Assembly: GCA_900199655.1 (NCBI GenBank)
Contig: FZRE01000005.1
Coordinates: 1-64,000 of the forward strand
Direction: 5' to 3'
DNA: 64,000 bases
Source of the DNA: Prevotellaceae bacterium KH2P17
GTDB taxonomy: Bacteria; Bacteroidota; Bacteroidia; Bacteroidales; Bacteroidaceae
The notes beneath the pieces were generated by a model, which made no database searches, was not told the origin of the DNA, and saw nothing but the letters and a program-made list of their open reading frames with translations. A program made the translations under genes and the position numbers. The first letter of the stretch is position 1. Each line of letters opens with the position of its first letter. Positions 1-64,000 of the stretch are shown in pieces.

Positions 1-309
1 CATCGTGGAATTGGCCAGGCAGCGGAGTTTCTCCTGGGCCAGTTCCTTCTTCAGGCGCTTGAGTTCTGCTTCATGCGCCTTGCGCTCCTCGAGCAGCTGG
101 GCGCGAAGCTCGTCGAGCGTGGTTGGCAGTTCTTCGTGTTTCATAAGCAAGGAAATTGATGAGTTGTCGGGGTGGCCGTACGCGCGGAGGTATCCGAAGA
201 ATGTCGCCACGGGAATGCCGGCACTTGCGGAAAAGGCGCGTATCGACAGGCCACTCGTGAGGTACCGACGTAATAACTCTAATTTTTCGATTTCATTGTA
301 CTGTTTCAT
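1..309 (-). CDS. IS3-family-type transposase OrfA, helix-turn-helix protein (partial, C-terminus outside window)
   Basis: The minus strand is open from ATG at 309 to the window edge (103 codons) and starts MKQYNEIEKLELLRRY. Residues about 5-42 fit a transposase helix-turn-helix (GLSIRAFSASAGIPVATFFGYL). Residues about 62-97 are a charged heptad-like coiled coil (ELRAQLLEERKAHEAEL), the leucine-zipper arrangement usual in OrfA proteins of IS3 elements. OrfB with the DDE domain should follow outside the window. The family call rests on this layout plus the candidate terminal repeat at 339-358. Confidence 0.65.
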   Translation of the reverse strand, partial: MKQYNEIEKLELLRRYLTSGLSIRAFSASAGIPVATFFGYLRAYGHPDNSSISLLMKHEELPTTLDELRAQLLEERKAHEAELKRLKKELAQEKLRCLANSTM

Positions 310-358
310 GACTTTTTACTTCTTTTGGTTGATGTAAACTGTCAACTTATTCAGTACA
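1..358 (-). mobile_element. End of an IS3-type insertion sequence (IS continues past the window start)
   Basis: A transposase OrfA reading frame runs off the left edge of the window on the minus strand. Upstream of its start, the minus strand carries TGTACTGAATAAGTTGACAG (ending at 358), which resembles terminal inverted repeats of IS150-group IS3 elements starting TGTACTG. Position 358 is therefore the likely IS boundary. The other end and any target duplication lie outside the window. The element abuts the 3' end of the mannan locus, about 70 bp from its last stop codon. Confidence 0.6.
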
Positions 359-430
359 GGTCAAGGGCTGCGCCGGTGAGGCGGAGAGAGGCGTTGCCGG
401 CCAGAAGATGCGGATTCCGGAGGGTGCGGG

Positions 431-2407
431 CTACTTGAGCGTCACCTTGCTGAAGGTGAGGCCGTCGCCCGTGATGACGAGTCCGCCCTTGGTGCGCAGC
501 AGGGTGAGGCCCTCTTCTGTCAGCGTGTAGGTCTTTGTCATTTCGCCTGCGGCGGGCGTAACGTCAATCTGGTTGTTCGGCATGTTGCCCCAGCCGTCGC
601 CGTAGCGCAGGCTGATGCAGGCCCAGCCGGCCGTGGGGTCGTTGCACGTGAAGTAGAAGGTAAGCGTCTGGCCGGCCGTAGCCTTGGTCCAGTCGTAGCC
701 TCCCCAGGCCAAGTCTTGGTTGCCTGACCAGCCTGCGTTGTTAAAGCTGCCGCTCCAGATGGTCTGCTCCGCCGGCTTGGCTGTTATCTTGCCTACGGTG
801 TACTGCTTGCCGCTGTAATCGACCATGATGAGGTTGTACGTGCCTGCCGGTACCGTTGCAGGTATCTGGAAGGTCATGGAGGTGTTGGTGCGGTTGCTGA
901 ACTTGACCACTTTCGTGGTGCCTATGTAAATGGTTTCCACGTTGTTGAAGTTCTTGCCGTTCACGGTTGCGTCGGCTCCTATAATGCCTTCGGCATCTGC
1001 GGTGAGAGATGGGTCGGTGGAAGGATTGACGGTGAGGCCTGCTGCTTCAATCTTGTCGCCGTTTGCCAGGTTCAGGGTAACGTCCGAACCTGCGGCCGAT
1101 GCCGGCACGGTAAGGCCGATGGCGGTTTCGGTTTGGGCCGTGAAGTTCTCGGCAGCAACGGTAGGTGCGCCTTCGCCCGGGAAGGTAACGGAGGCCACGA
1201 GGTCCAGGTCGGTACCGCGGAGCAGCACCTGGTTGCCTGCTATGAGCGAAGCGGGAGTGAACGAAGTGACCTTAGGCTTAACGAGCGTGTAGGCTACCGT
1301 GACGGTTTTTCCGTTGTTCAGGTTGAGCGTAATGTCGCCTTCCTGTGCCGTGGCGGGTACTTCTGCCGTTATCTTAGTGGCGCCGGAGGTTTTCAGCATC
1401 GACGGGTCGCAGTTGGGGAAGGTGATGTCCTTCACCAAGTCAAGGTCCTTGCCGCTGATGGTAAGCGTAGCTCCGTTCTTTACGGGAGCAGGCTCCGCCT
1501 TCAGTTCCGTTGGCACTACGGTCTCTATGCTGCCTGCAGGAATCTCGACGCCGGAGTAGGTTACGAGCGTTACCTCGCCGTCGGCAGCCGTTTCGGGCAC
1601 CGTTAAGGTGAGTGTCTTGCCGTCGGCAGCTTTCTTGAGGTCGGCTTCGGGCACGATGGCTCCGTTGAACCTAACGCTCTCTATCTGGTCGAGCGAGGTG
1701 CCGCTGATGGTGAGTGTCTGCCCGGCCTTGGGCTTGGCAGGCGACAGTGCCGTGGCGGTAGGCAGGTTGACGGTGAGCGCCTCGTCGGTTTGTATCTCCG
1801 TTGCAGGCGTTCCCATGTCGGTAAGTACGAGCTTGCCCGTCTTGGCGGCCTTGGGTATGGCTACCTCGATGGTGTAGCGGTCGTGGGTGGTAAAGCTCTC
1901 TTCCTTCACGGTGTCGTTGTCTGCAAATACCACTCCGTGTATCAGGTTCAGGTAGTCGCCCTTGATGGTAACGGTCTGTCCGACGCTTCCGGTCAGGTTT
2001 CCGTCGCTTCCCACGTAGAATTTGCTGAGGGTGATGTCCTCTCGGTAGGTTACGGGTGTAACGCTCTTGATTTCTCCACCCTTGGCAGTCTTGAGGGTGA
2101 CGATGCCCGGTTCGCATTTCTCTGCGGGCACCTGGATGGTGATTTCGCTCTCTCTGCCAGCCTTGATGACTTCAATCTGGGTGATGGGGTCGGCACCGGG
2201 AAGGTGAATCTCGGTTATCTGGTCCAGGTTGGTGCCCAGGAAGTGGAGCGTGCCTCCACGCAGAACGGGGCATGGACCGAATGACTGCAGGGAGATGTCG
2301 TTGCCGTACTGGTCGGTGTTCAGGTCGTCATCGTCGCTGCAGCTTGTCAGTGATAGCCCGGTAAGGGCTACCACCAACAGGATGAATAGATTATAGTACT
2401 TTTTCAT
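431..2407 (-). CDS. Surface glycan-binding lipoprotein with six IPT/TIG repeats (mannan locus)
   Basis: 658 residues with a lipoprotein signal (lipobox LTSC followed by an acidic SDDDD, typical of surface-exported Bacteroidetes lipoproteins). Six successive IPT/TIG immunoglobulin-like modules can be counted by the recurring motif G-x-T-L-x-I-x-G-x-x-L-D. They are followed by a C-terminal aromatic-rich domain of about 110 residues (WSGSFNNAGWSGNQDLAWGG) that probably contacts glycan. The gene is last in the susC-susD-SGBP-SGBP operon, 22 bp after its neighbour. It probably extends a binding domain away from the outer membrane to capture polysaccharide. The ligand is inferred from the locus only. 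Confidence 0.8.
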   Translation of the reverse strand: MKKYYNLFILLVVALTGLSLTSCSDDDDLNTDQYGNDISLQSFGPCPVLRGGTLHFLGTNLDQITEIHLPGADPITQIEVIKAGRESEITIQVPAEKCEPGIVTLKTAKGGEIKSVTPVTYREDITLSKFYVGSDGNLTGSVGQTVTIKGDYLNLIHGVVFADNDTVKEESFTTHDRYTIEVAIPKAAKTGKLVLTDMGTPATEIQTDEALTVNLPTATALSPAKPKAGQTLTISGTSLDQIESVRFNGAIVPEADLKKAADGKTLTLTVPETAADGEVTLVTYSGVEIPAGSIETVVPTELKAEPAPVKNGATLTISGKDLDLVKDITFPNCDPSMLKTSGATKITAEVPATAQEGDITLNLNNGKTVTVAYTLVKPKVTSFTPASLIAGNQVLLRGTDLDLVASVTFPGEGAPTVAAENFTAQTETAIGLTVPASAAGSDVTLNLANGDKIEAAGLTVNPSTDPSLTADAEGIIGADATVNGKNFNNVETIYIGTTKVVKFSNRTNTSMTFQIPATVPAGTYNLIMVDYSGKQYTVGKITAKPAEQTIWSGSFNNAGWSGNQDLAWGGYDWTKATAGQTLTFYFTCNDPTAGWACISLRYGDGWGNMPNNQIDVTPAAGEMTKTYTLTEEGLTLLRTKGGLVITGDGLTFSKVTLK

Positions 2408-2429
2408 AATGGTGCTTGGTTAAATGCGA

Positions 2430-3767
2430 TTATTCTGTGTAAGGCACGAATCTAATGTTGTCAATCTTGATGATAGGCTGGCACTCCTTGCCCGTTACGC
2501 CACCACCGGTGATGAAGATGGTGAGCGATGCAAAGTCGGCTGCCGTGAGTGCAGCTCCCGTGGCCTTGCCTCCGGCCATGCCGTAGGCGAACGCCGAGAG
2601 CGGTATGGTTACGGTTTGCCACTGGTCGCCGGTGTCATAAGAGCCGGTAGACTGCCATGGCATGTAGACTGCACGCGGCAGCACGTCGTTGTTGAAGAAG
2701 GTGTTGTTGGCTCCTGCCACGGTGTTGCCGTACTGGTCGGTGCCGCCTCCGGAGTTGGTAATCTTGTCGGTTCCGGCGCAGATTATCTGCATGGCACCGG
2801 CCTGCCACGGGTTGGTGGTGGGGATGAACATGTCGAACTGGATGGACATGTTGGGGAAGTTGGCGAAGCTCGCCACGTCGTTCAGTCGGGCGCTCACGCC
2901 GTCGGTATAGGTAACGGGGTCGGTATAGTCGCCCGGCCAGTACTCGAAGGAGAAGGCGCCGTCGTCCCATCCGCCTTCTGCCGTCATCGTTGCACCCTCG
3001 CCAAAGACAACGAAGTTGCCCGTAACGGCCGTTGCGTCGGTGGTAATGGTGCGTGCATGCCAGCCGTGGTTGGTGAGTCCGGTCAAGCCGTCAAAGTCGA
3101 ATACGATGCCTCTCGACTCCAGGTAGTGGAACTTGGAAGTAGTCTTGCCGTAGATGGAGGTCACGGTAACGGGGCCTTCTTCTACCCCTTCGGGAATGGT
3201 GAAGGTGAGAGTAGTCTTGGTGATGGACTTGATGTCGGTTACCGGAACGTTGTTCTCGCCGATGGTAACGGTAAGAGGCACGTTGGGATCGTTGATGAAG
3301 TAGTCGCCGCTCAGGATCACTTCGCTGCCTGCCGGTGCGTATTGGTACGACATGCGTGTTACCGTCGGGGCAGGTACAATGACGTGGAAGCTGTACGAAG
3401 TGGTGTCTCCGGCCTGGTTAACCATGAAGATTTTGTCGGAAACAGTTTGCGGAATGCCGCCCGGAACGTCTACCAAGAGCGTGTGGTCGGTAATGTAGCT
3501 GGTGTTGAGGATGGCCTTCTGGTCGTTGAAGTACATCTCCTTGATGCTGGTCAGGTTATGACCTACGAGGCAGATGGTTTGCTTCATGGAGGCCTCTGTT
3601 ATCAGTGAGTCGCGTGAGTCGAAGCTACCCACTCGTACATAATTAATAGTAGGCGTGCCGTCGGTAAGCTCGAACTTGTCGGGTTCATCCTCGCAGGAAG
3701 TCAGCACGGTGCCCGTGAGGAGCAGCGCCAGGTAGGCCAGCAGGTTGATATGTTTGTTCAGTTTCAT
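2430..3767 (-). CDS. SGBP-B-like surface glycan-binding lipoprotein with IPT/TIG domains
   Basis: 445 residues with a signal peptide and lipobox VLTSC followed by EDEPD, pointing to a surface-exposed lipoprotein. Residues about 35-225 contain two Ig-like IPT/TIG segments (for example GSEVILSGDYF). Residues about 228-445 form a larger beta-sandwich region rich in Trp and Tyr (GGWDDGAFSFEYWPGDY), like the glycan-binding domain of SGBP-B proteins in xyloglucan and mannan loci. It lies 18 bp after susD in the same operon. It should bind the same polysaccharide as the SusCD pair; the exact ligand cannot be read from sequence. Confidence 0.8.
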   Translation of the reverse strand: MKLNKHINLLAYLALLLTGTVLTSCEDEPDKFELTDGTPTINYVRVGSFDSRDSLITEASMKQTICLVGHNLTSIKEMYFNDQKAILNTSYITDHTLLVDVPGGIPQTVSDKIFMVNQAGDTTSYSFHVIVPAPTVTRMSYQYAPAGSEVILSGDYFINDPNVPLTVTIGENNVPVTDIKSITKTTLTFTIPEGVEEGPVTVTSIYGKTTSKFHYLESRGIVFDFDGLTGLTNHGWHARTITTDATAVTGNFVVFGEGATMTAEGGWDDGAFSFEYWPGDYTDPVTYTDGVSARLNDVASFANFPNMSIQFDMFIPTTNPWQAGAMQIICAGTDKITNSGGGTDQYGNTVAGANNTFFNNDVLPRAVYMPWQSTGSYDTGDQWQTVTIPLSAFAYGMAGGKATGAALTAADFASLTIFITGGGVTGKECQPIIKIDNIRFVPYTE

Positions 3768-3785
3768 AATCGGATGCTTTTGGAA

Positions 3786-5546
3786 TTAGTAAGAATAGGT
3801 TTCGCGGATGTCGACATGTACCGGGTCCTTCATCAGGTTGCCGTTGAAGACTACGTCCTGGCTTGGTAACGGCAGCGTGAAGCTGGAGGCCGTCACGTTG
3901 GGAGCAGGTGTATCGCTGTCGTAGCGGGTAACTTCGGGGTCTACGGTCCAGGTCTTGTAGCCGCTCTCATACCATGCCTTGTGCGGCACGTCGGGTGAGT
4001 ACCAGGGGTTGCGGTGCTGGGCCTTGAGTTCTGCTATTACTCCGTTCATGTCGTAGTAGCTGCGGCGCACGAAGTCGTACCAGCGGTCGCCCTCCATAGC
4101 AAGCTCCAGGCGGCGCTCTTTCCACACGTCGGTAAAGGAAATGGAGGCCGGTCTTTCGTAAGATGTTACGGCGCGATGGCGCACGGCATAGAAGGCATCA
4201 ATGGCGCTGGCGTCGGTTGTTGAGCCGTTGTTGCCAATGACTGCTTCGGCGTAAACCAAGTAGATATCCGACAGGCGCAGGATATGCGTGGCCAGACTGC
4301 TGGCCATGCGCGCTGCTGATGTGCCCGTTCCGGCCACGTGGTCGTCGTTGTTGCCGTAGAGATGTTTCACCTCATTGGCGCCTGCTCCGGTATACTGGCC
4401 TGCGGGGCCGCCTTTGCCGTAGCCGTTGGAGTCAAAGAGGAACTGCGTATAGTTGAAGCCGTTGCGCTTCTGGTCGTCCTGTTTCTTGGTCCAGAAGTAT
4501 TCGTAGAAGTCGCCCGGAAGCATCATCGTAGCCTTGCGGCGAGAGTCTACGTCGTGCCGGTTGGCAGGATCTTCGATGGCGCTCACGCCAAACGCTTCCT
4601 GTAAGTCTACCGACGGACCGGCCCACTGGCCCCAAGTATCGCCGAACTCATCAAAACCAACCATGCCGAGGTCGCTCTGCAGGGTGTTTTGTGATGTCCA
4701 CTGAGCGCTCACCACCCACTGCCAGGAGATGAGACTCTCCTCGTTTTTGTTGTAGGCAAGGCGGAAGTTGTCGGAGTAGTTGGCCAACAGGTTGCGGCCG
4801 GAGTTGTCGATAACGTCCTTGGCATATTGTGCGGCCTTGGCCAGGTCTTCGGTGTCGCGCTGTCCGTTGCCGTTGGCATTCACGCCGCTCTTGGTGAGGT
4901 ACACCTTTGCCAGCAAGCCTTCGGCACTGTAGTAGTCTATGCGGCCGTTGCCGGGAGTCTTTACATCCTTGAGCAAATCCATGGCTTTCTCCAGCGTGAG
5001 CACAATGTATTCGTACACGTCGGCCTTCTGCACCTTGAACGTATTGCCGTAGCTGCCGTCGGCGAGCATGGCAGAATTGTCGTGAACGATGGGCACATCG
5101 CCGAACGTACGCACCAGATAGAAGTAGGCCATGGCCTTCCAGACGAGGCATTCGCCCATGGTCTGGTTCTTCACGGCTTCGGAGGCGCCGCCTCCCTTGA
5201 TGTAGTTATATACGGTGTTGGCGTGACCTATCACGGCCCACAGTGAGTACGACATGTTCACCAGGTCTTCGTCGGTGTTGTTGACGGTGAGCGTCAGGTA
5301 GGGACTTGAGCCCCAGGTGTAGTTGCCCGACATCACTTCGCCCACCTTGATGAAGCCGCGCTGGAAGTCGTACCAAGGCGAGTTGTACAGATAGTTGACG
5401 CCCTGAATGCACTGCTGGTCGTTCAGATAGAAGTTGCCTGCATTGTAGCTGTCTTCTGCCGGGCGGTCAAGGAAGTCCTCGCAGGAAGTAAGGCTCAGTC
5501 CCAGAAAAGCCGTCAGCGCGATATATTTGATAGTTGAAAATTTCAT
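3786..5546 (-). CDS. SusD/RagB-family outer-membrane glycan-binding lipoprotein
   Basis: 586 residues, lipobox SLTSC followed by EDFLDRPAE, the classic SusD N-terminus. Alpha-helical TPR-like segments and the C-terminal family signature (WKERRLELAMEGDRWYDFVRR) are present. It acts as the lid of the SusC transporter and delivers oligosaccharides to it. It starts 21 bp downstream of susC and precedes two SGBP genes. The length is normal for the family and no damage was seen. Confidence 0.93.
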   Translation of the reverse strand: MKFSTIKYIALTAFLGLSLTSCEDFLDRPAEDSYNAGNFYLNDQQCIQGVNYLYNSPWYDFQRGFIKVGEVMSGNYTWGSSPYLTLTVNNTDEDLVNMSYSLWAVIGHANTVYNYIKGGGASEAVKNQTMGECLVWKAMAYFYLVRTFGDVPIVHDNSAMLADGSYGNTFKVQKADVYEYIVLTLEKAMDLLKDVKTPGNGRIDYYSAEGLLAKVYLTKSGVNANGNGQRDTEDLAKAAQYAKDVIDNSGRNLLANYSDNFRLAYNKNEESLISWQWVVSAQWTSQNTLQSDLGMVGFDEFGDTWGQWAGPSVDLQEAFGVSAIEDPANRHDVDSRRKATMMLPGDFYEYFWTKKQDDQKRNGFNYTQFLFDSNGYGKGGPAGQYTGAGANEVKHLYGNNDDHVAGTGTSAARMASSLATHILRLSDIYLVYAEAVIGNNGSTTDASAIDAFYAVRHRAVTSYERPASISFTDVWKERRLELAMEGDRWYDFVRRSYYDMNGVIAELKAQHRNPWYSPDVPHKAWYESGYKTWTVDPEVTRYDSDTPAPNVTASSFTLPLPSQDVVFNGNLMKDPVHVDIRETYSY

Positions 5547-5567
5547 ATTCGATAGTATTTTAAAGTT

Positions 5568-8500
5568 TTAGAACGTCAGATTCAAACCGAACGAATAGGT
5601 AGTAGGCGACGGATAGCGGCCGTTGTCCAGTCCATAAACGTTGAGGCTGGCCGTGCTGACACCAATTTCAGGGTCGTAGCCGTCGTACGGCGTGATGGTA
5701 AAGAGGTTCTGGATGTTGCAGTACACGCGCAGGTTGTCGATGCCGAAGCGCGAGATGAGCTTCTTCGGGAACGTGTAACCCAGCGATATGTTCTTCATTC
5801 TCAGGTAGGTGCCGCTCTCTATGTAGCGGTCGCTTATGCGGTCATTGTCGTTTGCATCGGCAATAGTTGCGCGCGGAAGCGTGGCCGACGGGTTCGATAC
5901 CCGCACGTTGTCCACGTGGTCGTACCAGTGACTGCCGTCTGCATAGACAACGTTCGGGTCGATGGGTTCCAGTATGGAGCGCCCCAGCACGTCAACCAGC
6001 TGGTTGCTCCACAGCGAGTTCATGTGCGTGAGTTTCATCTTCATGTAGTTGAATACCTTGTTGCCAACCGATCCGTTGATGAATATGCTCAGGTCAAAGT
6101 TCTTGTAACGGAAGGTGTTTGTCCATCCCCAAGTGAACTTAGGCAGCGGAGAGCCGATGTTGGTGAGGTCGTAATCGTCGATGACACCATCGGGTTTGCC
6201 CTCCGGACCACTCAGATCCTTGTACTTCACGTCGCCTACCCACACGGTGTTTGAGCGGTTGAAGACGCCGTCGGCGGGATATTTCACGGGCTTGGGGCTG
6301 TTCTGCAGGTCGGCCAGATCCTTGTAAATGCCGTCTGTCTTGTAGCCGTAGAAGCTGTAGAGGCTCTCGCCCACGTTCGACATACTTACCACGTCGCTCC
6401 ACTGGCCGTAGCCTACGATGGCGGCGTTGGCCGTTCCCGAGAGGGCAACGAGCTTGTTCTTGTTGCGGGTAAACTGCACTTCAGAGTCCCACTGGAACTG
6501 ACCAATGAGCGGATGCGTAGTAACCGTGATTTCGTAACCGGTGTTACGGATGGTTCCATAGTTGCCCCAAGGTGCTGCGAGGGCTGATGAGGCGTTGCCG
6601 GAGGTACCCATGTACGAGGGCAACTGCAGCGGCATGAGCATGTCCTTGGACTCCTTGCGATACCAGTCGATAGTAGCATTGATGCGGTCGTTGAGGAATC
6701 CGAGGTCCAGACCTACGTTCCACTGTTCCTGCGACTCCCACTGAATGGCCGTGTTGGGAATGTTTGCGGGGCGATAGCCTGAACCCAAGTTGGAGTTCAT
6801 GATGCTAATGGTGGTTCCCCACTTGTATCCGCCGATGGAGGAGTTACCTGTCTGTCCCCAGCCCAGGCGCAGTTTGCCGTTGCTGAGCCACTTGCCGGCA
6901 AAGTCGCGTACGAACTTCTCCTCCGAGAAGCGCCACGAAGCGGCAAAGGAGTGGAAGCCTGCCCAGCGCTTGTCGGGTCCGAAGTTGGAGCTTCCGTCGT
7001 AGCGGTAGGTGTAGGTTCCGTTGTATTTGCCCTTGTAGCCGTAGGTGAGACGGGTGAAGAAAGAAGCCATGGCAGCGCTTCCCCAGCCTGCAGTAATCTG
7101 CGGGTCGCCCGATCCCAGCTGCGGATTGTGCACCTCGTCGGAGGGCAGACCGGTGTTGTAGATTGACGTGTTCTCCCATTTGCTCTCCCAGGCCTCCTGT
7201 CCTACCATGGCCGTAACGGAGTGGTCGCCGAACTGGTTGGCGTAGGTAATGTAGTTCTTAGCCGACCAGTAGGTGTTCTTCGAGTTGGAGATGCGGCTCT
7301 CGTTGCTGGCTCTGGACCATCCGCCCAGGTCAACCATCGGCTCGTAGGTCTCGCCCTTGTTCCATCCCAGGTCGAAGCCGAACTCCGTATGCCATGTAAT
7401 GTGCTTGATAGGCGACACGTCAAAGTAGATGTTACCGTTGAGTTTCTGGCGGCGCAGCTTGATGTCGTTCAGCAGCGCCAGTGCTATCGGGTTGGGGTTG
7501 GAGTAACCCTTGCGCACGATAGTGGAGTAGCCGCCCTCTATGTTGTAGATAGGAATGTCGGGAGCCGTAAGCAGCGAGTAGTTGATAACGCCCTCATCGC
7601 TGTCGGCCAGCGTAAGGTAATCGTGCGTATGTGTATAGGCTATGTTCACTCCCATCTTGAGCCACTTCTTCAGTTCGGCGTTTAGATTGGTGCGGAACGA
7701 GATACGGTTGAAGGCCGAACCAACGATGGTACCCTCCTGGTCCATGTAACCCACCGAGGTGTAGTACTGCACCTTGTCGCTTCCACCCTGTGCCGAGAGC
7801 TGGTGCTGGTGCTGGAAGGCCGTCTGGAAAACGGCATCCTGCCAGTTGGTACCCTTGCCCAGGAGTGACGGGTCGCTGTAGTATTCGCTCGGGTTGGCCA
7901 CCTGTCCGGTCTCCACAAAGTCGTTGTAGAACTGTGCGTACTCACGTAGGTTCATGATATCCAGGCGCTTTGTCTGGCGGTTCCATGCCATCATGCCGTC
8001 GTAGGTGAACTTGGCTTCGCCCGCGCGGCCGTGCTTGGTGGTGATGAGCACAACGCCGTTGGCGCCCTGTGCACCGTAGATGGCGGTGGCGGAGGCGTCT
8101 TTCAGAATTTCCATGCTCACGATATCGGCCGGGTTAATGGTCGACAGAGGCGAGATGGTGGACGTGGCACCGTTGCCCAGTGCATCGCCCAGACCGAGCG
8201 ATGCGCCCGACGAGCCGGAGCTCTGCACGATAACGCCGTCGATAACGTACAGCGGTTCGGCGTTTGCATTGATGGTTGCCTGGCCGCGTACGCGTATAGA
8301 GGTAGAGGTACCCGGGGCACCTGAGGTGGATACTGCCGTCACACCGGCCGCGCGACCCTGCAATGACTGGTCGAGCGAGGTGATGATGGAGCCCTTCACA
8401 TCCTTTTCTCCCAAGGATACGGAGGCGCCGGAGATGTCGCTCTTCTTCATCGTACCGTAGCCTACCACCACCACTTCGTCCAGGCTCTGGTTGTCTTCGG

Positions 8501-8834
8501 AGAGCGTGACGTCGTACGTGGAGGCTGAGCCCACCTTGATTTCCTTGTTCACGTAGCCTATGTACGAGAACTCGAGCGTGGCGCCCTGCGGCACGTTGAG
8601 AGAGTAGTTACCGTCCATGTCGGTAACAGTAGCATTCTGGGTACCCTTCACTCTGACCGTAGCACCTATAATCGGGCCTTGGTTATCAGATACAGTACCC
8701 GTCACTTTCTTGGTTTGTTGCACTGCTGCCGGCAAGTTTCGCTCGCCAGCTGCATAGAGTTGCGGAGAGTAGCTCAACAAGGTGAGCGTGCACAATCCCG
8801 CAAGCAACGTAACTTTACAGCATTTTGGACTCAT
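5568..8834 (-). CDS. SusC/RagA-family TonB-dependent oligosaccharide transporter (mannan locus)
   Basis: 1088 residues. A signal peptide ends near residue 29. A carboxypeptidase-regulatory-like domain lies at about 43-115 (GTVSDNQGPIIGATV). A TonB box (LDEVVVVGYG) lies at about 118-127, then a plug domain (VIDGVIV, DASATAIYG) and a 22-strand barrel ending in an aromatic (GLNLTF). With SusD it imports oligosaccharides across the outer membrane using TonB energy. There is no STN domain, so it is unlikely to signal to an anti-sigma factor; the locus carries an AraC-type regulator instead. First gene of a four-gene minus-strand operon divergent from the enzyme operon. Confidence 0.93.
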   Translation of the reverse strand: MSPKCCKVTLLAGLCTLTLLSYSPQLYAAGERNLPAAVQQTKKVTGTVSDNQGPIIGATVRVKGTQNATVTDMDGNYSLNVPQGATLEFSYIGYVNKEIKVGSASTYDVTLSEDNQSLDEVVVVGYGTMKKSDISGASVSLGEKDVKGSIITSLDQSLQGRAAGVTAVSTSGAPGTSTSIRVRGQATINANAEPLYVIDGVIVQSSGSSGASLGLGDALGNGATSTISPLSTINPADIVSMEILKDASATAIYGAQGANGVVLITTKHGRAGEAKFTYDGMMAWNRQTKRLDIMNLREYAQFYNDFVETGQVANPSEYYSDPSLLGKGTNWQDAVFQTAFQHQHQLSAQGGSDKVQYYTSVGYMDQEGTIVGSAFNRISFRTNLNAELKKWLKMGVNIAYTHTHDYLTLADSDEGVINYSLLTAPDIPIYNIEGGYSTIVRKGYSNPNPIALALLNDIKLRRQKLNGNIYFDVSPIKHITWHTEFGFDLGWNKGETYEPMVDLGGWSRASNESRISNSKNTYWSAKNYITYANQFGDHSVTAMVGQEAWESKWENTSIYNTGLPSDEVHNPQLGSGDPQITAGWGSAAMASFFTRLTYGYKGKYNGTYTYRYDGSSNFGPDKRWAGFHSFAASWRFSEEKFVRDFAGKWLSNGKLRLGWGQTGNSSIGGYKWGTTISIMNSNLGSGYRPANIPNTAIQWESQEQWNVGLDLGFLNDRINATIDWYRKESKDMLMPLQLPSYMGTSGNASSALAAPWGNYGTIRNTGYEITVTTHPLIGQFQWDSEVQFTRNKNKLVALSGTANAAIVGYGQWSDVVSMSNVGESLYSFYGYKTDGIYKDLADLQNSPKPVKYPADGVFNRSNTVWVGDVKYKDLSGPEGKPDGVIDDYDLTNIGSPLPKFTWGWTNTFRYKNFDLSIFINGSVGNKVFNYMKMKLTHMNSLWSNQLVDVLGRSILEPIDPNVVYADGSHWYDHVDNVRVSNPSATLPRATIADANDNDRISDRYIESGTYLRMKNISLGYTFPKKLISRFGIDNLRVYCNIQNLFTITPYDGYDPEIGVSTASLNVYGLDNGRYPSPTTYSFGLNLTF

Positions 8835-9029
8835 AGAATTTATTTTGGTTTTTATATTAGGTACGTTTATTCCTCAGTTTGATATTAGTAAGTCTGTAGC
8901 TTTTCCGGCTCTCCGTTTCACCTTATTATATATAAGGCAGACAGCGGCATCACGCCGCCGGAGGTCGCGATGGTTCTTGTTTGATAAGCTCCTTTAACGC
9001 TTCTTTTGGGTTAGTAATACATTTTGATG

Positions 9030-9037
9030 CAAAGATA
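9030..9037 (-). promoter_or_regulatory. -7 box of the susC operon
   Basis: On the minus strand this reads TATCTTTG, a perfect Bacteroidetes -7 element (TAnnTTTG). The matching -33 box is poor, as often seen for activator-dependent promoters. It implies a leader of roughly 190 nt before the susC start at 8834. Confidence 0.5.
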
Positions 9038-9320
9038 TAAAAAATGATAATAAACTGTTTGCACTTTTTTGATAAAGAGTAGTATTATTTTGCCAATTGT
9101 GGATTTGTGATAATTTACGCCTGCTTGTTGTACTTTCTTGCTTGATAGGAGTCTACCTTCGTCCCTCCTAAAGAGAGGGATGAGGGTTGAGGACGACCGC
9201 GGGCGCTGCGAGAAGGGAAAAACGGCAAGTCTTTTACCGACCTGCAGCTCCGTGTGTGATGACTGATGTAAGGCTTTGAGCTACAATAACTTCCGCATGA
9301 TTATGTGCTTTTGAAAAGGT

Positions 9321-9405
9321 GGAGCTATCCTTCAAGCCTCTTGAAGGATAGCTCCAAGCCCCTTGAACGATACCTTCGGCGCGCTTGAAGCATAGCTTCG
9401 GCAAA
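9321..9405 (+). repeat. 22-bp-unit repeat element, copy 1 (inverted half-unit plus three units)
   Basis: An inverted 16-nt half (9321-9336) and the start of unit 1 form a perfect hairpin with a 3-nt loop (CTTGAAGGATAGCTCC as the right arm). Units start at 9340, 9362 and 9384, each exactly 22 bp and each beginning CTTGAA; the last ends GGCAAA. Five other loci in the window share this architecture. It reads toward the esterase gene 478 bp downstream. Confidence 0.85.
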
Positions 9406-9540
9406 CCTGCAGGCAAGCAGGCCGGCCCACGGCAGGGCGAAACGGTCAGAACGCACGTAAACAGAGGCCGGCCGTAACGCGGCCCTATATATAATAAGGT
9501 GTAATCATTCGCCCCGCTCCCGTTCCCAATCTTCACTCCT

Positions 9541-9690
9541 CCCTTTGGGAGGGACGGGGATGGGTCCTTTCTTTTCTCACCCCTCCCTTTGTGAGGAGAG
9601 GGGGTAGGCTCCCCAAGGGGAGGGGGTAGGCTTTTATGAATTACGGAGCACTTTTTCCCCTCACACTCTTCGTGAGGGTAGGGGCAGGCT
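9541..9690. repeat. Cluster of C/G-rich short hairpins
   Basis: Successive short palindromes such as TCCTCCC-TTT-GGGAGGGA, CTCCCCAAGGGGAG and CCCTCAC-ACTCTTC-GTGAGGG occupy this stretch. The same type of sequence recurs in other intergenic regions here. Function unknown; individual hairpins could act as weak terminators. Confidence 0.6.
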
Positions 9691-9736
9691 CCCTTGTTTT
9701 CCCATAAAGTGTTGTTTTTGAATAAAAAAGTATTAG

Positions 9737-9764
9737 TTGTTTAGGATATTTTACCCTATCTTTG
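9737..9764 (+). promoter_or_regulatory. Promoter of the mannan enzyme operon
   Basis: -7 box TATCTTTG at 9757-9764 with a TTG at 9737-9739 as a -33 candidate (spacing slightly short). It lies about 120 bp before the chosen start of the esterase gene. Confidence 0.55.
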
Positions 9765-9882
9765 CATTGTCCTAATGACTATACTTGACAAATTAGAATG
9801 GAAAACGAGCGCTCGTTTGCCTTTTTGTGACCCTCAAACACACGGGCACGGCGGGCAGAGCAGCGACGAAAACCAACAATCT

Positions 9883-11169
9883 ATGACAAAGCGTAAACTA
9901 CTCTTCATGCTGCTTGCGCTGCTGTTTGTGCTCCCTGCAGGGGCGCAGATACGCGGCAATAACATCGTGGTGGCCGTGCAGCCCGACCATGCCGACTGGA
10001 ACTACGAGGCGGGGCAGACGGCCCGCTTCAGGGTCAGCGTGCTCAAATCGGGCACCCTGATGCCCGGCGTAAAGGTTGACTACGAGGCCGGCCCCGTGAT
10101 GTATCCCGACTTGAAGCGGCAGGGCGTAACCCTGAACGACGGCACCCTGGAGCTTACCGGCACGATGAACAAGCCCGGCTTCTACCGCCTCAAGGTAACG
10201 GCCCGTGTGGGCGGCAAGCGCTACGAGGGCCTCTGCACGGCCGCCTTCTCGCCCCAGCGCATCGTGCCCGCCACCCGCTGTCCGGCCGATTTCGACGAGT
10301 TCTGGCGCAAGGCACTCTCCGACGCCCGCACAAACGACCTCGACCCCACGCGCCGATTGCTGCCCGAGCGCTGTACCAAGGACATGAACGTGTACGAGGT
10401 GAGCTTTGTCAACAACCGCCCGGGCAGCCGTATGTACGGCATCCTGAGCGTTCCTGTGGCCGCGGGTCGCTATCCCGCCCTGCTTCGGGTACCCGGAGCA
10501 GGCGTGCGACCCTATGCAGGCGACACCTATACGGCGCCGGGCAAGGCCATCGTACTGGAGATAGGCATCCACGGCATACCCGTAACGATGGAGCAGCGGG
10601 TGTACGACAACCTGCTGGAGGGTGCCCTCAACGGCTACTGGGAAACCAATCTCGACGACCCCAACCGCAACTATTACAAGCGCGTGGTTACCGGCGCAGT
10701 GCGCGCAGTGGACTATATAGCCACGCTGCCCCAGTGGAACGGCACCACGCTCGGCGTGACCGGAGCCAGCCAGGGCGGGTTCCTCTCGCTGGCCGTGGCG
10801 GCACTCGACAGCCGCGTAACCTTTCTGGCAGCCGTTCATGACGCCATGTGCGACTACGAACAGGAACTGAACGGCGTGGCCGGTGGCTGGCCCCACTACT
10901 TCTATCAGCAAGCTGACGTTGACCCCAAGCGGGTAGAAGGCGCCCGCTACTACGACGGGGTGAACTTCGCCCGGCGCATCACTGTGCCGGCGTGGTTCTC
11001 CTTCGGCTATAACGACGAGGTGGTTCCGCCCGTCTCCTCTTACGGAGTTTATAATATATTCAAGGGCCGGAAGACCCTCAGTGTGTATCAGATGACCGGA
11101 CACTACTGGTACCAGGAGCAGTGGGACGAGTGGCAGGACTGGTTGCGTAACGAATTGGGAGTGAAATGA
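9883..11169 (+). CDS. CE7-type acetylxylan/acetylmannan esterase (secreted)
   Basis: The start at 9883 was preferred over an upstream ATG at 9775 because it begins a clean signal peptide (MTKRKLLFMLLALLFVLPAG), giving 429 residues. An N-terminal Ig-like domain of about 120 residues precedes an alpha/beta-hydrolase with the CE7 nucleophile motif GASQGG (Ser near residue 296), an Asp in FGYNDEVVPP and a His in TGHYW. CE7 enzymes remove acetyl groups from plant oligosaccharides. In this operon it would deacetylate mannan or glucomannan so that the hydrolases can act. The stop overlaps the next start by 4 bp, indicating translational coupling. Confidence 0.82.
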   Translation: MTKRKLLFMLLALLFVLPAGAQIRGNNIVVAVQPDHADWNYEAGQTARFRVSVLKSGTLMPGVKVDYEAGPVMYPDLKRQGVTLNDGTLELTGTMNKPGFYRLKVTARVGGKRYEGLCTAAFSPQRIVPATRCPADFDEFWRKALSDARTNDLDPTRRLLPERCTKDMNVYEVSFVNNRPGSRMYGILSVPVAAGRYPALLRVPGAGVRPYAGDTYTAPGKAIVLEIGIHGIPVTMEQRVYDNLLEGALNGYWETNLDDPNRNYYKRVVTGAVRAVDYIATLPQWNGTTLGVTGASQGGFLSLAVAALDSRVTFLAAVHDAMCDYEQELNGVAGGWPHYFYQQADVDPKRVEGARYYDGVNFARRITVPAWFSFGYNDEVVPPVSSYGVYNIFKGRKTLSVYQMTGHYWYQEQWDEWQDWLRNELGVK

Positions 11170-13475
11170 AAAAACTGTTTTTACTGGCTGCAGCCATCGT
11201 AACGATTGTAGATATGAATGCAACGACCAACGGGAAGAAGCCCGTTTACAAAGACCCCAAGGCCCCGGTGGAGGCCCGCGTGAGCGACCTCTTGGGGCGA
11301 ATGACGCTGGAGGAGAAAGTGGGACAGATGAACCAGCTGGTGGGCATCGAGCACTTTAAGCAGAACTCGGCCGCCATGACGGCCGCCGAACTGGCCACCA
11401 ACACCGCCAACGCCTTTTATCCGGGCGTCACGGTGGCCGACATGGAGGCGTGGACCCGCCAGGGGCTGGTGTCCTCGTTCCTGCATGTGCTCACGCTGGA
11501 AGAGGCCAACTACCTGCAGAAACTCAACATGCAGAGCCGCCTGCAGATACCGCTGCTCATCGGCATCGACGCCATCCACGGCAATGCCAAGTGCCGCGAC
11601 AACACCGTTTACCCAACAAACATAGGCCTGGCCAGCTCATTCGACGTGGAGATGGCCTACAAGATAGCCCGCCAGACGGCACGGGAGATGCGGGCCATGA
11701 ACATGCACTGGACCTTTAACCCCAACGTAGAGGTGGCCCGCGACGGCCGCTGGGGGCGCTGCGGCGAGACCTTCGGCGAGGACCCTTACCTGGTTTCGCT
11801 CCTGGGAGAGGCCACCACGCGCGGCTATCAGGGCAATCTGGACGGCACGGACGATGTGCTGGCCTGCGTCAAACACTTCGTGGGCGGCTCCTACAGCATC
11901 AATGGAACCAACGGAGCGCCGTGCGACGTGTCGGAAAGAACGCTGCGCGAGGTGTTCTTCCCGCCCTTCGAGGCCTCGGTGAAGGCCGGCGGGGCGAGCG
12001 TGATGATGTCGCACAACGAGCTCAACGGCATTCCCTGCCACACCAACAAGTGGCTCATGGACGGCGTGCTGCGCGGCGAATGGGGCTTCAAGGGCTTCGT
12101 GGTGAGCGACTGGATGGACATAGAGCACTGCGTGGACCAGCACCACACGGCCCGCGATAACAAGGAGGCGTTCAGGCAGAGCATCCTGGCAGGCATGGAC
12201 ATGCACATGCACGGGCCCGAATGGATGGACGCCGTGGTGGCTCTGGTCAAGGAGGGAAAGATATCCGAGCAGCGCATCGACGAGAGCGTGCGCCGTATCC
12301 TGGCGGTCAAGTTCCGCCTGGGGCTCTTCGAACATCCCTACAGCGACGCCAAGACACGCGACAAGGTAATCAACAGCCCCGAGCATAAGGCAACGGCACT
12401 GGAGGCTGCCCGCAACAGCATCGTGCTGCTGAAGAACGACGGTGGGCTGCTGCCGCTCGACAAGAGTAAATATAAAAAGGTGCTGGTAACGGGCATCAAC
12501 GCCAACGACCAGAACATCATGGGCGACTGGAGCGAGCTGCAGTCCGACGACAAGGTGTGGACGGTGCTCCGCGGACTGCGTGAGGCGGCGCCGGAAACCG
12601 ACTTCAGCTTCGTTGACCAGGGCTGGGACCCGCGCAACATGAGCCAGGCCAAGGTGGACGAGGCCGTGGAAGCCGCCCGCAACAGCGACCTGAACATTGT
12701 TTGCTGCGGCGAGTACATGATGCGTTTCCGCTGGAACGACCGCACCAGTGGCGAGGATACGGACCGCGACAATCTGGATTTGGTGGGCCTGCAGGAGCAG
12801 CTCATCCGCCGCATCTGCGAGACCGGGAAGCCCGTGGTGCTGGTTATCATCAGCGGCAGGCCGCTGAGCGTGAACTATGCTGCAGCCCATGTAACGGCCA
12901 TTCTCAACGCCTGGGAGGCGGGACAGTTCGGCGGCAGGGCCATTGCCGAGATACTCTACGGGCAGGTGAACCCGTCGGCAAAGCTGGCCATGACGATGCC
13001 GCGCTCGGCCGGACAAATCAGCACGTGGTACAACCACAAGGCTTCGGCCTTCTTCCATCCCGTGGTCTGCGGCACGTCAGAGCCGCTCTATCCCTTCGGC
13101 TACGGCCTCTCGTACACCACCTACAAGTATGCAGGGCTGCAACTCTCGGCCGGCCGCATGGCTGCCGACGGCAGCGTGAAGGCTCAGGTTACCGTAACCA
13201 ACACGGGTAACCGCGACGGCGTGGAGATTGTGCAGCTGTATGTGCACGACTGCGTGTCGTCGGTGGCACGGCCGGTGAAGGAGCTCAAGGACTTCCGCCG
13301 CGTGGAGCTGAAGGCCGGGGAGACCAAGACGGTGGAATTTACCGTCAGCGCCGACAAGCTGGCTTACTACGACATCGACATGAAAAAGATTGTGGAACCG
13401 GGCGACTTCGAGATTCTCGTGGGCCCCAGCAGCCGCGACAACGACCTGCAGAAGGCTGTACTGACGGTTGAATAA
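11166..13475 (+). CDS. GH3 beta-glucosidase (BglX-like), secreted
   Basis: 769 residues with a signal peptide. The GH3 N-terminal barrel contains KHFVGG and the nucleophile motif GFVVSDW (Asp about 315). It is followed by the alpha/beta sandwich domain and a C-terminal fibronectin-III-like domain (VTVTNTGNRDGVEIVQLYV). Expected to release terminal beta-glucosyl (or possibly beta-mannosyl) residues from glucomannan oligosaccharides in the periplasm. It overlaps the upstream esterase by 4 bp and is 3 bp from the truncated GH26 fragment. Substrate specificity is inferred from context. Confidence 0.88.
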   Translation: MKKLFLLAAAIVTIVDMNATTNGKKPVYKDPKAPVEARVSDLLGRMTLEEKVGQMNQLVGIEHFKQNSAAMTAAELATNTANAFYPGVTVADMEAWTRQGLVSSFLHVLTLEEANYLQKLNMQSRLQIPLLIGIDAIHGNAKCRDNTVYPTNIGLASSFDVEMAYKIARQTAREMRAMNMHWTFNPNVEVARDGRWGRCGETFGEDPYLVSLLGEATTRGYQGNLDGTDDVLACVKHFVGGSYSINGTNGAPCDVSERTLREVFFPPFEASVKAGGASVMMSHNELNGIPCHTNKWLMDGVLRGEWGFKGFVVSDWMDIEHCVDQHHTARDNKEAFRQSILAGMDMHMHGPEWMDAVVALVKEGKISEQRIDESVRRILAVKFRLGLFEHPYSDAKTRDKVINSPEHKATALEAARNSIVLLKNDGGLLPLDKSKYKKVLVTGINANDQNIMGDWSELQSDDKVWTVLRGLREAAPETDFSFVDQGWDPRNMSQAKVDEAVEAARNSDLNIVCCGEYMMRFRWNDRTSGEDTDRDNLDLVGLQEQLIRRICETGKPVVLVIISGRPLSVNYAAAHVTAILNAWEAGQFGGRAIAEILYGQVNPSAKLAMTMPRSAGQISTWYNHKASAFFHPVVCGTSEPLYPFGYGLSYTTYKYAGLQLSAGRMAADGSVKAQVTVTNTGNRDGVEIVQLYVHDCVSSVARPVKELKDFRRVELKAGETKTVEFTVSADKLAYYDIDMKKIVEPGDFEILVGPSSRDNDLQKAVLTVE

Positions 13476-13478
13476 GAT

Positions 13479-13775
13479 ATGAAGAAATTTGCTTTAATAG
13501 GTTTTTTGATGTTATCTTCATTAGGTATCACGGCGGGAAGTGACACGCCCGCCGGGCAGCTTGTGGCCCGATTGCAGGCCATCTGCCGCCAAGGTATCAT
13601 GATTGGTCATCAGGATGACCCCGTCTACGAACGCTCTTGGAAGTGGGATAGGGGCCGCAGCGATGTCAAGGACATCTGCGGCAGCTATCCCGCTGTCATG
13701 GGTTTCGAGCTCGGAGCACTGGAACTGGGCGAGGCGAAGAATCTTTTCGTGAACGATATCAAGAATATAAAATAA
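13479..13775 (+). pseudogene. Truncated GH26 beta-mannanase remnant (N-terminal 98 residues)
   Basis: The frame encodes a signal peptide and then the N-terminal hallmark of Bacteroidetes GH26 mannanases: a MIGHQDDPVYE segment, then SDVKDICGSYPAVMGFELG. Similarity stops at about residue 87 and the frame closes 11 codons later (FVNDIKNIK). A GH26 enzyme is normally 350-400 residues and carries its catalytic Glu pair well beyond this point, so this product cannot be catalytic. The next gene starts 8 bp downstream, so the missing part is absent rather than frameshifted. An in-frame internal deletion that joined the start to the natural C-terminus is possible. Confidence 0.75.
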
Positions 13776-13783
13776 GCATAACT

Positions 13784-14950
13784 ATGACTGATTTTGAAGA
13801 GAAACTGCAGCAGCTGCGTGCCCGTCACGAGCAGTTGCTGACCCGCAAGAACGAGCCCGAGCAGTGGGGTAACGGCATCTATACGCGTTACCGCCATCCC
13901 ATACTCACGGCGGAGCACACTCCGCTGGAGTGGCGTTACGACTTCAACGAGCACGATAACCCCTACCTGATGCAGCGCATCATGATGAATGCCACCATGA
14001 ACAGCGGTGCCATGAAGTGGAAAGGCAAGTATCTGCTCGTGGTCAGGGTGGAGGGAGCCGACCGCAAGAGCTTCTTCGCCGTGGCAGAGAGCCCTAACGG
14101 CATTGATAACTTCCGTTTCTGGCCCGAGCCCATCACCATGCCAGATGACGTGGTACCGGCTACCAACATCTACGACATGCGCCTCACGGCTCACGAGGAC
14201 GGCTGGATTTACGGCGTGTTCTGTGCCGAACGCCATGACGACAGCCGTCCCGGCGACCTCAGTGCGGCCACGGCTACGGCCGGCATAGCCCGCACCAAGG
14301 ACCTTGTACACTGGGACCGGCTGCCTGACCTGAAGTCGAAGAGCCAGCAGCGTAACGTCGTTCTGCATCCCGAATTCGTCAACGGAAAGTACGCTTTCTA
14401 TACTCGGCCGCAGGACGGGTTTATCGATGCCGGCTCCGGAGGCGGCATCGGCTGGGCTTTGGTGGACGACATCACCCACGCCGAGATTACCGACGAGCGC
14501 ATCATCAACCGCCGCCACTACCACACCATCATGGAAGTAAAGAACGGCGAAGGCCCTCATCCCATCAAGACTCCGCAGGGATGGCTGCACCTGGCACATG
14601 GTGTGAGAGGCTGTGCGAGCGGCTTGCGCTACGTTCTCTATATGTACATGACGGCTCTCGACGACCCTGCGCGCGTCACGGCGCAGCCCGGCGGCTACTT
14701 CCTCGTGCCGCAGGAAGGGGAATATATCGGCGATGTAATGAACGTGGTGTTCTCCAGCGGCTGGATTGCTGACCCCGACGGCCGTGTGTTCATCTACTAC
14801 GCATCGTCCGATACCCGCATGCACGTGGCCACGTCTACCGTCGACCGCCTCGTTGATTACTGCCAGCACACGCCGCAGGACGGCTTTACGACCTCGGCAA
14901 GTGTGGAAACCATCAAGCAACTTATCCACAAGAACAATGGCTGCAAGTAA
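13784..14950 (+). CDS. GH130 4-O-beta-D-mannosyl-D-glucose phosphorylase
   Basis: 388 residues, full length for GH130_1 enzymes, with no signal peptide, so cytoplasmic. Conserved segments include YDMRLTAHEDGW and GSGGGIGWALVDD. It phosphorolyses Man-beta-1,4-Glc to alpha-mannose-1-phosphate and glucose. This is the last step of the mannobiose pathway described in Bacteroides fragilis, in which cellobiose 2-epimerase first makes the substrate. Here the epimerase and a sugar symporter follow directly, as in that pathway. The 3' end overlaps the symporter start by 14 bp. Confidence 0.92.
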   Translation: MTDFEEKLQQLRARHEQLLTRKNEPEQWGNGIYTRYRHPILTAEHTPLEWRYDFNEHDNPYLMQRIMMNATMNSGAMKWKGKYLLVVRVEGADRKSFFAVAESPNGIDNFRFWPEPITMPDDVVPATNIYDMRLTAHEDGWIYGVFCAERHDDSRPGDLSAATATAGIARTKDLVHWDRLPDLKSKSQQRNVVLHPEFVNGKYAFYTRPQDGFIDAGSGGGIGWALVDDITHAEITDERIINRRHYHTIMEVKNGEGPHPIKTPQGWLHLAHGVRGCASGLRYVLYMYMTALDDPARVTAQPGGYFLVPQEGEYIGDVMNVVFSSGWIADPDGRVFIYYASSDTRMHVATSTVDRLVDYCQHTPQDGFTTSASVETIKQLIHKNNGCK

Positions 14951-16319
14951 ACTTTCGGAGAAGATAGGCTATGGTTTCGGCGACATGGCGTCCTCCATGT
15001 TCTGGAAGATATTTTCCTACTATCTGCCCATCTTCTATAGTGACATCTTCGGATTGTCGCTCGGCGCCACCGCCACTCTGATGCTCGTAACCCGAATATG
15101 GGACACAGTATCGGACCCGATGATGGGCATCATCGCCGACCGTACGCAAACTCGCTGGGGCAAGTACCGTCCTTATCTGCTGTGGTTTGCGGCACCCTTT
15201 GCGCTGTGCGGCATCCTGCTGTTCACTACACCCGATATGGGAGAAACCGGAAAGCTGGTTTGGGCCTATGTGAGTTATATCCTCATGATGACCGTCTACA
15301 CGGGAATCAACGTGCCCTACGGCTCCATGCTCGGCGTAATGACTAACGACTCGGACGAAAAAACCGTGTTTTCCAGCTTCCGTATGTTCTTTGCCTACGC
15401 CGGCTCCTTTATCGCCCTGTTCTCTTGGGAACCGCTTTGCAAGCTCTTTGCCAATGCCGGCAGCTCGGTGCAGGATGCCTGGCAGGGTGCCATGATAGTG
15501 ATAGCTGTGTTCTGCTTCCTGCTGTTCCTGGCTTGCTTCCGCATGACGAAAGAGCATGTGAAGGTGCAGGCAACGTCGCTGGGGTCCGACCTCTCGTCGC
15601 TTGTTCGCAACGCCCCGTGGTGGCTGCTCACCGTAGCAGCCCTCTGTACCAATCTCTTCAATACGGTGAGAGGTGCTACCGTGGCTTACTACTTCAAGTA
15701 TTACATCGGAGAGCAGGCACATATCGACCTCGGCTTCGCGAGCTTCCTGTTCTTTGCGGGACTGTTTTTAGGCGTGGGCGAGGTGTGCAACATGATTGGC
15801 GTTGTGGCCGCCGTGCCCATCAGCCGCAGGCTCGGCAAGCGCACAACCTTCGCTCTTACCGGCGTGGCACTGGCCGTATTGAGCTCCATCTTCTTCTATG
15901 TGCCCTGCACCAACGGCGGCTTCATCGTCATGTTGTTGCTGCAGATACTCATCTCCATCTGCACGGGCATCGTCTCGCCGTTGGTTTGGAGCATGTATGC
16001 CGACGTGGCCGACTACGCTACGGCCAAAGATGGATCCTCTTCAACAGGGCTCATCTTCTCCTCCGGTTCCATGGCTCAGAAGTTCGGCGGCGCCATTGCA
16101 GGCAGCGCGGTGCTGTGGATATTCGCAGCATTCGGGCTGGTTCCGAATGCCGTGCAGCAAACTGACAGCGCCATTCTGGGCATGAAACTCACCATGAGTT
16201 GGATACCCGCAGGCGTCGCCTTGCTAATGGTGGGCATCATGATGGTGTACCCGCTCACCAAAACCAGGATGCAGGAGATAAGCAACCGACTGAAAGATAT
16301 CCGAAAAACTGAAGCATGA
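14937..16319 (+). CDS. GPH-family sugar:cation symporter (beta-mannobiose transporter)
   Basis: The start at 14937 (MAASKLSEKIGYGFGD) gives 460 residues. The longer frame from 14766 only reads through GH130 codons in another frame. About twelve hydrophobic segments are visible, with the family signature near residues 45-70 (RIWDTVSDPMMGIIADRT followed by GKYRPYLLW). This is an inner-membrane importer for disaccharides. Its position between GH130 and the epimerase indicates mannobiose or mannosyl-glucose as substrate. It overlaps both neighbours (14 and 4 bp), so it is translationally coupled. Confidence 0.9.
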   Translation: MAASKLSEKIGYGFGDMASSMFWKIFSYYLPIFYSDIFGLSLGATATLMLVTRIWDTVSDPMMGIIADRTQTRWGKYRPYLLWFAAPFALCGILLFTTPDMGETGKLVWAYVSYILMMTVYTGINVPYGSMLGVMTNDSDEKTVFSSFRMFFAYAGSFIALFSWEPLCKLFANAGSSVQDAWQGAMIVIAVFCFLLFLACFRMTKEHVKVQATSLGSDLSSLVRNAPWWLLTVAALCTNLFNTVRGATVAYYFKYYIGEQAHIDLGFASFLFFAGLFLGVGEVCNMIGVVAAVPISRRLGKRTTFALTGVALAVLSSIFFYVPCTNGGFIVMLLLQILISICTGIVSPLVWSMYADVADYATAKDGSSSTGLIFSSGSMAQKFGGAIAGSAVLWIFAAFGLVPNAVQQTDSAILGMKLTMSWIPAGVALLMVGIMMVYPLTKTRMQEISNRLKDIRKTEA

Positions 16320-17500
16320 CAGCAGACCTGAAGAACGAGATGCGCGACCTGGTGGAGCGCAACATCCTGCCCTACTGGATGGAGCGGGCGGTAGACCGTG
16401 AGCGTGGAGGCTTCTACGGACGCATCGACGGCCACGACCGTGTGCACCCCGAAGCCCCCAAGGGAGCCGTACTCAACGCCCGCATCCTGTGGACTTTCTC
16501 CGCTGCCTACCGCGTACTGGGCCGCAGAGCGTATCTGGAAACGGCCGAAAGGGCCAAGCGCTACGTTATCGACCACTTCATCGACCCCGTTCACGGCGGC
16601 GTCTACTGGTCGGTAGACTGCGAGGGACGGCCGCTGGACGATAAGAAGCAGACCTACGCCATAGGCTTTGCCATCTACGGGTTGAGTGAGTTTGCCCGCG
16701 CCACGGGCGACGATGAGGCGCTGGATGCAGCCGTGGCGCTGTACCATGACATAGAGCGGCACGCCTTCGACAGCCGCAACAACGGCTACGTTGAGGCCCT
16801 GACGCGCCACTGGCAGCCCATAGCAGACATGCGGCTAAGCGATAAGGACGAGAACGGCAGCCGCACCATGAACACCCATCTGCACATCATTGAGCCCTAT
16901 ACCAACCTCTACCGCGTGTGGCCCGAGCCCGAGCTGGAACGCAGTCTGCGGAACCTGCTCGGCATCTTTACCGGCAGGCTGCTCAATCCCCATACCTCTC
17001 ACCTGGACCTCTTCTTTGATGATGCGTGGCAGGGACGGCGCAACGTGCAGAGCTTCGGCCACGACATAGAGGCCAGCTGGCTGCTGCACGAAACGGCGCT
17101 CGTGTTGGGCGATGCGGAAACCGTGGCCCGGATGGAGCCCGTGATACGGCGGATAGCCGCGGCGGCCGACGAAGGTCTGCAGCCCGACGGCTCCATGCTG
17201 TACGAACGGTGGACCGATACAGGCCGCACGGACACCCAGCGCCAGTGGTGGGTGATGTGCGAAACCGTAATCGGTCACGTCAATCTCTACCAATACTTCC
17301 ACGACGAAGAGGCGTTGCAGACGGCCCTGCGTTGCTGGAACTACGTGAAGGAACACCTTGTAGACTGGCATAACGGCGAGTGGCACTGGGGCTGCGACGA
17401 AGCCGGAAACGTGAACCTCGCCGACGACAAGGCCGGTTTCTGGAAGTGTCCTTATCATAACAGCAGAATGTGTTTTGAACTGATAGAGCGTGGATTCTAA
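16316..17500 (+). CDS. Cellobiose 2-epimerase (AGE family)
   Basis: 394 residues, cytoplasmic, alpha/alpha-barrel of the N-acylglucosamine 2-epimerase family. Catalytic-histidine regions are visible in NTHLHIIEPY, SFGHDIEASWLL and KCPYHNSRMCFE. Conversion of beta-1,4-mannobiose to mannosyl-glucose supplies the GH130 enzyme encoded two genes upstream. It starts at ATGA overlapping the symporter stop, and is the last metabolic gene of the operon before the AraC-type regulator. Confidence 0.92.
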   Translation: MTADLKNEMRDLVERNILPYWMERAVDRERGGFYGRIDGHDRVHPEAPKGAVLNARILWTFSAAYRVLGRRAYLETAERAKRYVIDHFIDPVHGGVYWSVDCEGRPLDDKKQTYAIGFAIYGLSEFARATGDDEALDAAVALYHDIERHAFDSRNNGYVEALTRHWQPIADMRLSDKDENGSRTMNTHLHIIEPYTNLYRVWPEPELERSLRNLLGIFTGRLLNPHTSHLDLFFDDAWQGRRNVQSFGHDIEASWLLHETALVLGDAETVARMEPVIRRIAAAADEGLQPDGSMLYERWTDTGRTDTQRQWWVMCETVIGHVNLYQYFHDEEALQTALRCWNYVKEHLVDWHNGEWHWGCDEAGNVNLADDKAGFWKCPYHNSRMCFELIERGF

Positions 17501-17511
17501 AAAAAATAATG

Positions 17512-17519
17512 TATATTTG
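17512..17519 (+). promoter_or_regulatory. -7 box for the AraC-type regulator gene
   Basis: TATATTTG fits the Bacteroidetes -7 consensus and lies just after the epimerase stop. No good -33 box was found. If used, transcription starts near 17526, which favours ATG at 17559 over the in-frame ATG at 17490. Confidence 0.45.
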
Positions 17520-17558
17520 CAATCGTCTAAGGACAAACAAGCACTTAAACGAATTGCC

Positions 17559-18443
17559 ATGAACGAGAATCATGTACTCCACGAGATTACTCCGCTGATG
17601 GAGAAGGACGCCCTCTACATCGCCGACCGCCACAAGAAGGAGTTCTCCTATCCCATCCACAACCACGAAGTCTACGAACTCAACTTCGTGCAGCATGCTG
17701 CCGGCGTGCGCCGGATTGTGGGCGACAGCTCCGAAGTGATAGGCGACTACGACCTGGTGCTCATCACCAGCCCCGACCTGGAGCACGTGTGGGAGCAGAA
17801 CGAATGCCGAAGCGACGACATACGCGAGATTACCGTGCAGTTCAAATTCGGCATGGAGGACGACAGCTTCTTCGACAAGACGCCCTTCTTCAACATCCAC
17901 CACATGATGAAAGAGGCCCGCAAGGGGCTCGCCTTTCCGCTGGAAGCCATCATGAAGGTGTACAGCGAGCTCGACAGGCTCAGCCTGTTGCAGGATCGCT
18001 TCGAGGCACTGATGAGCTTCCTGCGCATACTCAACAGCCTGGCCAACAGCACAGGAGCACGCACCCTGGCCACCAGCAGCTACGCCAAGGTGAACATCGA
18101 GGACGACAGCCGCCGCGTGCTGAGGGTTAAAAACTACATCAACGAGAACTACATGTACGAGATAAAGCTCAAGACACTGGCCGAACTGGCCAACATGAGC
18201 GAGAGTGCTTTCAGCCGTTTCTTTAAGCTCCACACCGGTCGCACGTTAAGTGACTACATCATCGACATACGCATGGGCTACGCCACCCGCATGCTGATAG
18301 ACACTACCGACAGCGTTTCGGAGATTTGCTTCAACTGCGGCTACAACAATCTGAGCAACTTCAACCGCATCTTCAAGCGCAAGAAGGGCTGCTCGCCCAC
18401 CGAGTTCAGGGACAGTTACAAGAAGATTAGGATTATTGTGTAA
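17559..18443 (+). CDS. AraC-family transcriptional regulator of the mannan locus
   Basis: 294 residues from ATG 17559. An in-frame ATG at 17490 would overlap the epimerase and precede the predicted promoter. The N-terminus is a cupin-like sensor domain (YPIHNHEVYELNFV). The last 100 residues hold two helix-turn-helix motifs (LAELANMSESAFSRFFKLH and VSEICFNCGYNNLSNFNR). It probably senses a mannan-derived sugar and activates the divergent operons; the inducer cannot be deduced. A GC-rich hairpin follows the stop codon directly. Confidence 0.88.
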   Translation: MNENHVLHEITPLMEKDALYIADRHKKEFSYPIHNHEVYELNFVQHAAGVRRIVGDSSEVIGDYDLVLITSPDLEHVWEQNECRSDDIREITVQFKFGMEDDSFFDKTPFFNIHHMMKEARKGLAFPLEAIMKVYSELDRLSLLQDRFEALMSFLRILNSLANSTGARTLATSSYAKVNIEDDSRRVLRVKNYINENYMYEIKLKTLAELANMSESAFSRFFKLHTGRTLSDYIIDIRMGYATRMLIDTTDSVSEICFNCGYNNLSNFNRIFKRKKGCSPTEFRDSYKKIRIIV

Positions 18444-18453
18444 CCTCCCCCCA

Positions 18454-18480
18454 GCCCCCTCCGAAGGAGGGGGAGCTTTG
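18454..18480 (+). terminator. Candidate terminator after the mannan enzyme operon
   Basis: CCCCCTCC-GAA-GGAGGGGG hairpin followed by AGCTTTG, 11 bp after the AraC gene stop codon. The stem is strong but the T-run is short. The sequence also resembles the G/C-rich repeat hairpins found elsewhere here. Confidence 0.5.
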
Positions 18481-18520
18481 CTCCTTACTGCTTCCTTTTC
18501 TGCTGCTGCGTGAGGTTAAA

Positions 18521-18650
18521 GACAGAGTAACAAAGTGTTTTTTGCGCTGCCTGCTTGGCTTAAAGACAGAGTAACAGAGTAATTATTCTGCTGCTGCGTG
18601 TTTCTTGCTGCTTAGTTCCTCTTGTATAAAGACAGAGTAACAGAGTGTTT
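18521..18650 (+). repeat. GACAGAGTAACAGAGT repeats (three copies, 44 and 66 bp apart)
   Basis: Copies begin at 18521, 18565 and 18631. Each is preceded by TAAA or ATAAA and followed by GT or AATT runs and CTGCTGCTG-like stretches. The spacings of 44 and 66 bp are multiples of 22. The same motif in inverse orientation forms the array at 18888-19151. Confidence 0.8.
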
Positions 18651-18718
18651 TTTCTGTTGCTGTGGGCTTGTTTATAGATAAGAATAGGTGAGAGAAGATA
18701 AGGAAGAATACAAACAGG

Positions 18719-18830
18719 TATCCTCCCCTTGGAAAGGGGAGGCGGAGGAGGGGATGACCAGAAGGCAGCTTATGGCAAAGAAAGAGGATAAATCATCCCC
18801 TCCTAACCTCCCCTTTCTAAGGGGAGGATA
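18719..18830. repeat. 112-bp composite inverted-repeat element, copy 1
   Basis: The element begins TATCCTCCCCTT and ends AAGGGGAGGATA, so its ends are perfectly inverted. Each half is itself a hairpin (CCTCCCCTT-GGA-AAGGGGAGG and CCTCCCCTT-TCT-AAGGGGAGG). Inner segments GAGGAGGGGATGA and TCATCCCCTCCT also pair. A near-identical copy lies at 20790-20899 and related forms at 28856-28999 and 48841-48947. It encodes no protein. Miniature mobile element and RNA structure are both possible. Confidence 0.85.
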
Positions 18831-18887
18831 CAGGTTTGCTTTGTTGCTGGGCGGCAACTGCTTGTTGTTACTGATAATCAAGCCCGC

Positions 18888-19151
18888 CGGCAGCTTTAAA
18901 ACTACTCTGTTATTTTGTCTCAAAACCACCGCAGCAGCAGAATAATTACTCTGTTACTCTGTCTTAAATCCACAACAGCAGCAGAATAATAACTCTGTTA
19001 CTTTGTCTCAAAGCCACAACAGCAGCAGAATAATTACTCTGTTACTCTGTCTCAAAGCCACAACAGCAACAGAATTATTACTCTGTTACTCTGTCTTCAC
19101 ACCCCGTAGTCAGCAAAACAAATGCTTTGTTACTTTGTCTTCAAACCGCGG
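18888..19151 (-). repeat. Tandem array of six 44-bp units (core TACTCTGTTACTCTGTCT)
   Basis: The core begins at 18903, 18947, 18991, 19035, 19079 and 19123, exactly 44 bp apart each time. Units also share CAGCAGCAGAATAA upstream and CAAAnCCACAA downstream, with drift in the first and last units. There are no unique spacers, so it is not a CRISPR array. It ends about 20 bp from the stop of the thioredoxin-like gene. Confidence 0.9.
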
Positions 19152-19174
19152 GGATAATCCGCGGAAAAATAAGC

Positions 19175-20344
19175 TTACTTGCCGCAGAGCGCGCGGATTT
19201 CGGCATCCAAGTCCTTGATTTGGGCGTCGCGCTTGTAGAGCGTGTTCTGCTTGTCTATCAGGAAGAACGTCGGCACACCCTGCACATTGTACGTGGCGGC
19301 CGTGCTTCCGTCGGCGTCGCGTACGCTAATCCAGGGCAGTGCAGCCGTCTGCGTCTTCCAGAAATGCTCGTCCGGGTCGAGCGAAACCTGGTAGATTTCA
19401 AGTCCCAGGGCGTGGTATTTGTCGTATAGACTGCGCAAAGTCATGATGCGCTTGGTGCTGCCTTCGGAGGCAAAGACGTGGAAGTCGAGCAGCACAACCC
19501 GTCCCTTGAGGTCGGTCAGGTTGCGGGTGCGGCCCTTGTTGTCGGCCAGCGAGATGTTGATAATGCCCGTCTCGTTCACCTTACTGGCCTCTATGACCTG
19601 CTTGGCCTGTGCGTTTTTGATGATGCGCACGTCCTTCATGCCCTCAATGGCGATGTTGTGCAGGTTCTTTCCACGCTCGGCCTTGGGGTAGAAGGTGTCC
19701 CAGCTCGTGGCCACAGCAGCAAAAACCTTCACGTCGTCCTCGCTGGAGCGGGGGTTGAAGATAAGGTTCTGGGCGCCGCCGAGGGCGAACGTCTGGAACA
19801 GAGCAAAGTAGGCGTAGGCCTTCATGGGCTCTTTGAAGATGTAGTTTCGCTTTACGTTGTCCTTGTAGCTGGCGAGCAGCGCCTCGACGGCCGTCTGCAC
19901 GCTGTCTGCACCCATGTTGGGATTGTTCACAACGGCATTGATGCGGTTCTGCAGGTCAATCTGCATGAGGGCCAGCTCCTTTATCTTCGAGCAGTTCTCC
20001 GACCCGCTCACCTCGTACTGTGACGACATGTTGGGGTAGGAGGCCTTTACGTTAACGGCCTCGGTAGAGTCGATTGAAACGTTGATAATCTGCCCGGCGA
20101 TGCGCAGGCGATAGAATTCGGGCGCGTCGGGAGTGGCCTCGGAGAACGAGAACTCACCGTTTTCGCCCAGTTTAACAGAGTCTACGACCTGCGGACCGTT
20201 AAGGCTCATGTTCTCAAAATACAAGGTCGAGTCCTTGGCGTCGCTGATGGTACCGCTCACCTGGAACTTCTTGTTGTTGCAGGAAGTAATGGCCAACGAG
20301 GCCAGGGCAATGATGGCTGCCGCAAAGAGTTTTGATATTCTCAT
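19175..20344 (-). CDS. TlpA-like thioredoxin-fold lipoprotein lacking the CxxC motif
   Basis: 389 residues with lipobox AITSC. An N-terminal DUF4369-like beta domain (residues about 28-130) and a helical linker precede a C-terminal thioredoxin/AhpC-TSA fold (about 245-389). The cis-proline segment GVPTFFLID and the SLDPDEHFWK segment are typical. At the usual active site, where family members read WASWCGPC, this protein reads VFASEGST, so both cysteines are missing. It is unlikely to be a thiol oxidoreductase and may be a structural or binding derivative. The gene is monocistronic, with its own good promoter. Confidence 0.82.
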   Translation of the reverse strand: MRISKLFAAAIIALASLAITSCNNKKFQVSGTISDAKDSTLYFENMSLNGPQVVDSVKLGENGEFSFSEATPDAPEFYRLRIAGQIINVSIDSTEAVNVKASYPNMSSQYEVSGSENCSKIKELALMQIDLQNRINAVVNNPNMGADSVQTAVEALLASYKDNVKRNYIFKEPMKAYAYFALFQTFALGGAQNLIFNPRSSEDDVKVFAAVATSWDTFYPKAERGKNLHNIAIEGMKDVRIIKNAQAKQVIEASKVNETGIINISLADNKGRTRNLTDLKGRVVLLDFHVFASEGSTKRIMTLRSLYDKYHALGLEIYQVSLDPDEHFWKTQTAALPWISVRDADGSTAATYNVQGVPTFFLIDKQNTLYKRDAQIKDLDAEIRALCGK

Positions 20345-20370
20345 TTTAGTTGATTTTTCTACTCAGATTG

Positions 20371-20403
20371 CAAAGTTAGTTATTTTAAATGATAATTGGC
20401 AAA
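20371..20403 (-). promoter_or_regulatory. Promoter of the thioredoxin-like lipoprotein gene
   Basis: On the minus strand a -33 TTTG (20400-20403) and a -7 TAACTTTG (20371-20378) are separated by 21 bp, matching the Bacteroidetes consensus well. The start codon is 26 bp downstream of the -7 box. Confidence 0.75.
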
Positions 20404-20539
20404 TACGGGTTTGATTTTTTACCGCCACGGTGCGCTATTGCCGTTTTTCGGAGTGCTGCAGATGGTTTTTCATGAGGCGTGAACGGTGCTCCGGAGGCGC
20501 CTGATGGGTGCAGTCACGGCAGCGTCCTGCAGGGGTAGT

Positions 20540-20623
20540 TTTACTGAAGATGCCTTTCAACCTCCCCGGAGGTGATGTTCAAGCGCCCTGAACATGCCCT
20601 TCGGCGGCCTTGAATGACACCTT
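20540..20623 (-). repeat. 22-bp-unit repeat element, copy 2
   Basis: On the minus strand an inverted half ending in ATTCAAGGCC is followed by three 22-bp units (forward coordinates 20584-20605, 20562-20583, 20540-20561) beginning GCCGAA, CTTGAA and GTTGAA. The last ends AGTAAA. It is more diverged than the copies at 9321 and 29073 but keeps the exact register. It reads toward the thioredoxin-like gene, ending about 195 bp before its start. Confidence 0.75.
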
Positions 20624-20789
20624 TTCCGCTCTCCCCTTGTAAAGGGCGTTCCGCGGCAGCGTACAAGTTAGCCTGCCGCTTGCTGTTTTCTTGTTTTTAA
20701 AGACAGCGTAACAGAGTGTATTTTTGGCTGCAGTAGACCTTTCCGTTTGTAGGAATAAGTGAGAGGATGATAGCGAAAAGTCAAACTGG

Positions 20790-20899
20790 TATCCTCCCCT
20801 TGGAAAGGGGAGGCGGAGGAGGGGATGACCTGATGGCAGCTATTGGCAAAGAAAGTGGATAAATCATCCCCTCCTAACCTCCCCTTTCTAAGGGGAGGA
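20790..20899. repeat. Composite inverted-repeat element, copy 2
   Basis: More than 90 percent identical by eye to 18719-18830, with the same TATCCTCCCC start, two hairpins whose centres are again 85 bp apart, and the same inner ATGGCA/GGATAAATCATC segment. A single GACAGCGTAACAGAGTG motif precedes it at about 20701. Short hairpins CCCTCCC-AAA-GGGAGGG (20914-20930) follow. The rest of 20345-21040 shows no gene. Confidence 0.85.
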
Positions 20900-21040
20900 A
20901 AAGCCTACCCCGGCCCTCCCAAAGGGAGGGAGACTTTGTCGTATGGATTGAATTGGAACAAAAATACCAGCCTTTCCTCTTATCCACTTCTTATCTATCG
21001 CGCCGCTCCATCCCTTTGGGAGGGCTGGGGTAGGTTCCCC

Positions 21041-21415
21041 TTACAGCCTCGCGAGCTGTGCTCCGGCAAACACGGCGAGCAGACCCAGAAACACGCTGGC
21101 TGCCGTGTAGAGGGCTGCGAGCAGGGCCTGGTCGGAACGGAAGAGGGTGAGCCCCTCGTTACAAAAGGTGGAGAAGGTGGTGAACCCGCCGCAGAAGCCC
21201 ACGGTGAGCAGCAGCTTCAGGTCGGCATTGAGCATGAGGCCGCGGTCGGCCCAGCCGTAAATGAGGCCGATGAGCAGGCATCCGGCCACGTTAATCGTCA
21301 TGGTTCCCAGGGGCAGCTGGGTAAGCACGCTGCCCACGATGAGCCTGGAGAGCACGAACCGAAGCACCGACCCGGCGGCTCCACCCACGGCTACCAATAT
21401 CATGTTGCGTATCAT
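21041..21415 (-). CDS. crcB: Fluoride ion channel/exporter CrcB (FluC)
   Basis: Start chosen at 21415 (MIRNMILVAVGG), which matches family N-termini; an ATG seven codons upstream (21436) would precede the -7 box at 21424-21431. The 124-residue protein has four membrane segments and the family motifs GGAAGSVLRF, GTMTINVAGCLLIG and GFCGGFTTFSTF. It works as a dual-topology dimer exporting fluoride. No fluoride riboswitch could be recognised upstream. Confidence 0.9.
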   Translation of the reverse strand: MIRNMILVAVGGAAGSVLRFVLSRLIVGSVLTQLPLGTMTINVAGCLLIGLIYGWADRGLMLNADLKLLLTVGFCGGFTTFSTFCNEGLTLFRSDQALLAALYTAASVFLGLLAVFAGAQLARL

Positions 21416-21423
21416 ACGGGGTG

Positions 21424-21431
21424 CAAAGGTA
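21424..21431 (-). promoter_or_regulatory. -7 box of crcB
   Basis: TACCTTTG on the minus strand, a good -7 match with no clear -33 partner. It would place the transcript start within a few bases of the chosen crcB start, leaving almost no leader. Confidence 0.4.
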
Positions 21432-21486
21432 ATCATAAAAAACGAAAATTATTTCGCTTTCATTCGTTTATTCATAATAAAATAGG

Positions 21487-21494
21487 TATCTTTG
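21487..21494 (+). promoter_or_regulatory. -7 box of pnp
   Basis: TATCTTTG, a perfect -7 element, 52 bp before the pnp start. The -33 region (about 21464) has only TTCG-type matches. Confidence 0.6.
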
Positions 21495-21545
21495 CGCCAT
21501 ATTTTTTTAGATGTAAGACAAAACAATAAAGTTTTAAAGATTTAG

Positions 21546-23906
21546 ATGAACGTAATTACAAAAACAGTTCAATTGCCTGATGGAAGAACCATCACGATTG
21601 AAACCGGGAAAGTTGCAAAGCAAGCCGATGGCGCTGCGGTTCTCCGCATGGGCAACACAGTGCTCCTGGCAACCGTTTGTGCAGCCAAAGATGCAGTTCC
21701 GGGAACAGATTTCATGCCTTTGCAAGTAGATTATCGCGAGCAGTACAGCGCCGCAGGACGTTTCCCCGGCGGCTTTACCAAGCGCGAAGGCAAGGCTAAC
21801 GACGACGAGATACTCACGTCGAGGCTGGTGGATCGCGTGCTCCGTCCGCTCTTCCCATCTAACTACCATGCAGAAGTTTATGTACAGGTGATGCTCCTTT
21901 CGGCCGATGGTGTTGACCAGCCGGATGCGCTCGCAGGCTTTGCAGCATCCGCAGCCATGGCTTGTTCAGATATTCCTTTTGAGTACCCAATCTCCGAAGT
22001 GCGCGTTGCACGCATCGGCGGACAGTATGTTATCAACCCGACCTTCCAACAGATGGAGGCTGCCGACATGGACCTGATGGTTGGAGCCACCAAGGACAAC
22101 ATCATGATGGTAGAGGGCGAGATGAAAGAAGTATCGGAGCAGGACCTCATTGGTGCCCTCAAGGCCGCTGCAGAGGCAATTAAGCCGATGTGCGAGCTGC
22201 AGGAAGAGCTCTCGAAAGAGCTGGGCACCGACGTGAAGCGTACCTACGAACACGAAATTAACGACGAGCAGCTGCGCGAACAGATTAAGACAGAGCTCTA
22301 CCAGCCTGTTTACGACGTGAACAAGCAGGCCCTGGAGAAGCATGCACGCCAGGATGCGTTCGACAAGATACTGGCCGACTTCCTCGAAAAGTACGATGCC
22401 GGGCACGCTGACCTTACGCCCGACGAGCTCGAGGAGAAGCATGCAGAGGCCACACGTTACTACGACGACGTGATGCGCGACGCCATGCGCCGCTGCATTC
22501 TCGATGAAGGCATCCGCCTCGACGGCCGTAAGACCACCGACATCCGCCCCATCTGGTGCGAGGTTTCGCCGCTGCCCATGCCTCACGGAAGCGCTATCTT
22601 CCAGCGCGGTGAGACCATGTCGCTCTCTACCTGCACGCTGGGCACCAAGCTCGACGAGAAACTCGTGGACGATGTTCTGCTCAAGGGCTACCAGCGCTTC
22701 TTGCTTCACTACAACTTCCCCCCGTTCTCTACCGGCGAAGCCAAGGCCCAACGAGGCGTAGGCCGGCGTGAGATTGGCCACGGACACCTGGCATGGCGCG
22801 GCCTGAAAGACCAGATACCGGCCGACTTCCCCTATACCATCCGCCTGGTAAGCCAGATATTGGAGTCCAACGGATCATCGTCCATGGCCACCGTCTGCGC
22901 AGGTACACTGGCGCTGATGGATGCCGGCGTGCCGATGAAGAAGCCCGTATCGGGTATCGCCATGGGCCTGATTAAGAACCCGGGCGAAGACAAATACGCC
23001 ATTCTCTCCGACATTCTGGGCGATGAGGATCACCTGGGAGACATGGACTTCAAGACAACCGGAACCAAAGATGGCCTCACCGCAACGCAGATGGACATCA
23101 AGTGTGACGGCTTGAGCTTCGAGATCTTGGAGAAAGCTCTTATGCAGGCAAAGGCCGGCCGCGAGCATATACTGGGCAAGATGATGGAGACCATCTCCGA
23201 ACCTCGTGCCGAACTGAAGCCGCAGGTGCCCCGCATCGTGGCCTTCGACATACCCAAGGAGTTCATCGGAGCCGTGATTGGCCCGGGCGGAAAGATTATA
23301 CAGCAGATGCAGGAAGACACCGGCGCCACCATTACCATCGACGAGAGCGACGGTCAGGGGCATGTTCAGGTGTCGGCGCCCAACAAGGAGAGCATCGACG
23401 CTGCTATCGCTAAGATTAAGTCAATCGTTGCAGTACCCGAGGTGGGTGAGGTCTATGAGGGAACCGTTCGCTCCATCATGCCTTACGGTTGCTTTGTAGA
23501 GATACTGCCGGGCAAGGACGGTTTGCTCCATATATCAGAGATCGACTGGAAGCGACTCGAAACAGTAGAGGACGCGGGAATACACGAAGGCGACAAGATA
23601 CAGGTCAAGTTGCTGGAGATAGACCCCAAGACAGGCAAGTACAAGCTGTCTCACCGGGCGCTGCTCCCTAAACCCGAGGGCTACGTTGAGCGTGAGCGCC
23701 GTCCGCGCCCCGAACGTGGAGCCGACCGCAGGCCACGCCGCGAGGGCGAACGCCGTGACGACCATCGCCGCGATGAGCGTCCGCGCCGCTTCGAACATCA
23801 TGACCGCAGCGAGCAGAGCGGTGGCGATGAGTACCATGACCCCATGGCACCACGGGAGCCGAGAGGCTTCACCGATGAGCTCGACCATAACATCGACATC
23901 GATTAA
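21546..23906 (+). CDS. pnp: Polyribonucleotide nucleotidyltransferase (PNPase)
   Basis: 786 residues. Two RNase PH domains (the second with [14 protein letters not shown] and [12 protein letters not shown]) flank the helical linker. They are followed by a KH domain ([16 protein letters not shown]) and an S1 domain ([20 protein letters not shown]). The protein degrades RNA phosphorolytically from the 3' end. An 80-residue C-terminal tail rich in Arg, Asp and His ([19 protein letters not shown]) goes beyond the S1 domain and may bind RNA or partners. Monocistronic, with a promoter upstream and a strong terminator downstream. Confidence 0.97.
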
Positions 23907-23932
23907 TCATCGACAGTAGGACAGCAAATAAT

Positions 23933-23968
23933 AAGCCCCTGCATCCGCGAAGGATGCAGGGGCTTTGC
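23933..23968. terminator. Terminator after pnp (bidirectional layout)
   Basis: A 14-bp perfect stem (AAGCCCCTGCATCC paired with GGATGCAGGGGCTT) with a 5-nt loop, then T residues. It sits between the convergent pnp and fucosidase genes and could serve both. Confidence 0.9.
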
Positions 23969-24003
23969 TTTTAGCTGATGTTCAGCGTGCTGGGATGTCG
24001 CCG

Positions 24004-25365
24004 TCAGCGGCGGAACTCCATTGCAACCGACTGGCTGATGCCTGCCGGCAACGTCACCGTTACGGTGTTCCCGCTCCGGCGGGTCTTCAGAGTACGGCCC
24101 GTGGAGAGCAGCTTCACGCTCCCCTTTGGCAGGTTCTTGCTCCACGAGATGGTGGCAGGAGCCGTCTCGCCCTCCTTTACCATGTAGATTGCATAGAGCT
24201 TTCGGCCGTCTTTACTGGCCGTAAACCAGGTGTTGCCATCCTGGTACACGGGCGTTGTAGTGGTGTTGTAGATGGCGCTTCCGTTAGCTTTGAGCCAACG
24301 GCCGATGGCCTGCAGTCGGCTTACTGCTTCGGGTTGGATGAGTCCCTCGGGTGTAGGACCCACGCCGAGCACCAGGTTTCCGCCTTTTGCCACAACCTCT
24401 ATGAGCGTGTTAATGACCTTCTCCGGGCTCTTCCAGGTAGGATGCTGCACCCATCCCCAGTCGTTGCTGAGCGGTATGCAGCTCTCCCACGGGAAGTTGA
24501 GCTGCTGCTCCGGGACGGTGCGTTCCGGCGTCTGGTAGTTCTCGTAGGGGCCGTGGATGGTGCGGTCGACCATGATCAGGCCCGGCTGATGCCTCCTCGC
24601 CATCTGTGCGATGTGTGGCATGTCGATGTCCTGGTTGTTCTCCTTGCACACCCAACCACCGTCCAGCCACAGTATGTCGACACTTCCGTAGCGCGAGAGT
24701 ATCTCCTCCATCTGGTTGTAAGTGTACTGCTTGAAGCGTTCCCAGCGCCAAGGCCACTTCTTGATGTCGTAGTTCACGTTGCGTCCACGCTTGGTTGGAT
24801 AAACGTCCCACCAGTAGTCTTGGCTGTGCCAGTCGGGCTTCGAGAAGTATTCTCCTATCATGAAGCCCTTGCCACGGAAAGCCTCAAGCACGTACTTCAG
24901 CACATCCCGCCGGGCGTTATCCCTGAAGGCGTGGTGCGCGATGGAGTAATCGGTGTACTTGCTGTCGAACATACAGAAGCCGTCATGGTGCTTTGTGGTG
25001 AATATCATGTACTTCATGCCGGCCTGGCTCATCACGTCCGCCCACTGCCGGGGGTCGAACTTGATGGGATTGAACTTGTCGGCCAGCCCCCAGTACCAAT
25101 CCTTGTACTGCCTGTAAGACATCGTCGTGTCGCGCGTAACCCAGTCTTCGTCGCAGATGGCCCACGACTCCACCATTCCCGGAACGGCGTAGACACCCCA
25201 GTGAAAGAGCACTCCGAACTTCTGGTCCTGCCATTTCCTGAGTTTCTCAACTACCTGTTTGTCGGTCGGCCATTCGTAGGTTTTCGACCGTTCGTACACA
25301 TCGCCCTGCGCGTTTGCCGTGAGCAGCGCCGCGGCAGCAAGGCATGTAAGCATTAATTTCTTCAT
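24004..25365 (-). CDS. GH29 alpha-L-fucosidase, secreted
   Basis: 453 residues with signal peptide MKKLMLTCLAAAALLTANAQ. The GH29 barrel shows GVLFHWGVYA, TTKHHDGFCMFDS and the nucleophile motif DILWLDGGWV (Asp about 235). It hydrolyses terminal alpha-L-fucose from glycans, probably in the periplasm. The acid/base residue of GH29 is poorly conserved and not assigned. The gene is single, convergent with pnp and divergent from a GH3 gene. Confidence 0.9.
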   Translation of the reverse strand: MKKLMLTCLAAAALLTANAQGDVYERSKTYEWPTDKQVVEKLRKWQDQKFGVLFHWGVYAVPGMVESWAICDEDWVTRDTTMSYRQYKDWYWGLADKFNPIKFDPRQWADVMSQAGMKYMIFTTKHHDGFCMFDSKYTDYSIAHHAFRDNARRDVLKYVLEAFRGKGFMIGEYFSKPDWHSQDYWWDVYPTKRGRNVNYDIKKWPWRWERFKQYTYNQMEEILSRYGSVDILWLDGGWVCKENNQDIDMPHIAQMARRHQPGLIMVDRTIHGPYENYQTPERTVPEQQLNFPWESCIPLSNDWGWVQHPTWKSPEKVINTLIEVVAKGGNLVLGVGPTPEGLIQPEAVSRLQAIGRWLKANGSAIYNTTTTPVYQDGNTWFTASKDGRKLYAIYMVKEGETAPATISWSKNLPKGSVKLLSTGRTLKTRRSGNTVTVTLPAGISQSVAMEFRR

Positions 25366-25452
25366 GATTTGATGGTTATAGCTATTCTGCCGTAAAATTA
25401 CAAAAAATAGTTGAAACAGCCGGTGGCAGCGACCTGAAAAGCTGCTTGTTTC

Positions 25453-25483
25453 TTGGCAATGTGGAGTTTATTACTTACTTTTG
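25453..25483 (+). promoter_or_regulatory. Promoter of the GH3 gene at 25516
   Basis: -33 TTGG at 25453-25456 and -7 TACTTTTG at 25476-25483 with 19 bp between them. The start codon is 32 bp downstream. Confidence 0.65.
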
Positions 25484-25515
25484 CATGAAATGTTCAATCT
25501 GTCAACTTCACATAC

Positions 25516-27873
25516 ATGAAACGAATAACCATTCTGTTTACATTTTTAAGTCTGATGGCAACCCATGCCGTTGCCAAAAACGTGCTGCCGTACAAGGATT
25601 CCACTCTTCCGGTCGAGGCGAGGGTGAGCGATTTGCTCTCCCGAATGACTCTGGAGGAGAAAGTAGGGCAGCTCCGGTGCACCCTGGCATGGAACTATTA
25701 CACCATCCGCGGCAACCGGGTAGAGCCTTCGGAGCAGTTTAAGAAAGACCTGCAGGAGGGCAACATCGGCATGCTTTGGGCCACTTACCGGGCCGACCCG
25801 TGGACACAGAAGTCGCTCGCCAACGGCCTCAATCCCGAGCTGGCTGCCAAGGCAGGCAATGCCTTGCAGCAATACGTCATCAAGCACACCCGCCTCGGCA
25901 TCCCTCTCTTTCTGGCCGAAGAGGCTCCCCACGGCCACATGGCCATCGGAACGACCGTGTTTCCCACCGGTCTTGGCATGGCCGCAACCTTCTCACCCCA
26001 GCTGGCAGAGGCCATGGGGCGCGTCATCGGCCGCGAGATACGCCTGCAGGGAGCCCACATAAGCTATGGTCCGGTGCTCGATTTGTCGCGCGATCCGCGT
26101 TGGTCTCGTGTGGAGGAAAGCATGGGAGAAGACCCTGTACTCACGGCCGAGATAGGCTCCGGCATCGTCCGGGGCTTGGGAGCAGGCGACCTGAGCAAGC
26201 CCTACAGCACCATTGCCACGCTGAAGCACTTCATTGCCTACGGCACTACGGAGGGCGGACAGAACGGCAACCAGTCCATTGTTGGGCAGCGCGACCTGCT
26301 GCAGAACTTCCTGCCGCCGTTCCGTAAGGCCATCGGCGCCGGCGCCCTGTCGGTCATGACGTCCTACAACTCGCTCGACGGCATCCCCTCAACGGCCAGC
26401 AGCTATCTCTACACCGACATCCTGCGCAACCGCTGGAAGTTCCGTGGCTTCGTTGTGTCCGACCTTTACAGCATCGACGGCATCTGGGAAACGCACCGCG
26501 TGGCGCCCACGTTGCAGGACGCGGCCGTGATGTCGCTGCAGGCCGGAGTTGACGAGGACCTCGGCGGAAAGGCCTATGCGCAGCTGGTGGATGCCGTAAG
26601 GCAGGGCAAGGTAAACGAGCAGCTGATAGATACGGCCTGTGCCCGCATCCTGCAGAAGAAGTTCGAGATGGGCCTCTTCGAGCATCCCTACGTCAGCCCG
26701 GAGGCAGCCCGCAGCGTGCGCAGCGAGGCCAACAAGGCCGTGGCACTGCAGGCCGCGCAGGCCTCGGTCACGCTGTTGGAGAACAAGAACCACGTGCTTC
26801 CGCTCTCCCGTAACGTCAAGGTAGCCGTCATAGGGCCCAATGCCGACAACGTGTACAACATGCTCGGCGACTACACCGCCCCCCAGCAGGACGGCAATGT
26901 GAAGACGATATTGGCCGGCATCAGGACCAAGCTGCCCGCTGCCAACGTGGAGTACGTGAAAGGATGCGCCGTTCGCGACACGGCAAACGCCAACATCAGC
27001 CAGGCCGTAGCTGCCGCCCGCCGGGCCGATGTGGTGATAGTGGCCGTGGGAGGCTCGTCGGCACGCGACTTCAAGACCAACTACAAGGCTACCGGTGCGG
27101 CCGAGGCCGACGTCAAATCGGTAAGTGACATGGACAGCGGCGAGGGCTACGACCGCGCCACCCTCACCCTCCTGGGCCGCCAGCAGCAGCTCCTCGAGGC
27201 GCTCAGGCAAACGGGCAAGCCGCTCGTTGTGGTCTACATAGAGGGCCGGCCGCTCGATAAAGCATGGGCATCGGAGCATGCCGACGCCCTGCTTACTGCC
27301 TACTATCCCGGCCAGGAGGGCGGACAAGCCATTGCCGACGTGCTCTTCGGCGACTACAACCCCGCCGGGCGCCTGCCCATCTCCGTGCCCCGAAGCGTGG
27401 GCCAGCTGCCCGTTTACTACAACAAACGCGTGCCCCGGGCCCACAACTACGTGGAGCAGACGGCCAAGCCGCTCTATGCCTTCGGCTACGGACTAAGCTA
27501 CACCACCTTCGCTTATTCCAACCTGTCGATAGAGAAGACCGGAGCGCAGCAGGCGCGCGTATCGTTCAGCGTAACCAACACGGGCTGGTGCGACGGCGAC
27601 GAGGTGCCCCAGCTGTACCTGCACGACGAGGTGGCATCGGTAAGCCAGCCCCTGATGCAGCTCAAGCACTTCGCGCGCGTGCATATAAAGAAAAGAGAAA
27701 CCAAGCGCATAACCTTCGACCTGACGCCCGAAGACCTCTCGCTTGTTAACCGCGACATGCAGACGGTGGTGGAACCGGGCGACTTCAAGGTCATGGTAGG
27801 CAGCTCTTCCGACCGCATCCAGCTAACAGGCACCCTCACCGTGGCCGCCTCCGCTCAGCTTGCCAGCCACTGA
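25516..27873 (+). CDS. GH3 beta-glycosidase (glucosidase/xylosidase type), secreted
   Basis: 785 residues with a signal peptide. The GH3 N-terminal domain contains KHFIAYG and the nucleophile motif GFVVSDLY (Asp about 316), followed by the sandwich domain and a C-terminal fibronectin-III-like domain. It differs clearly in sequence from the GH3 at 11166 and is closer to BglX/xylosidase types. The last 19 bp overlap the convergent ECF sigma gene. Substrate uncertain. Confidence 0.87.
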   Translation: MKRITILFTFLSLMATHAVAKNVLPYKDSTLPVEARVSDLLSRMTLEEKVGQLRCTLAWNYYTIRGNRVEPSEQFKKDLQEGNIGMLWATYRADPWTQKSLANGLNPELAAKAGNALQQYVIKHTRLGIPLFLAEEAPHGHMAIGTTVFPTGLGMAATFSPQLAEAMGRVIGREIRLQGAHISYGPVLDLSRDPRWSRVEESMGEDPVLTAEIGSGIVRGLGAGDLSKPYSTIATLKHFIAYGTTEGGQNGNQSIVGQRDLLQNFLPPFRKAIGAGALSVMTSYNSLDGIPSTASSYLYTDILRNRWKFRGFVVSDLYSIDGIWETHRVAPTLQDAAVMSLQAGVDEDLGGKAYAQLVDAVRQGKVNEQLIDTACARILQKKFEMGLFEHPYVSPEAARSVRSEANKAVALQAAQASVTLLENKNHVLPLSRNVKVAVIGPNADNVYNMLGDYTAPQQDGNVKTILAGIRTKLPAANVEYVKGCAVRDTANANISQAVAAARRADVVIVAVGGSSARDFKTNYKATGAAEADVKSVSDMDSGEGYDRATLTLLGRQQQLLEALRQTGKPLVVVYIEGRPLDKAWASEHADALLTAYYPGQEGGQAIADVLFGDYNPAGRLPISVPRSVGQLPVYYNKRVPRAHNYVEQTAKPLYAFGYGLSYTTFAYSNLSIEKTGAQQARVSFSVTNTGWCDGDEVPQLYLHDEVASVSQPLMQLKHFARVHIKKRETKRITFDLTPEDLSLVNRDMQTVVEPGDFKVMVGSSSDRIQLTGTLTVAASAQLASH

Positions 27874-28466
27874 AGCAGCGCCAAACCCACCACAGAAGCA
27901 GGGCTCTGGCTGATGTTCTTACGGAACAGAGCCAGCGCCTTGCTGATATGACGCTCAACTATCTTGACCGAGATGCCCAGCTGCTGGGCTATTTCCCGGT
28001 TCTTCATTCCCTCCGTCCGGCTCATGATGAAGATCTGCCTTGTACGTGGCGAGAGCCTTTCCATGACGTGGTTAATCTGCCGCTGCAGTTCATCATAGAG
28101 CAGTTCGGTGTCGGTGGAGTTCAGCATGTCGTAGTTGTACAGCCGCTCCTCGCCCGCAACGTGAGCCAGATGAACTGTCTGGTAGCCGTTTACAATGGCC
28201 TGGTGCTTCAGGTAGTTGATGCAGCCGTTGCGCACCATCGTGAAGAGCAGCGCCTGGAGCGACACGTAGGTAAGCGTCTGCCGGCGCTCCCACAGGCGCA
28301 CGAAGCAGTCCTGCAGAATGTCTTCCGTATCGTCTACATCGGCAACAAAGTGCGAGGCATAGTTTCTGAGGCGGGGATAGAAAGTCTTGAAAACAAATTC
28401 ATAGGCTTCGGCCTTGCCCTCGCGAACCTCGTCTATCAGCAGTTCATTGTCCGTATAATAGCGCAT
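27855..28466 (-). CDS. ECF-type RNA polymerase sigma-70 factor of the N-glycan locus
   Basis: 203 residues with sigma region 2 (YEFVFKTFYPRLRNYASHFV, DTEDILQDCFVRLWE) and region 4 (MSRTEGMKNREIAQQLGIS). SusCD-linked ECF factors of this kind are held by a FecR anti-sigma until the TonB-dependent receptor binds its ligand. The fecR gene and an STN-bearing susC lie divergently next door, so the three form one signalling unit. It has a well-formed own promoter. Confidence 0.93.
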   Translation of the reverse strand: MRYYTDNELLIDEVREGKAEAYEFVFKTFYPRLRNYASHFVADVDDTEDILQDCFVRLWERRQTLTYVSLQALLFTMVRNGCINYLKHQAIVNGYQTVHLAHVAGEERLYNYDMLNSTDTELLYDELQRQINHVMERLSPRTRQIFIMSRTEGMKNREIAQQLGISVKIVERHISKALALFRKNISQSPASVVGLALLQWLAS

Positions 28467-28491
28467 GTTACCCGGTTAGAGTTTAATCATG

Positions 28492-28523
28492 CAAATATAA
28501 TCAATATTCGGTACACCCCCAAA
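28492..28523 (-). promoter_or_regulatory. Promoter of the ECF sigma gene
   Basis: Minus strand -33 TTTG (28520-28523) and -7 TATATTTG (28492-28499), 20 bp apart, a near-perfect housekeeping promoter. The start codon is 26 bp downstream. Confidence 0.75.
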
Positions 28524-28605
28524 AGTTTGCCTTTCTTTTCATCTAAAAGCATCGTCGCGCCCGTTGGTCAGCTGTTTTGGCAGCGCTGCTGTTACCCTGC
28601 TGCTC

Positions 28606-28800
28606 TGTCTTTCGTCTGTTTCAGACAGAGTAAAGTTATTCTGTTACTGTGTCTTTTGTCTTTTTCAGACAGAGTAACAAAGTAATTTTTTGCAGCTACT
28701 GTTATTCTGTTACTCTGTCTTTCGTCTTTTTCAGACAGAGTAAAGTTATTCTGTTACTGTGTCTTTTATCTTTTTCAGACAGAGTAGCAAAGTAGTTTCT
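28606..28800. repeat. Alternating TTACTCTGTCT/AGACAGAGTAA hairpins with 44/66/44-bp spacing
   Basis: CAGACAGAG begins at 28622, 28666, 28732 and 28776 (steps 44, 66, 44). Inverted TCTGTTACTSTGTCT motifs lie between, making hairpins such as TTACTCTGTCT-n12-AGACAGAGTAA. The segment starting at 28622 is repeated at 28732, a 110-bp period (5 x 22). It belongs to the same family as 18521-18650 and 18888-19151. Confidence 0.85.
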
Positions 28801-28855
28801 CGATAGGAAAGAGGTTTGGCAGAAAGCTGCAAAGCCTGTTCCATTCGCTGCAGAT

Positions 28856-28999
28856 ATCATCCCCTCCTCCGCCTCCCCTTCCAAGGGGAGGAACCGTTGG
28901 GTATCTATCTGCTTATCAGTAAGGACAAACAGAAGGACTATAGTTGTAAAGTAAACTGGTATCCTCCCCTTGAAAAGGGGAGGCGGAGGAGGGGATGAT
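28856..28999. repeat. Composite G/C-rich element with perfect 25-bp inverted ends
   Basis: The left arm 28856-28880 (ATCATCCCCTCCTCCGCC...) is the exact reverse complement of 28975-28999. Each arm also folds on itself as CCTCCCCTT/AAGGGGAGG. The family is the same as 18719-18830 but with the inner and outer parts arranged the other way round. Between the arms are about 95 bp without recognisable content. Confidence 0.85.
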
Positions 29000-29072
29000 G
29001 CCCCAGCAGCAGGTCTTTTGAAAGTGAACCGGCAAACTGTTGGAAATCAACAGCTTACAAGCAAGGTTGTAA

Positions 29073-29156
29073 AAGCTGTCATTCAAGGCCCTTGAATGGC
29101 ACCTTCAAGGTCGTTGAAGGATAGCTTCAGGGAGCTTGAAGCATAGCTCCGGCAAA
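29073..29156 (+). repeat. 22-bp-unit repeat element, copy 3
   Basis: An inverted half (AAGCTGTCATTCAAGG) is followed by three 22-bp units at 29091, 29113 and 29135. The last unit differs from the last unit of the 9321-9405 copy at only one position, and both end GGCAAA. It reads toward fecR, whose start is 100 bp downstream. Confidence 0.85.
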
Positions 29157-29255
29157 ACCGTCGGGCAGAAGGCAGGCCGCAAGAGAAAAAAACAGCCATG
29201 TGGGGGGTGGGTATCGGGACGCCCGGTTGTTATAAGAGTAGACAGTAACCTAAAT

Positions 29256-30221
29256 ATGCCAGAAGATATCAAACAATTAGCCGTCAGATATTTCGAGGGA
29301 GTCATCACCCGCGACGAGGAAAGCGCGCTGCTTGCTTACGTGGAGCAGAGCGAGGAAAACCGTGCGCGGTTTCGCCAATGTGAGGCGGAGTGGAACGCCC
29401 ATCAGTCGGTCAGCCTGCCTACCAGGCAGGCGTGGGAACGGCTGCAGGGGCGCCTGATGATGCTGGAAGAGCGCCCGGCTCGTACCGTAAGGCTGTGGCG
29501 CCGCGTTGCGGCAGCCGTTGCCGTGGTGCTGTTGCTGGCCGGCACAGCCGCCGTTACGTGGCGGCTGGCAGGCAGCAGGGCCGAGAGCTACTGCACCCTT
29601 ACGGCCCCCATGGGCAGCAAGTCGCGCCTCGCGCTGCCCGATGGTTCCGTAGTGTGGCTCAACGCCGGCTCTACGCTGCGCTATTCAACCCTCTTCGGCC
29701 ACAAGAACCGCCGCGTTGAGCTGAGCGGCGAGGGCTACTTTGAGGTGGCAAAGCATAACGGAGCCGAGTTTACCGTGCACACCTCGGGCTACGATGTGGT
29801 GGTAAAGGGCACCAAGTTCGACGTCTCCGCCTACAGCGACGACCAGTTCATAACCACCTCGCTCATGGAGGGCAGCGTGCTCATTAACCACGGGCGCGAC
29901 CACCTGATGATGAAACCCGGCGAGATGGTGACGCTTGACACCGCCACCGGAGAGTTTACCAAGACCGCTGTAACCAGTGACGGCAGGGCCTGGCTGCACA
30001 ACATGGCCGACTTCGACGACATCACCCTGGCCGACCTGGCCAAAATCCTCTCCCGCCAATACGACGTGCAGATACACATCAAATCGGCCCAGGCAGCTGC
30101 TGTAAGGCTCTCAATCTCGCTGCGCAACAAGGAGACCATCGACGAGGTTCTTGATGCCCTGCAGAAGGTAACGGGCACCCGCGTGACGCGGCACGACAAG
30201 GATATCTACATCAGTCAGTAG
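29256..30221 (+). CDS. FecR-family anti-sigma factor
   Basis: The start at 29256 (MPEDIKQLAVRYFEG) was preferred to an ATG at 29136, whose extra 40 codons read through the repeat element and contain no domain. The 321-residue protein has a cytoplasmic N-terminus of about 80 residues that would bind the sigma factor. One membrane helix (about 84-102) follows. A periplasmic FecR domain (LPDGSVVWLNAGSTLRYS) and a C-terminal DUF4974-like/STN-type domain complete it. It relays the signal from the SusC at 30307 to the ECF factor at 27855. Confidence 0.9.
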   Translation: MPEDIKQLAVRYFEGVITRDEESALLAYVEQSEENRARFRQCEAEWNAHQSVSLPTRQAWERLQGRLMMLEERPARTVRLWRRVAAAVAVVLLLAGTAAVTWRLAGSRAESYCTLTAPMGSKSRLALPDGSVVWLNAGSTLRYSTLFGHKNRRVELSGEGYFEVAKHNGAEFTVHTSGYDVVVKGTKFDVSAYSDDQFITTSLMEGSVLINHGRDHLMMKPGEMVTLDTATGEFTKTAVTSDGRAWLHNMADFDDITLADLAKILSRQYDVQIHIKSAQAAAVRLSISLRNKETIDEVLDALQKVTGTRVTRHDKDIYISQ

Positions 30222-30306
30222 CACCGGCCCCTGCGAAAGCTGCCGGCAAAGCTGACATGAACAGAGATTATACGAACTATCTAACTTAAATTTATTGTAA
30301 AACACT

Positions 30307-33300
30307 ATGAAGGAAAAGCAAATGAAATTGCTCAGACTCTTTCTTTTCGCTGCATTGTGTTTCGGCGCTGCAGGCGTTCGGGCCCAGAACGTGACAAAAA
30401 CGTTCAGGAACGAGACGCTCAGGAACGTGCTGAAGGAAGTGGAACGACAAACAAAGATGTCCGTTATCTACAAGGTAGACGAGGTGAACGCAAACAAGAA
30501 AGTTACCGCTACGTTCAGGTCTACGCCTGTTCGCGAGGTGTTGAGTAAGGTTCTGGACGACGGTCTCGACTACGAGATTGACAACCGGATGATTACCATC
30601 CACCGCCGCGATGTGCAAACGGCGAGACAGGTTAGGCAGAACGACCGGAACAAAACCGTAAAAGGGCAGGTGCTCGACGAGAAGGGCGAGCCCGTTATCG
30701 GCGCCACCATCAAGGTAAAAGGCACCACGCTGGCCACCGTGTCGGATGTAGACGGCAACTTTGCCATCACCGTTCCCGAAGGCAGCAAGCTCACAGTGTC
30801 GTACCTGGGTTATGCCGACAAGGAGATTGCGGCCGACCAGAGCAACGTTACTGTCAGCATGTTGCAGGATGAAAAGATGCTTGGAGAGGTTGTGGTAACG
30901 GCACTCGGCATACAGAAAGAGGCCAAGGCGCTGTCGTACAACGTACAACAGATAAACAACGACCAGGTTACCGGCGTGAAGGATGCAAGCTTCATGAACG
31001 CACTCTCGGGCAAGGTGGCCGGCGTTGAGATAAACTCCAGCTCGTCAGGTATCGGCGGTGGAGTGAAGGTTGTGATGCGTGGTGCCAAGTCAATCAGCAA
31101 CAATAACAATGCTCTCTACGTAATCGACGGCATTCCCATGCCCTCACTGCAGACGGCGCAGCCATCTGATTATTTCTCTGGTCAGGGCCAGTCGGGCGAT
31201 GGCGCCTCAATGATTAACCCCGAGGATATAGAGGCTATCTCCGTTCTGAGCGGTGCCGCAGCCTCTGCCCTCTATGGCAGCGAGGCCCAGAACGGCGTCA
31301 TTATGATTAAGACCCGCCGCGGTCAGGAAGGCCGCACCACGGTAACCTATAGCAACAACACTTCTTTCTTCAGTCCGTTTGTTACGCCCGAGTTTCAGAA
31401 CACCTATGGTGCTGCAGCAGGCGAGTTCAGCAGCTGGGGCGACAAACTTGGCACTCCAAGCAGTTATGACCCGCTCGACTTCTACCAAACGGGCTACAAC
31501 GTGGGCAACTCCGTTACCCTTTCAACGGGCACGGAGAAGAACCAGACCTTCGTGTCGCTGGCTTCTACCAATGCCGAGGGCATTGTGCAGAACAACACGC
31601 TGGCACGTTACAACTTCGCCATACGCAACAGCACGAGCATGCTGAACGACAAGCTGCACCTTGACTTGAGTGCAATGTACATGAACATACGCGAAAATAA
31701 CATGGTCTCCGAGGGCCAGTACATGAACCCCATCGTGCCAGTGTACCTGCTCTCGCCCAGCTACAGCCTTGAGACTTACCAGTTGTACGAAATGTACAAC
31801 GAAAGTAGAAACTTCAAGACCCAGTACTGGCCGTGGGGCAACCAGGGCATCGGCATGCAGAATCCGTACTGGATTACCAACCGCGACAACCTGACCAACC
31901 ACAAGAACCGCTTCATGGTGAGCGGCGGACTGACCTATGACATCGTTAAGGGACTGTCGTTGGCTGCTCGTGCCAAGATGGATTACACCTCTGCCCGCTA
32001 TGAGAAAATGTACAGCGCGACCACCGACGGCATCTTTGCTGACAAGTACGGCTACTACGGAAAGGATGATGACACCACCCATCAGCTGTACGGCGACGTG
32101 ATGTTGAACTTCGATAAGTACTTCGGCGACTTCTCTCTCACGGGCTCGGCCGGTGCCAGCATCCAGGATATCGACTACAAGTTCTTCTCTTTAGGGGGCA
32201 ACTTGAACTCCGTGCCCAATGAGTTCTCATTCAATAACCTTAACGTGTCGAGCCTCAAACCGGTTGAAACACGGTACCACGACCAGGTGCAGTCGCTCTT
32301 TGCCACTGCCCAGGTGGGCTGGCAGAGCAAGCTCTATCTCGACCTGACGGGCCGTATTGACTGGGCTTCGGCACTGGCATGGACCGATGCAAAGTCGGTG
32401 GCTTACCCCTCGGTGGGTCTCACCGCCATTCTCACTGACCTCATACCGGGGCTGAAGAACAACGTGCTCTCGTTTCTGAAACTGCGCGGCAGCTACAGCG
32501 AAGTAGGTAATGCGCCCAAGCGCTTTGTACCTTACCAGACCTATCCGTTCCAGTCGGGCACGCCCTCAACCACCACTACGTATCCTAACAACGACATCAA
32601 ACCCGAACGAACCAAGGCTTGGGAAGTGGGAATGGAGTCACACTTCTGGGGCAACAAGGTCAACCTGAACGTTTCGCTCTACAAGACTTCAACCTTTAAC
32701 CAGCTCTTCAATCCTATGTTACCGAGCACTTCGGGCTACAAGTCCATATATATAAACGGTGGCCGGATAGACAACAAGGGTATTGAGGTGAGCCTCACGC
32801 TCAATCAGCCACTTGGTCCGGTCGACTGGTCTTCAACCTTCACCTACTCTCTTAACCGCAATAAGGTAGTCAGGTTGCTCAAACCTACCACGCTGTCAAA
32901 CGGGCTCACGGTGTCGCAAGACCATCTGGACCTTGTCAGCCTGGGCAATGTGAAGAGCATGATAAAGGAAGGCGGCTCCATGGGGGACTTATATGTAACG
33001 GCCCTGAATACTGACTTCCACGGTTTTATTGATGTTGACTTTGTGAACAATACGGTATCAATCGATCACAATGCAGGCCCTTATCACGACGGCTACATTT
33101 ACGCCGGAAACTCTCAGGCCAAGTATCGCATGGGATGGCGCAATAGCTTCAGCTGGAAAGGTCTGTCGCTCGGCTTCCTCATCAACGCCCGAGTAGGCGG
33201 CGTGGGTGTATCCATGACGCAGGCCATGATGGACAACTTCGGCACTTCTAAGGCATCAGCAGATGCGCGCGATGCCGGTGGCGTGTACGTGAATGGCGGC

Positions 33301-33609
33301 CTGGTACCGGCCGCACAGAAGTGGTTCCAGACCGTTGGTGCAGGCGCCGGTTCTATGTATGTGTACAGTGCAACCAACGTGAGGCTGGCAGAACTCTCGC
33401 TGGGTTACGATGTTCCAATCACCCAGTGGGTGCCTTGGATAAAGGGATTGAACCTTGCTTTCACCGGCCGTAACCTGCTGATGTTCTACTGCAAGTCACC
33501 TTTCGACCCCGAACTGACGGCCAGCACGGGCACCGGATTTGATGGTATGGACTACTTCATGTTGCCAAGCCTGCGAAACTTAGGCTTCTCTGTACGTGTT
33601 AAATTCTAA
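30307..33609 (+). CDS. SusC-family TonB-dependent transducer with N-terminal STN domain
   Basis: 1100 residues. A signal peptide ends near 26. An STN signalling domain lies at about 30-100 (LRNVLKEVERQTKMSVIYK), a carboxypeptidase-regulatory-like domain at about 117-190, and a TonB box (LGEVVVTALG) near 192-201, then plug and barrel. The STN domain contacts FecR, so this receptor both imports oligosaccharide and reports its arrival. It follows fecR by 85 bp and is followed by susD. By context the ligand is an N-glycan-derived oligosaccharide. Confidence 0.94.
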   Translation: MKEKQMKLLRLFLFAALCFGAAGVRAQNVTKTFRNETLRNVLKEVERQTKMSVIYKVDEVNANKKVTATFRSTPVREVLSKVLDDGLDYEIDNRMITIHRRDVQTARQVRQNDRNKTVKGQVLDEKGEPVIGATIKVKGTTLATVSDVDGNFAITVPEGSKLTVSYLGYADKEIAADQSNVTVSMLQDEKMLGEVVVTALGIQKEAKALSYNVQQINNDQVTGVKDASFMNALSGKVAGVEINSSSSGIGGGVKVVMRGAKSISNNNNALYVIDGIPMPSLQTAQPSDYFSGQGQSGDGASMINPEDIEAISVLSGAAASALYGSEAQNGVIMIKTRRGQEGRTTVTYSNNTSFFSPFVTPEFQNTYGAAAGEFSSWGDKLGTPSSYDPLDFYQTGYNVGNSVTLSTGTEKNQTFVSLASTNAEGIVQNNTLARYNFAIRNSTSMLNDKLHLDLSAMYMNIRENNMVSEGQYMNPIVPVYLLSPSYSLETYQLYEMYNESRNFKTQYWPWGNQGIGMQNPYWITNRDNLTNHKNRFMVSGGLTYDIVKGLSLAARAKMDYTSARYEKMYSATTDGIFADKYGYYGKDDDTTHQLYGDVMLNFDKYFGDFSLTGSAGASIQDIDYKFFSLGGNLNSVPNEFSFNNLNVSSLKPVETRYHDQVQSLFATAQVGWQSKLYLDLTGRIDWASALAWTDAKSVAYPSVGLTAILTDLIPGLKNNVLSFLKLRGSYSEVGNAPKRFVPYQTYPFQSGTPSTTTTYPNNDIKPERTKAWEVGMESHFWGNKVNLNVSLYKTSTFNQLFNPMLPSTSGYKSIYINGGRIDNKGIEVSLTLNQPLGPVDWSSTFTYSLNRNKVVRLLKPTTLSNGLTVSQDHLDLVSLGNVKSMIKEGGSMGDLYVTALNTDFHGFIDVDFVNNTVSIDHNAGPYHDGYIYAGNSQAKYRMGWRNSFSWKGLSLGFLINARVGGVGVSMTQAMMDNFGTSKASADARDAGGVYVNGGLVPAAQKWFQTVGAGAGSMYVYSATNVRLAELSLGYDVPITQWVPWIKGLNLAFTGRNLLMFYCKSPFDPELTASTGTGFDGMDYFMLPSLRNLGFSVRVKF

Positions 33610-33622
33610 AAGTAAGAAGATA

Positions 33623-35218
33623 ATGAAAATGAAATCAAGCAATATACGCTCCTTAGGAGGCTTCCTGCTTGCCGGCGGCTTGCTGCTCAGCTCATGTACC
33701 GGCGAGTTCGAGAAGTGGAACATCAATCCCGATGAAGCCACGAAGGAAGACATGACACACGACAACCTGAACACCGGCTCCTACTTTTCGCAGATGGAGC
33801 GAGGCGTCTTCGTAGTGGGCAAAGACATGGGCGGCGAGTATCAGATTACACAGGCACTGGAGGGAGATCTCTATGCCAGCTATCTTGCTCCTACCATGAA
33901 ATGGAACAATGACAACCGAAACGACCAGTATGTGCTATACATGCCGTGGTGCAACGCTCCCTTTAACGATGCTTATGAACGAGTGATGCAGCCCTGGCTG
34001 GAAATCAGGAAGGTTTCTGAAGATAACTCGCCGGCGCTGGCCATGGCAACAGTCATTAAAGTGCTGGCCATGCAACGCGTCACTGATACATACGGACCAA
34101 TCCCTTACAGCAAGTTCGGTACGGCCGTGCAGGTTCCCTACGACAGCCAAGAAGAGGTGTACAACCAGATGTTCAAGGAACTGGCAGATGCCATCAACGT
34201 GCTCACCGCCTATGCCAATGGTAGCTCCGACAGCTACTTGGCAGACTATGATAACGTCTACTCTGGCAATGTTGTCAAGTGGATAAGGTTGGCCAACACC
34301 CTTCGCTTGCGTATGTCCATGCGTATATCTTATGTCAACGAGGACAAAGCCAAGCAGGAAGCACAGGCTGCCATCAACAATACTTACGGCTTAATGCAAA
34401 CTGCCGATGATGATGCCGTGCTGCACCAGTCAACCAAACTCACATTTATTCATCCGCTCTACGAGATTGGCACCAGCTGGGATGATGAGCATATGAGCGC
34501 TACTATGGAGTGTTATCTCAACGGATATGCCGACCCTCGCGTGGCTGCTTATTTCCTTCCGGCCACTGCCACGTCACTTTACAAGGGCATACGCAATGGC
34601 AAATCGAACATTCAGAAGAGCCAATACCAGTCTAATACCTCGCGTATGAATTATGGAGCAGGCACAGATATGGAGTGGATGCACGCCGCCGAAGCCTACT
34701 TCCTGATGGCAGAAGCCAAGCTGCGGTGGGATATCGGCACGATGACAGCTCGCCAGTATTACGAGCAGGGCATACGAGTATCGTTTGCATCGGCCGGCGT
34801 TTCGGGTGCCGACAGTTACCTCTCCAATTCCGAGAGGCTGCCTCTGAGCACCTATGTCGACCCAGCCAGCAACCGGTCTACTGATGTTTCGTCCATGCTC
34901 TCCATGCTTCCGGTAGCCTGGGACGATGCTGCCAGCGCTGAAACAAACCTCGAACGTATCGCCATTCAGAAGTGGATAGCCACCTATCCTGATGGTCAGG
35001 AAGCCTGGAGCAACATGCGTCGTACGGGCTGGCCGGGCTGGGTTCGCATTGAGACCTACCGTTTCCAGAACGAAGTAAGGGATGGAGAAATGATTAGCCG
35101 GCTTAAGTTCCCAACCACTGAATACACCAACAACACCGACAACACGAATGCTGCAGCAAGCCTGCTGAATGGTGCCGATGCGGCCGGTACACGCCTGTGG
35201 TGGGATGTCAAGAGATAA
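33623..35218 (+). CDS. SusD-family lipoprotein (SusD-like_2 type), N-glycan locus
   Basis: The start at 33623 (MKMKSSNIRSLGG) gives 531 residues; an upstream in-frame ATG at 33596 lies inside susC. Lipobox LLLSSC is followed by TGEFEKWNINPDEAT, characteristic of the SusD-like_2 branch. The region with MEWMHAAEAYFLMAEAKLRW is the usual TPR helix. It forms the lid over the SusC at 30307. Confidence 0.92.
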   Translation: MKMKSSNIRSLGGFLLAGGLLLSSCTGEFEKWNINPDEATKEDMTHDNLNTGSYFSQMERGVFVVGKDMGGEYQITQALEGDLYASYLAPTMKWNNDNRNDQYVLYMPWCNAPFNDAYERVMQPWLEIRKVSEDNSPALAMATVIKVLAMQRVTDTYGPIPYSKFGTAVQVPYDSQEEVYNQMFKELADAINVLTAYANGSSDSYLADYDNVYSGNVVKWIRLANTLRLRMSMRISYVNEDKAKQEAQAAINNTYGLMQTADDDAVLHQSTKLTFIHPLYEIGTSWDDEHMSATMECYLNGYADPRVAAYFLPATATSLYKGIRNGKSNIQKSQYQSNTSRMNYGAGTDMEWMHAAEAYFLMAEAKLRWDIGTMTARQYYEQGIRVSFASAGVSGADSYLSNSERLPLSTYVDPASNRSTDVSSMLSMLPVAWDDAASAETNLERIAIQKWIATYPDGQEAWSNMRRTGWPGWVRIETYRFQNEVRDGEMISRLKFPTTEYTNNTDNTNAAASLLNGADAAGTRLWWDVKR

Positions 35219-35248
35219 ACGTCAACGTAATACAAATACAGCAAGAAT

Positions 35249-36247
35249 ATGAAAGCAATCAAATATATAATGGCTCTGGTACTGGCAGGGGGCTTGATGG
35301 CCGCTTGCGACACGGACGTCGAGAACAGGGAGGTCCAGAAACCCCTGACTTACGACGACCTCTACTACCAGAACCTGCGCGATTATAAGGCCAGTGACCA
35401 CTCTATCTCGTTCATGTGGTTTGCTCAGTACGGAGCACAGAACTCCATGGCCGTACGTTTTGCCGGTCTGCCCGACAGTCTCGACATCTGCTCCCTGTGG
35501 GGTGGAATACCCGCAAAGGAGAACACCAAGCTGTGGGATGAGTTGCGTTTCTGCCAGCAGAAGAAAGGCACAAAGATGCTGGTAGTGGCCATCACGCGTA
35601 TTGATGCAGAAACTGATGACCACTCGTTCAAGCAGGCCTACAACGAAGCAAAAGCCATGCCGGAAGGTGAAGAACGTGAGGCAGCGCTCAAGAAGGCTGT
35701 CGAGATGTACGCCGATTACTTCATCGACCAGGTCTTCGAGAACGATCTTGACGGCTTTGATGCCGACTATGAGCCTGAAGGCGACTTCCTCTCGGGCAAC
35801 TACTTCAATGAGTTCATGCAGCATATTGCCCTCTACATGGGTCCGAACCCCGAACAGACGAAGGCCGAGAGGTTAAAACTCATCCAGCAGCGTTACGGCA
35901 ACGGCGTTACCGATACCGACAAGCTGCTCTGCGTAGATGCCCCGGGTTCGCCCTCAACCGAGCTGGTTCCCATCTGCGACTACTACTTCAAGCAGGCTTA
36001 CGGAGGCGGAACGTCCGAGGGCGTGTGGCCCATCGAGAAAACCGTTTTCTGCGAGAACGTGGGCGACAACTGGGCTACAGCATTGCAGGGACTCATCAAC
36101 CAGGCCAAATTCCAGCCGCAGCAAGGCCGCAAGGGAGGCTTCGGAGCCTTCTTCGGACACCGCAACTACAATGTAACGACCTACAACCCGGAGCCTTATA
36201 AGATATTCCGCGACTGCATACAGTACCAGAATCCGGCTATGCATTAA
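35249..36247 (+). CDS. GH18 endo-beta-N-acetylglucosaminidase (surface lipoprotein)
   Basis: 332 residues with a lipoprotein signal (LMAACDTD). The GH18 signature DGxDxDxE is intact as DGFDADYE, residues about 168-175, with Glu 175 as the catalytic acid, so the enzyme should be active. Endoglycosidases of this kind cut the GlcNAc-GlcNAc core of N-glycans at the cell surface. The neighbouring SusCD and DUF1735 proteins are arranged like the Bacteroides thetaiotaomicron locus around BT3983-BT3987. Specificity for high-mannose or complex glycans cannot be read from sequence. Confidence 0.88.
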   Translation: MKAIKYIMALVLAGGLMAACDTDVENREVQKPLTYDDLYYQNLRDYKASDHSISFMWFAQYGAQNSMAVRFAGLPDSLDICSLWGGIPAKENTKLWDELRFCQQKKGTKMLVVAITRIDAETDDHSFKQAYNEAKAMPEGEEREAALKKAVEMYADYFIDQVFENDLDGFDADYEPEGDFLSGNYFNEFMQHIALYMGPNPEQTKAERLKLIQQRYGNGVTDTDKLLCVDAPGSPSTELVPICDYYFKQAYGGGTSEGVWPIEKTVFCENVGDNWATALQGLINQAKFQPQQGRKGGFGAFFGHRNYNVTTYNPEPYKIFRDCIQYQNPAMH

Positions 36248-36269
36248 TAGAACCTAAGAACTTAAGACA

Positions 36270-37451
36270 ATGAAGAAATATTTGTTTTTCGCACTAACCA
36301 TCCTGTTGGGGCTGACCGGATGCAAGGATACACCCGACTTTGGCGACGCCGTCTTCGTTACAGGCACGCTCAGCTCTGCCAATATCCGCTTCCTCGTCGA
36401 CGGCCAGTCGAGCATGGCCCTCACAGTTTCGTCGAGCGCAAAGGCCACGAGCAACGTCGATATAACCATCTCCGCCGACCCTGGTAAGCTCGCTTCGTAC
36501 AACGCAACAACCGGGCGCCAGGCCATCTTGCCGCCAGAGGGAAGCTATTCGCTGAGCAGCGACAAGGTAACTATTGAGGCCGGAAAGGCTCAGTCATCAT
36601 CAGTTGAGATTACGGCCGATGCCGACAAGCTCCAGGAAGGGCAGGCCTACTGCCTCCCTGTGTCTATAACAAAGGTGTCGGGGGGAGATCTCGACGTCCT
36701 TGAGGCATCCCGCACGGCTTATATCGTGTTCTCTAAAGTCATCAACATCAAGGCTGCCGACCTCAACAAGAGCGGCTCTTTCGATATTCCAGGCTTTGCC
36801 GGAGAGGCCAGCCCGGTACGTGCACTGTCGTCTATGACGCTGGAGATGAAGATTAAACCCGAGTCTTTTGGCGGCATCAGCTCGCTGGTGGGCTGTGAGG
36901 AGAACTTCCTCTTCCGCTTTGGTGATGGCGCCGGAAATCCTGACAACAAGCTTCAGCTGGCCAAGGCCTCTATCGGCACGCCCACTCATCCAGACAAGAA
37001 GGACCACTACGAGGCATGGGCAGACGATCCGTTCGATACCGGACGCTGGCATCACTTTGCCGCTGTGTACGACGGAACCTATCTGCGCACCTATCTGGAT
37101 GGTGTTCAGATACAGTCGGTTGAAACCAAGGGCGGCACCATTAACCTGAGTATGGCCTACGACGGGCACTCTTGGGACGATACGTTTGCCATCGGCCGCT
37201 CCGTTGGCCATCAACGTCTCTTCGACGGATTGGTAAGTGAGTGCCGCGTGTGGAACGTGGCCCGCACCCAAGCCCAACTGCAGGACGGCATCTGCTACGT
37301 CGATCCAAAGTCAGAGGGCCTTATTGCCTACTGGCGCTTTAACGGCCAGCTGCAGGACGACGGCACCGTTCTCGACGAAACAGGTCATGGCTACAACGCC
37401 CATCCATGGGGCAACATACAGTGGGTAGACAACCAGAAATGCCCGTTCTAA
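36270..37451 (+). CDS. DUF1735 and LamG-domain surface lipoprotein
   Basis: 393 residues, lipobox LTGCKD. The N-terminal DUF1735-like Ig domain spans about 25-155. The C-terminal concanavalin/LamG domain (about 175-390) includes GRWHHFAAVYDGTYLRTYLDG and DGLVSECRVWNVARTQAQ. Such proteins accompany GH18 endoglycosidases and are thought to bind glycoprotein substrate at the surface. It starts 22 bp after the GH18 gene in the same operon. Confidence 0.85.
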   Translation: MKKYLFFALTILLGLTGCKDTPDFGDAVFVTGTLSSANIRFLVDGQSSMALTVSSSAKATSNVDITISADPGKLASYNATTGRQAILPPEGSYSLSSDKVTIEAGKAQSSSVEITADADKLQEGQAYCLPVSITKVSGGDLDVLEASRTAYIVFSKVINIKAADLNKSGSFDIPGFAGEASPVRALSSMTLEMKIKPESFGGISSLVGCEENFLFRFGDGAGNPDNKLQLAKASIGTPTHPDKKDHYEAWADDPFDTGRWHHFAAVYDGTYLRTYLDGVQIQSVETKGGTINLSMAYDGHSWDDTFAIGRSVGHQRLFDGLVSECRVWNVARTQAQLQDGICYVDPKSEGLIAYWRFNGQLQDDGTVLDETGHGYNAHPWGNIQWVDNQKCPF

Positions 37452-37485
37452 TTAATGACTAACCTACTTAAATCCCAGTAAGAAT

Positions 37486-38937
37486 ATGAATATAAGAAAC
37501 ATATTAACGCTTGGCTGCGGACTGTTGGCAGGACTCACTGCCCTCACGGGCTGCAGTGACGACGAGAGCTACGACGTAGTAGGCTCGTCGGCAAACAGGA
37601 TATTCCTCAATCCCTACGAGCCTGCTACACAGGAGAACCAGATTTACAACACTCCTGCAGGCGTGTTCGGACTGGCTGGTGGAGCCTTCAACGTAAAGGC
37701 CCAGTACGCCACCAACGCCACAATAACCGTTGGAGCCGAAGTTGACAACTCGCTTGTCGAGGCCTTCAACGCCAAGAACGGCACCGAGACCAAGGTCTAC
37801 CATGCCCTGCCGGAACAGGCGCTCAGTGCCCTCCAGGTTACACCTGCTGTCATCCGCCCAGGCCAGTCGGTAGGCGATACCACGCTCATCGTTAACGTTC
37901 CCACCGAGGCAGCTGCCTCTCTGACAGAGGAATACTATGTGGTGCCGTTCCGCCTGAAGGTGGAAAACGTAGACAAAGGTGACTCTCCTTACACGCCCCA
38001 GCTGCGTGACACCTTCACAACAGCCTATGCCGTTATTCACAATGCAGGCTCCGACTACGTTTACACCGTAGGCAGCTTCACCCAGATCAATGCCATCGTG
38101 AACACGCCCGTGGGCGTTTTCGGCGGTGTTGACGCTGAGTTCAACGTTGCCGTACGTGCCAACGGCGATGCCGCCTTCACCGTTCAGGCCGAAGCCGACA
38201 ACAGTCTGATAGCCTCCTACAATCAGGAACACAACACCAGTTACCAGCAGCTGCCTGCCGATGTGGCAAGTAAACTGCAGATAACCGATGGAAAGATTGA
38301 TGCCGGAAAGCTGCAAACCAGTCCCGGGGTCAAGGTAACTGACCCCACGGGGGCAGCCAAGAACCTGCAGGGAAGCTACCTGCTGCCGCTCAAGCTCAAC
38401 TTTGTTTACCCCAACGGAACCAAGGCCGAGCTTCCTGCTGCTTATCTTATCATTGAGACCAAGAACTCATTTATCAAGGATGATGCCTCCGAACTCAAGG
38501 GCGCCAAGGGCAATGGCGAAGGCTGGCGGGCCATTGACTGCTCGGCCGACTTTAACCCCGCCACCTTCGGCAGTCTCTTTGCCGGCGGCTGGAACAGTCG
38601 GTGGGCTTTGGAGGGCGATGAAGACACGGGCCACTTTACCGTCGACCTGGGAGCCGAAAAGAATCTTGCAGGCTTCTATCTCGACAGCTACGTGCTTGGC
38701 AATTATAATGTCGACGTCAGCACCGACAACCAGACATGGACTTCGCTCGGCAATACAGATGGCCATCAGCCAGTGAGCAAGTACGATGAGAACTGGAACC
38801 AGCAGAGCGAGTACGTGCTCTACGGCTCGGTCAGGTGCCGCTACGTGCGCTTCAGTATTAACTTCGACACCTCCGGCTGGGCCTGGGGCTACGGCTACTA
38901 TAAGGCCATCAGCGGGCTGAGCCTGTACTTTGAATGA
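37486..38937 (+). CDS. DUF1735 and F5/8-type C (discoidin) domain surface lipoprotein
   Basis: 483 residues, lipobox ALTGCSDDE. Two DUF1735-like repeats are visible, each containing the motif NTP-x-G-VFG followed by N-V-x-x. The C-terminal 150 residues form a discoidin/F5-8C carbohydrate-binding domain (FNPATFGSLFAGGWNSRW, FTVDLGAEKNLAGFYLDSY). It is probably a second surface glycan-binding protein of the N-glycan locus. It ends 44 bp before a strong bidirectional hairpin. Confidence 0.83.
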   Translation: MNIRNILTLGCGLLAGLTALTGCSDDESYDVVGSSANRIFLNPYEPATQENQIYNTPAGVFGLAGGAFNVKAQYATNATITVGAEVDNSLVEAFNAKNGTETKVYHALPEQALSALQVTPAVIRPGQSVGDTTLIVNVPTEAAASLTEEYYVVPFRLKVENVDKGDSPYTPQLRDTFTTAYAVIHNAGSDYVYTVGSFTQINAIVNTPVGVFGGVDAEFNVAVRANGDAAFTVQAEADNSLIASYNQEHNTSYQQLPADVASKLQITDGKIDAGKLQTSPGVKVTDPTGAAKNLQGSYLLPLKLNFVYPNGTKAELPAAYLIIETKNSFIKDDASELKGAKGNGEGWRAIDCSADFNPATFGSLFAGGWNSRWALEGDEDTGHFTVDLGAEKNLAGFYLDSYVLGNYNVDVSTDNQTWTSLGNTDGHQPVSKYDENWNQQSEYVLYGSVRCRYVRFSINFDTSGWAWGYGYYKAISGLSLYFE

Positions 38938-38981
38938 GCCTCACGATAACTCTCCGGGCCACCCGTGGCCCAGGGCAATGA

Positions 38982-39029
38982 AACCAAACAACCCGCTTCC
39001 TCATCATGCAGGAAGCGGGTTGTTTGGTT
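38982..39029. terminator. Bidirectional terminator between the N-glycan locus and the ATPase gene
   Basis: A 19-bp perfect stem (AACCAAACAACCCGCTTCC and its complement) with a 10-nt loop. A/T-rich flanks allow termination of the plus-strand operon and of the convergent minus-strand gene. Confidence 0.88.
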
Positions 39030-39036
39030 CTCGGCA

Positions 39037-40179
39037 TCAGTCCTGCCACGCGAGCCATTCGCCCAGGAACCTGTCGTACACGCTATAGCCGGCCTCGTCG
39101 GCATAGAGAAGCTCCTTGTCGGTGAGCGCCGTCAGCATGCCGCTTACGCTGCTGGCCGCTCCCAGCCGGTATTTGGACAGGAAGGCGCTGCCCGTGGGCG
39201 CCTTCACCTTGCCCTCCCGGGCCACGGCTTTCAGCAGGGCGGCCTGCTTGTCGGTTATCAAGCGGCGCAGGTGTTCGTAGTAGGGCGTGTTCTCGTTTAC
39301 TATTTCAAGTATCACCCGGCGGGCCTGTTCCGTCTGCGTAACACTCATGTAGCGCTCGTAGAGGCGGTTTAGCACGGCCTGCACGTACCACGTGTGGCCT
39401 TCGTAACGGTTGTAAATCCACTCAAATACCTCGCGTTCGAGCCTGCCGCCGCTGCTGCCGAAGAAGCCTGAAGCAAAGTCCTGGTATGCCGACAGGCCTA
39501 TGGGGCCCAGGTTAACCAGCTGTGTACTCTGGTAGAAAGGCCGCTTGGCCGAGAGAAACATGTCCGAGATGAGGTGCCTGATGCTGCCCGAGAACACGAA
39601 GTGCACGTTGGGCAGAAACTGCATATAGCTGCGCAGCAGGGCCTCGAAGCCCTTTTCGCGGTAGGCGGTAATCTGCTGGAACTCGTCGATGGCAATGAAG
39701 AAGTGGCGCCCGTTCTGCTTCAGATAGCCGAAAACCTCATCGAGCGACTGCTCGGTCTGCGTGTGCGCAAAGTCCAGTCGTACCGTCAGTTCGCCCGTCA
39801 TGCCGTTGGTACTGACGGCAGGCTTGCACGAACGGAACAGCGTTGCGGCCTCCTGCAGAAAGTGCTCCGACCGTGTGAGCGCCTCCTCAATCACCCTCGC
39901 GCCGAAAAGTTGTGTAAACTCGTAGGCACTGTTGGTAGAAAAAATGTCGAAATAGATGCACACCGCGTCGGCATACTGGCTGTGCAGCCTGTGGAACACG
40001 TTCTTGATGAGCCCCGTCTTGCCCATTCGGCGCGGTGCTATCAGGGTGATGTTGCGGCCGCTGAGCAGTGCCGAAGTTATCAATTCTGTTTCCTGCAGCC
40101 TGTCGCAGAAGTATTCCGGACCCTCGTACCCGTACATCAGGAAAGGGTTCTTCATGGCTTTTACGTTTCTTTTTATCAT
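39037..40179 (-). CDS. AAA-type ATPase (archaeal-ATPase/AAA_14-like) of unknown role
   Basis: The start at 40179 (MIKRNVKAMKNPFLMYGYEG) gives 380 residues; the longer in-frame start at 40266 would precede the likely promoter. A Walker A-type loop (APRRMGKTGLI), a Walker B-like FIAIDEFQQI and a sensor stretch FVFSGSIRHL are present. The C-terminal part resembles the winged-helix region of this stand-alone ATPase group, which is common in Bacteroidetes and often unassigned. No partner gene lies beside it. Function unknown. Confidence 0.75.
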   Translation of the reverse strand: MIKRNVKAMKNPFLMYGYEGPEYFCDRLQETELITSALLSGRNITLIAPRRMGKTGLIKNVFHRLHSQYADAVCIYFDIFSTNSAYEFTQLFGARVIEEALTRSEHFLQEAATLFRSCKPAVSTNGMTGELTVRLDFAHTQTEQSLDEVFGYLKQNGRHFFIAIDEFQQITAYREKGFEALLRSYMQFLPNVHFVFSGSIRHLISDMFLSAKRPFYQSTQLVNLGPIGLSAYQDFASGFFGSSGGRLEREVFEWIYNRYEGHTWYVQAVLNRLYERYMSVTQTEQARRVILEIVNENTPYYEHLRRLITDKQAALLKAVAREGKVKAPTGSAFLSKYRLGAASSVSGMLTALTDKELLYADEAGYSVYDRFLGEWLAWQD

Positions 40180-40193
40180 GATTCCGAAGTTTT

Positions 40194-40214
40194 CGTTACG
40201 AGCTTTTCGTAACG
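40194..40214. promoter_or_regulatory. Inverted repeat at the 5' end of the ATPase gene transcript
   Basis: CGTTACGA-n5-TCGTAACG is a perfect 8-bp inverted repeat. A weak -7-like GATATTTG (minus strand, 40215-40222) would start transcription inside it. It could be an operator for self-regulation or an RNA hairpin hiding the start region, which lies about 15 bp further on. Confidence 0.45.
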
Positions 40215-40472
40215 CAAATATCGTAATTTTAGCTGATACTTCCAAATTTCGGCCCGCTTTTTTCACTTTTTCCGCCCCAATGGCCGTTGTCTTCAGCCAT
40301 GCTCCTGCTTGTGTTTGCAGGGGCAGGAAACAGTTGCGAGCCCGGTTTGAGGACCGTATGGCGGCATGAGAGCCCTCCTGGTGGCCCCTCCTGGCATGGG
40401 GTCGTGATGGCTGGAGGGCACCCCGTTGCGGGCGCCTTGGGGCCTGCGTGTAACTGGCTGATAATGAGCAGT

Positions 40473-40557
40473 TCCATTGAACGTATGCTTTGAGCCCCTT
40501 GAAGCTATCCTTCGGCGGCCTTGAAGCTATCGGTCAAGAGGCCTGAATGCCACCTCC
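40473..40557 (-). repeat. 22-bp-unit repeat element, copy 4 (degenerate)
   Basis: On the minus strand an inverted half (GGAGGTGGCATTCAGG) is followed by 22-bp units beginning CTTGACCGATAGCTTC, GCCGAAGGATAGCTTC and CTCAAAGCATACGTTC. The hairpin is weaker than in other copies (about 9 of 16 positions pair), and the last unit lacks the terminal AAA. It lies in the region between the divergent ATPase and sulfatase genes. The rest of that region has no visible gene. Confidence 0.65.
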
Positions 40558-40658
40558 GGCGTGTCGCCTTCTCCTCCCTCCCGCCGCCGCATGCCCGTAT
40601 CGCCCCGCCCGCCCTGCACCGGCCAAGGCGCCGGAAGCATCAAAATAAAGCCTGAAAT

Positions 40659-40690
40659 TTTGTGAATATCATTTAAAATACTACCTTTGC
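40659..40690 (+). promoter_or_regulatory. Promoter upstream of the sulfatase gene
   Basis: -33 TTTG (40659-40662) and -7 TACCTTTG (40683-40690) with 20 bp between. It leaves a leader of about 205 nt. A second isolated -7 box, TATCTTTG at 40849-40856, lies nearer the start and may be the main one. Confidence 0.6.
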
Positions 40691-40902
40691 GTGCAGTTAG
40701 TTGTTTCTGTGTTCAGTTGCGGAACCTATGCTTTTGGGCGGCCATTGCTGCGCGGCGGAAACGCAAAAGCGATGGAGCAGAAACGTAAAAGCGTGGGGGA
40801 GGGGGCAAGGAAGTGGCCTGCCAGGGCGGCGGTTCTGATATTTATGCGTATCTTTGCAGTGGAGCGGGGGAGCGATACTCCGGCTTTTAAAATCTTCATG
40901 GC

Positions 40903-42420
40903 ATGAAAATGAATCCTGAAACGCTGCTCATGGGGCTCCTCTCCATGACGGCAGCGGGCGGCTACGCTAAGAAGGCGTCGCGCCCAAACATTATTTACAT
41001 CATGTGCGACGACATGGGCTACGCCGACCTCGGCTGCTACGGGCAGCCTTATATACACACGCCGAACATTGACCGAATGGCCTCCGAGGGCATGCGTTTT
41101 ACCCAGGCGTACGCCGGCTCGCCCGTGAGCGCTCCGTCGAGGGCCTGCCTCATGACGGGGCAGCACGCGGGTCACACTCTCGTGAGGGGCAACAAGGAGT
41201 ACTGGGGTGGCTCGCCCAAGGTGATGTACGGCGACAACGAGGACTACAGCATCGTAGGTCAGCACCCCTACGACACGCGCCACGTCATCCTCCCGGAGAT
41301 ACTGAAAGACAACGGATACACAACTGCCATGTTCGGAAAGTGGGCCGGCGGCTACGAAGGTTCGGCCTCTACGCCCGACAAAAGGGGCTTCGACGAGTTC
41401 TACGGCTATATCTGCCAGTTCCAGGCTCACCTCTATTATCCCAACTTTCTCAATGAGTTCAGCCGCTTGAGGGGCGACACGGCGGTGCACCGTGTGGTGC
41501 TGGAGGACAACATCAGGTACCCGATGTTCGGCCGGGAGTATTCAAAACGCACGCAATACTCGGCCGACCTGATACACCGCAAGGCCTTGGAGTGGCTGCG
41601 CGGGCAGGACGGCAAGCGCCCCTTCTTAGGCATCTTCACCTACACGCTGCCGCATGCAGAGCTGGCGCAGCCGGAGGATTCGCTGCTCGAGGGGTACAAG
41701 AAGCGGTTTTTTACGGACAAGACGTGGGGCGGACAGCCTAACTCGCGCTACAATGCAGTTGAGCATACGCACGCCCAGTTTGCTGCCATGATAACGCGGC
41801 TTGACAAGTACGTGGGCGAGATTATGGCCGAGCTGAAGCGCAAGGGGATGGATGAGAACACCATCGTGATATTTACCAGCGACAACGGCCCGCACGAGGA
41901 GGGCGGTGCCGACCCGCAGTTCTTCGGCCGCGACGGCAAGTTGCGCGGCCTGAAACGCCAGTGCTTCGAGGGCGGCATACGCATTCCGTTCATCGTGCGG
42001 TGGCCCGGTCACGTGGCTGCCGGCAGCGTGAACGACCATCAGCTGGCGTTTTACGACGTGATGCCTACCTTCTGCGACCTGGCTGGCGTGCGCAACTACG
42101 TGAGCCGGTACGCCAACCGCAGCCTGAAGCCCGACTACTTCGACGGCATCTCCTTTGCGCCCACGCTCCTCGGAAAGCCCGGACAGCGGGAGCACGAGTT
42201 CCTGTACTGGGAGTTCCACGAGACCGACCAGATGGCCCTGCGCATGGGTAACTGGAAGATGGTGGTGGTCAAGGGCGTGCCCAGACTCTACGACCTGGCC
42301 TCCGATTTGCACGAAGACCACGACCTGGCGGCCCAACATCCGGAGCTGGTAAGGCAGATGACGGCCATCATCAGGGCACAGCACACGCCCTCGGAACTGT
42401 TCAAGGTAACACTCCCCTGA
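40903..42420 (+). CDS. S1-family sulfatase of the Ser type, secreted
   Basis: 505 residues with a weak signal peptide. The sulfatase signature reads SAPSRACLMTG, with Ser about 76 in place of Cys. This Ser must be converted to formylglycine by an anaerobic sulfatase-maturating enzyme (anSME), which is not encoded in this window. Metal-binding CDDMGYADLG (about 35-44) and FTSDNGPHEEGG are present. It removes sulfate esters, and with fucosidases and beta-galactosidase nearby the likely target is mucin or another host glycan. Confidence 0.87.
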   Translation: MKMNPETLLMGLLSMTAAGGYAKKASRPNIIYIMCDDMGYADLGCYGQPYIHTPNIDRMASEGMRFTQAYAGSPVSAPSRACLMTGQHAGHTLVRGNKEYWGGSPKVMYGDNEDYSIVGQHPYDTRHVILPEILKDNGYTTAMFGKWAGGYEGSASTPDKRGFDEFYGYICQFQAHLYYPNFLNEFSRLRGDTAVHRVVLEDNIRYPMFGREYSKRTQYSADLIHRKALEWLRGQDGKRPFLGIFTYTLPHAELAQPEDSLLEGYKKRFFTDKTWGGQPNSRYNAVEHTHAQFAAMITRLDKYVGEIMAELKRKGMDENTIVIFTSDNGPHEEGGADPQFFGRDGKLRGLKRQCFEGGIRIPFIVRWPGHVAAGSVNDHQLAFYDVMPTFCDLAGVRNYVSRYANRSLKPDYFDGISFAPTLLGKPGQREHEFLYWEFHETDQMALRMGNWKMVVVKGVPRLYDLASDLHEDHDLAAQHPELVRQMTAIIRAQHTPSELFKVTLP

Positions 42421-42421
42421 G

Positions 42422-42449
42422 GGCTGCCGGCAGCCTGCTGATGTTTTTT
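42422..42449 (+). terminator. Weak terminator candidate after the sulfatase gene
   Basis: GGCTG-CCGG-CAGCC stem directly after the stop codon, followed six bases later by a T-run (TTTTTT). Confidence 0.4.
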
Positions 42450-42484
42450 CTTTGGCATGGGGCATGAATGTTAGGGTGTTATTC

Positions 42485-42515
42485 TTGGTCTTGTGACAGA
42501 TTTTCCGTATTTTTG
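42485..42515 (+). promoter_or_regulatory. Promoter of the DUF1573-GH29-GH2 gene group
   Basis: -33 TTGG at 42485-42488 and -7 TATTTTTG at 42508-42515 with about 20 bp spacing. The first start codon is 85 bp downstream. Confidence 0.55.
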
Positions 42516-42599
42516 CAGCGGATATACTGTCCCCGTGCGGCCGGGTGAGGGCGACCTCTTGGCCCGCGGGTTCTGTCTGCATCGAAAACAACAACCTAA

Positions 42600-43361
42600 A
42601 TGAAGCGATACCTCTTACTGCTGGCAGCCGTGCTCACCCTCGTCGTGGCGGGGGCGCAGGAGGATGGTCAGCCCCGGCTTCTCAATACTTTCGTACCCGA
42701 CCGGCGCGTGTTCAACTTCGGCACCATAGCCGAGCGCGACGGCAAGGTGAGCCATGTGTTCAGGTTCCGGAACACGGGCAGGGAGCCTGTTGTCATCACC
42801 GCAGCCAATGCCTGGTGCGGTTGTACGACCACGGACTTTACCCGGCAGCCCGTTCGTCCGGGCCAGGAAGGCAGCGTAACGGTAACTTACAACCCCAACT
42901 ACCGGCCCGGCAAGTTCTCCAAGGAGGTTACACTCATACTCAACAACGGCCGTAACTACGCGCGTTGCTGGGTCAAGGGCAACGTAAAGGGCTATCTGCA
43001 TCCCGTTACCGAGGACCATCCGTACAGCTTCGGCCGCGGCCTCTACATGAGCCAAAGGGTCATTCCGTTTGCCAGCTTGCAGGCAGGAGAGCGCTCAACG
43101 GTAACGCTGCGCGTGGCCAACAACACCCGGCAGCCCATGAAGGTGGTGTTCCGCAAGACACCGAACAATACCGTGCTGAAGCTGCCCGGCCAGCTCTCGC
43201 TCAAGCCCCTGGAACGTACGGAGGTGCAGGTAAGCTACCGCCACGTGCGTGCTTATGCCTACAACCGCCACATCTACGTGCAGGTGTACGTGAACGGGCG
43301 TAAGGTCAGTCCGCTTAAAGTGGTGTGGTTCGGCACTGAAAACGTACTTCACATGAAATAA
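42600..43361 (+). CDS. DUF1573-domain secreted protein
   Basis: 253 residues with signal peptide. The DUF1573 Ig-like domain (about 35-125) shows the family pattern FNFGTIAERDGKVSHVFRF, CGCTT and PGQEGSVTVTYNP. A second similar beta domain fills the C-terminal half. The family is widespread in Bacteroidetes periplasm and its function is not established. The gene starts a group with a fucosidase (13 bp downstream) and a beta-galactosidase. Confidence 0.83.
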   Translation: MKRYLLLLAAVLTLVVAGAQEDGQPRLLNTFVPDRRVFNFGTIAERDGKVSHVFRFRNTGREPVVITAANAWCGCTTTDFTRQPVRPGQEGSVTVTYNPNYRPGKFSKEVTLILNNGRNYARCWVKGNVKGYLHPVTEDHPYSFGRGLYMSQRVIPFASLQAGERSTVTLRVANNTRQPMKVVFRKTPNNTVLKLPGQLSLKPLERTEVQVSYRHVRAYAYNRHIYVQVYVNGRKVSPLKVVWFGTENVLHMK

Positions 43362-43374
43362 ACACACAAAAGAT

Positions 43375-45195
43375 ATGCTATCGAAGAAACTCTTCCTGTC
43401 TCTCGTCCTCATGGCTCTGGGCCTTCATTCCACCGCCCAGCCGGGCGCTCCGGCACCAGTTGCGCCGCTGCCTTCGGCCAATCAGGTTAGCTGGCAGCGG
43501 ATGGAAACCTACGCATTCATCCACTTCGGGCCCAACACCTTTGGCGACCGCGAATGGGGTTACGGCGATGCTGACCCCATGAAGGAGTTCAACCCCACGC
43601 GCCTTGACTGCGAGCAGTGGGCACGCACCGTGAAGGCGGCCGGCATGAAGGGTATCATCCTCACGGCCAAACATCACGACGGCTTCTGTCTCTGGCCCTC
43701 CCGGTACACCGACTACAGCGTTCGCAACAGCCCGTACAAGGGCGGCAAGGGCGACATAGTTGGCGAGCTGGCCGCTGCCTGCCGCAAGTACGGGCTCAAA
43801 CTGGGGCTCTATCTCTCGCCGTGGGACCGTCATCAGGCTTTCTACGGCACGCCGTTGTACGTGGAATACTTCTACGCCCAGCTGCATGAACTGCTCTCCT
43901 GTTACGGCGATTTGTTTGAAGTATGGTTCGACGGAGCCAACGGCGGCGACGGCTATTATGGCGGTGCACGCGAAACGAGGACAATAGATCGCCGCACGTA
44001 CTACGACTTTCCGCGGGCGTGGAAGATGGTGGAGGAGCTTCAACCCAAAGCTGTCATCTTCTCAGACGGCGGCCCCGGCTGCCGCTGGGTAGGCAACGAG
44101 AACGGTTTTGCCTATGCTACCAACTGGTCGTTCCTGCGTTCCAAGGAGGTTTATCCGGGCTACAGCAAGCACTGGGAGCTGCAGTCGGGCCATGCCGACG
44201 GCGATGCCTGGGTGCCTGCCGAGTGCAACGTGAGCATCCGTCCGGGCTGGTTCTACCACGCCAGAGAGGACAACAAGGTGAAGACAGTTGACCAGCTGGT
44301 CGACCTCTACTACCGAAGCGTGGGCCACAACGGCACTCAGCTCATCAATTTCCCAGTCACCAAGGAGGGCATCATTCATCCTACAGACTCTGCAAGGGCA
44401 GTGGCAGCGTACCGGCAGATAAGCTCCGAGCTGAAAACCAACCTGCTGCGGCAGGCCCGTTTGCAGGCATCGGCCACGCGGGGCAAGGCCTTCGGCGTGC
44501 GCAACTTGACCGATGACGACTTCGATACCTACTGGGCAACGCCCGACGGGGTGGTGAAGGCCGACCTCACCATCCGCTTTTCCAAGCCCCGGAAGCTCAA
44601 CCGCATGAAGCTGCAGGAGTACATTCCGCTCGGCCAACGTGTCAAGTCGTTCACCGTTGAGTATCTGGACGGCGGCAACTGGCTGCCGGTAAAGCTGAAC
44701 GAGGAGACCACCACCATCGGCTACCGGCGCCTGCTGCGCTTCAGAACCATTGAGACGCGCCAGCTGCGCATACGCTTTCTCGACGCCCGCGGCCCCTTGT
44801 GCATCAACGAACTGGGCGCTTACTACGCCCCCAACGCCCGGGACAGCTACGTTGAGGAGGACGGCGTCCTGGAGAGTTTGCCCTTTACAGCCACGCCGGA
44901 GCACGATGCCGTGACGCTCGACCTGGGCAAGGAGCAGCTTGTACGCGCCTTTTTCTACCTGCCCAAGCAAGGAACAATGCCCCAGGGACTGGTCTCCAAC
45001 TACGAGATTTATGCCGGACAGTCGCTCGACAACATGCAACTGGTCAAGAGCGGCGAGTTCTCCAACATCCGCAACCACCCCGTTATGCAGGATGTCTACT
45101 TCACTCCTGTCAACGCACGGTACATCAAACTCAAGGCCACCCGCATGATTCAGCCCGGCGAACCCATGGCTTACGAGAACCTGGCGGTGCAATGA
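43375..45195 (+). CDS. GH29 alpha-L-fucosidase with C-terminal F5/8-type domains, secreted
   Basis: 606 residues with signal peptide. The GH29 barrel (about 35-340) contains FIHFGPNTFGDREWG, TAKHHDGFCLWPS and the nucleophile motif FEVWFDGANG (Asp about 186). The segment GDREWGYGDADP is typical of the GH29-B branch, which prefers branched alpha-1,3/1,4-fucose as in Lewis structures. Two C-terminal beta-sandwich modules follow (about 350-606). It sits 13 bp after the DUF1573 gene and 80 bp before a GH2 gene, consistent with stepwise removal of Fuc and Gal. Confidence 0.88.
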   Translation: MLSKKLFLSLVLMALGLHSTAQPGAPAPVAPLPSANQVSWQRMETYAFIHFGPNTFGDREWGYGDADPMKEFNPTRLDCEQWARTVKAAGMKGIILTAKHHDGFCLWPSRYTDYSVRNSPYKGGKGDIVGELAAACRKYGLKLGLYLSPWDRHQAFYGTPLYVEYFYAQLHELLSCYGDLFEVWFDGANGGDGYYGGARETRTIDRRTYYDFPRAWKMVEELQPKAVIFSDGGPGCRWVGNENGFAYATNWSFLRSKEVYPGYSKHWELQSGHADGDAWVPAECNVSIRPGWFYHAREDNKVKTVDQLVDLYYRSVGHNGTQLINFPVTKEGIIHPTDSARAVAAYRQISSELKTNLLRQARLQASATRGKAFGVRNLTDDDFDTYWATPDGVVKADLTIRFSKPRKLNRMKLQEYIPLGQRVKSFTVEYLDGGNWLPVKLNEETTTIGYRRLLRFRTIETRQLRIRFLDARGPLCINELGAYYAPNARDSYVEEDGVLESLPFTATPEHDAVTLDLGKEQLVRAFFYLPKQGTMPQGLVSNYEIYAGQSLDNMQLVKSGEFSNIRNHPVMQDVYFTPVNARYIKLKATRMIQPGEPMAYENLAVQ

Positions 45196-45269
45196 CAACA
45201 GACCGAAAACAACAATCATCAATAAAACCGGAATCATTTGATTTCTCAAAAACCTTCTAACACGATTAA

Positions 45270-48497
<3,228 letters not shown>

Positions 48498-48563
48498 CGG
48501 CACAGCCCTTGGGCAAGCGCGCTTGCCGTAGGCAGGCCCTGCTAAGGCCTCTGTCAACAAACC

Positions 48564-48602
48564 AAAAGTACAATACCATCCCCGTTGGTATTGTACTTTT
48601 TT
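48564..48602 (+). terminator. Strong intrinsic terminator after the GH2 gene
   Basis: A 15-bp stem (AAAAGTACAATACCA and complement), 7-nt loop, then a T-run (TTTTTTC). It lies 67 bp after the stop codon. Confidence 0.93.
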
Positions 48603-48624
48603 CTTTTCCCCGTTGCCTGTCAGT

Positions 48625-48796
48625 TCATCCCCTCCTCCGCCTCCCCTTTCCAAGGGGAGGTTACCAGTTAGCCTTCTCGCTGTTTTTCTCGCACTCACTT
48701 CTGCTAACAACCAACCCAACAGCAGCTGAAAAATTACTCTGTTACTCTGTCTCAAATCCGCAAAAGCAGCAAAGAGAATACTCTGTTACTCTGTCT
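48625..48796 (+). repeat. 172-bp direct repeat, copy 1
   Basis: Contains TCATCCCCTCCTCCGCC, a CCTCCCCTTT/AAGGGGAGG hairpin, a CTCGCTGTTTTTCTCGCACTC segment and two TACTCTGTTACTCTGTCT cores 44 bp apart (48735, 48779). The block recurs at 48911-49082 with only scattered differences, at an offset of exactly 286 bp. Confidence 0.88.
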
Positions 48797-48840
48797 TAAA
48801 ATATCAGAAGCAAAGTTGCAAAGAGATTACAGCAGCGGTT

Positions 48841-48947
48841 CCTCCCCTTAGAAAGGGGAGGTTAGGAGGGGATGATTACAGCTGGAGTGTGGCAAGGGTT
48901 GGCTAATTCATCATCCCCTCCTCCGCCTCCCCTTTCCAAGGGGAGGA
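48841..48947. repeat. Composite G/C-rich inverted-repeat element
   Basis: Left half CCTCCCCTT-AGA-AAGGGGAGG followed by TTAGGAGGGGATGAT; right half ATCATCCCCTCCTCC followed by CCTCCCCTT-TCC-AAGGGGAGG. The right half is also the start of direct-repeat copy 2. Same family as 18719-18830, 20790-20899 and 28856-28999. Confidence 0.8.
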
Positions 48948-49082
48948 TACCGGTTAGCCTTCTCGCTGTTTTTCTCGCACTCGCTTCTGCTAACAACCAA
49001 GCCAACAGTAGCTGAAAAATTACTCTGTTACTCTGTCTCAAATCCACAAAAGCAGCAAAGAAAACACTCTGTTACTCTGTCT
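48911..49082 (+). repeat. 172-bp direct repeat, copy 2
   Basis: Second copy of 48625-48796, with TACTCTG-type cores at 49021 and 49065, again 44 bp apart. The 286-bp offset equals 13 units of 22 bp. No protein is encoded. Confidence 0.88.
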
Positions 49083-49160
49083 TTAAAAAACAGGAAATAA
49101 CAGGCAGCCGGCAAACTTGCACGCTGTCGTGGAACGCCCATTGCAAGGGAAGAGCGGAAT

Positions 49161-49243
49161 ATGTGTCGTTCAAGCTCCTTGAAAGGCACTTCCAAGCCCC
49201 TTGAACGACAGCTCCGAGAGGCTTGAAGGACACGTCCAAGAAA
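49161..49243 (+). repeat. 22-bp-unit repeat element, copy 5
   Basis: An inverted half (ATGTGTCGTTCAAG) then three 22-bp units at 49178, 49200 and 49222, each beginning CTTGAA. The last ends CCAAGAAA. It reads toward the GH29 gene 216 bp downstream. Confidence 0.82.
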
Positions 49244-49403
49244 ATGATACCAGTGCAGAGCGGGCGAAAGTGGGTTGAAAACGGATTGCGATATGCCCTG
49301 CCGCAAGTTCCCGTTGTGGACTTCAGGCACCGTTGATAGCGGCAGAACAAACCGCCGGGGGGCGGCCCAGGGTAAGGCGGAAGCATTTTGGGGGCGGGGC
49401 GGC

Positions 49404-49434
49404 TTTGCGGTTTCAGGATTTTGCCTTATCTTTG
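49404..49434 (+). promoter_or_regulatory. Promoter of the GH29 gene at 49459
   Basis: -33 TTTG (49404-49407) and -7 TATCTTTG (49427-49434), 19 bp apart, an excellent match. The start codon is 25 bp downstream. Confidence 0.78.
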
Positions 49435-49458
49435 CAGCTGTAACTTAAAACGTGTATC

Positions 49459-50757
49459 ATGAAGCGAATCCTACTCTCTCTGCTCGTTGCTGCAGCCTGC
49501 CTGCAGGCTTCGGCACAGTATCAGCCGTCGGCGGAAATCAGGAAGGCGCAGGCCGAATTCCGCGACAACAAGTTCGGCATCTTCCTGCACTGGGGCATCT
49601 ACTCCATGCTGGGCGACGGCGAATGGGTGATGAACAACAAGAACATCAACTATGGCGAGTACACGCATCTGGCTGATGGCTTCTTTCCTTCCAAGTTCAA
49701 TGCCGACGAGTGGGTGCAGGCCATCAAGGCGGCCGGCGCACGCTACATTACCATCACATCGCGCCACCACGACGGGTTCTCGATGTTCAAAACCTCGACT
49801 TCGGCCTACAACATCGTTGACGGCACGCCCTACGGCCGCGATGTGCTCAAGGAAGTGGCCGCGGCGTGCCGCAAGTACGGCGTAAGGCTGCACGTGTACT
49901 ACTCCCATCTGGACTGGCACAGGCCGGATTATCCGCTCGGCCGCACGGGCCGCAAGCTCGGTCGGCCTACTGACAAGCAAGACTGGAAGAGCTACTACGG
50001 CTTCATGAACACGCAGCTACGCGAGCTGCTGACCAACTACGGGCCGCTGGGCGCCATCTGGTTCGACGGCTGGTGGGACCACGACAGCGACCCCAAGCCC
50101 TTCGACTGGCAGCTGGAGGGGCAGTACAAGCTCATACACGAGCTGCAGCCTTCGTGCCTGGTGGCCAACAACCATCATGGTACGCCCTACCCGGGCGAGG
50201 ACATCCAGATTTTTGAACAGGACCTGCCGGGCGAGAACACCTACGGCCTATCGGGGCAGGGCATCAGCCGGCTGCCGCTCGAAACTTGCCTCACCATGAA
50301 CGATACGTGGGGTTACAGCATTACCGACAAGAACTACAAGACCTCCGACGACCTGATACGCGAGCTCGTGCGGGCTGCCGGCAAGGACTGCAACCTGCTG
50401 CTCAACATCGGTCCACGCCCCGACGGGCAGCTTCCTGTTGAGGCTCTGGAGCGGCTCAAGGCCATAGGAAGCTGGCTGAAGCAGAACGGACAGACCATTT
50501 ACGGCACCCGCGGCGGCCTCGTGGCACCCCATGACTGGGGCGTGACCACGCAGCGCGGCAACACCCTTTACGTGCATCTGCTCAAGGGACAGGACCGTGG
50601 ACTCTTCCTGCCGCTGGCCAACCGAAAGGTGAAAGGGGCGCGGATGTTTGCCGACGGAGCGCGGGTGAAGGTGGTGCCTGTGAGCAACGGCGTTACGCTC
50701 CTGCTGCCTCAGGCTCCCAAGGGCGTAGACACGATAGTGGAACTGCAACTGAAATAG
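49459..50757 (+). CDS. GH29 alpha-L-fucosidase, secreted (third in the window)
   Basis: 432 residues with signal peptide MKRILLSLLVAAACLQASAQ. The GH29 barrel has IFLHWGIYSMLGDGEW, TSRHHDGFSMF and nucleophile motif AIWFDGWWDHD (Asp about 203). A short C-terminal beta domain follows and no F5/8 module is present. It is a separate transcription unit with a strong promoter. It differs clearly from the fucosidases at 24004 and 43375, so linkage preference probably differs too. Confidence 0.9.
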   Translation: MKRILLSLLVAAACLQASAQYQPSAEIRKAQAEFRDNKFGIFLHWGIYSMLGDGEWVMNNKNINYGEYTHLADGFFPSKFNADEWVQAIKAAGARYITITSRHHDGFSMFKTSTSAYNIVDGTPYGRDVLKEVAAACRKYGVRLHVYYSHLDWHRPDYPLGRTGRKLGRPTDKQDWKSYYGFMNTQLRELLTNYGPLGAIWFDGWWDHDSDPKPFDWQLEGQYKLIHELQPSCLVANNHHGTPYPGEDIQIFEQDLPGENTYGLSGQGISRLPLETCLTMNDTWGYSITDKNYKTSDDLIRELVRAAGKDCNLLLNIGPRPDGQLPVEALERLKAIGSWLKQNGQTIYGTRGGLVAPHDWGVTTQRGNTLYVHLLKGQDRGLFLPLANRKVKGARMFADGARVKVVPVSNGVTLLLPQAPKGVDTIVELQLK

Positions 50758-50980
50758 AGCCCGTAAAACGTGCCTCTGTGTTGCGCATGGAGCTTTAACC
50801 GCGGTCGGGGTGTTGCTTCTCTGCGAATGCGCGGGCATCTGCGGCTGTGTGGTTACGGGCCTGGCCTGCCCACGGAGGCCGCGAGCCGCCGGCTCTTGGG
50901 CTCTATGAGATGGGCGTGAATTTCTTGCTTGAAGAAGCAGTACGCCAAAAGGGAGGAGGATGGAATAAATCGGCTGAATG

Positions 50981-51013
50981 TTTAGCCGTTAAGGATTTTT
51001 TCCCTTATCTTTG
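50981..51013 (+). promoter_or_regulatory. Promoter of the DUF6377 regulator gene
   Basis: -7 TATCTTTG (51006-51013) with a TTTA at 50981-50984 as -33, 21 bp apart. The remainder of 50758-51064 shows no gene or repeat of the families described. Confidence 0.6.
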
Positions 51014-51064
51014 CATTACAGCGCCGCGGATGAAACGGCGGGAGAACGAACTAACCATTTGCAC

Positions 51065-52678
51065 ATGAAAAGAAAAACATTCTTCCGGATGCTTCTGATG
51101 ATGTTGATGCTGGCTGCCGCCACCGAAGGCTGGGCAGTAACCAGTGGGAGCAATCCTGAAACGATGCTGATTCAGCTGGACAACAGCCTGAAGGAAAAGA
51201 ACAAATACGAAAAACAGAAGCTGGAGAACATAGCCCGTATCAAGCAAAAACTCAAGTCGGAAGCCGGAACCGGACGGTATGCTGTCGTCAGACAGCTCTA
51301 TAGGGAGTATTCTTCATACCAGTACGACTCGGCCTATGTATATGCCCGGGAAATGGGACGGCTGGCCCGGAGCTTGCGCAGTGCCGACTATCAGGTGGAA
51401 GGACAGTGTGCCATCGTGTTCTGCCTGCTATCGGCAGGACTCTACAATGAGGGCTCTGATGCCCTCGACTCTATCGATATCAGCCGGGCTTCGGCCCCTT
51501 ATCGCAAGATATTCTTCACCACGGCAGCCCGTTTCTACTATGATATGGCCGACTTCACCCATGCCAATCCCTATATGGACCGGTATGTCCGCCAGGGTGG
51601 CATCTATACCGACTCCCTGTTGCACTATCTCTCGGAGGGCAGCCGAGACTGGCTTTATGCCGTTGGCATGAGGGAAATGAAAGAGCGACACTACGATACC
51701 TGCATCCGTTATTTCAATGCCTTGCTGAAACGAACGGACACAGATACCCATCTGAAGGCCATTGTCACGTCGAGCTTAGGATGGATTTGTTTGTTCAAAC
51801 AGCAGAACGAAGAAGCCGTGAGTTACCTTGCCCGTGCTGCCGTTTACGACAACCAGGCCGCTACACGCGAAACTACGGCTCTGTGTACGCTGGCACGCTT
51901 GCTTTATCAGCAGGGCGACATACAGCGTGCTACGGAATATGTAAGGCAGTCGCTTGCCAATGCCAACTTTTACGGAGCCCGCCAGCGGATTATCGAAGTG
52001 AGCGGAATTCTGCCCATCATCGAGCAAGACCGTTATAGCATAATGGAGAGTCAGCGCAACGCCATGGCCACAACGGCCGTCATAGCCGTGCTCTTCGTAG
52101 TGGCACTTCTTGTGTCTACGTGGCTCATCCGGCGGCAGATGAAGAAACTCAAGCAGGCCCAGAGTGTCATCGCCGAGCGCAAGGCACAGGTTGAACAGAA
52201 GAATGCCCAGCTCACGGAAGCAAATAAGATAAAGGATGAATATATCGGGCAATCGTTCTATACCAATGCCGAATACATCAACAAGGTAACGAAACTCTAC
52301 CGCACCATTGACCAGAAGATTGCTGCCCGGCAGTATCAGGACCTGCGATCTCTGCTGAAAGAGAGTGAACTTATAGCCGAACGCAAGTCGATGTTTGCTG
52401 ACTTTGACAAGACGTTTCTCAACCTCTTCCCCCATTTCATCGACCAGTATAATTGTCTTTTTGCCGATGCAGGTGACAAGGGCGGTGCCGACAAGTCGAA
52501 AACACTTACCACCGAGATGCGTATCTTTGCCCTTATCCGGCTGGGTATCACCGACTCTGAACGCATAGCCAAGTTTCTCAACTACAGCATTCATACTATC
52601 AATACCTACAAAACGCGAGTAAAGAACAAGTCGCTTGTAGACAACGACCAGTTTGAGGCACGAATTATGGAAATCTGA
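51065..52678 (+). CDS. DUF6377-type membrane regulator (TPR sensor, one membrane helix, C-terminal HTH)
   Basis: The start at 51065 (MKRKTFFRMLLMML) gives 537 residues with a signal peptide; an ATG at 51011 overlaps the promoter and was rejected. Residues about 30-330 are helical TPR-like repeats, predicted periplasmic. One membrane helix spans about 335-355, followed by a coiled coil. The C-terminal 60 residues contain a LuxR-like helix-turn-helix (LTTEMRIFALIRLGITDSERIAKFLN). This layout suggests a one-piece sensor that binds DNA at the membrane. It is likely the regulator of the locus at 52841-62688, which otherwise has none. Confidence 0.8.
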   Translation: MKRKTFFRMLLMMLMLAAATEGWAVTSGSNPETMLIQLDNSLKEKNKYEKQKLENIARIKQKLKSEAGTGRYAVVRQLYREYSSYQYDSAYVYAREMGRLARSLRSADYQVEGQCAIVFCLLSAGLYNEGSDALDSIDISRASAPYRKIFFTTAARFYYDMADFTHANPYMDRYVRQGGIYTDSLLHYLSEGSRDWLYAVGMREMKERHYDTCIRYFNALLKRTDTDTHLKAIVTSSLGWICLFKQQNEEAVSYLARAAVYDNQAATRETTALCTLARLLYQQGDIQRATEYVRQSLANANFYGARQRIIEVSGILPIIEQDRYSIMESQRNAMATTAVIAVLFVVALLVSTWLIRRQMKKLKQAQSVIAERKAQVEQKNAQLTEANKIKDEYIGQSFYTNAEYINKVTKLYRTIDQKIAARQYQDLRSLLKESELIAERKSMFADFDKTFLNLFPHFIDQYNCLFADAGDKGGADKSKTLTTEMRIFALIRLGITDSERIAKFLNYSIHTINTYKTRVKNKSLVDNDQFEARIMEI

Positions 52679-52692
52679 TGCCCAGTGGACAG

Positions 52693-52710
52693 ACAGGCAC
52701 TCCTGCCTGT
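52693..52710. terminator. Short hairpin between the convergent DUF6377 and GH97 genes
   Basis: ACAGGCA-CTCC-TGCCTGT stem just after the DUF6377 gene stop, without a clear T-run. A longer-range pairing of AACCTCTGCAA with TTGCAGAGG further on may add to termination. Confidence 0.4.
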
Positions 52711-52840
52711 TCAATACGGAAGGTACTATATATAATAATGAGAAACCTCTGCAAACCTCTTTAAAGAACAGTCATCATACCGAAAGGCAAGTGGCAAATG
52801 CTGATTTAAAGAGAGCTTGCAGAGGCTTCTGTTTGTGTTC

Positions 52841-54865
52841 TTACGGTCTCAAAGGCAGTTTCAGGAGCTGTATGGCAAAACCGCCGCTTTTGGCCAGATG
52901 AATAGGTAATACCGTGTGGCAGTCGATAGTCAACCGGTCTATGGTCAGCGGATAAGGGTTTGTGTCGTAGGCTGCGGCGGGCCCGTCGCGATAGACAATG
53001 GCCTGATACTTGGCATCTTTGTCAAGGAAGTCGAACTTCACAGACAGTTCGCGCGCATCGGCATCGGTCATGCCTCCTACGTACCAGTTCTCACTGTCGC
53101 GCTCTTTGCGTGCCGTAACGATATATTTGCCAATGTCGGCCATCAGCACTTGCGATTGCTGCCAGCTGGTTGGCACTTGCTCAATGAAGGTGAAAGCCGG
53201 TTGACCTTGATAGTTTTCAATCTCGTCGGCGGCCATCTGCCACGGCGCATAGATGACCACATACGCCGCCAGCTGCTTGGCAAGCGTGGTCTGGGGCCGA
53301 GTTTGCGGATGTACACGCCCCTCGATGCGGAAGATACCTGGCGTGAAGTCGAGCGGACCGGCCAGAATGCGGGTAAAAGGCAATACGCACAGATGGTAGG
53401 GAGGATTGCCTCCGTCTTCAGACCAAGCATTGTATTCCTGTCCGCGTGCCCCCTCTCCCGAGATTAGATTTGGGTATGTACGCTGCAATCCGGTTGGCAT
53501 GGCCGGCTCGTGGTTAACCACCATCAGCTGATACTGGGCTGCTTTCTCTACTACTTTGCGGTAGTGGCGCACTCCGTATTGCGAATGCTGCAGTTCCTTA
53601 TTATCGAGTTTGGGGTTTACATAACCTGTCTTGACGGCCCTGATGCCGAGCCTGTGATAGAGCGAAAAGGCGCTGTCGAGCTGATGCTCGTAGTTGGCAG
53701 CTGCCCCGCCCGTCTCGTTGTGGGCAATGAGGCGTACGCCCTTGGACATGGCATACCGCTGCAGCCCCTGCAGGTCGTAGTCGGGATAGGGCTTGGTAAA
53801 TGAGAACTTGTCGCCCTCTTTGGTCCAGTCGCCGTCCCAACCGTAATTCCACCCTTCCACCAATACGCCCTTCATGCCGTGTGCAGCAGCAAAGTCGATG
53901 TACCGGCGCGTGTTTTCGGTGGTGGCTCCATGCTTAGATCCCTGCGCCCAAGACATGTTATTCATGTGCATGCCCCACCAAATACCGACATACTTACCTG
54001 TTTCCAACCACGAAGTATCTTTAATCCTGCAAGGCTCGTTGAGGTTCAACATCAGACGCGAAGCCACAAGGCCGGCCGGAGTTTGAGCCACGATGACCGT
54101 GCGCCAAGGCGAAACAAACGGCGTGCTGGCAAATACCAGTTCGCCCGTTGACCACGGCACAAGCTGCGCCTTGACCGTTGCCGTGCCCTTGGGCGAGGCT
54201 ATGGGCTGCAGATTGAGCGAGGAATAATCGGTCAGATTGGCCTCATGGATAACCATGTAGAGGCTGTCGCCTGCCTCCATCGTTACCGGAGTAGACACTT
54301 CGGGCTTGCTGCTGAGCGGCGAAGCCGTCCAAAGCGCCTCGTAATAGACCGTTCCCTGCGTTGGCATAGTCCATGCCTTGGCATCGAAAGGGAATGCAAA
54401 CTGCGTTTCTTCGTCCATGATAACGAAGTCCGTCAGCCGTGGCTGGCGTGGGAACTCATAGCGGAACCCGATGCCGTCATTAAACACACGGAACACCAGC
54501 GTGAGCTGCCGGCCCTGCCGTCCGCGCTGTTGCAGGCGCATGGTGAGTTCGTTGTAGTGGTTGCGCACCGTGACTTCCTCGCCCCAGGGCTGTTGCCACG
54601 TTTCGTCTTTGGTGCCGGTCGTGAAGCCGAGTATGCGGAAATCTTTATCCAGATTGCCGTCGCGCAGCTTCATGCCCAGGTACGACGGGCTGATGATGGT
54701 GCGCTTTCCACGTTGCAACTGGTAAAAAGGCTGCCCGCTGCCGTTCACGCCGGCAGTCAAGATGAGCGTCCCGTCGGGCGACGCCACCTTGCGCTGTAGC
54801 CTGCCACTCATCGGAACCGAGAGCAGCAGGGCACACGCAAAGATAACTAACCTGAAACCTTTCAT
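52841..54865 (-). CDS. GH97 alpha-glucosidase-type hydrolase, secreted
   Basis: 674 residues with signal peptide. The N-terminal beta-supersandwich precedes a barrel with WWGMHMNNMSW, GVLVEGWNYGWDGD, IAHNETGG and NHEPAMPTGLQRTYPN, then GEGARGQEYN. The Glu in NHEP fits the inverting, SusB-like branch, which cleaves alpha-glucosides, rather than the retaining alpha-galactosidase branch. It is calcium dependent in characterised members. It begins 7 bp after the GH71/99-like gene, at the end of the third locus. Confidence 0.9.
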   Translation of the reverse strand: MKGFRLVIFACALLLSVPMSGRLQRKVASPDGTLILTAGVNGSGQPFYQLQRGKRTIISPSYLGMKLRDGNLDKDFRILGFTTGTKDETWQQPWGEEVTVRNHYNELTMRLQQRGRQGRQLTLVFRVFNDGIGFRYEFPRQPRLTDFVIMDEETQFAFPFDAKAWTMPTQGTVYYEALWTASPLSSKPEVSTPVTMEAGDSLYMVIHEANLTDYSSLNLQPIASPKGTATVKAQLVPWSTGELVFASTPFVSPWRTVIVAQTPAGLVASRLMLNLNEPCRIKDTSWLETGKYVGIWWGMHMNNMSWAQGSKHGATTENTRRYIDFAAAHGMKGVLVEGWNYGWDGDWTKEGDKFSFTKPYPDYDLQGLQRYAMSKGVRLIAHNETGGAAANYEHQLDSAFSLYHRLGIRAVKTGYVNPKLDNKELQHSQYGVRHYRKVVEKAAQYQLMVVNHEPAMPTGLQRTYPNLISGEGARGQEYNAWSEDGGNPPYHLCVLPFTRILAGPLDFTPGIFRIEGRVHPQTRPQTTLAKQLAAYVVIYAPWQMAADEIENYQGQPAFTFIEQVPTSWQQSQVLMADIGKYIVTARKERDSENWYVGGMTDADARELSVKFDFLDKDAKYQAIVYRDGPAAAYDTNPYPLTIDRLTIDCHTVLPIHLAKSGGFAIQLLKLPLRP

Positions 54866-54872
54866 ACGCCAT

Positions 54873-56075
54873 TTACTTTAATATATCCTTGGCTTTCTCC
54901 ACCTGCAGACTCGCAAGAGCTTGGTAAGCGGCCTTTACCCGTGGGTCGGTTGGTGCCGTGATGCGCAGCTGATACCAGCGATAAACAAGCTCGAGCTCGG
55001 CCTGCTGATAGCTTACGCCGGTGAACTTCTGCAGCTCAACAAGGTATTTGTAGCCATATTCCAAGGTCGGTTCGATGGTTGTTCCCTCTCCATAATCGTT
55101 CCATGTGCTGATTTGGAGCCACTTTAGGCCTGCATTCTTGGCTGCATCAAGCTGGCGCCGGAACAAGGCTCCGTTCTCTGCATCGTAGGTGGTATAGCCG
55201 TCGCCGGCACCACCTTCTTTATAATAGTCGTGGAAACCGGGCATGACTCCGCCTATATACATCTTGAAGTCCTTGGCAACGCCGTAGTTGGGCGATGCGT
55301 TCACCCACGAGTATTCGCCCTCGGCATTGGTGTATCCGCCGTTGTTGGCACGGCCCGAATGCCCGTTCAGGCAAAGGAAAGTGGGCTTGTTTTTGAGAAT
55401 GGCAAACGTTCGATACCAGTCTTTGCCCGTGAGTAGCTGCTGCGGACCGAACACCAGCAGCAGCGGCTGGCCGTCGGCCTTCGCGTAATAGTCTTTGTTG
55501 AAGAAGGTTTCTGCAAGGTAGCGCATGTCGAGACGGGCTTGTCCCACCTTGTCGGAGGCGTCCGCCAGCGCGTTGTCTTCATAGACAACGGCCATCTTCA
55601 GCCCTGCCTTTGCGATGGCGCGGGCCAATGCTTCGGTGTTGCTCTTGTGCTTGGCAACGGTGTTGTCACTGTTCACACCGTACCAGTCTACCATCACACC
55701 GTCTACGCCGCTGTACTTCATCAGCAGGCATTGATAGTCGAGGATGGCCTCATCGCCGGAGGCATAAGGCCCGGTGAGGGGATAGTAGTGTGAAGCAATC
55801 TGCCGCCGGCCGTCTTGGTCGACCACGTTGGGGTCGCAGTTCTTCATCGTCCAATGGTAGCCCCATGTGCCGCCGTTCGACTCGTTGGTTTCAAACCACG
55901 GCATGAAGTGTACGTACACCTGCATGTCGTTTGTCTTGCTGACGGCTTTGGCCACTGATGCCTCTTCCGTCTCATCAGCACTCTTCTTCGGTGCTCCCGG
56001 ATAGCTGTCCTCGCAGCTGCTCCAGGTCATCATGCTGCATAAAAGCAGCAGGGGTAATATATGTTTTCTCATCAT
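54873..56075 (-). CDS. GH71/GH99-like lipoprotein hydrolase
   Basis: 400 residues, lipobox WSSCED. Barrel motifs MQVYVHFMPWFETNE, YSGVDGVMVDWYGVN and WLQISTWNDYGEGTTIEPT match the GH71/99-like group. Related families cleave alpha-1,3-glucan (GH71) or alpha-mannoside internally (GH99), and this protein has not been placed in either with confidence. The lipid anchor points to the cell surface, where it would make the first cut. It is 7 bp from GH97, with 338 bp separating it from susD. Confidence 0.78.
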   Translation of the reverse strand: MMRKHILPLLLLCSMMTWSSCEDSYPGAPKKSADETEEASVAKAVSKTNDMQVYVHFMPWFETNESNGGTWGYHWTMKNCDPNVVDQDGRRQIASHYYPLTGPYASGDEAILDYQCLLMKYSGVDGVMVDWYGVNSDNTVAKHKSNTEALARAIAKAGLKMAVVYEDNALADASDKVGQARLDMRYLAETFFNKDYYAKADGQPLLLVFGPQQLLTGKDWYRTFAILKNKPTFLCLNGHSGRANNGGYTNAEGEYSWVNASPNYGVAKDFKMYIGGVMPGFHDYYKEGGAGDGYTTYDAENGALFRRQLDAAKNAGLKWLQISTWNDYGEGTTIEPTLEYGYKYLVELQKFTGVSYQQAELELVYRWYQLRITAPTDPRVKAAYQALASLQVEKAKDILK

Positions 56076-56184
56076 AAATTTATCAATAGGAGCCTCGTTC
56101 CATTTAGTCCCGTCTCAGGGTGGAGAAGGATTGGTTACGTGGTGGTGCAAGGCATTCTGTTTTGTGCTGTTTTCATCATCCCGA

Positions 56185-56269
56185 TTTCATACAGCTATGC
56201 TTCGGCGTTGTTGGAGCTATCGTTCAAGAGCGTTGAAGCATAGCTTCAAGCGCCTTGAAGGACAGCTCT
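56185..56269 (-). repeat. 22-bp-unit repeat element, copy 6
   Basis: On the minus strand an inverted half (AGAGCTGTCCTTCAAGG) is followed by three 22-bp units (forward 56229-56250, 56207-56228, 56185-56206) beginning CTTGAA, CTTGAA and GCCGAA. The last ends ATGAAA. It reads toward the GH71/99-like gene, whose start is about 110 bp on. The remaining bases of 56076-56412 show no gene. Confidence 0.83.
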
Positions 56270-56412
56270 TCCGCACCGGCCGTAAACAGGCGCCCGGCAG
56301 GCCTGCCGTTAATGGCTGTTTAGGCGCTACGGACTGAGCTCCTGGATGCAGGAGGCTGGCACGGCGCAGGTACGTCCGACTGGCCGGATAGCTGTCGTTC
56401 GTCGGTCTCATC

Positions 56413-57939
56413 TTATTTATATCCCGGGTTCTGTACCAAATTGGGGTTCTTCTCCATCTCCTCTTCAGGTATGGGGAAGATGCCCGTGTGCCTGTCAGCT
56501 TCGGCAGGTTTGTTCCACCAGGCATCGAAGAATGTGCCGAAACGGATGTTGGTTGTGCGTCTCAGACCTTCGAAGACGAATTCGTGGAGCCACTCCTTGT
56601 CGAGTGCGTCGATGGTGAGCGTGGTCAGGTCAGGTAGCCCCGCACGCTTGCGGATTTGGTTGATGTAGGAGAGCGCGTTCTGCTCGTAGCCGAGCCGATA
56701 GTTGGCTTCGGCCTGCATCATCAGCACCTCGGCGTAGCGCATCAGCACCCAGTCGTTGTCGCGCTCCCAGGCATCGGTGGGTCCCCATTCGTACTTGTCA
56801 AGCCGTGCTCCCTCGTTCTGTGCGGCATTTTCAAAGTTCTTGATGTCCTCGGTGTAGTTCAGCGGCTCCCCGTTGTCCATCAGCACCTCGGCACCTGTGG
56901 CCACATTGTACTGCTGACCAATGAGGAGACTGCTGCGGCGCACGTCGTTCTCCTCGAACGATGAGTAGACTCCCGGCTGGGCGCAGATACCGTTGCCGCA
57001 CCACTGGTACACACCGGCAGGGTCGAAGGCGTACTTCTGGTTGTAGTGATAGGTCATGGAGGCCAGGTAGTTGCCCACGGTGCCCTGCTTGTGGTCGTAG
57101 GGAATGGCGAATATAATTTCCGTGGAGCCTTGGTTCTCAATGGCAAAGCTGGCCTTGTAGGCGGGTGTCAGCGAGTAGCCCTTCACCTTGTCGCAGGCAT
57201 CCAGGCAGTCCTGCCACCGGGCTTTGCCCGTATAGACCTCTGCATTGAGATAGAGACGGGCCAGCAGCGTATAGGCAACATTCTGTGTAAAGCGGCCATA
57301 CTGAATGCCGGCAGGCAACAGCGGAAGCACTTCCTTGAGCTCCTTCTCAATGAAATCAAACACTTCCTGGCGCGTTGAGTTCTTGGGAAGCTCGCTTTCG
57401 GTGAAGTCGGTGGTGATGGGAACGTTGCCGAAGTTGTCGAGCAGGTTGTAGTAATAGTAGGCACGGAGCCCGCGCAGTTCGGCTTCAGCTATCTTCTTTG
57501 ACTCTTCGCCGAGCTCGCTCTTCTCCACCTGGTAGATGATGCCGTTGACCTTGGAAACGCCTGTGAAGTTGTATCTCCAGATGGAGAGCACGCCCGTGTT
57601 CTGTGCATCCCAGGTGTGATATTGCAGTTGCTGGTAGCGCCCACCGTCGTACCAGTCGGTGCCGCGGGTCGGGATGCAGGCCTCGTCGCTTGAGCATTCG
57701 GAGGTAAAGAACACATACTCGCATGTAGGGTAGCAGTTCACGCCGTTGCCCTCGGGTGTACCGGAGCCATAGCCACGCAGGGTGGCGTAGGCGCCTCCTA
57801 CGATGGTGGATATCTCTGTTTCGTTCTTGCCGTAATCGTTCATTGATACTTTGTCGTAAAGATGCTCTTTCAGGTCTGTACATGACGTCATCACGGTTCC
57901 TGCCAGCAGGAGTGATGATAGTATATATCTTGCTTTCAT
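56413..57939 (-). CDS. SusD/RagB-family lipoprotein (third locus)
   Basis: 508 residues, lipobox TVMTSCTD. The typical C-terminal signature WLHEFVFEGLRRTTNIRFG and TPR helices (RYAEVLMMQAEANYRLG) are present. It pairs with the SusC encoded 27 bp upstream in the operon. Glycan specificity unknown. Confidence 0.93.
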   Translation of the reverse strand: MKARYILSSLLLAGTVMTSCTDLKEHLYDKVSMNDYGKNETEISTIVGGAYATLRGYGSGTPEGNGVNCYPTCEYVFFTSECSSDEACIPTRGTDWYDGGRYQQLQYHTWDAQNTGVLSIWRYNFTGVSKVNGIIYQVEKSELGEESKKIAEAELRGLRAYYYYNLLDNFGNVPITTDFTESELPKNSTRQEVFDFIEKELKEVLPLLPAGIQYGRFTQNVAYTLLARLYLNAEVYTGKARWQDCLDACDKVKGYSLTPAYKASFAIENQGSTEIIFAIPYDHKQGTVGNYLASMTYHYNQKYAFDPAGVYQWCGNGICAQPGVYSSFEENDVRRSSLLIGQQYNVATGAEVLMDNGEPLNYTEDIKNFENAAQNEGARLDKYEWGPTDAWERDNDWVLMRYAEVLMMQAEANYRLGYEQNALSYINQIRKRAGLPDLTTLTIDALDKEWLHEFVFEGLRRTTNIRFGTFFDAWWNKPAEADRHTGIFPIPEEEMEKNPNLVQNPGYK

Positions 57940-57966
57940 AATTTTGCGATATAAGGGTTAATGTGT

Positions 57967-60900
57967 TTAGAAACCGATGTTTAAGCCTACGGAGAAAGTG
58001 CGCGGACGGGGATAGGCATTGAAGAAATCGATGCCCGGAGAGTTCAGCACGTTGTCGGGAATGGCAACCTCGGGGTCAAGTCCCTTGTAGGCAGTGATGC
58101 AGAAGAGGTTTTCTCCCGTCACGTAGACACGCAGGCGCGAGAGCCCCAGCCTCTCGGGCTGTGGCAGGCTGTAGCCCAGCGTTACGGACTGGAGCCTGAA
58201 GAAGCTGCCGTTCTCGATGAAGTAGTCGCTGAAGGTTGGATTGTCGGTGATGCCGCTGTCCATGAAATCGTCCAGTACATTTTGCGAGGGGAAGCGCGTA
58301 GGATCGTACATGGCCATGCGGGTGCAGTTTAGTATCTTCTGCCCGAACATGCCGTAGGCTGCTGCTGCACAGTCAAAGTTGCGCCACGTGGCATTGAGCG
58401 ACAAGCCCACATTCCATTTCGGCTGGGCAGAACCTAAGTAGCCCTCGGTCACCTTGCCGTCAGCGTCTTTACTGAGCATATACTTCCCGTCTTCACTGAT
58501 GCCTTCGCAGTGAGGTCCCCAAAAGGCACCGGCCGGATAGCCTTCGCGTATCACCTGGGAATAAGTGTTGGACATGCCGCGTAGATTGTGCAAGGAGCCG
58601 GCCTGCAGGCCAACAGCCTGATACTGGCCATTGGAAAGTTTGGTGATTTCCTGCTGATTGTAAGCCAGACTCATGTTGGCATCGAAAGTCCAATCCTTTG
58701 TTTGAATGATGTTGGCACCTAAAGTCAATTCAAATCCCTTGTTCACGAGGTCGCCGACATTGGCCAACATGGTTCCGACCAAATAGGGAGGTTGTGGCAC
58801 AGGATAGGTCCAAAGCAGGTCGGAAGTCTTCTTATGATAGAGTTCCAACGTGCCATTAAAGCGGTTGAAAACAGAGAAATCGATGCCAAGATTCCATTGA
58901 GCGGTGCTTTCCCACTTCAAATCAGGATTTACATTCTGGCTTTGCGTGTAGGCATTCTTCCATGTTCCGGTCGTAGCATCATAGTAGGCAGCACCCGAAG
59001 CAGAAAGGATTGAGAGGCTCTTGTATTCGCCGATGCCGTTCTGGTTGCCCGTTACACCGTACCCCAGCCGCAGTTTCAGGTTGTCGAGCCAATCCGAGGA
59101 GGCCTTCATGAACGGCTCGTCGGAGATACGCCAGGCAAAGGAAACCGACGGGAAAGTGCCCCACTTGTGGTTGTCGCCGAAGCGGCTTGAACCGTCCTGG
59201 CGCAGTGTTGCCGTGAGCATATAGCGGTTCAGGTAACTGTAGTTGACACGACCGAAGAACGAAACCAATGTTGCCTCACCTTTATAAGAATATACATCGC
59301 TCTGCCTGAAGTCGGTTCCTGCCGCCAGGTTGTTGTATCCGAAGGCGTTGGTATCGAAGCCACTCCGGGTAGAACCGAAGCCTTCGTAAACGTTGTCGAG
59401 ATAAGAATAACCTGCCATGAGGTTCAGGTGATGGCTTGAGCCCAGCATGCGGTCATAGGTAAGGTAGGCTTCCAGTTGCTTGTTGGTGTAGTCTTCGTAG
59501 GTACGTTGTCCCCATCCCTTTTCGCTTTGTCCTTCCATACGAGCATAAGAAGGTTTATAGAGACCTCCCGTAACAGAGTTCTGTTCATAGGATGTGTTCA
59601 CGGTAGCTTTCAAATCCTTGATGATATCCAGCTCTGCTTTCAGGTAACCCAAGAAGCGGTGACGCTTGTGATCATCCGTACGGTTGCTGTTGAGCTCAAC
59701 CGGATTTTCGGTATTGGTGCCGTTGAGTTGTGCAAAAGAGCCATCAGAATTATATACAGGGAACGTAGGCTGAAGATTGGTCATGCGCTCGAAGATACGT
59801 GTGTCTATGGGATGCCAGCGGTCGAAGTTGGCATTGATGCCCTCGTCAAGGCGTAATCTTCCCTGCCACGCTGTCTGATAAGCCGTCAGCGATCCGGCCA
59901 GTCGGTTCATGTTGTTACGCTTGATGACGCCCTGATTATTCGTGTAGGTTGCCGATGCACGATAGCCGTGCTCCTTCTTACTGCTTGAGAAAAGGATGTT
60001 GTGGGAGTGGGAAATCGCCGTACGTTCAAGTTCTTTTTGCCAATCGGTATCGGCTCCGTAGTCAAGTGCGTTATAGACATTGCGGTTACGGACGTAGCCT
60101 CGCCACTGGTCAGCTGAAAGCAAATCCATGTTCTTTGCCGCCGAGGCAAAAGCTACATAGCCATTGTACTGCAAGTTGTTCTGTTCTTTTTCGCCTCCTT
60201 GCCGGTTGGTTGTTACGATAATAACGCCATTGGCACCACGGCTACCATAGATGGCGGCAGCCGATGCGTCCTTGAGGATGTCCATGCTGACTATTTCAGA
60301 GGGCTGCACGGAGTTGAAGTCAACTCCCGGTATTCCGTCGACCACAACCAGCGGGCCATTGCTTGCCGACAGCGATGTGCCGCCACGCAGGCGGAGACTT
60401 GCTCCGGCTTCGGGTGCGCCACTGCTCTGAACCACCGACAGGCCGGCGACCTTGCCTTGCAGCAACTGTTCGGTACTTGTAATGACACCCTTACGCATGT
60501 CCTTGGCACTGACCGAGGCAATGGCGCCAGTGAGATCGCTCTTGCGCATCGTACCGTAACCTACGCCTACGACAACGGTCTCGTTCAGCGTCTTGGCATC
60601 TTCGGCCAGCGTGACGTGCATATCTGTTGTTGCTTTTACTCTCTGTGACACATAGCCTATGTAGGAGATGTCGAGCATTGCGCCCTGAGTGCACTCAATG
60701 CTGAACCTGCCGTCAGCGTCGGTTACGGTTCCGTCTTTGGTTCCCACCACTTTTATCGTGGCGCCAATCAGCGGCTCCTGGTTGCTGTCCGCCACCGTTC
60801 CCGTGGCCATGATGTTCTGTGCCTGCGCCACGACGCACGATAGCAACAGCAGCAGCGTCATTACACTGCCATATATTCGAGTTGATTGATGGTATTTCAT
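57967..60900 (-). CDS. SusC/RagA-family TonB-dependent transporter (third locus)
   Basis: 977 residues. Signal peptide to about 28, carboxypeptidase-regulatory-like domain about 30-100, TonB box region TLNETVVVGVGYG near 104-116, plug (VVDGIPGVDF, DASAAAIYGSRGANG) and barrel ending VGLNIGF. No STN domain, so any signalling must run through another regulator. It lies between DUF4961 and susD in one operon. Confidence 0.93.
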   Translation of the reverse strand: MKYHQSTRIYGSVMTLLLLLSCVVAQAQNIMATGTVADSNQEPLIGATIKVVGTKDGTVTDADGRFSIECTQGAMLDISYIGYVSQRVKATTDMHVTLAEDAKTLNETVVVGVGYGTMRKSDLTGAIASVSAKDMRKGVITSTEQLLQGKVAGLSVVQSSGAPEAGASLRLRGGTSLSASNGPLVVVDGIPGVDFNSVQPSEIVSMDILKDASAAAIYGSRGANGVIIVTTNRQGGEKEQNNLQYNGYVAFASAAKNMDLLSADQWRGYVRNRNVYNALDYGADTDWQKELERTAISHSHNILFSSSKKEHGYRASATYTNNQGVIKRNNMNRLAGSLTAYQTAWQGRLRLDEGINANFDRWHPIDTRIFERMTNLQPTFPVYNSDGSFAQLNGTNTENPVELNSNRTDDHKRHRFLGYLKAELDIIKDLKATVNTSYEQNSVTGGLYKPSYARMEGQSEKGWGQRTYEDYTNKQLEAYLTYDRMLGSSHHLNLMAGYSYLDNVYEGFGSTRSGFDTNAFGYNNLAAGTDFRQSDVYSYKGEATLVSFFGRVNYSYLNRYMLTATLRQDGSSRFGDNHKWGTFPSVSFAWRISDEPFMKASSDWLDNLKLRLGYGVTGNQNGIGEYKSLSILSASGAAYYDATTGTWKNAYTQSQNVNPDLKWESTAQWNLGIDFSVFNRFNGTLELYHKKTSDLLWTYPVPQPPYLVGTMLANVGDLVNKGFELTLGANIIQTKDWTFDANMSLAYNQQEITKLSNGQYQAVGLQAGSLHNLRGMSNTYSQVIREGYPAGAFWGPHCEGISEDGKYMLSKDADGKVTEGYLGSAQPKWNVGLSLNATWRNFDCAAAAYGMFGQKILNCTRMAMYDPTRFPSQNVLDDFMDSGITDNPTFSDYFIENGSFFRLQSVTLGYSLPQPERLGLSRLRVYVTGENLFCITAYKGLDPEVAIPDNVLNSPGIDFFNAYPRPRTFSVGLNIGF

Positions 60901-60939
60901 AGGTTTTCAGGATTATATTGTTTTATTCCGTTTTGGGGG

Positions 60940-62166
60940 TTATTTGTCGGGTATTACCAATGGCACCGTAGTGTCGACCACAGTCTGTCCGTTGGCTTTG
61001 GTTACGACAATATGGAGTTCGGTTGCTTCGATGCCTTTCAGTTCTTTTACCAAGTTGACTGTTGCCTGCCGTTTGTCACGCACGCCGGCCATCGTACCCG
61101 TGATGTTTTTCTGGCCTGCCGTGATGGTATAGCTGAGTTCTCCTGCCGTGCGCTCATTGTATTCGCGGGTAAGCGTGAGAATGTCCTTGGCACTCACGCG
61201 CGAAGGGAACAGCGTGAACACCGGGTCGGGGTAGGGTGTGGCCGTTCCTGCCTTCTGTATCTGGTCACCGCTGTTGGCGCCCCAGTCGTTGCCTCCGGTG
61301 GCATTGCGTATTACCTCGACAACAAGATAAGTCATGTTTTCCAGTTGAAAGGCAGCCTTATAGTCGGCGTCGGCCAATTCGGTGGGGGTGGTAGAACCGG
61401 CATCGTTGGGGTTGGAGGCATAGTATTCAGACGGTATTCCCACGTTCCACGCATAGAGTCCGTTGGACAGTTTCTTTACCTCTGTCTTCTCCAGACAGGC
61501 CGGACGCCATACGTCGAGCGTCTGTTGTATCGTCCAGTCGTTGAGACCAGAGTGCACACCGAACTGCACGAAGTTGGCATCCTTGGCTATCTCGGTCATG
61601 GTACGGTCGCCTAATTTGTACACATCGGGATTAAAGAGTACGGTCAGCGGCTCGTCTAAGGTAAACTTATCAGTGAATCCTGCCGACTTACGGCCAGAAA
61701 CGAACCGGAAAGCCGCGCCACTGGTCTTGAAGTCCTGAAACTCCGAACGGGAATCGGGTGCTGCAAACTCTGTGCTCCACAAATCATCGCGCTTGGTCTT
61801 CAGTTGCTGCCAGAAGCCTGGCCAGTTGGCATCTTCGAACACAGCGGCATCTACGTGGAAATACTGCGTGGGCACCATCGTCTTGCGATAGATATTGTTA
61901 CCCAGGTACTCCAGCTTGGCAAATTCCGAAGAGTTATCGCCGTTGCCTGCGTCAGGTTCCGACGGCTGCCATGCCCACAGATATAGGTCTGCGCCTTCGG
62001 GAAAGCCCACGTCGGTGACATCATAATAGAAACTCACTTGCTCATCGCCTGTAAAGACGGCCGGGACGGTCCAGCACTTCGGCGTACCTACCTTCTTGCT
62101 TGCCAAGGCCATCAGCGGAAACATCAATGCAGCCAGAATGACTGCGCAGCATATATTCTTTTTCAT
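60940..62166 (-). CDS. DUF4961-like secreted protein of a SusCD locus
   Basis: 408 residues with signal peptide and no lipobox. The sequence has an N-terminal beta domain (QVSFYYDVTDVGFPEGADLYLWAWQ) similar to starch-binding or Ig-like modules, a middle region and a C-terminal Ig-like domain (ATELHIVVTKANGQTVVDT). Such proteins occur beside a DUF5004 lipoprotein and susCD. Role probably glycan binding. The family name is from memory of that neighbourhood and needs a profile search. Confidence 0.6.
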   Translation of the reverse strand: MKKNICCAVILAALMFPLMALASKKVGTPKCWTVPAVFTGDEQVSFYYDVTDVGFPEGADLYLWAWQPSEPDAGNGDNSSEFAKLEYLGNNIYRKTMVPTQYFHVDAAVFEDANWPGFWQQLKTKRDDLWSTEFAAPDSRSEFQDFKTSGAAFRFVSGRKSAGFTDKFTLDEPLTVLFNPDVYKLGDRTMTEIAKDANFVQFGVHSGLNDWTIQQTLDVWRPACLEKTEVKKLSNGLYAWNVGIPSEYYASNPNDAGSTTPTELADADYKAAFQLENMTYLVVEVIRNATGGNDWGANSGDQIQKAGTATPYPDPVFTLFPSRVSAKDILTLTREYNERTAGELSYTITAGQKNITGTMAGVRDKRQATVNLVKELKGIEATELHIVVTKANGQTVVDTTVPLVIPDK

Positions 62167-62181
62167 AGTCGTTCAGATTAA

Positions 62182-62688
62182 TTATTCCACTGCCTGCATT
62201 AAATTATAGGTGTAGGATACAAACGGCTTGCCGTTTACTTGTCGGGTCAGTCTGAATTCAAGGGTCTGATTGTTGCCCGGCATTGTCGTTATGGTAAGCG
62301 CCGGTGCGTCCTCCTCGCCGTTAAGAGTCAGCCGGGCTGCTGTTCCGTCCGACTTGGTAAACGGATGGTCGAGCGTCCATGTACCTTTAATCGGCAGCAA
62401 TTCGGGGGCCGAGCCTTCCACGGTGAAGTCTGCCGGTTCGCCGCTGGAGTTGCGGTTCAGATGAATGACAAAAGAGTCGAAGTCGAGCATACTCGTGAGC
62501 GTCATGGTCTTGCCATTGCTTTCATCGGTCTGTGTCAGGGAATTGATTACCCATTTTCCGTCAATTTTCTCATAAAGCCGGATGGGTTCCACATAGCTGC
62601 CGTCGTCCACAGAACTGCATCCGCAGAACACCGTTACCGACAGCAGAACCATAGACAGCGAAGTCCAATAGTTTTTTCTTGTCCTCAT
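62182..62688 (-). CDS. DUF5004-like small lipoprotein
   Basis: 168 residues, lipobox VFCGCSS. The rest is a lipocalin-like beta barrel pattern (IDGKWVINSLTQTDESNGKT, IKGTWTLDHPF). It is the first gene of the third locus operon, 15 bp before the DUF4961-like gene. Function unknown. Confidence 0.65.
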   Translation of the reverse strand: MRTRKNYWTSLSMVLLSVTVFCGCSSVDDGSYVEPIRLYEKIDGKWVINSLTQTDESNGKTMTLTSMLDFDSFVIHLNRNSSGEPADFTVEGSAPELLPIKGTWTLDHPFTKSDGTAARLTLNGEEDAPALTITTMPGNNQTLEFRLTRQVNGKPFVSYTYNLMQAVE

Positions 62689-62729
62689 AGTAAATTATTT
62701 AGTTATTGGAAGTTAAGTTTTATCACATA

Positions 62730-62737
62730 CAAAAATA
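62730..62737 (-). promoter_or_regulatory. -7 box of the third SusCD operon
   Basis: TATTTTTG on the minus strand, 41 bp before the first start codon. The -33 region has TTTC rather than TTTG at about the right distance. Confidence 0.5.
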
Positions 62738-62915
62738 GCTGAAAAAATGCAGAATAGAAACTTTAATAAGGAATGTATAATCGAAAAACCTTATGCTGAT
62801 TCCGTCATGTATTGATAATCAGTATGTTATCTGGCAAGGAACGTTCAGGATGTATTATCGATATATAGCCTCGTTTAGGCAGTTTTCCGGTTTCTCCAGG
62901 TATCAGAAAGGGGTG

Positions 62916-63003
62916 CTGAAAGGTAGCTTCGGGAACTTTCGACACTTGTCGAAAGAATGTGCGACAAGTGTCGCACGATTATTTGACAGGTGTCGAAAGT
63001 TGC
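62916..63003. repeat. Palindromic 22-bp-period array between hutI and the third locus
   Basis: Three palindromes follow each other: CTTTCGACA-CT-TGTCGAAAG, GTGCGACA-AG-TGTCGCAC and ATTTGACA-GG-TGTCGAAA. Their centres lie at 62945.5, 62967.5 and 62989.5, exactly 22 bp apart. The preceding CTGAAAGGTAGCTTCGGG resembles one unit of the CTTGAA family. The rest of 62689-63042 shows only the operon promoter. Confidence 0.85.
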
Positions 63004-63042
63004 GTGTGATGATAAACATTACCCTGCAAGCATTCTTTTATG

Positions 63043-64000
63043 TTACAGGAACATCTGCTTCACCAGGTTGGAAGTATAGGCGTAAGGCAGATAGTCGAGT
63101 GAGGGAGCGTCGAGCAGCTGCAGGCACGCCCGCTTGCCACGGGTGATGCTGCCGTGCGTGCAACTGGCTCCCATGCTGTAGGCAGCGTTGATGGTGGCGG
63201 CGTTGAGCGCCTCCTGCGGCAGCAGCCGCATCTTGATGCAGGCCAGGGAGACAATGAATTTCATGTCGCCCGACGGTGTGGAACCGGGATTGTAGTCGGA
63301 AGCCAGGGCTATGCCGAGGCCTGCGTCGATGAGCTTACGGGCCGGTGCATAGGGCATGTTGAGGAAGAACGAGGTGCCGGGCAGCAGTGTGGGCATGGTG
63401 TCGGAGCCCTGCAGGAGTGCGATGGACTCATCGGCCATGTGCTCAAGATGGTCTGCCGACAGGGCATGATGCGCCACCGCAACCCGCACGCCGCCCGAGG
63501 GAGCCAGCTCCTCGGCGTGTATCTTGGGCCGCAGTCCGTAGCGGGCGCCGGCGCGGAGTATGCGGTCCGTCTCGGTGGGAGTGAAGAATCCCTCGTCGCA
63601 GAACACGTCGATGAATTCTGCCAGTCGTTGTTTGCCCACTTCGGGTATCATCTCCCTGACCACCCTGTCAACGTATTCCCCCTGCCGCCCCTGATATTCG
63701 CGCGCCACGGCGTGGGCACCCAGAAAGGTAGCGGCAATCCTGATGCCGGCCGTCTCCCTGATGCGGCGCACTACGCGCAGCATCTTCAGCTCGTCGGCTG
63801 TGTTGAGTCCGTAGCCGCTCTTTATCTCCACGCAGCCTGTGCCCTTGCTCTTTATTTCCTCCACGCGCCGCATGGCCTGCCGGTAGAGCTCCTCTTCCGA
63901 GAGCTGATGCAGCAGGTCGGCGGAGTTCAGGATGCCGCCTCCGCGGCGCGCAATCTCTGCATAGCTGAGGCCGCGTATCTTGTCTACGAACTCCTGTTCA
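63043..64000 (-). CDS. hutI: Imidazolonepropionase (partial, N-terminus outside window)
   Basis: The minus strand is open from the window edge to the stop at 63043, about 318 residues. Signatures are EFVDKIRGLSYAEIARRGGG, CVEIKSGYGLN, ATFLGAHAV, FIDVFCDEGFF, IHAEELAPSGG and ALASDYNPGSTP. The enzyme hydrolyses imidazolone propionate to formiminoglutamate in histidine degradation. About 95 N-terminal residues, including the HxH metal site, are beyond the edge. An ATG at 63873 is internal, not the true start. Confidence 0.95.
   Translation of the reverse strand, partial: EQEFVDKIRGLSYAEIARRGGGILNSADLLHQLSEEELYRQAMRRVEEIKSKGTGCVEIKSGYGLNTADELKMLRVVRRIRETAGIRIAATFLGAHAVAREYQGRQGEYVDRVVREMIPEVGKQRLAEFIDVFCDEGFFTPTETDRILRAGARYGLRPKIHAEELAPSGGVRVAVAHHALSADHLEHMADESIALLQGSDTMPTLLPGTSFFLNMPYAPARKLIDAGLGIALASDYNPGSTPSGDMKFIVSLACIKMRLLPQEALNAATINAAYSMGASCTHGSITRGKRACLQLLDAPSLDYLPYAYTSNLVKQMFL

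Follow-up and report, generated by a model that had tools for sequence, protein, structure and literature searches.

Triple palindromes at a 22-bp pitch in intergenic DNA of Prevotella: evenly spaced repeats with a possible chromosome-scale role

What does an 85-bp element do that recurs between genes at six places in one 64-kb stretch of DNA, each time with its parts at the same distance from one another? The window, which is the whole stretch analysed here, comprises the first 64 kb of contig 23 (179,890 bases) in a genome of 3.30 Mb and 40 contigs (G000). Among the 80 loci listed, the PNPase of this genome is nearest to those of Prevotella and of relatives such as Hoylesella and Hallella. 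An earlier note, made from the letters of the window alone, described the six copies as an inverted half-unit followed by three 22-bp units that read toward a following gene start. On re-reading the window sequence, we find all six at the positions and on the strands given there (Table 1). Each copy has an inverted core ending in TTCAAG (TTCAGG in the copy at 40473) and then three units, each of exactly 22 bp. With a matrix built from them, the six triples score 47-72 bits, compared with a best score of -0.8 in 20 mononucleotide-shuffled windows, and 18 of 18 units score positive when the matrix leaves out their own element. The AAA reported at the end of the last unit is present in five of the six window copies, but it is a weak feature of the family overall (16 of 36 copies).

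Counted in units, this element (family A) is an inverted core of 16 bp followed, after a spacer of 3 bp, by three units of 22 bp each, which gives 85 bp. Because every core is itself near-palindromic, the element can also be read as three palindromes TTCAAGnnnCTTGAA with centres 22 bp apart, flanked by GGAGCTATC and GATAGCTCC. This plan, with its 22-bp pitch and near-dyad symmetry, is a better description than an inverted half-unit and three units. The near-palindromic cores also explain why a covariance model matches both strands of many elements with a 6 bp offset. The 12 palindrome letters are exact at the three junctions in 28/57, 20/57 and 23/57 copies of a family A set to which the covariance-model search contributed 21 of the 57. 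The polar part of the element is a short A-rich tail, and conservation drops at the element borders.

Table 1. Positions of the triple-palindrome elements in the 64-kb window
Feature	Position	Strand	Structure and surroundings
Family A element	9321..9405	+	85 bp, three TTCAAGnnnCTTGAA-type palindromes, 22-bp pitch; divergent intergenic region
Family A element	20540..20624	-	Co-directional intergenic; between minus-strand ORF 21041-21436 and thioredoxin-like gene 19175-20344
Family A element	29072..29156	+	Divergent intergenic; upstream of 29256-30221 and TonB-dependent receptor gene 30307
Family A element	40473..40557	-	Divergent intergenic; weakest hairpin folding among the six
Family A element	49159..49243	+	Co-directional intergenic; upstream of alpha-L-fucosidase gene 49459
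Family A element	56185..56269	-	Between SusD-like gene 56413-57939 and 54873-56033, both on the minus strand
Family B element	62911..63004	.	A-like unit, GGAACTTTC, three GACAnnTGTC palindromes (62941-62994), then GAAAGTT

Other intergenic repeats of the window, at 18498-19147, 20687-20900, 28585-29000 and 48620-49093, are a 22/44-bp minisatellite based on CTCTGTTACTCTGTCTTT and a hairpin, CCTCCCCTTnnnAAGGGGAGG. A 22-bp word closely similar to that of the minisatellite is also present in genomes G147 and G161.

A position weight matrix scan of 464 kb of the genome (the window and a further 400 kb from contigs 20 and 35) detects 36 copies of family A, all full length, from which about 256 per genome can be extrapolated. 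The lowest-scoring copy reaches 52, whereas the best reversed-control score is -16. All 36 copies lie between genes as called by our own gene caller. All 36 also match an ungapped 85-bp model, although copies with gaps are invisible to a scan of this kind. A gapped profile search of the same 464 kb (E<=0.01) returns these 36 together with four distinct short partial places, two of which lie beside a full element. Mean pairwise identity is 61%, and just two pairs exceed 0.85. With 36 full-length copies, few partial ones and this level of identity, length and pitch are evidently held while sequence drifts. In this the earlier note was right: the copies form a coherent repeat family with a fixed 22-bp pitch (36 of 36 copies), which suggests sites two helical turns apart, and their units drift in sequence but not in length.

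Two of the copies, G000:C20:47502 and 58222, are near-identical and share unusual third units; they probably belong to a duplication of recent date. At G000:C20:32134 and C35:124537, other words (TTACCAGATAGTGGTAA; CTCCTTACGCTAAAAAGCATA) form longer, uniform tandem arrays of 22-bp pitch.

The first proposal for the function of these elements was local control of the following gene, as would be exerted by the operators of a regulon. Within the window, all six copies do face a start, 100-478 bp away. Outside it, however, only 7 of 30 copies do so, which leaves 13 of 36 overall, so that orientation relative to genes, which the earlier note had named as a check, is not constant. The co-orientation seen in the window is a chance feature of this stretch. 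In addition, 15 of the 36 elements lie between convergent genes, and the even spacing described below is not what operators would be expected to show. A promoter-facing operator was rejected by these orientation counts, and regulon operators as a class are a most improbable explanation.

None of the 160 tabulated elements or array hits is located inside a called gene. In the own genome, elements favour convergent gene pairs: 23 of 58 are found there, compared with 12 of 56 element-free intergenic regions of at least 150 bp (p=0.04). The preference is also evident when five genomes are pooled without G161 (41/118 vs 31/192, OR 2.8, p=3e-4) and when G161, which repeats elements of G147, is included (57/158 vs 35/262). 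Divergent regions are not significantly depleted of elements (p 0.17); they hold 12 of the 58 elements in the own genome. The median distance from element centre to the nearest stop codon is 178 bp in the own genome.

The convergent preference is compatible with a function at the RNA level, in which hairpins at transcript ends would terminate or stabilise converging transcripts. As forward-strand RNA, the window copies fold better than every one of 200 shuffles in five of six cases, the exception being the copy at 40473 (z -0.9). The hairpin of inverted core and unit 1 described in the earlier note is part of the minimum-energy fold for the copies at 9321 (16 bp) and 29073 (11 bp), but not for the other four. 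The inverted core pairs with unit 3 in the copies at 20540 and 49161, and with unit 2 in the copy at 56185. That different copies pair different units counts against RNA elements, as do the presence of elements in divergent regions and their distance from stop codons. Compensatory changes in the hairpin, which that note proposed as a check, amount to weak covariation only. The first (5') hairpin tops covariation in larger sets of two species (z 4.1 in a set partly picked with the hairpin model; z 3.2 in G016), where the excess is 0.4-0.6 pairs of 16. In the unselected 36 family A copies, covariation is largest at the whole dyad. Little base-pair covariation is as expected of protein sites, and an RNA hairpin as the main constraint was set aside because covariation is only weak. 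Neither the 22-bp pitch nor even spacing is predicted by RNA function, and we regard RNA-level elements as unlikely.

The earlier note knew of no described family with this plan, and database searches agree. There is no match at threshold in Rfam or in phage or plasmid records; the one Rfam match is at chance level, far below the gathering score, and an array from P. falsenii has no match in plasmid records.

A scan that uses no sequence at all, and measures only the similarity among four 16-bp cores, exposed a second family in the own genome. Family B has three GACAnnTGTC palindromes at the same 22-bp pitch as A, set between GGAACTTTC and GAAAGTTCC, with A-like units as a weaker outer frame. 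It occupies 23 places in the 464 kb that hold the 36 A copies, one of them in the window. The A-like left unit of this window element is also detected by the A matrix and by the gapped A profile search.

When both families are considered together, the elements are evenly spaced along the chromosome. The 59 elements define 56 gaps with a mean of 7,351 bp, a minimum of 2,424 bp and a CV of 0.397. The expected CV is 0.732, and none of 4,000 randomisations was as even. The null model places elements in random intergenic regions that are stratified by gene orientation and weighted by length. One B element (C35:226), which has no gene at its left, was omitted from the context counts and from this null but kept in the observed gaps. 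Family A alone is not significantly even (CV 0.69 vs 0.80, P=0.19), and its shortest gap is long (P 0.0015). Family B fills the gaps of family A: when A was kept in place and the positions of B were drawn at random, the mean combined CV was 0.59, and none of 10,000 placements was as low as observed. Nearest A-to-B distance alone, taken as the plain number of B elements within 3 kb of an A, is not significant (P=0.09).

Contig 20 begins with 35 kb (positions 1-35000; L031 and L032) without A or B elements. A gene for a phage-type integrase lies near the left end of this stretch and a tRNA at about 27.4 kb, so part of the stretch may be acquired DNA.

Even spacing is significant in three of the four species tested. 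Besides the own genome, these are G012 (P=0.0055, 18 elements) and G016 (P=0.006, 20 elements). In G016, counts per 20 kb are also under-dispersed (variance/mean 0.505, p=0.002) across 95 elements in 47 samples taken round the chromosome (940 kb); locus L253, which overlaps another stretch, was left out of this count. The fourth species, G161, gave no significant result (CV 0.84 vs 0.86, P=0.48) with a list that mixes families and probably other repeats, even though minisatellite arrays were removed first. The regions used for the spacing test missed two of the 18 G012 elements and one G161 element. Array density is one per 7-11 kb in three of the genomes sampled. A fourth, G010, is sparser, with 6 family members in 200 kb.

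Five of the 47 G016 samples are empty. Two of these are neighbours at 1.37 and 1.48 Mb (samples 1372801 and 1478401), and another two, at 3.06 Mb and at the contig start (samples 3062401 and 1), are neighbours only if the contig is circular. The two element-free pairs of 20-kb samples are roughly half a chromosome apart, which could reflect chance or a link to origin and terminus.

The sequence-free scan also reveals how widely the geometry is distributed. A lag-22 peak appears in all six same-genus genomes scanned, namely the own genome and five relatives. Two own contigs yield 16 and 19 hits at this lag (<=4 and 0 at other lags), and the relatives yield 16 in G012 (<=1), 7 in G010 (<=2), 11 in G016 (0), 24 in G147 (<=4) and 9 in G161 (<=3), with some of the G147 and G161 hits coming from other repeats that have this pitch, a larger one and a minisatellite. 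The pitch is common to these genomes, the DNA words are not: G012 has CTAAAAGCATAGCTTTTAG types, G010 has GTAAAAGGTAACCTTTTAC types and G016 has TTTGACGCAAAT types, while both a TTTCATGAAA family and a GGTGC/GCACC family are found in G147 and G161. We take the last two genomes to resemble the P. melaninogenica group on account of their two-chromosome layout and a word in common with P. jejuni. Arrays of 22-bp pitch also occur in named records, for example of Hoylesella buccalis and Prevotella jejuni; across named PNPase loci, lag 22 gives 18 hits and other lags give 0-11, so that the peak stands out less than it does in the sampled genomes. In five genomes from other families of Bacteroidales (344 kb in all), the scan gave a single lag-22 hit and 0-2 hits at other lags. 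A count of arrays by a loose motif was too noisy and was dropped.

Searches for the family A sequence itself find much less. After a degenerate pattern gave no match, a covariance model was used, which returned at least 150 matches, many of them one place on both strands. Thirteen of 40 genomes, the own genome included, have a match at E<=0.01, mostly one or two weak ones each. G012 has 18 and G014 has 10, and four genomes of other families have single weak matches (E 0.001-0.005). Among 299 members of the genus, the best relative of the own genome is 73% identical in the one gene aligned. At this level of identity, the position of the 20540 element is conserved in none of nine relatives. Around the linked gene, three of the nine loci have an array-like match (scores 59, 61 and 70), in no case where the 20540 element would be; the match in L178 is on the same side as that element, about 1.1 kb out.

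A closer comparison is provided by G147 and G161, which are collinear and about 95% identical in the region compared. In 120 kb of G147, 26 arrays of 22-bp pitch were called, and 14 of these belong to two small dispersed families. The remaining 12 were left out because they represent a larger repeat (8), a minisatellite (3) or a single-copy array (1). All 14 have a partner at the orthologous site in G161, whereas at least two of the 12 others are missing there, namely one larger repeat (46388) and the single-copy array (116389). Ten of the 14 pairs have no indel within the array. One pair differs by exactly 44 bp and one by 22 bp, which correspond to whole units, and in two a single base is inserted among the units, so that the pitch in these two genomes is not strictly fixed.

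As whole elements, the 14 arrays change at 5.6%, a rate not clearly lower than in their flanks (6.9%) or elsewhere in non-coding DNA (5.5%). When these elements were analysed a second time, with palindrome-consistent positions separated from other sites, the signal was clear. Palindrome-consistent positions are changed in 15 of 638 cases (2.4%), compared with 204 of 2,775 (7.4%) in the flanks (p=4e-7), and the difference is also found with G161 as the reference (17/630 vs 189/2,797, p=4e-5). Other core positions (22/226) and spacers (19/282) change at near the flank rate. Slow change confined to palindrome positions is a pattern of binding sites, to which exchange between units could contribute. 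For this pair of genomes, the alignments thus show conserved position and purifying selection on the palindromes.

The larger repeat at G147:C1:145888-146762 (L181 5888-6762) spans about 660 bp of an 875-bp block, is absent at G161:C1:11931-11949, and has many partial matches across G161. The single-copy 22-bp array lies at about G147:C1 216297-216501 (joined coordinates 116297-116501) and carries three exact copies of a AAAAAGGTTGACC word. Its 205-bp block is replaced by a few bases in G161, and the word occurs nowhere else in the G147 and G161 DNA examined.

Palindromic repeats scattered through genomes are commonly regarded as selfish remnants. One alternative for the arrays is that they are REP/BIME- or MITE-like mobile elements, non-autonomous and copied by a palindrome-reading transposase, which the host later kept; their even spacing would then arise from target immunity or the purging of dense copies. 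High copy number, palindromes, intergenic location and lineage-specific sequence all fit, as does the framing of family B by inverted A-like flanks. Moreover, a concerted change of dialect at hundreds of sites would be hard to achieve by slow protein co-evolution and may need a copying mechanism, which mobile elements would provide. For REP/BIME sequences, roles in supercoiling, termination and mRNA stability have been proposed.

The resemblance to REPs lies in short palindromes, high copy number and species specificity (PMC3733652). REPs are characterized there by GTAG or CGTC tags, the GTAG type being associated with RAYT transposases (PMC3733652). Family A has neither tag nor linked RAYT; its three palindromes keep a fixed pitch, and together with B it is evenly spaced along the chromosome. 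Specifically, the tags or their complements are present in at most 1 of 36 family A copies at any column, and TGTC, which has been reported as a variant of CGTC, reaches no more than 6 of 36. No Y1_Tnp (RAYT-type) gene is found in G012, G147 or G161, all of them element-bearing and together three of the seven genus genomes searched. The own genome has a Y1 transposase, but the 2.2 kb of its locus, truncated where the contig ends, contain no A element or B core. A RAYT-driven REP was rejected on these grounds. With regard to MITE criteria, family A is dyad-symmetric but lacks target-site duplication beyond chance: flanking duplications of 6-9 bp are absent, and those of 4-5 bp are near chance (10 vs 7.2, 2 vs 1.8). 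The four partial places beside 36 full copies, the 61% mean identity, the 14 of 14 sites of two small families common to G147 and G161, and the selection on palindromes also speak against mobile elements, although one larger repeat and the single-copy array do differ in presence between these two genomes. We judge this origin to be rather unlikely.

In the open-access literature, we found no description of a triple-palindrome plan at 22 bp, the nearest being PINSR and BrickBuilt. BOX/RUP, RPE, ERIC and other interspersed repeats are dispersed, intergenic and dyad-symmetric, as the arrays are; to our knowledge, none has a fixed three-palindrome 22-bp plan or even spacing. BrickBuilt, a minisatellite/MITE of P. 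gingivalis, is longer than the arrays. The available text on it describes 23-nt tandem bricks and no BLASTn match outside P. gingivalis, yet homologues in P. gulae (PMC4596501). It shares with the arrays its presence in Bacteroidales and bricks of about two helical turns, and differs, as far as that text goes, in having a leader and tail and 23-nt units (PMC4596501).

PINSR, which is specific to the P. intermedia/nigrescens group, is given in the accessible portion of its report as a 188-bp sequence without terminal inverted repeats, intergenic, with 177-184 copies per genome and about three quarters of its regions common to two strains (PMC4755523). Like the arrays, it is found between genes of Prevotella, has a clade-specific sequence and is described there as of unknown function (PMC4755523). 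For comparison, family A is intergenic with its roughly 256 extrapolated copies, and position stability among the arrays is known from the G147/G161 pair only. Neither a 22-bp pitch nor triple palindromes, evenness of spacing or sister families in other species are mentioned in that portion of the report (PMC4755523). PINSR, compared here by its published description, may be another dialect of the same system. The arrays therefore belong among interspersed intergenic palindromic repeats, and in the literature examined, in the parts accessible, even spacing and a geometry kept without sequence had not been reported.

Species-specific dialects at many sites per genome are also reminiscent of the DNA uptake or recombination recognition sequences of Neisseria and Haemophilus (DUS/USS), for which dialects and many copies per genome are reportedly known. 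Even spacing is typical of such sequences, USS in particular. Uptake sequences are, however, only about 10-12 bp long and common inside genes, whereas the arrays measure 85 bp, consist of three palindromes and, as far as tabulated, do not lie in called genes, and two dialects in one genome would be unexpected. We consider this explanation very unlikely.

An even layout, indifferent to gene direction and built from two words in one genome, fits a chromosome-scale task and is hard to reconcile with local control or RNA hairpins. The spacing, the filling of gaps by B, the shared 22-bp geometry and the slow change of palindromes all point to a selected function at this scale. Quite possibly, although we propose it tentatively, the arrays are bound by dimeric proteins and serve to organise the nucleoid or relieve torsion across the chromosome, not to control single genes. 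Three palindromic dimer sites set two helical turns apart would place bound dimers on one face of the helix, where cooperative binding might occur. Torsion accumulates between convergent genes, and arrays placed at roughly regular intervals, between genes and preferably between convergent pairs, could serve the nucleoid as a whole. Candidate tasks are the anchoring or bridging of nucleoid proteins, the division of supercoil domains and the recruitment of torsion relief. Families A and B would be interchangeable dialects of one system in this genome, and other species would use other dialects with the same geometry. Several observations count against this reading: the spacing in G161, the lack of significant evenness in A alone and in the nearest A-to-B distances, the arrays missing from G161 and the single inserted bases, the position of the 20540 element that no relative keeps, the whole-element substitution rate, the weak covariation at the 5' hairpin and the difficulty of explaining a concerted change of dialect.

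More tentative still is the possibility that this is a genus-wide chromosome-organising system of Prevotella, set by geometry and not by sequence, in which the word is replaced between species and two words can share one layout. If so, bacteria would have their own version of chromosome anchor sites set at regular intervals, together with reader proteins that co-evolve with them, and this would pose the evolutionary question of how the DNA word of hundreds of sites changes while the layout is kept. We know of few sequence-specific nucleoid factors in Bacteroidota, and a chromosome-wide role of the arrays, if true, would offer a testable handle on nucleoid organisation in this phylum.

HU-HIG proteins (PF18291), as nucleoid proteins that might read sequence, are a lead only to the reader of the arrays, and are too widespread to serve as evidence. 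Strong copies are present in the six element-bearing genomes tested (best 84-95 bits), and five genomes of other families have weak matches only (<=42.5 bits). At E<=1e-14, the domain is found in 25 of 30 genera of the same family. Many genomes carry several strong copies, with up to 24 at that threshold in G356.
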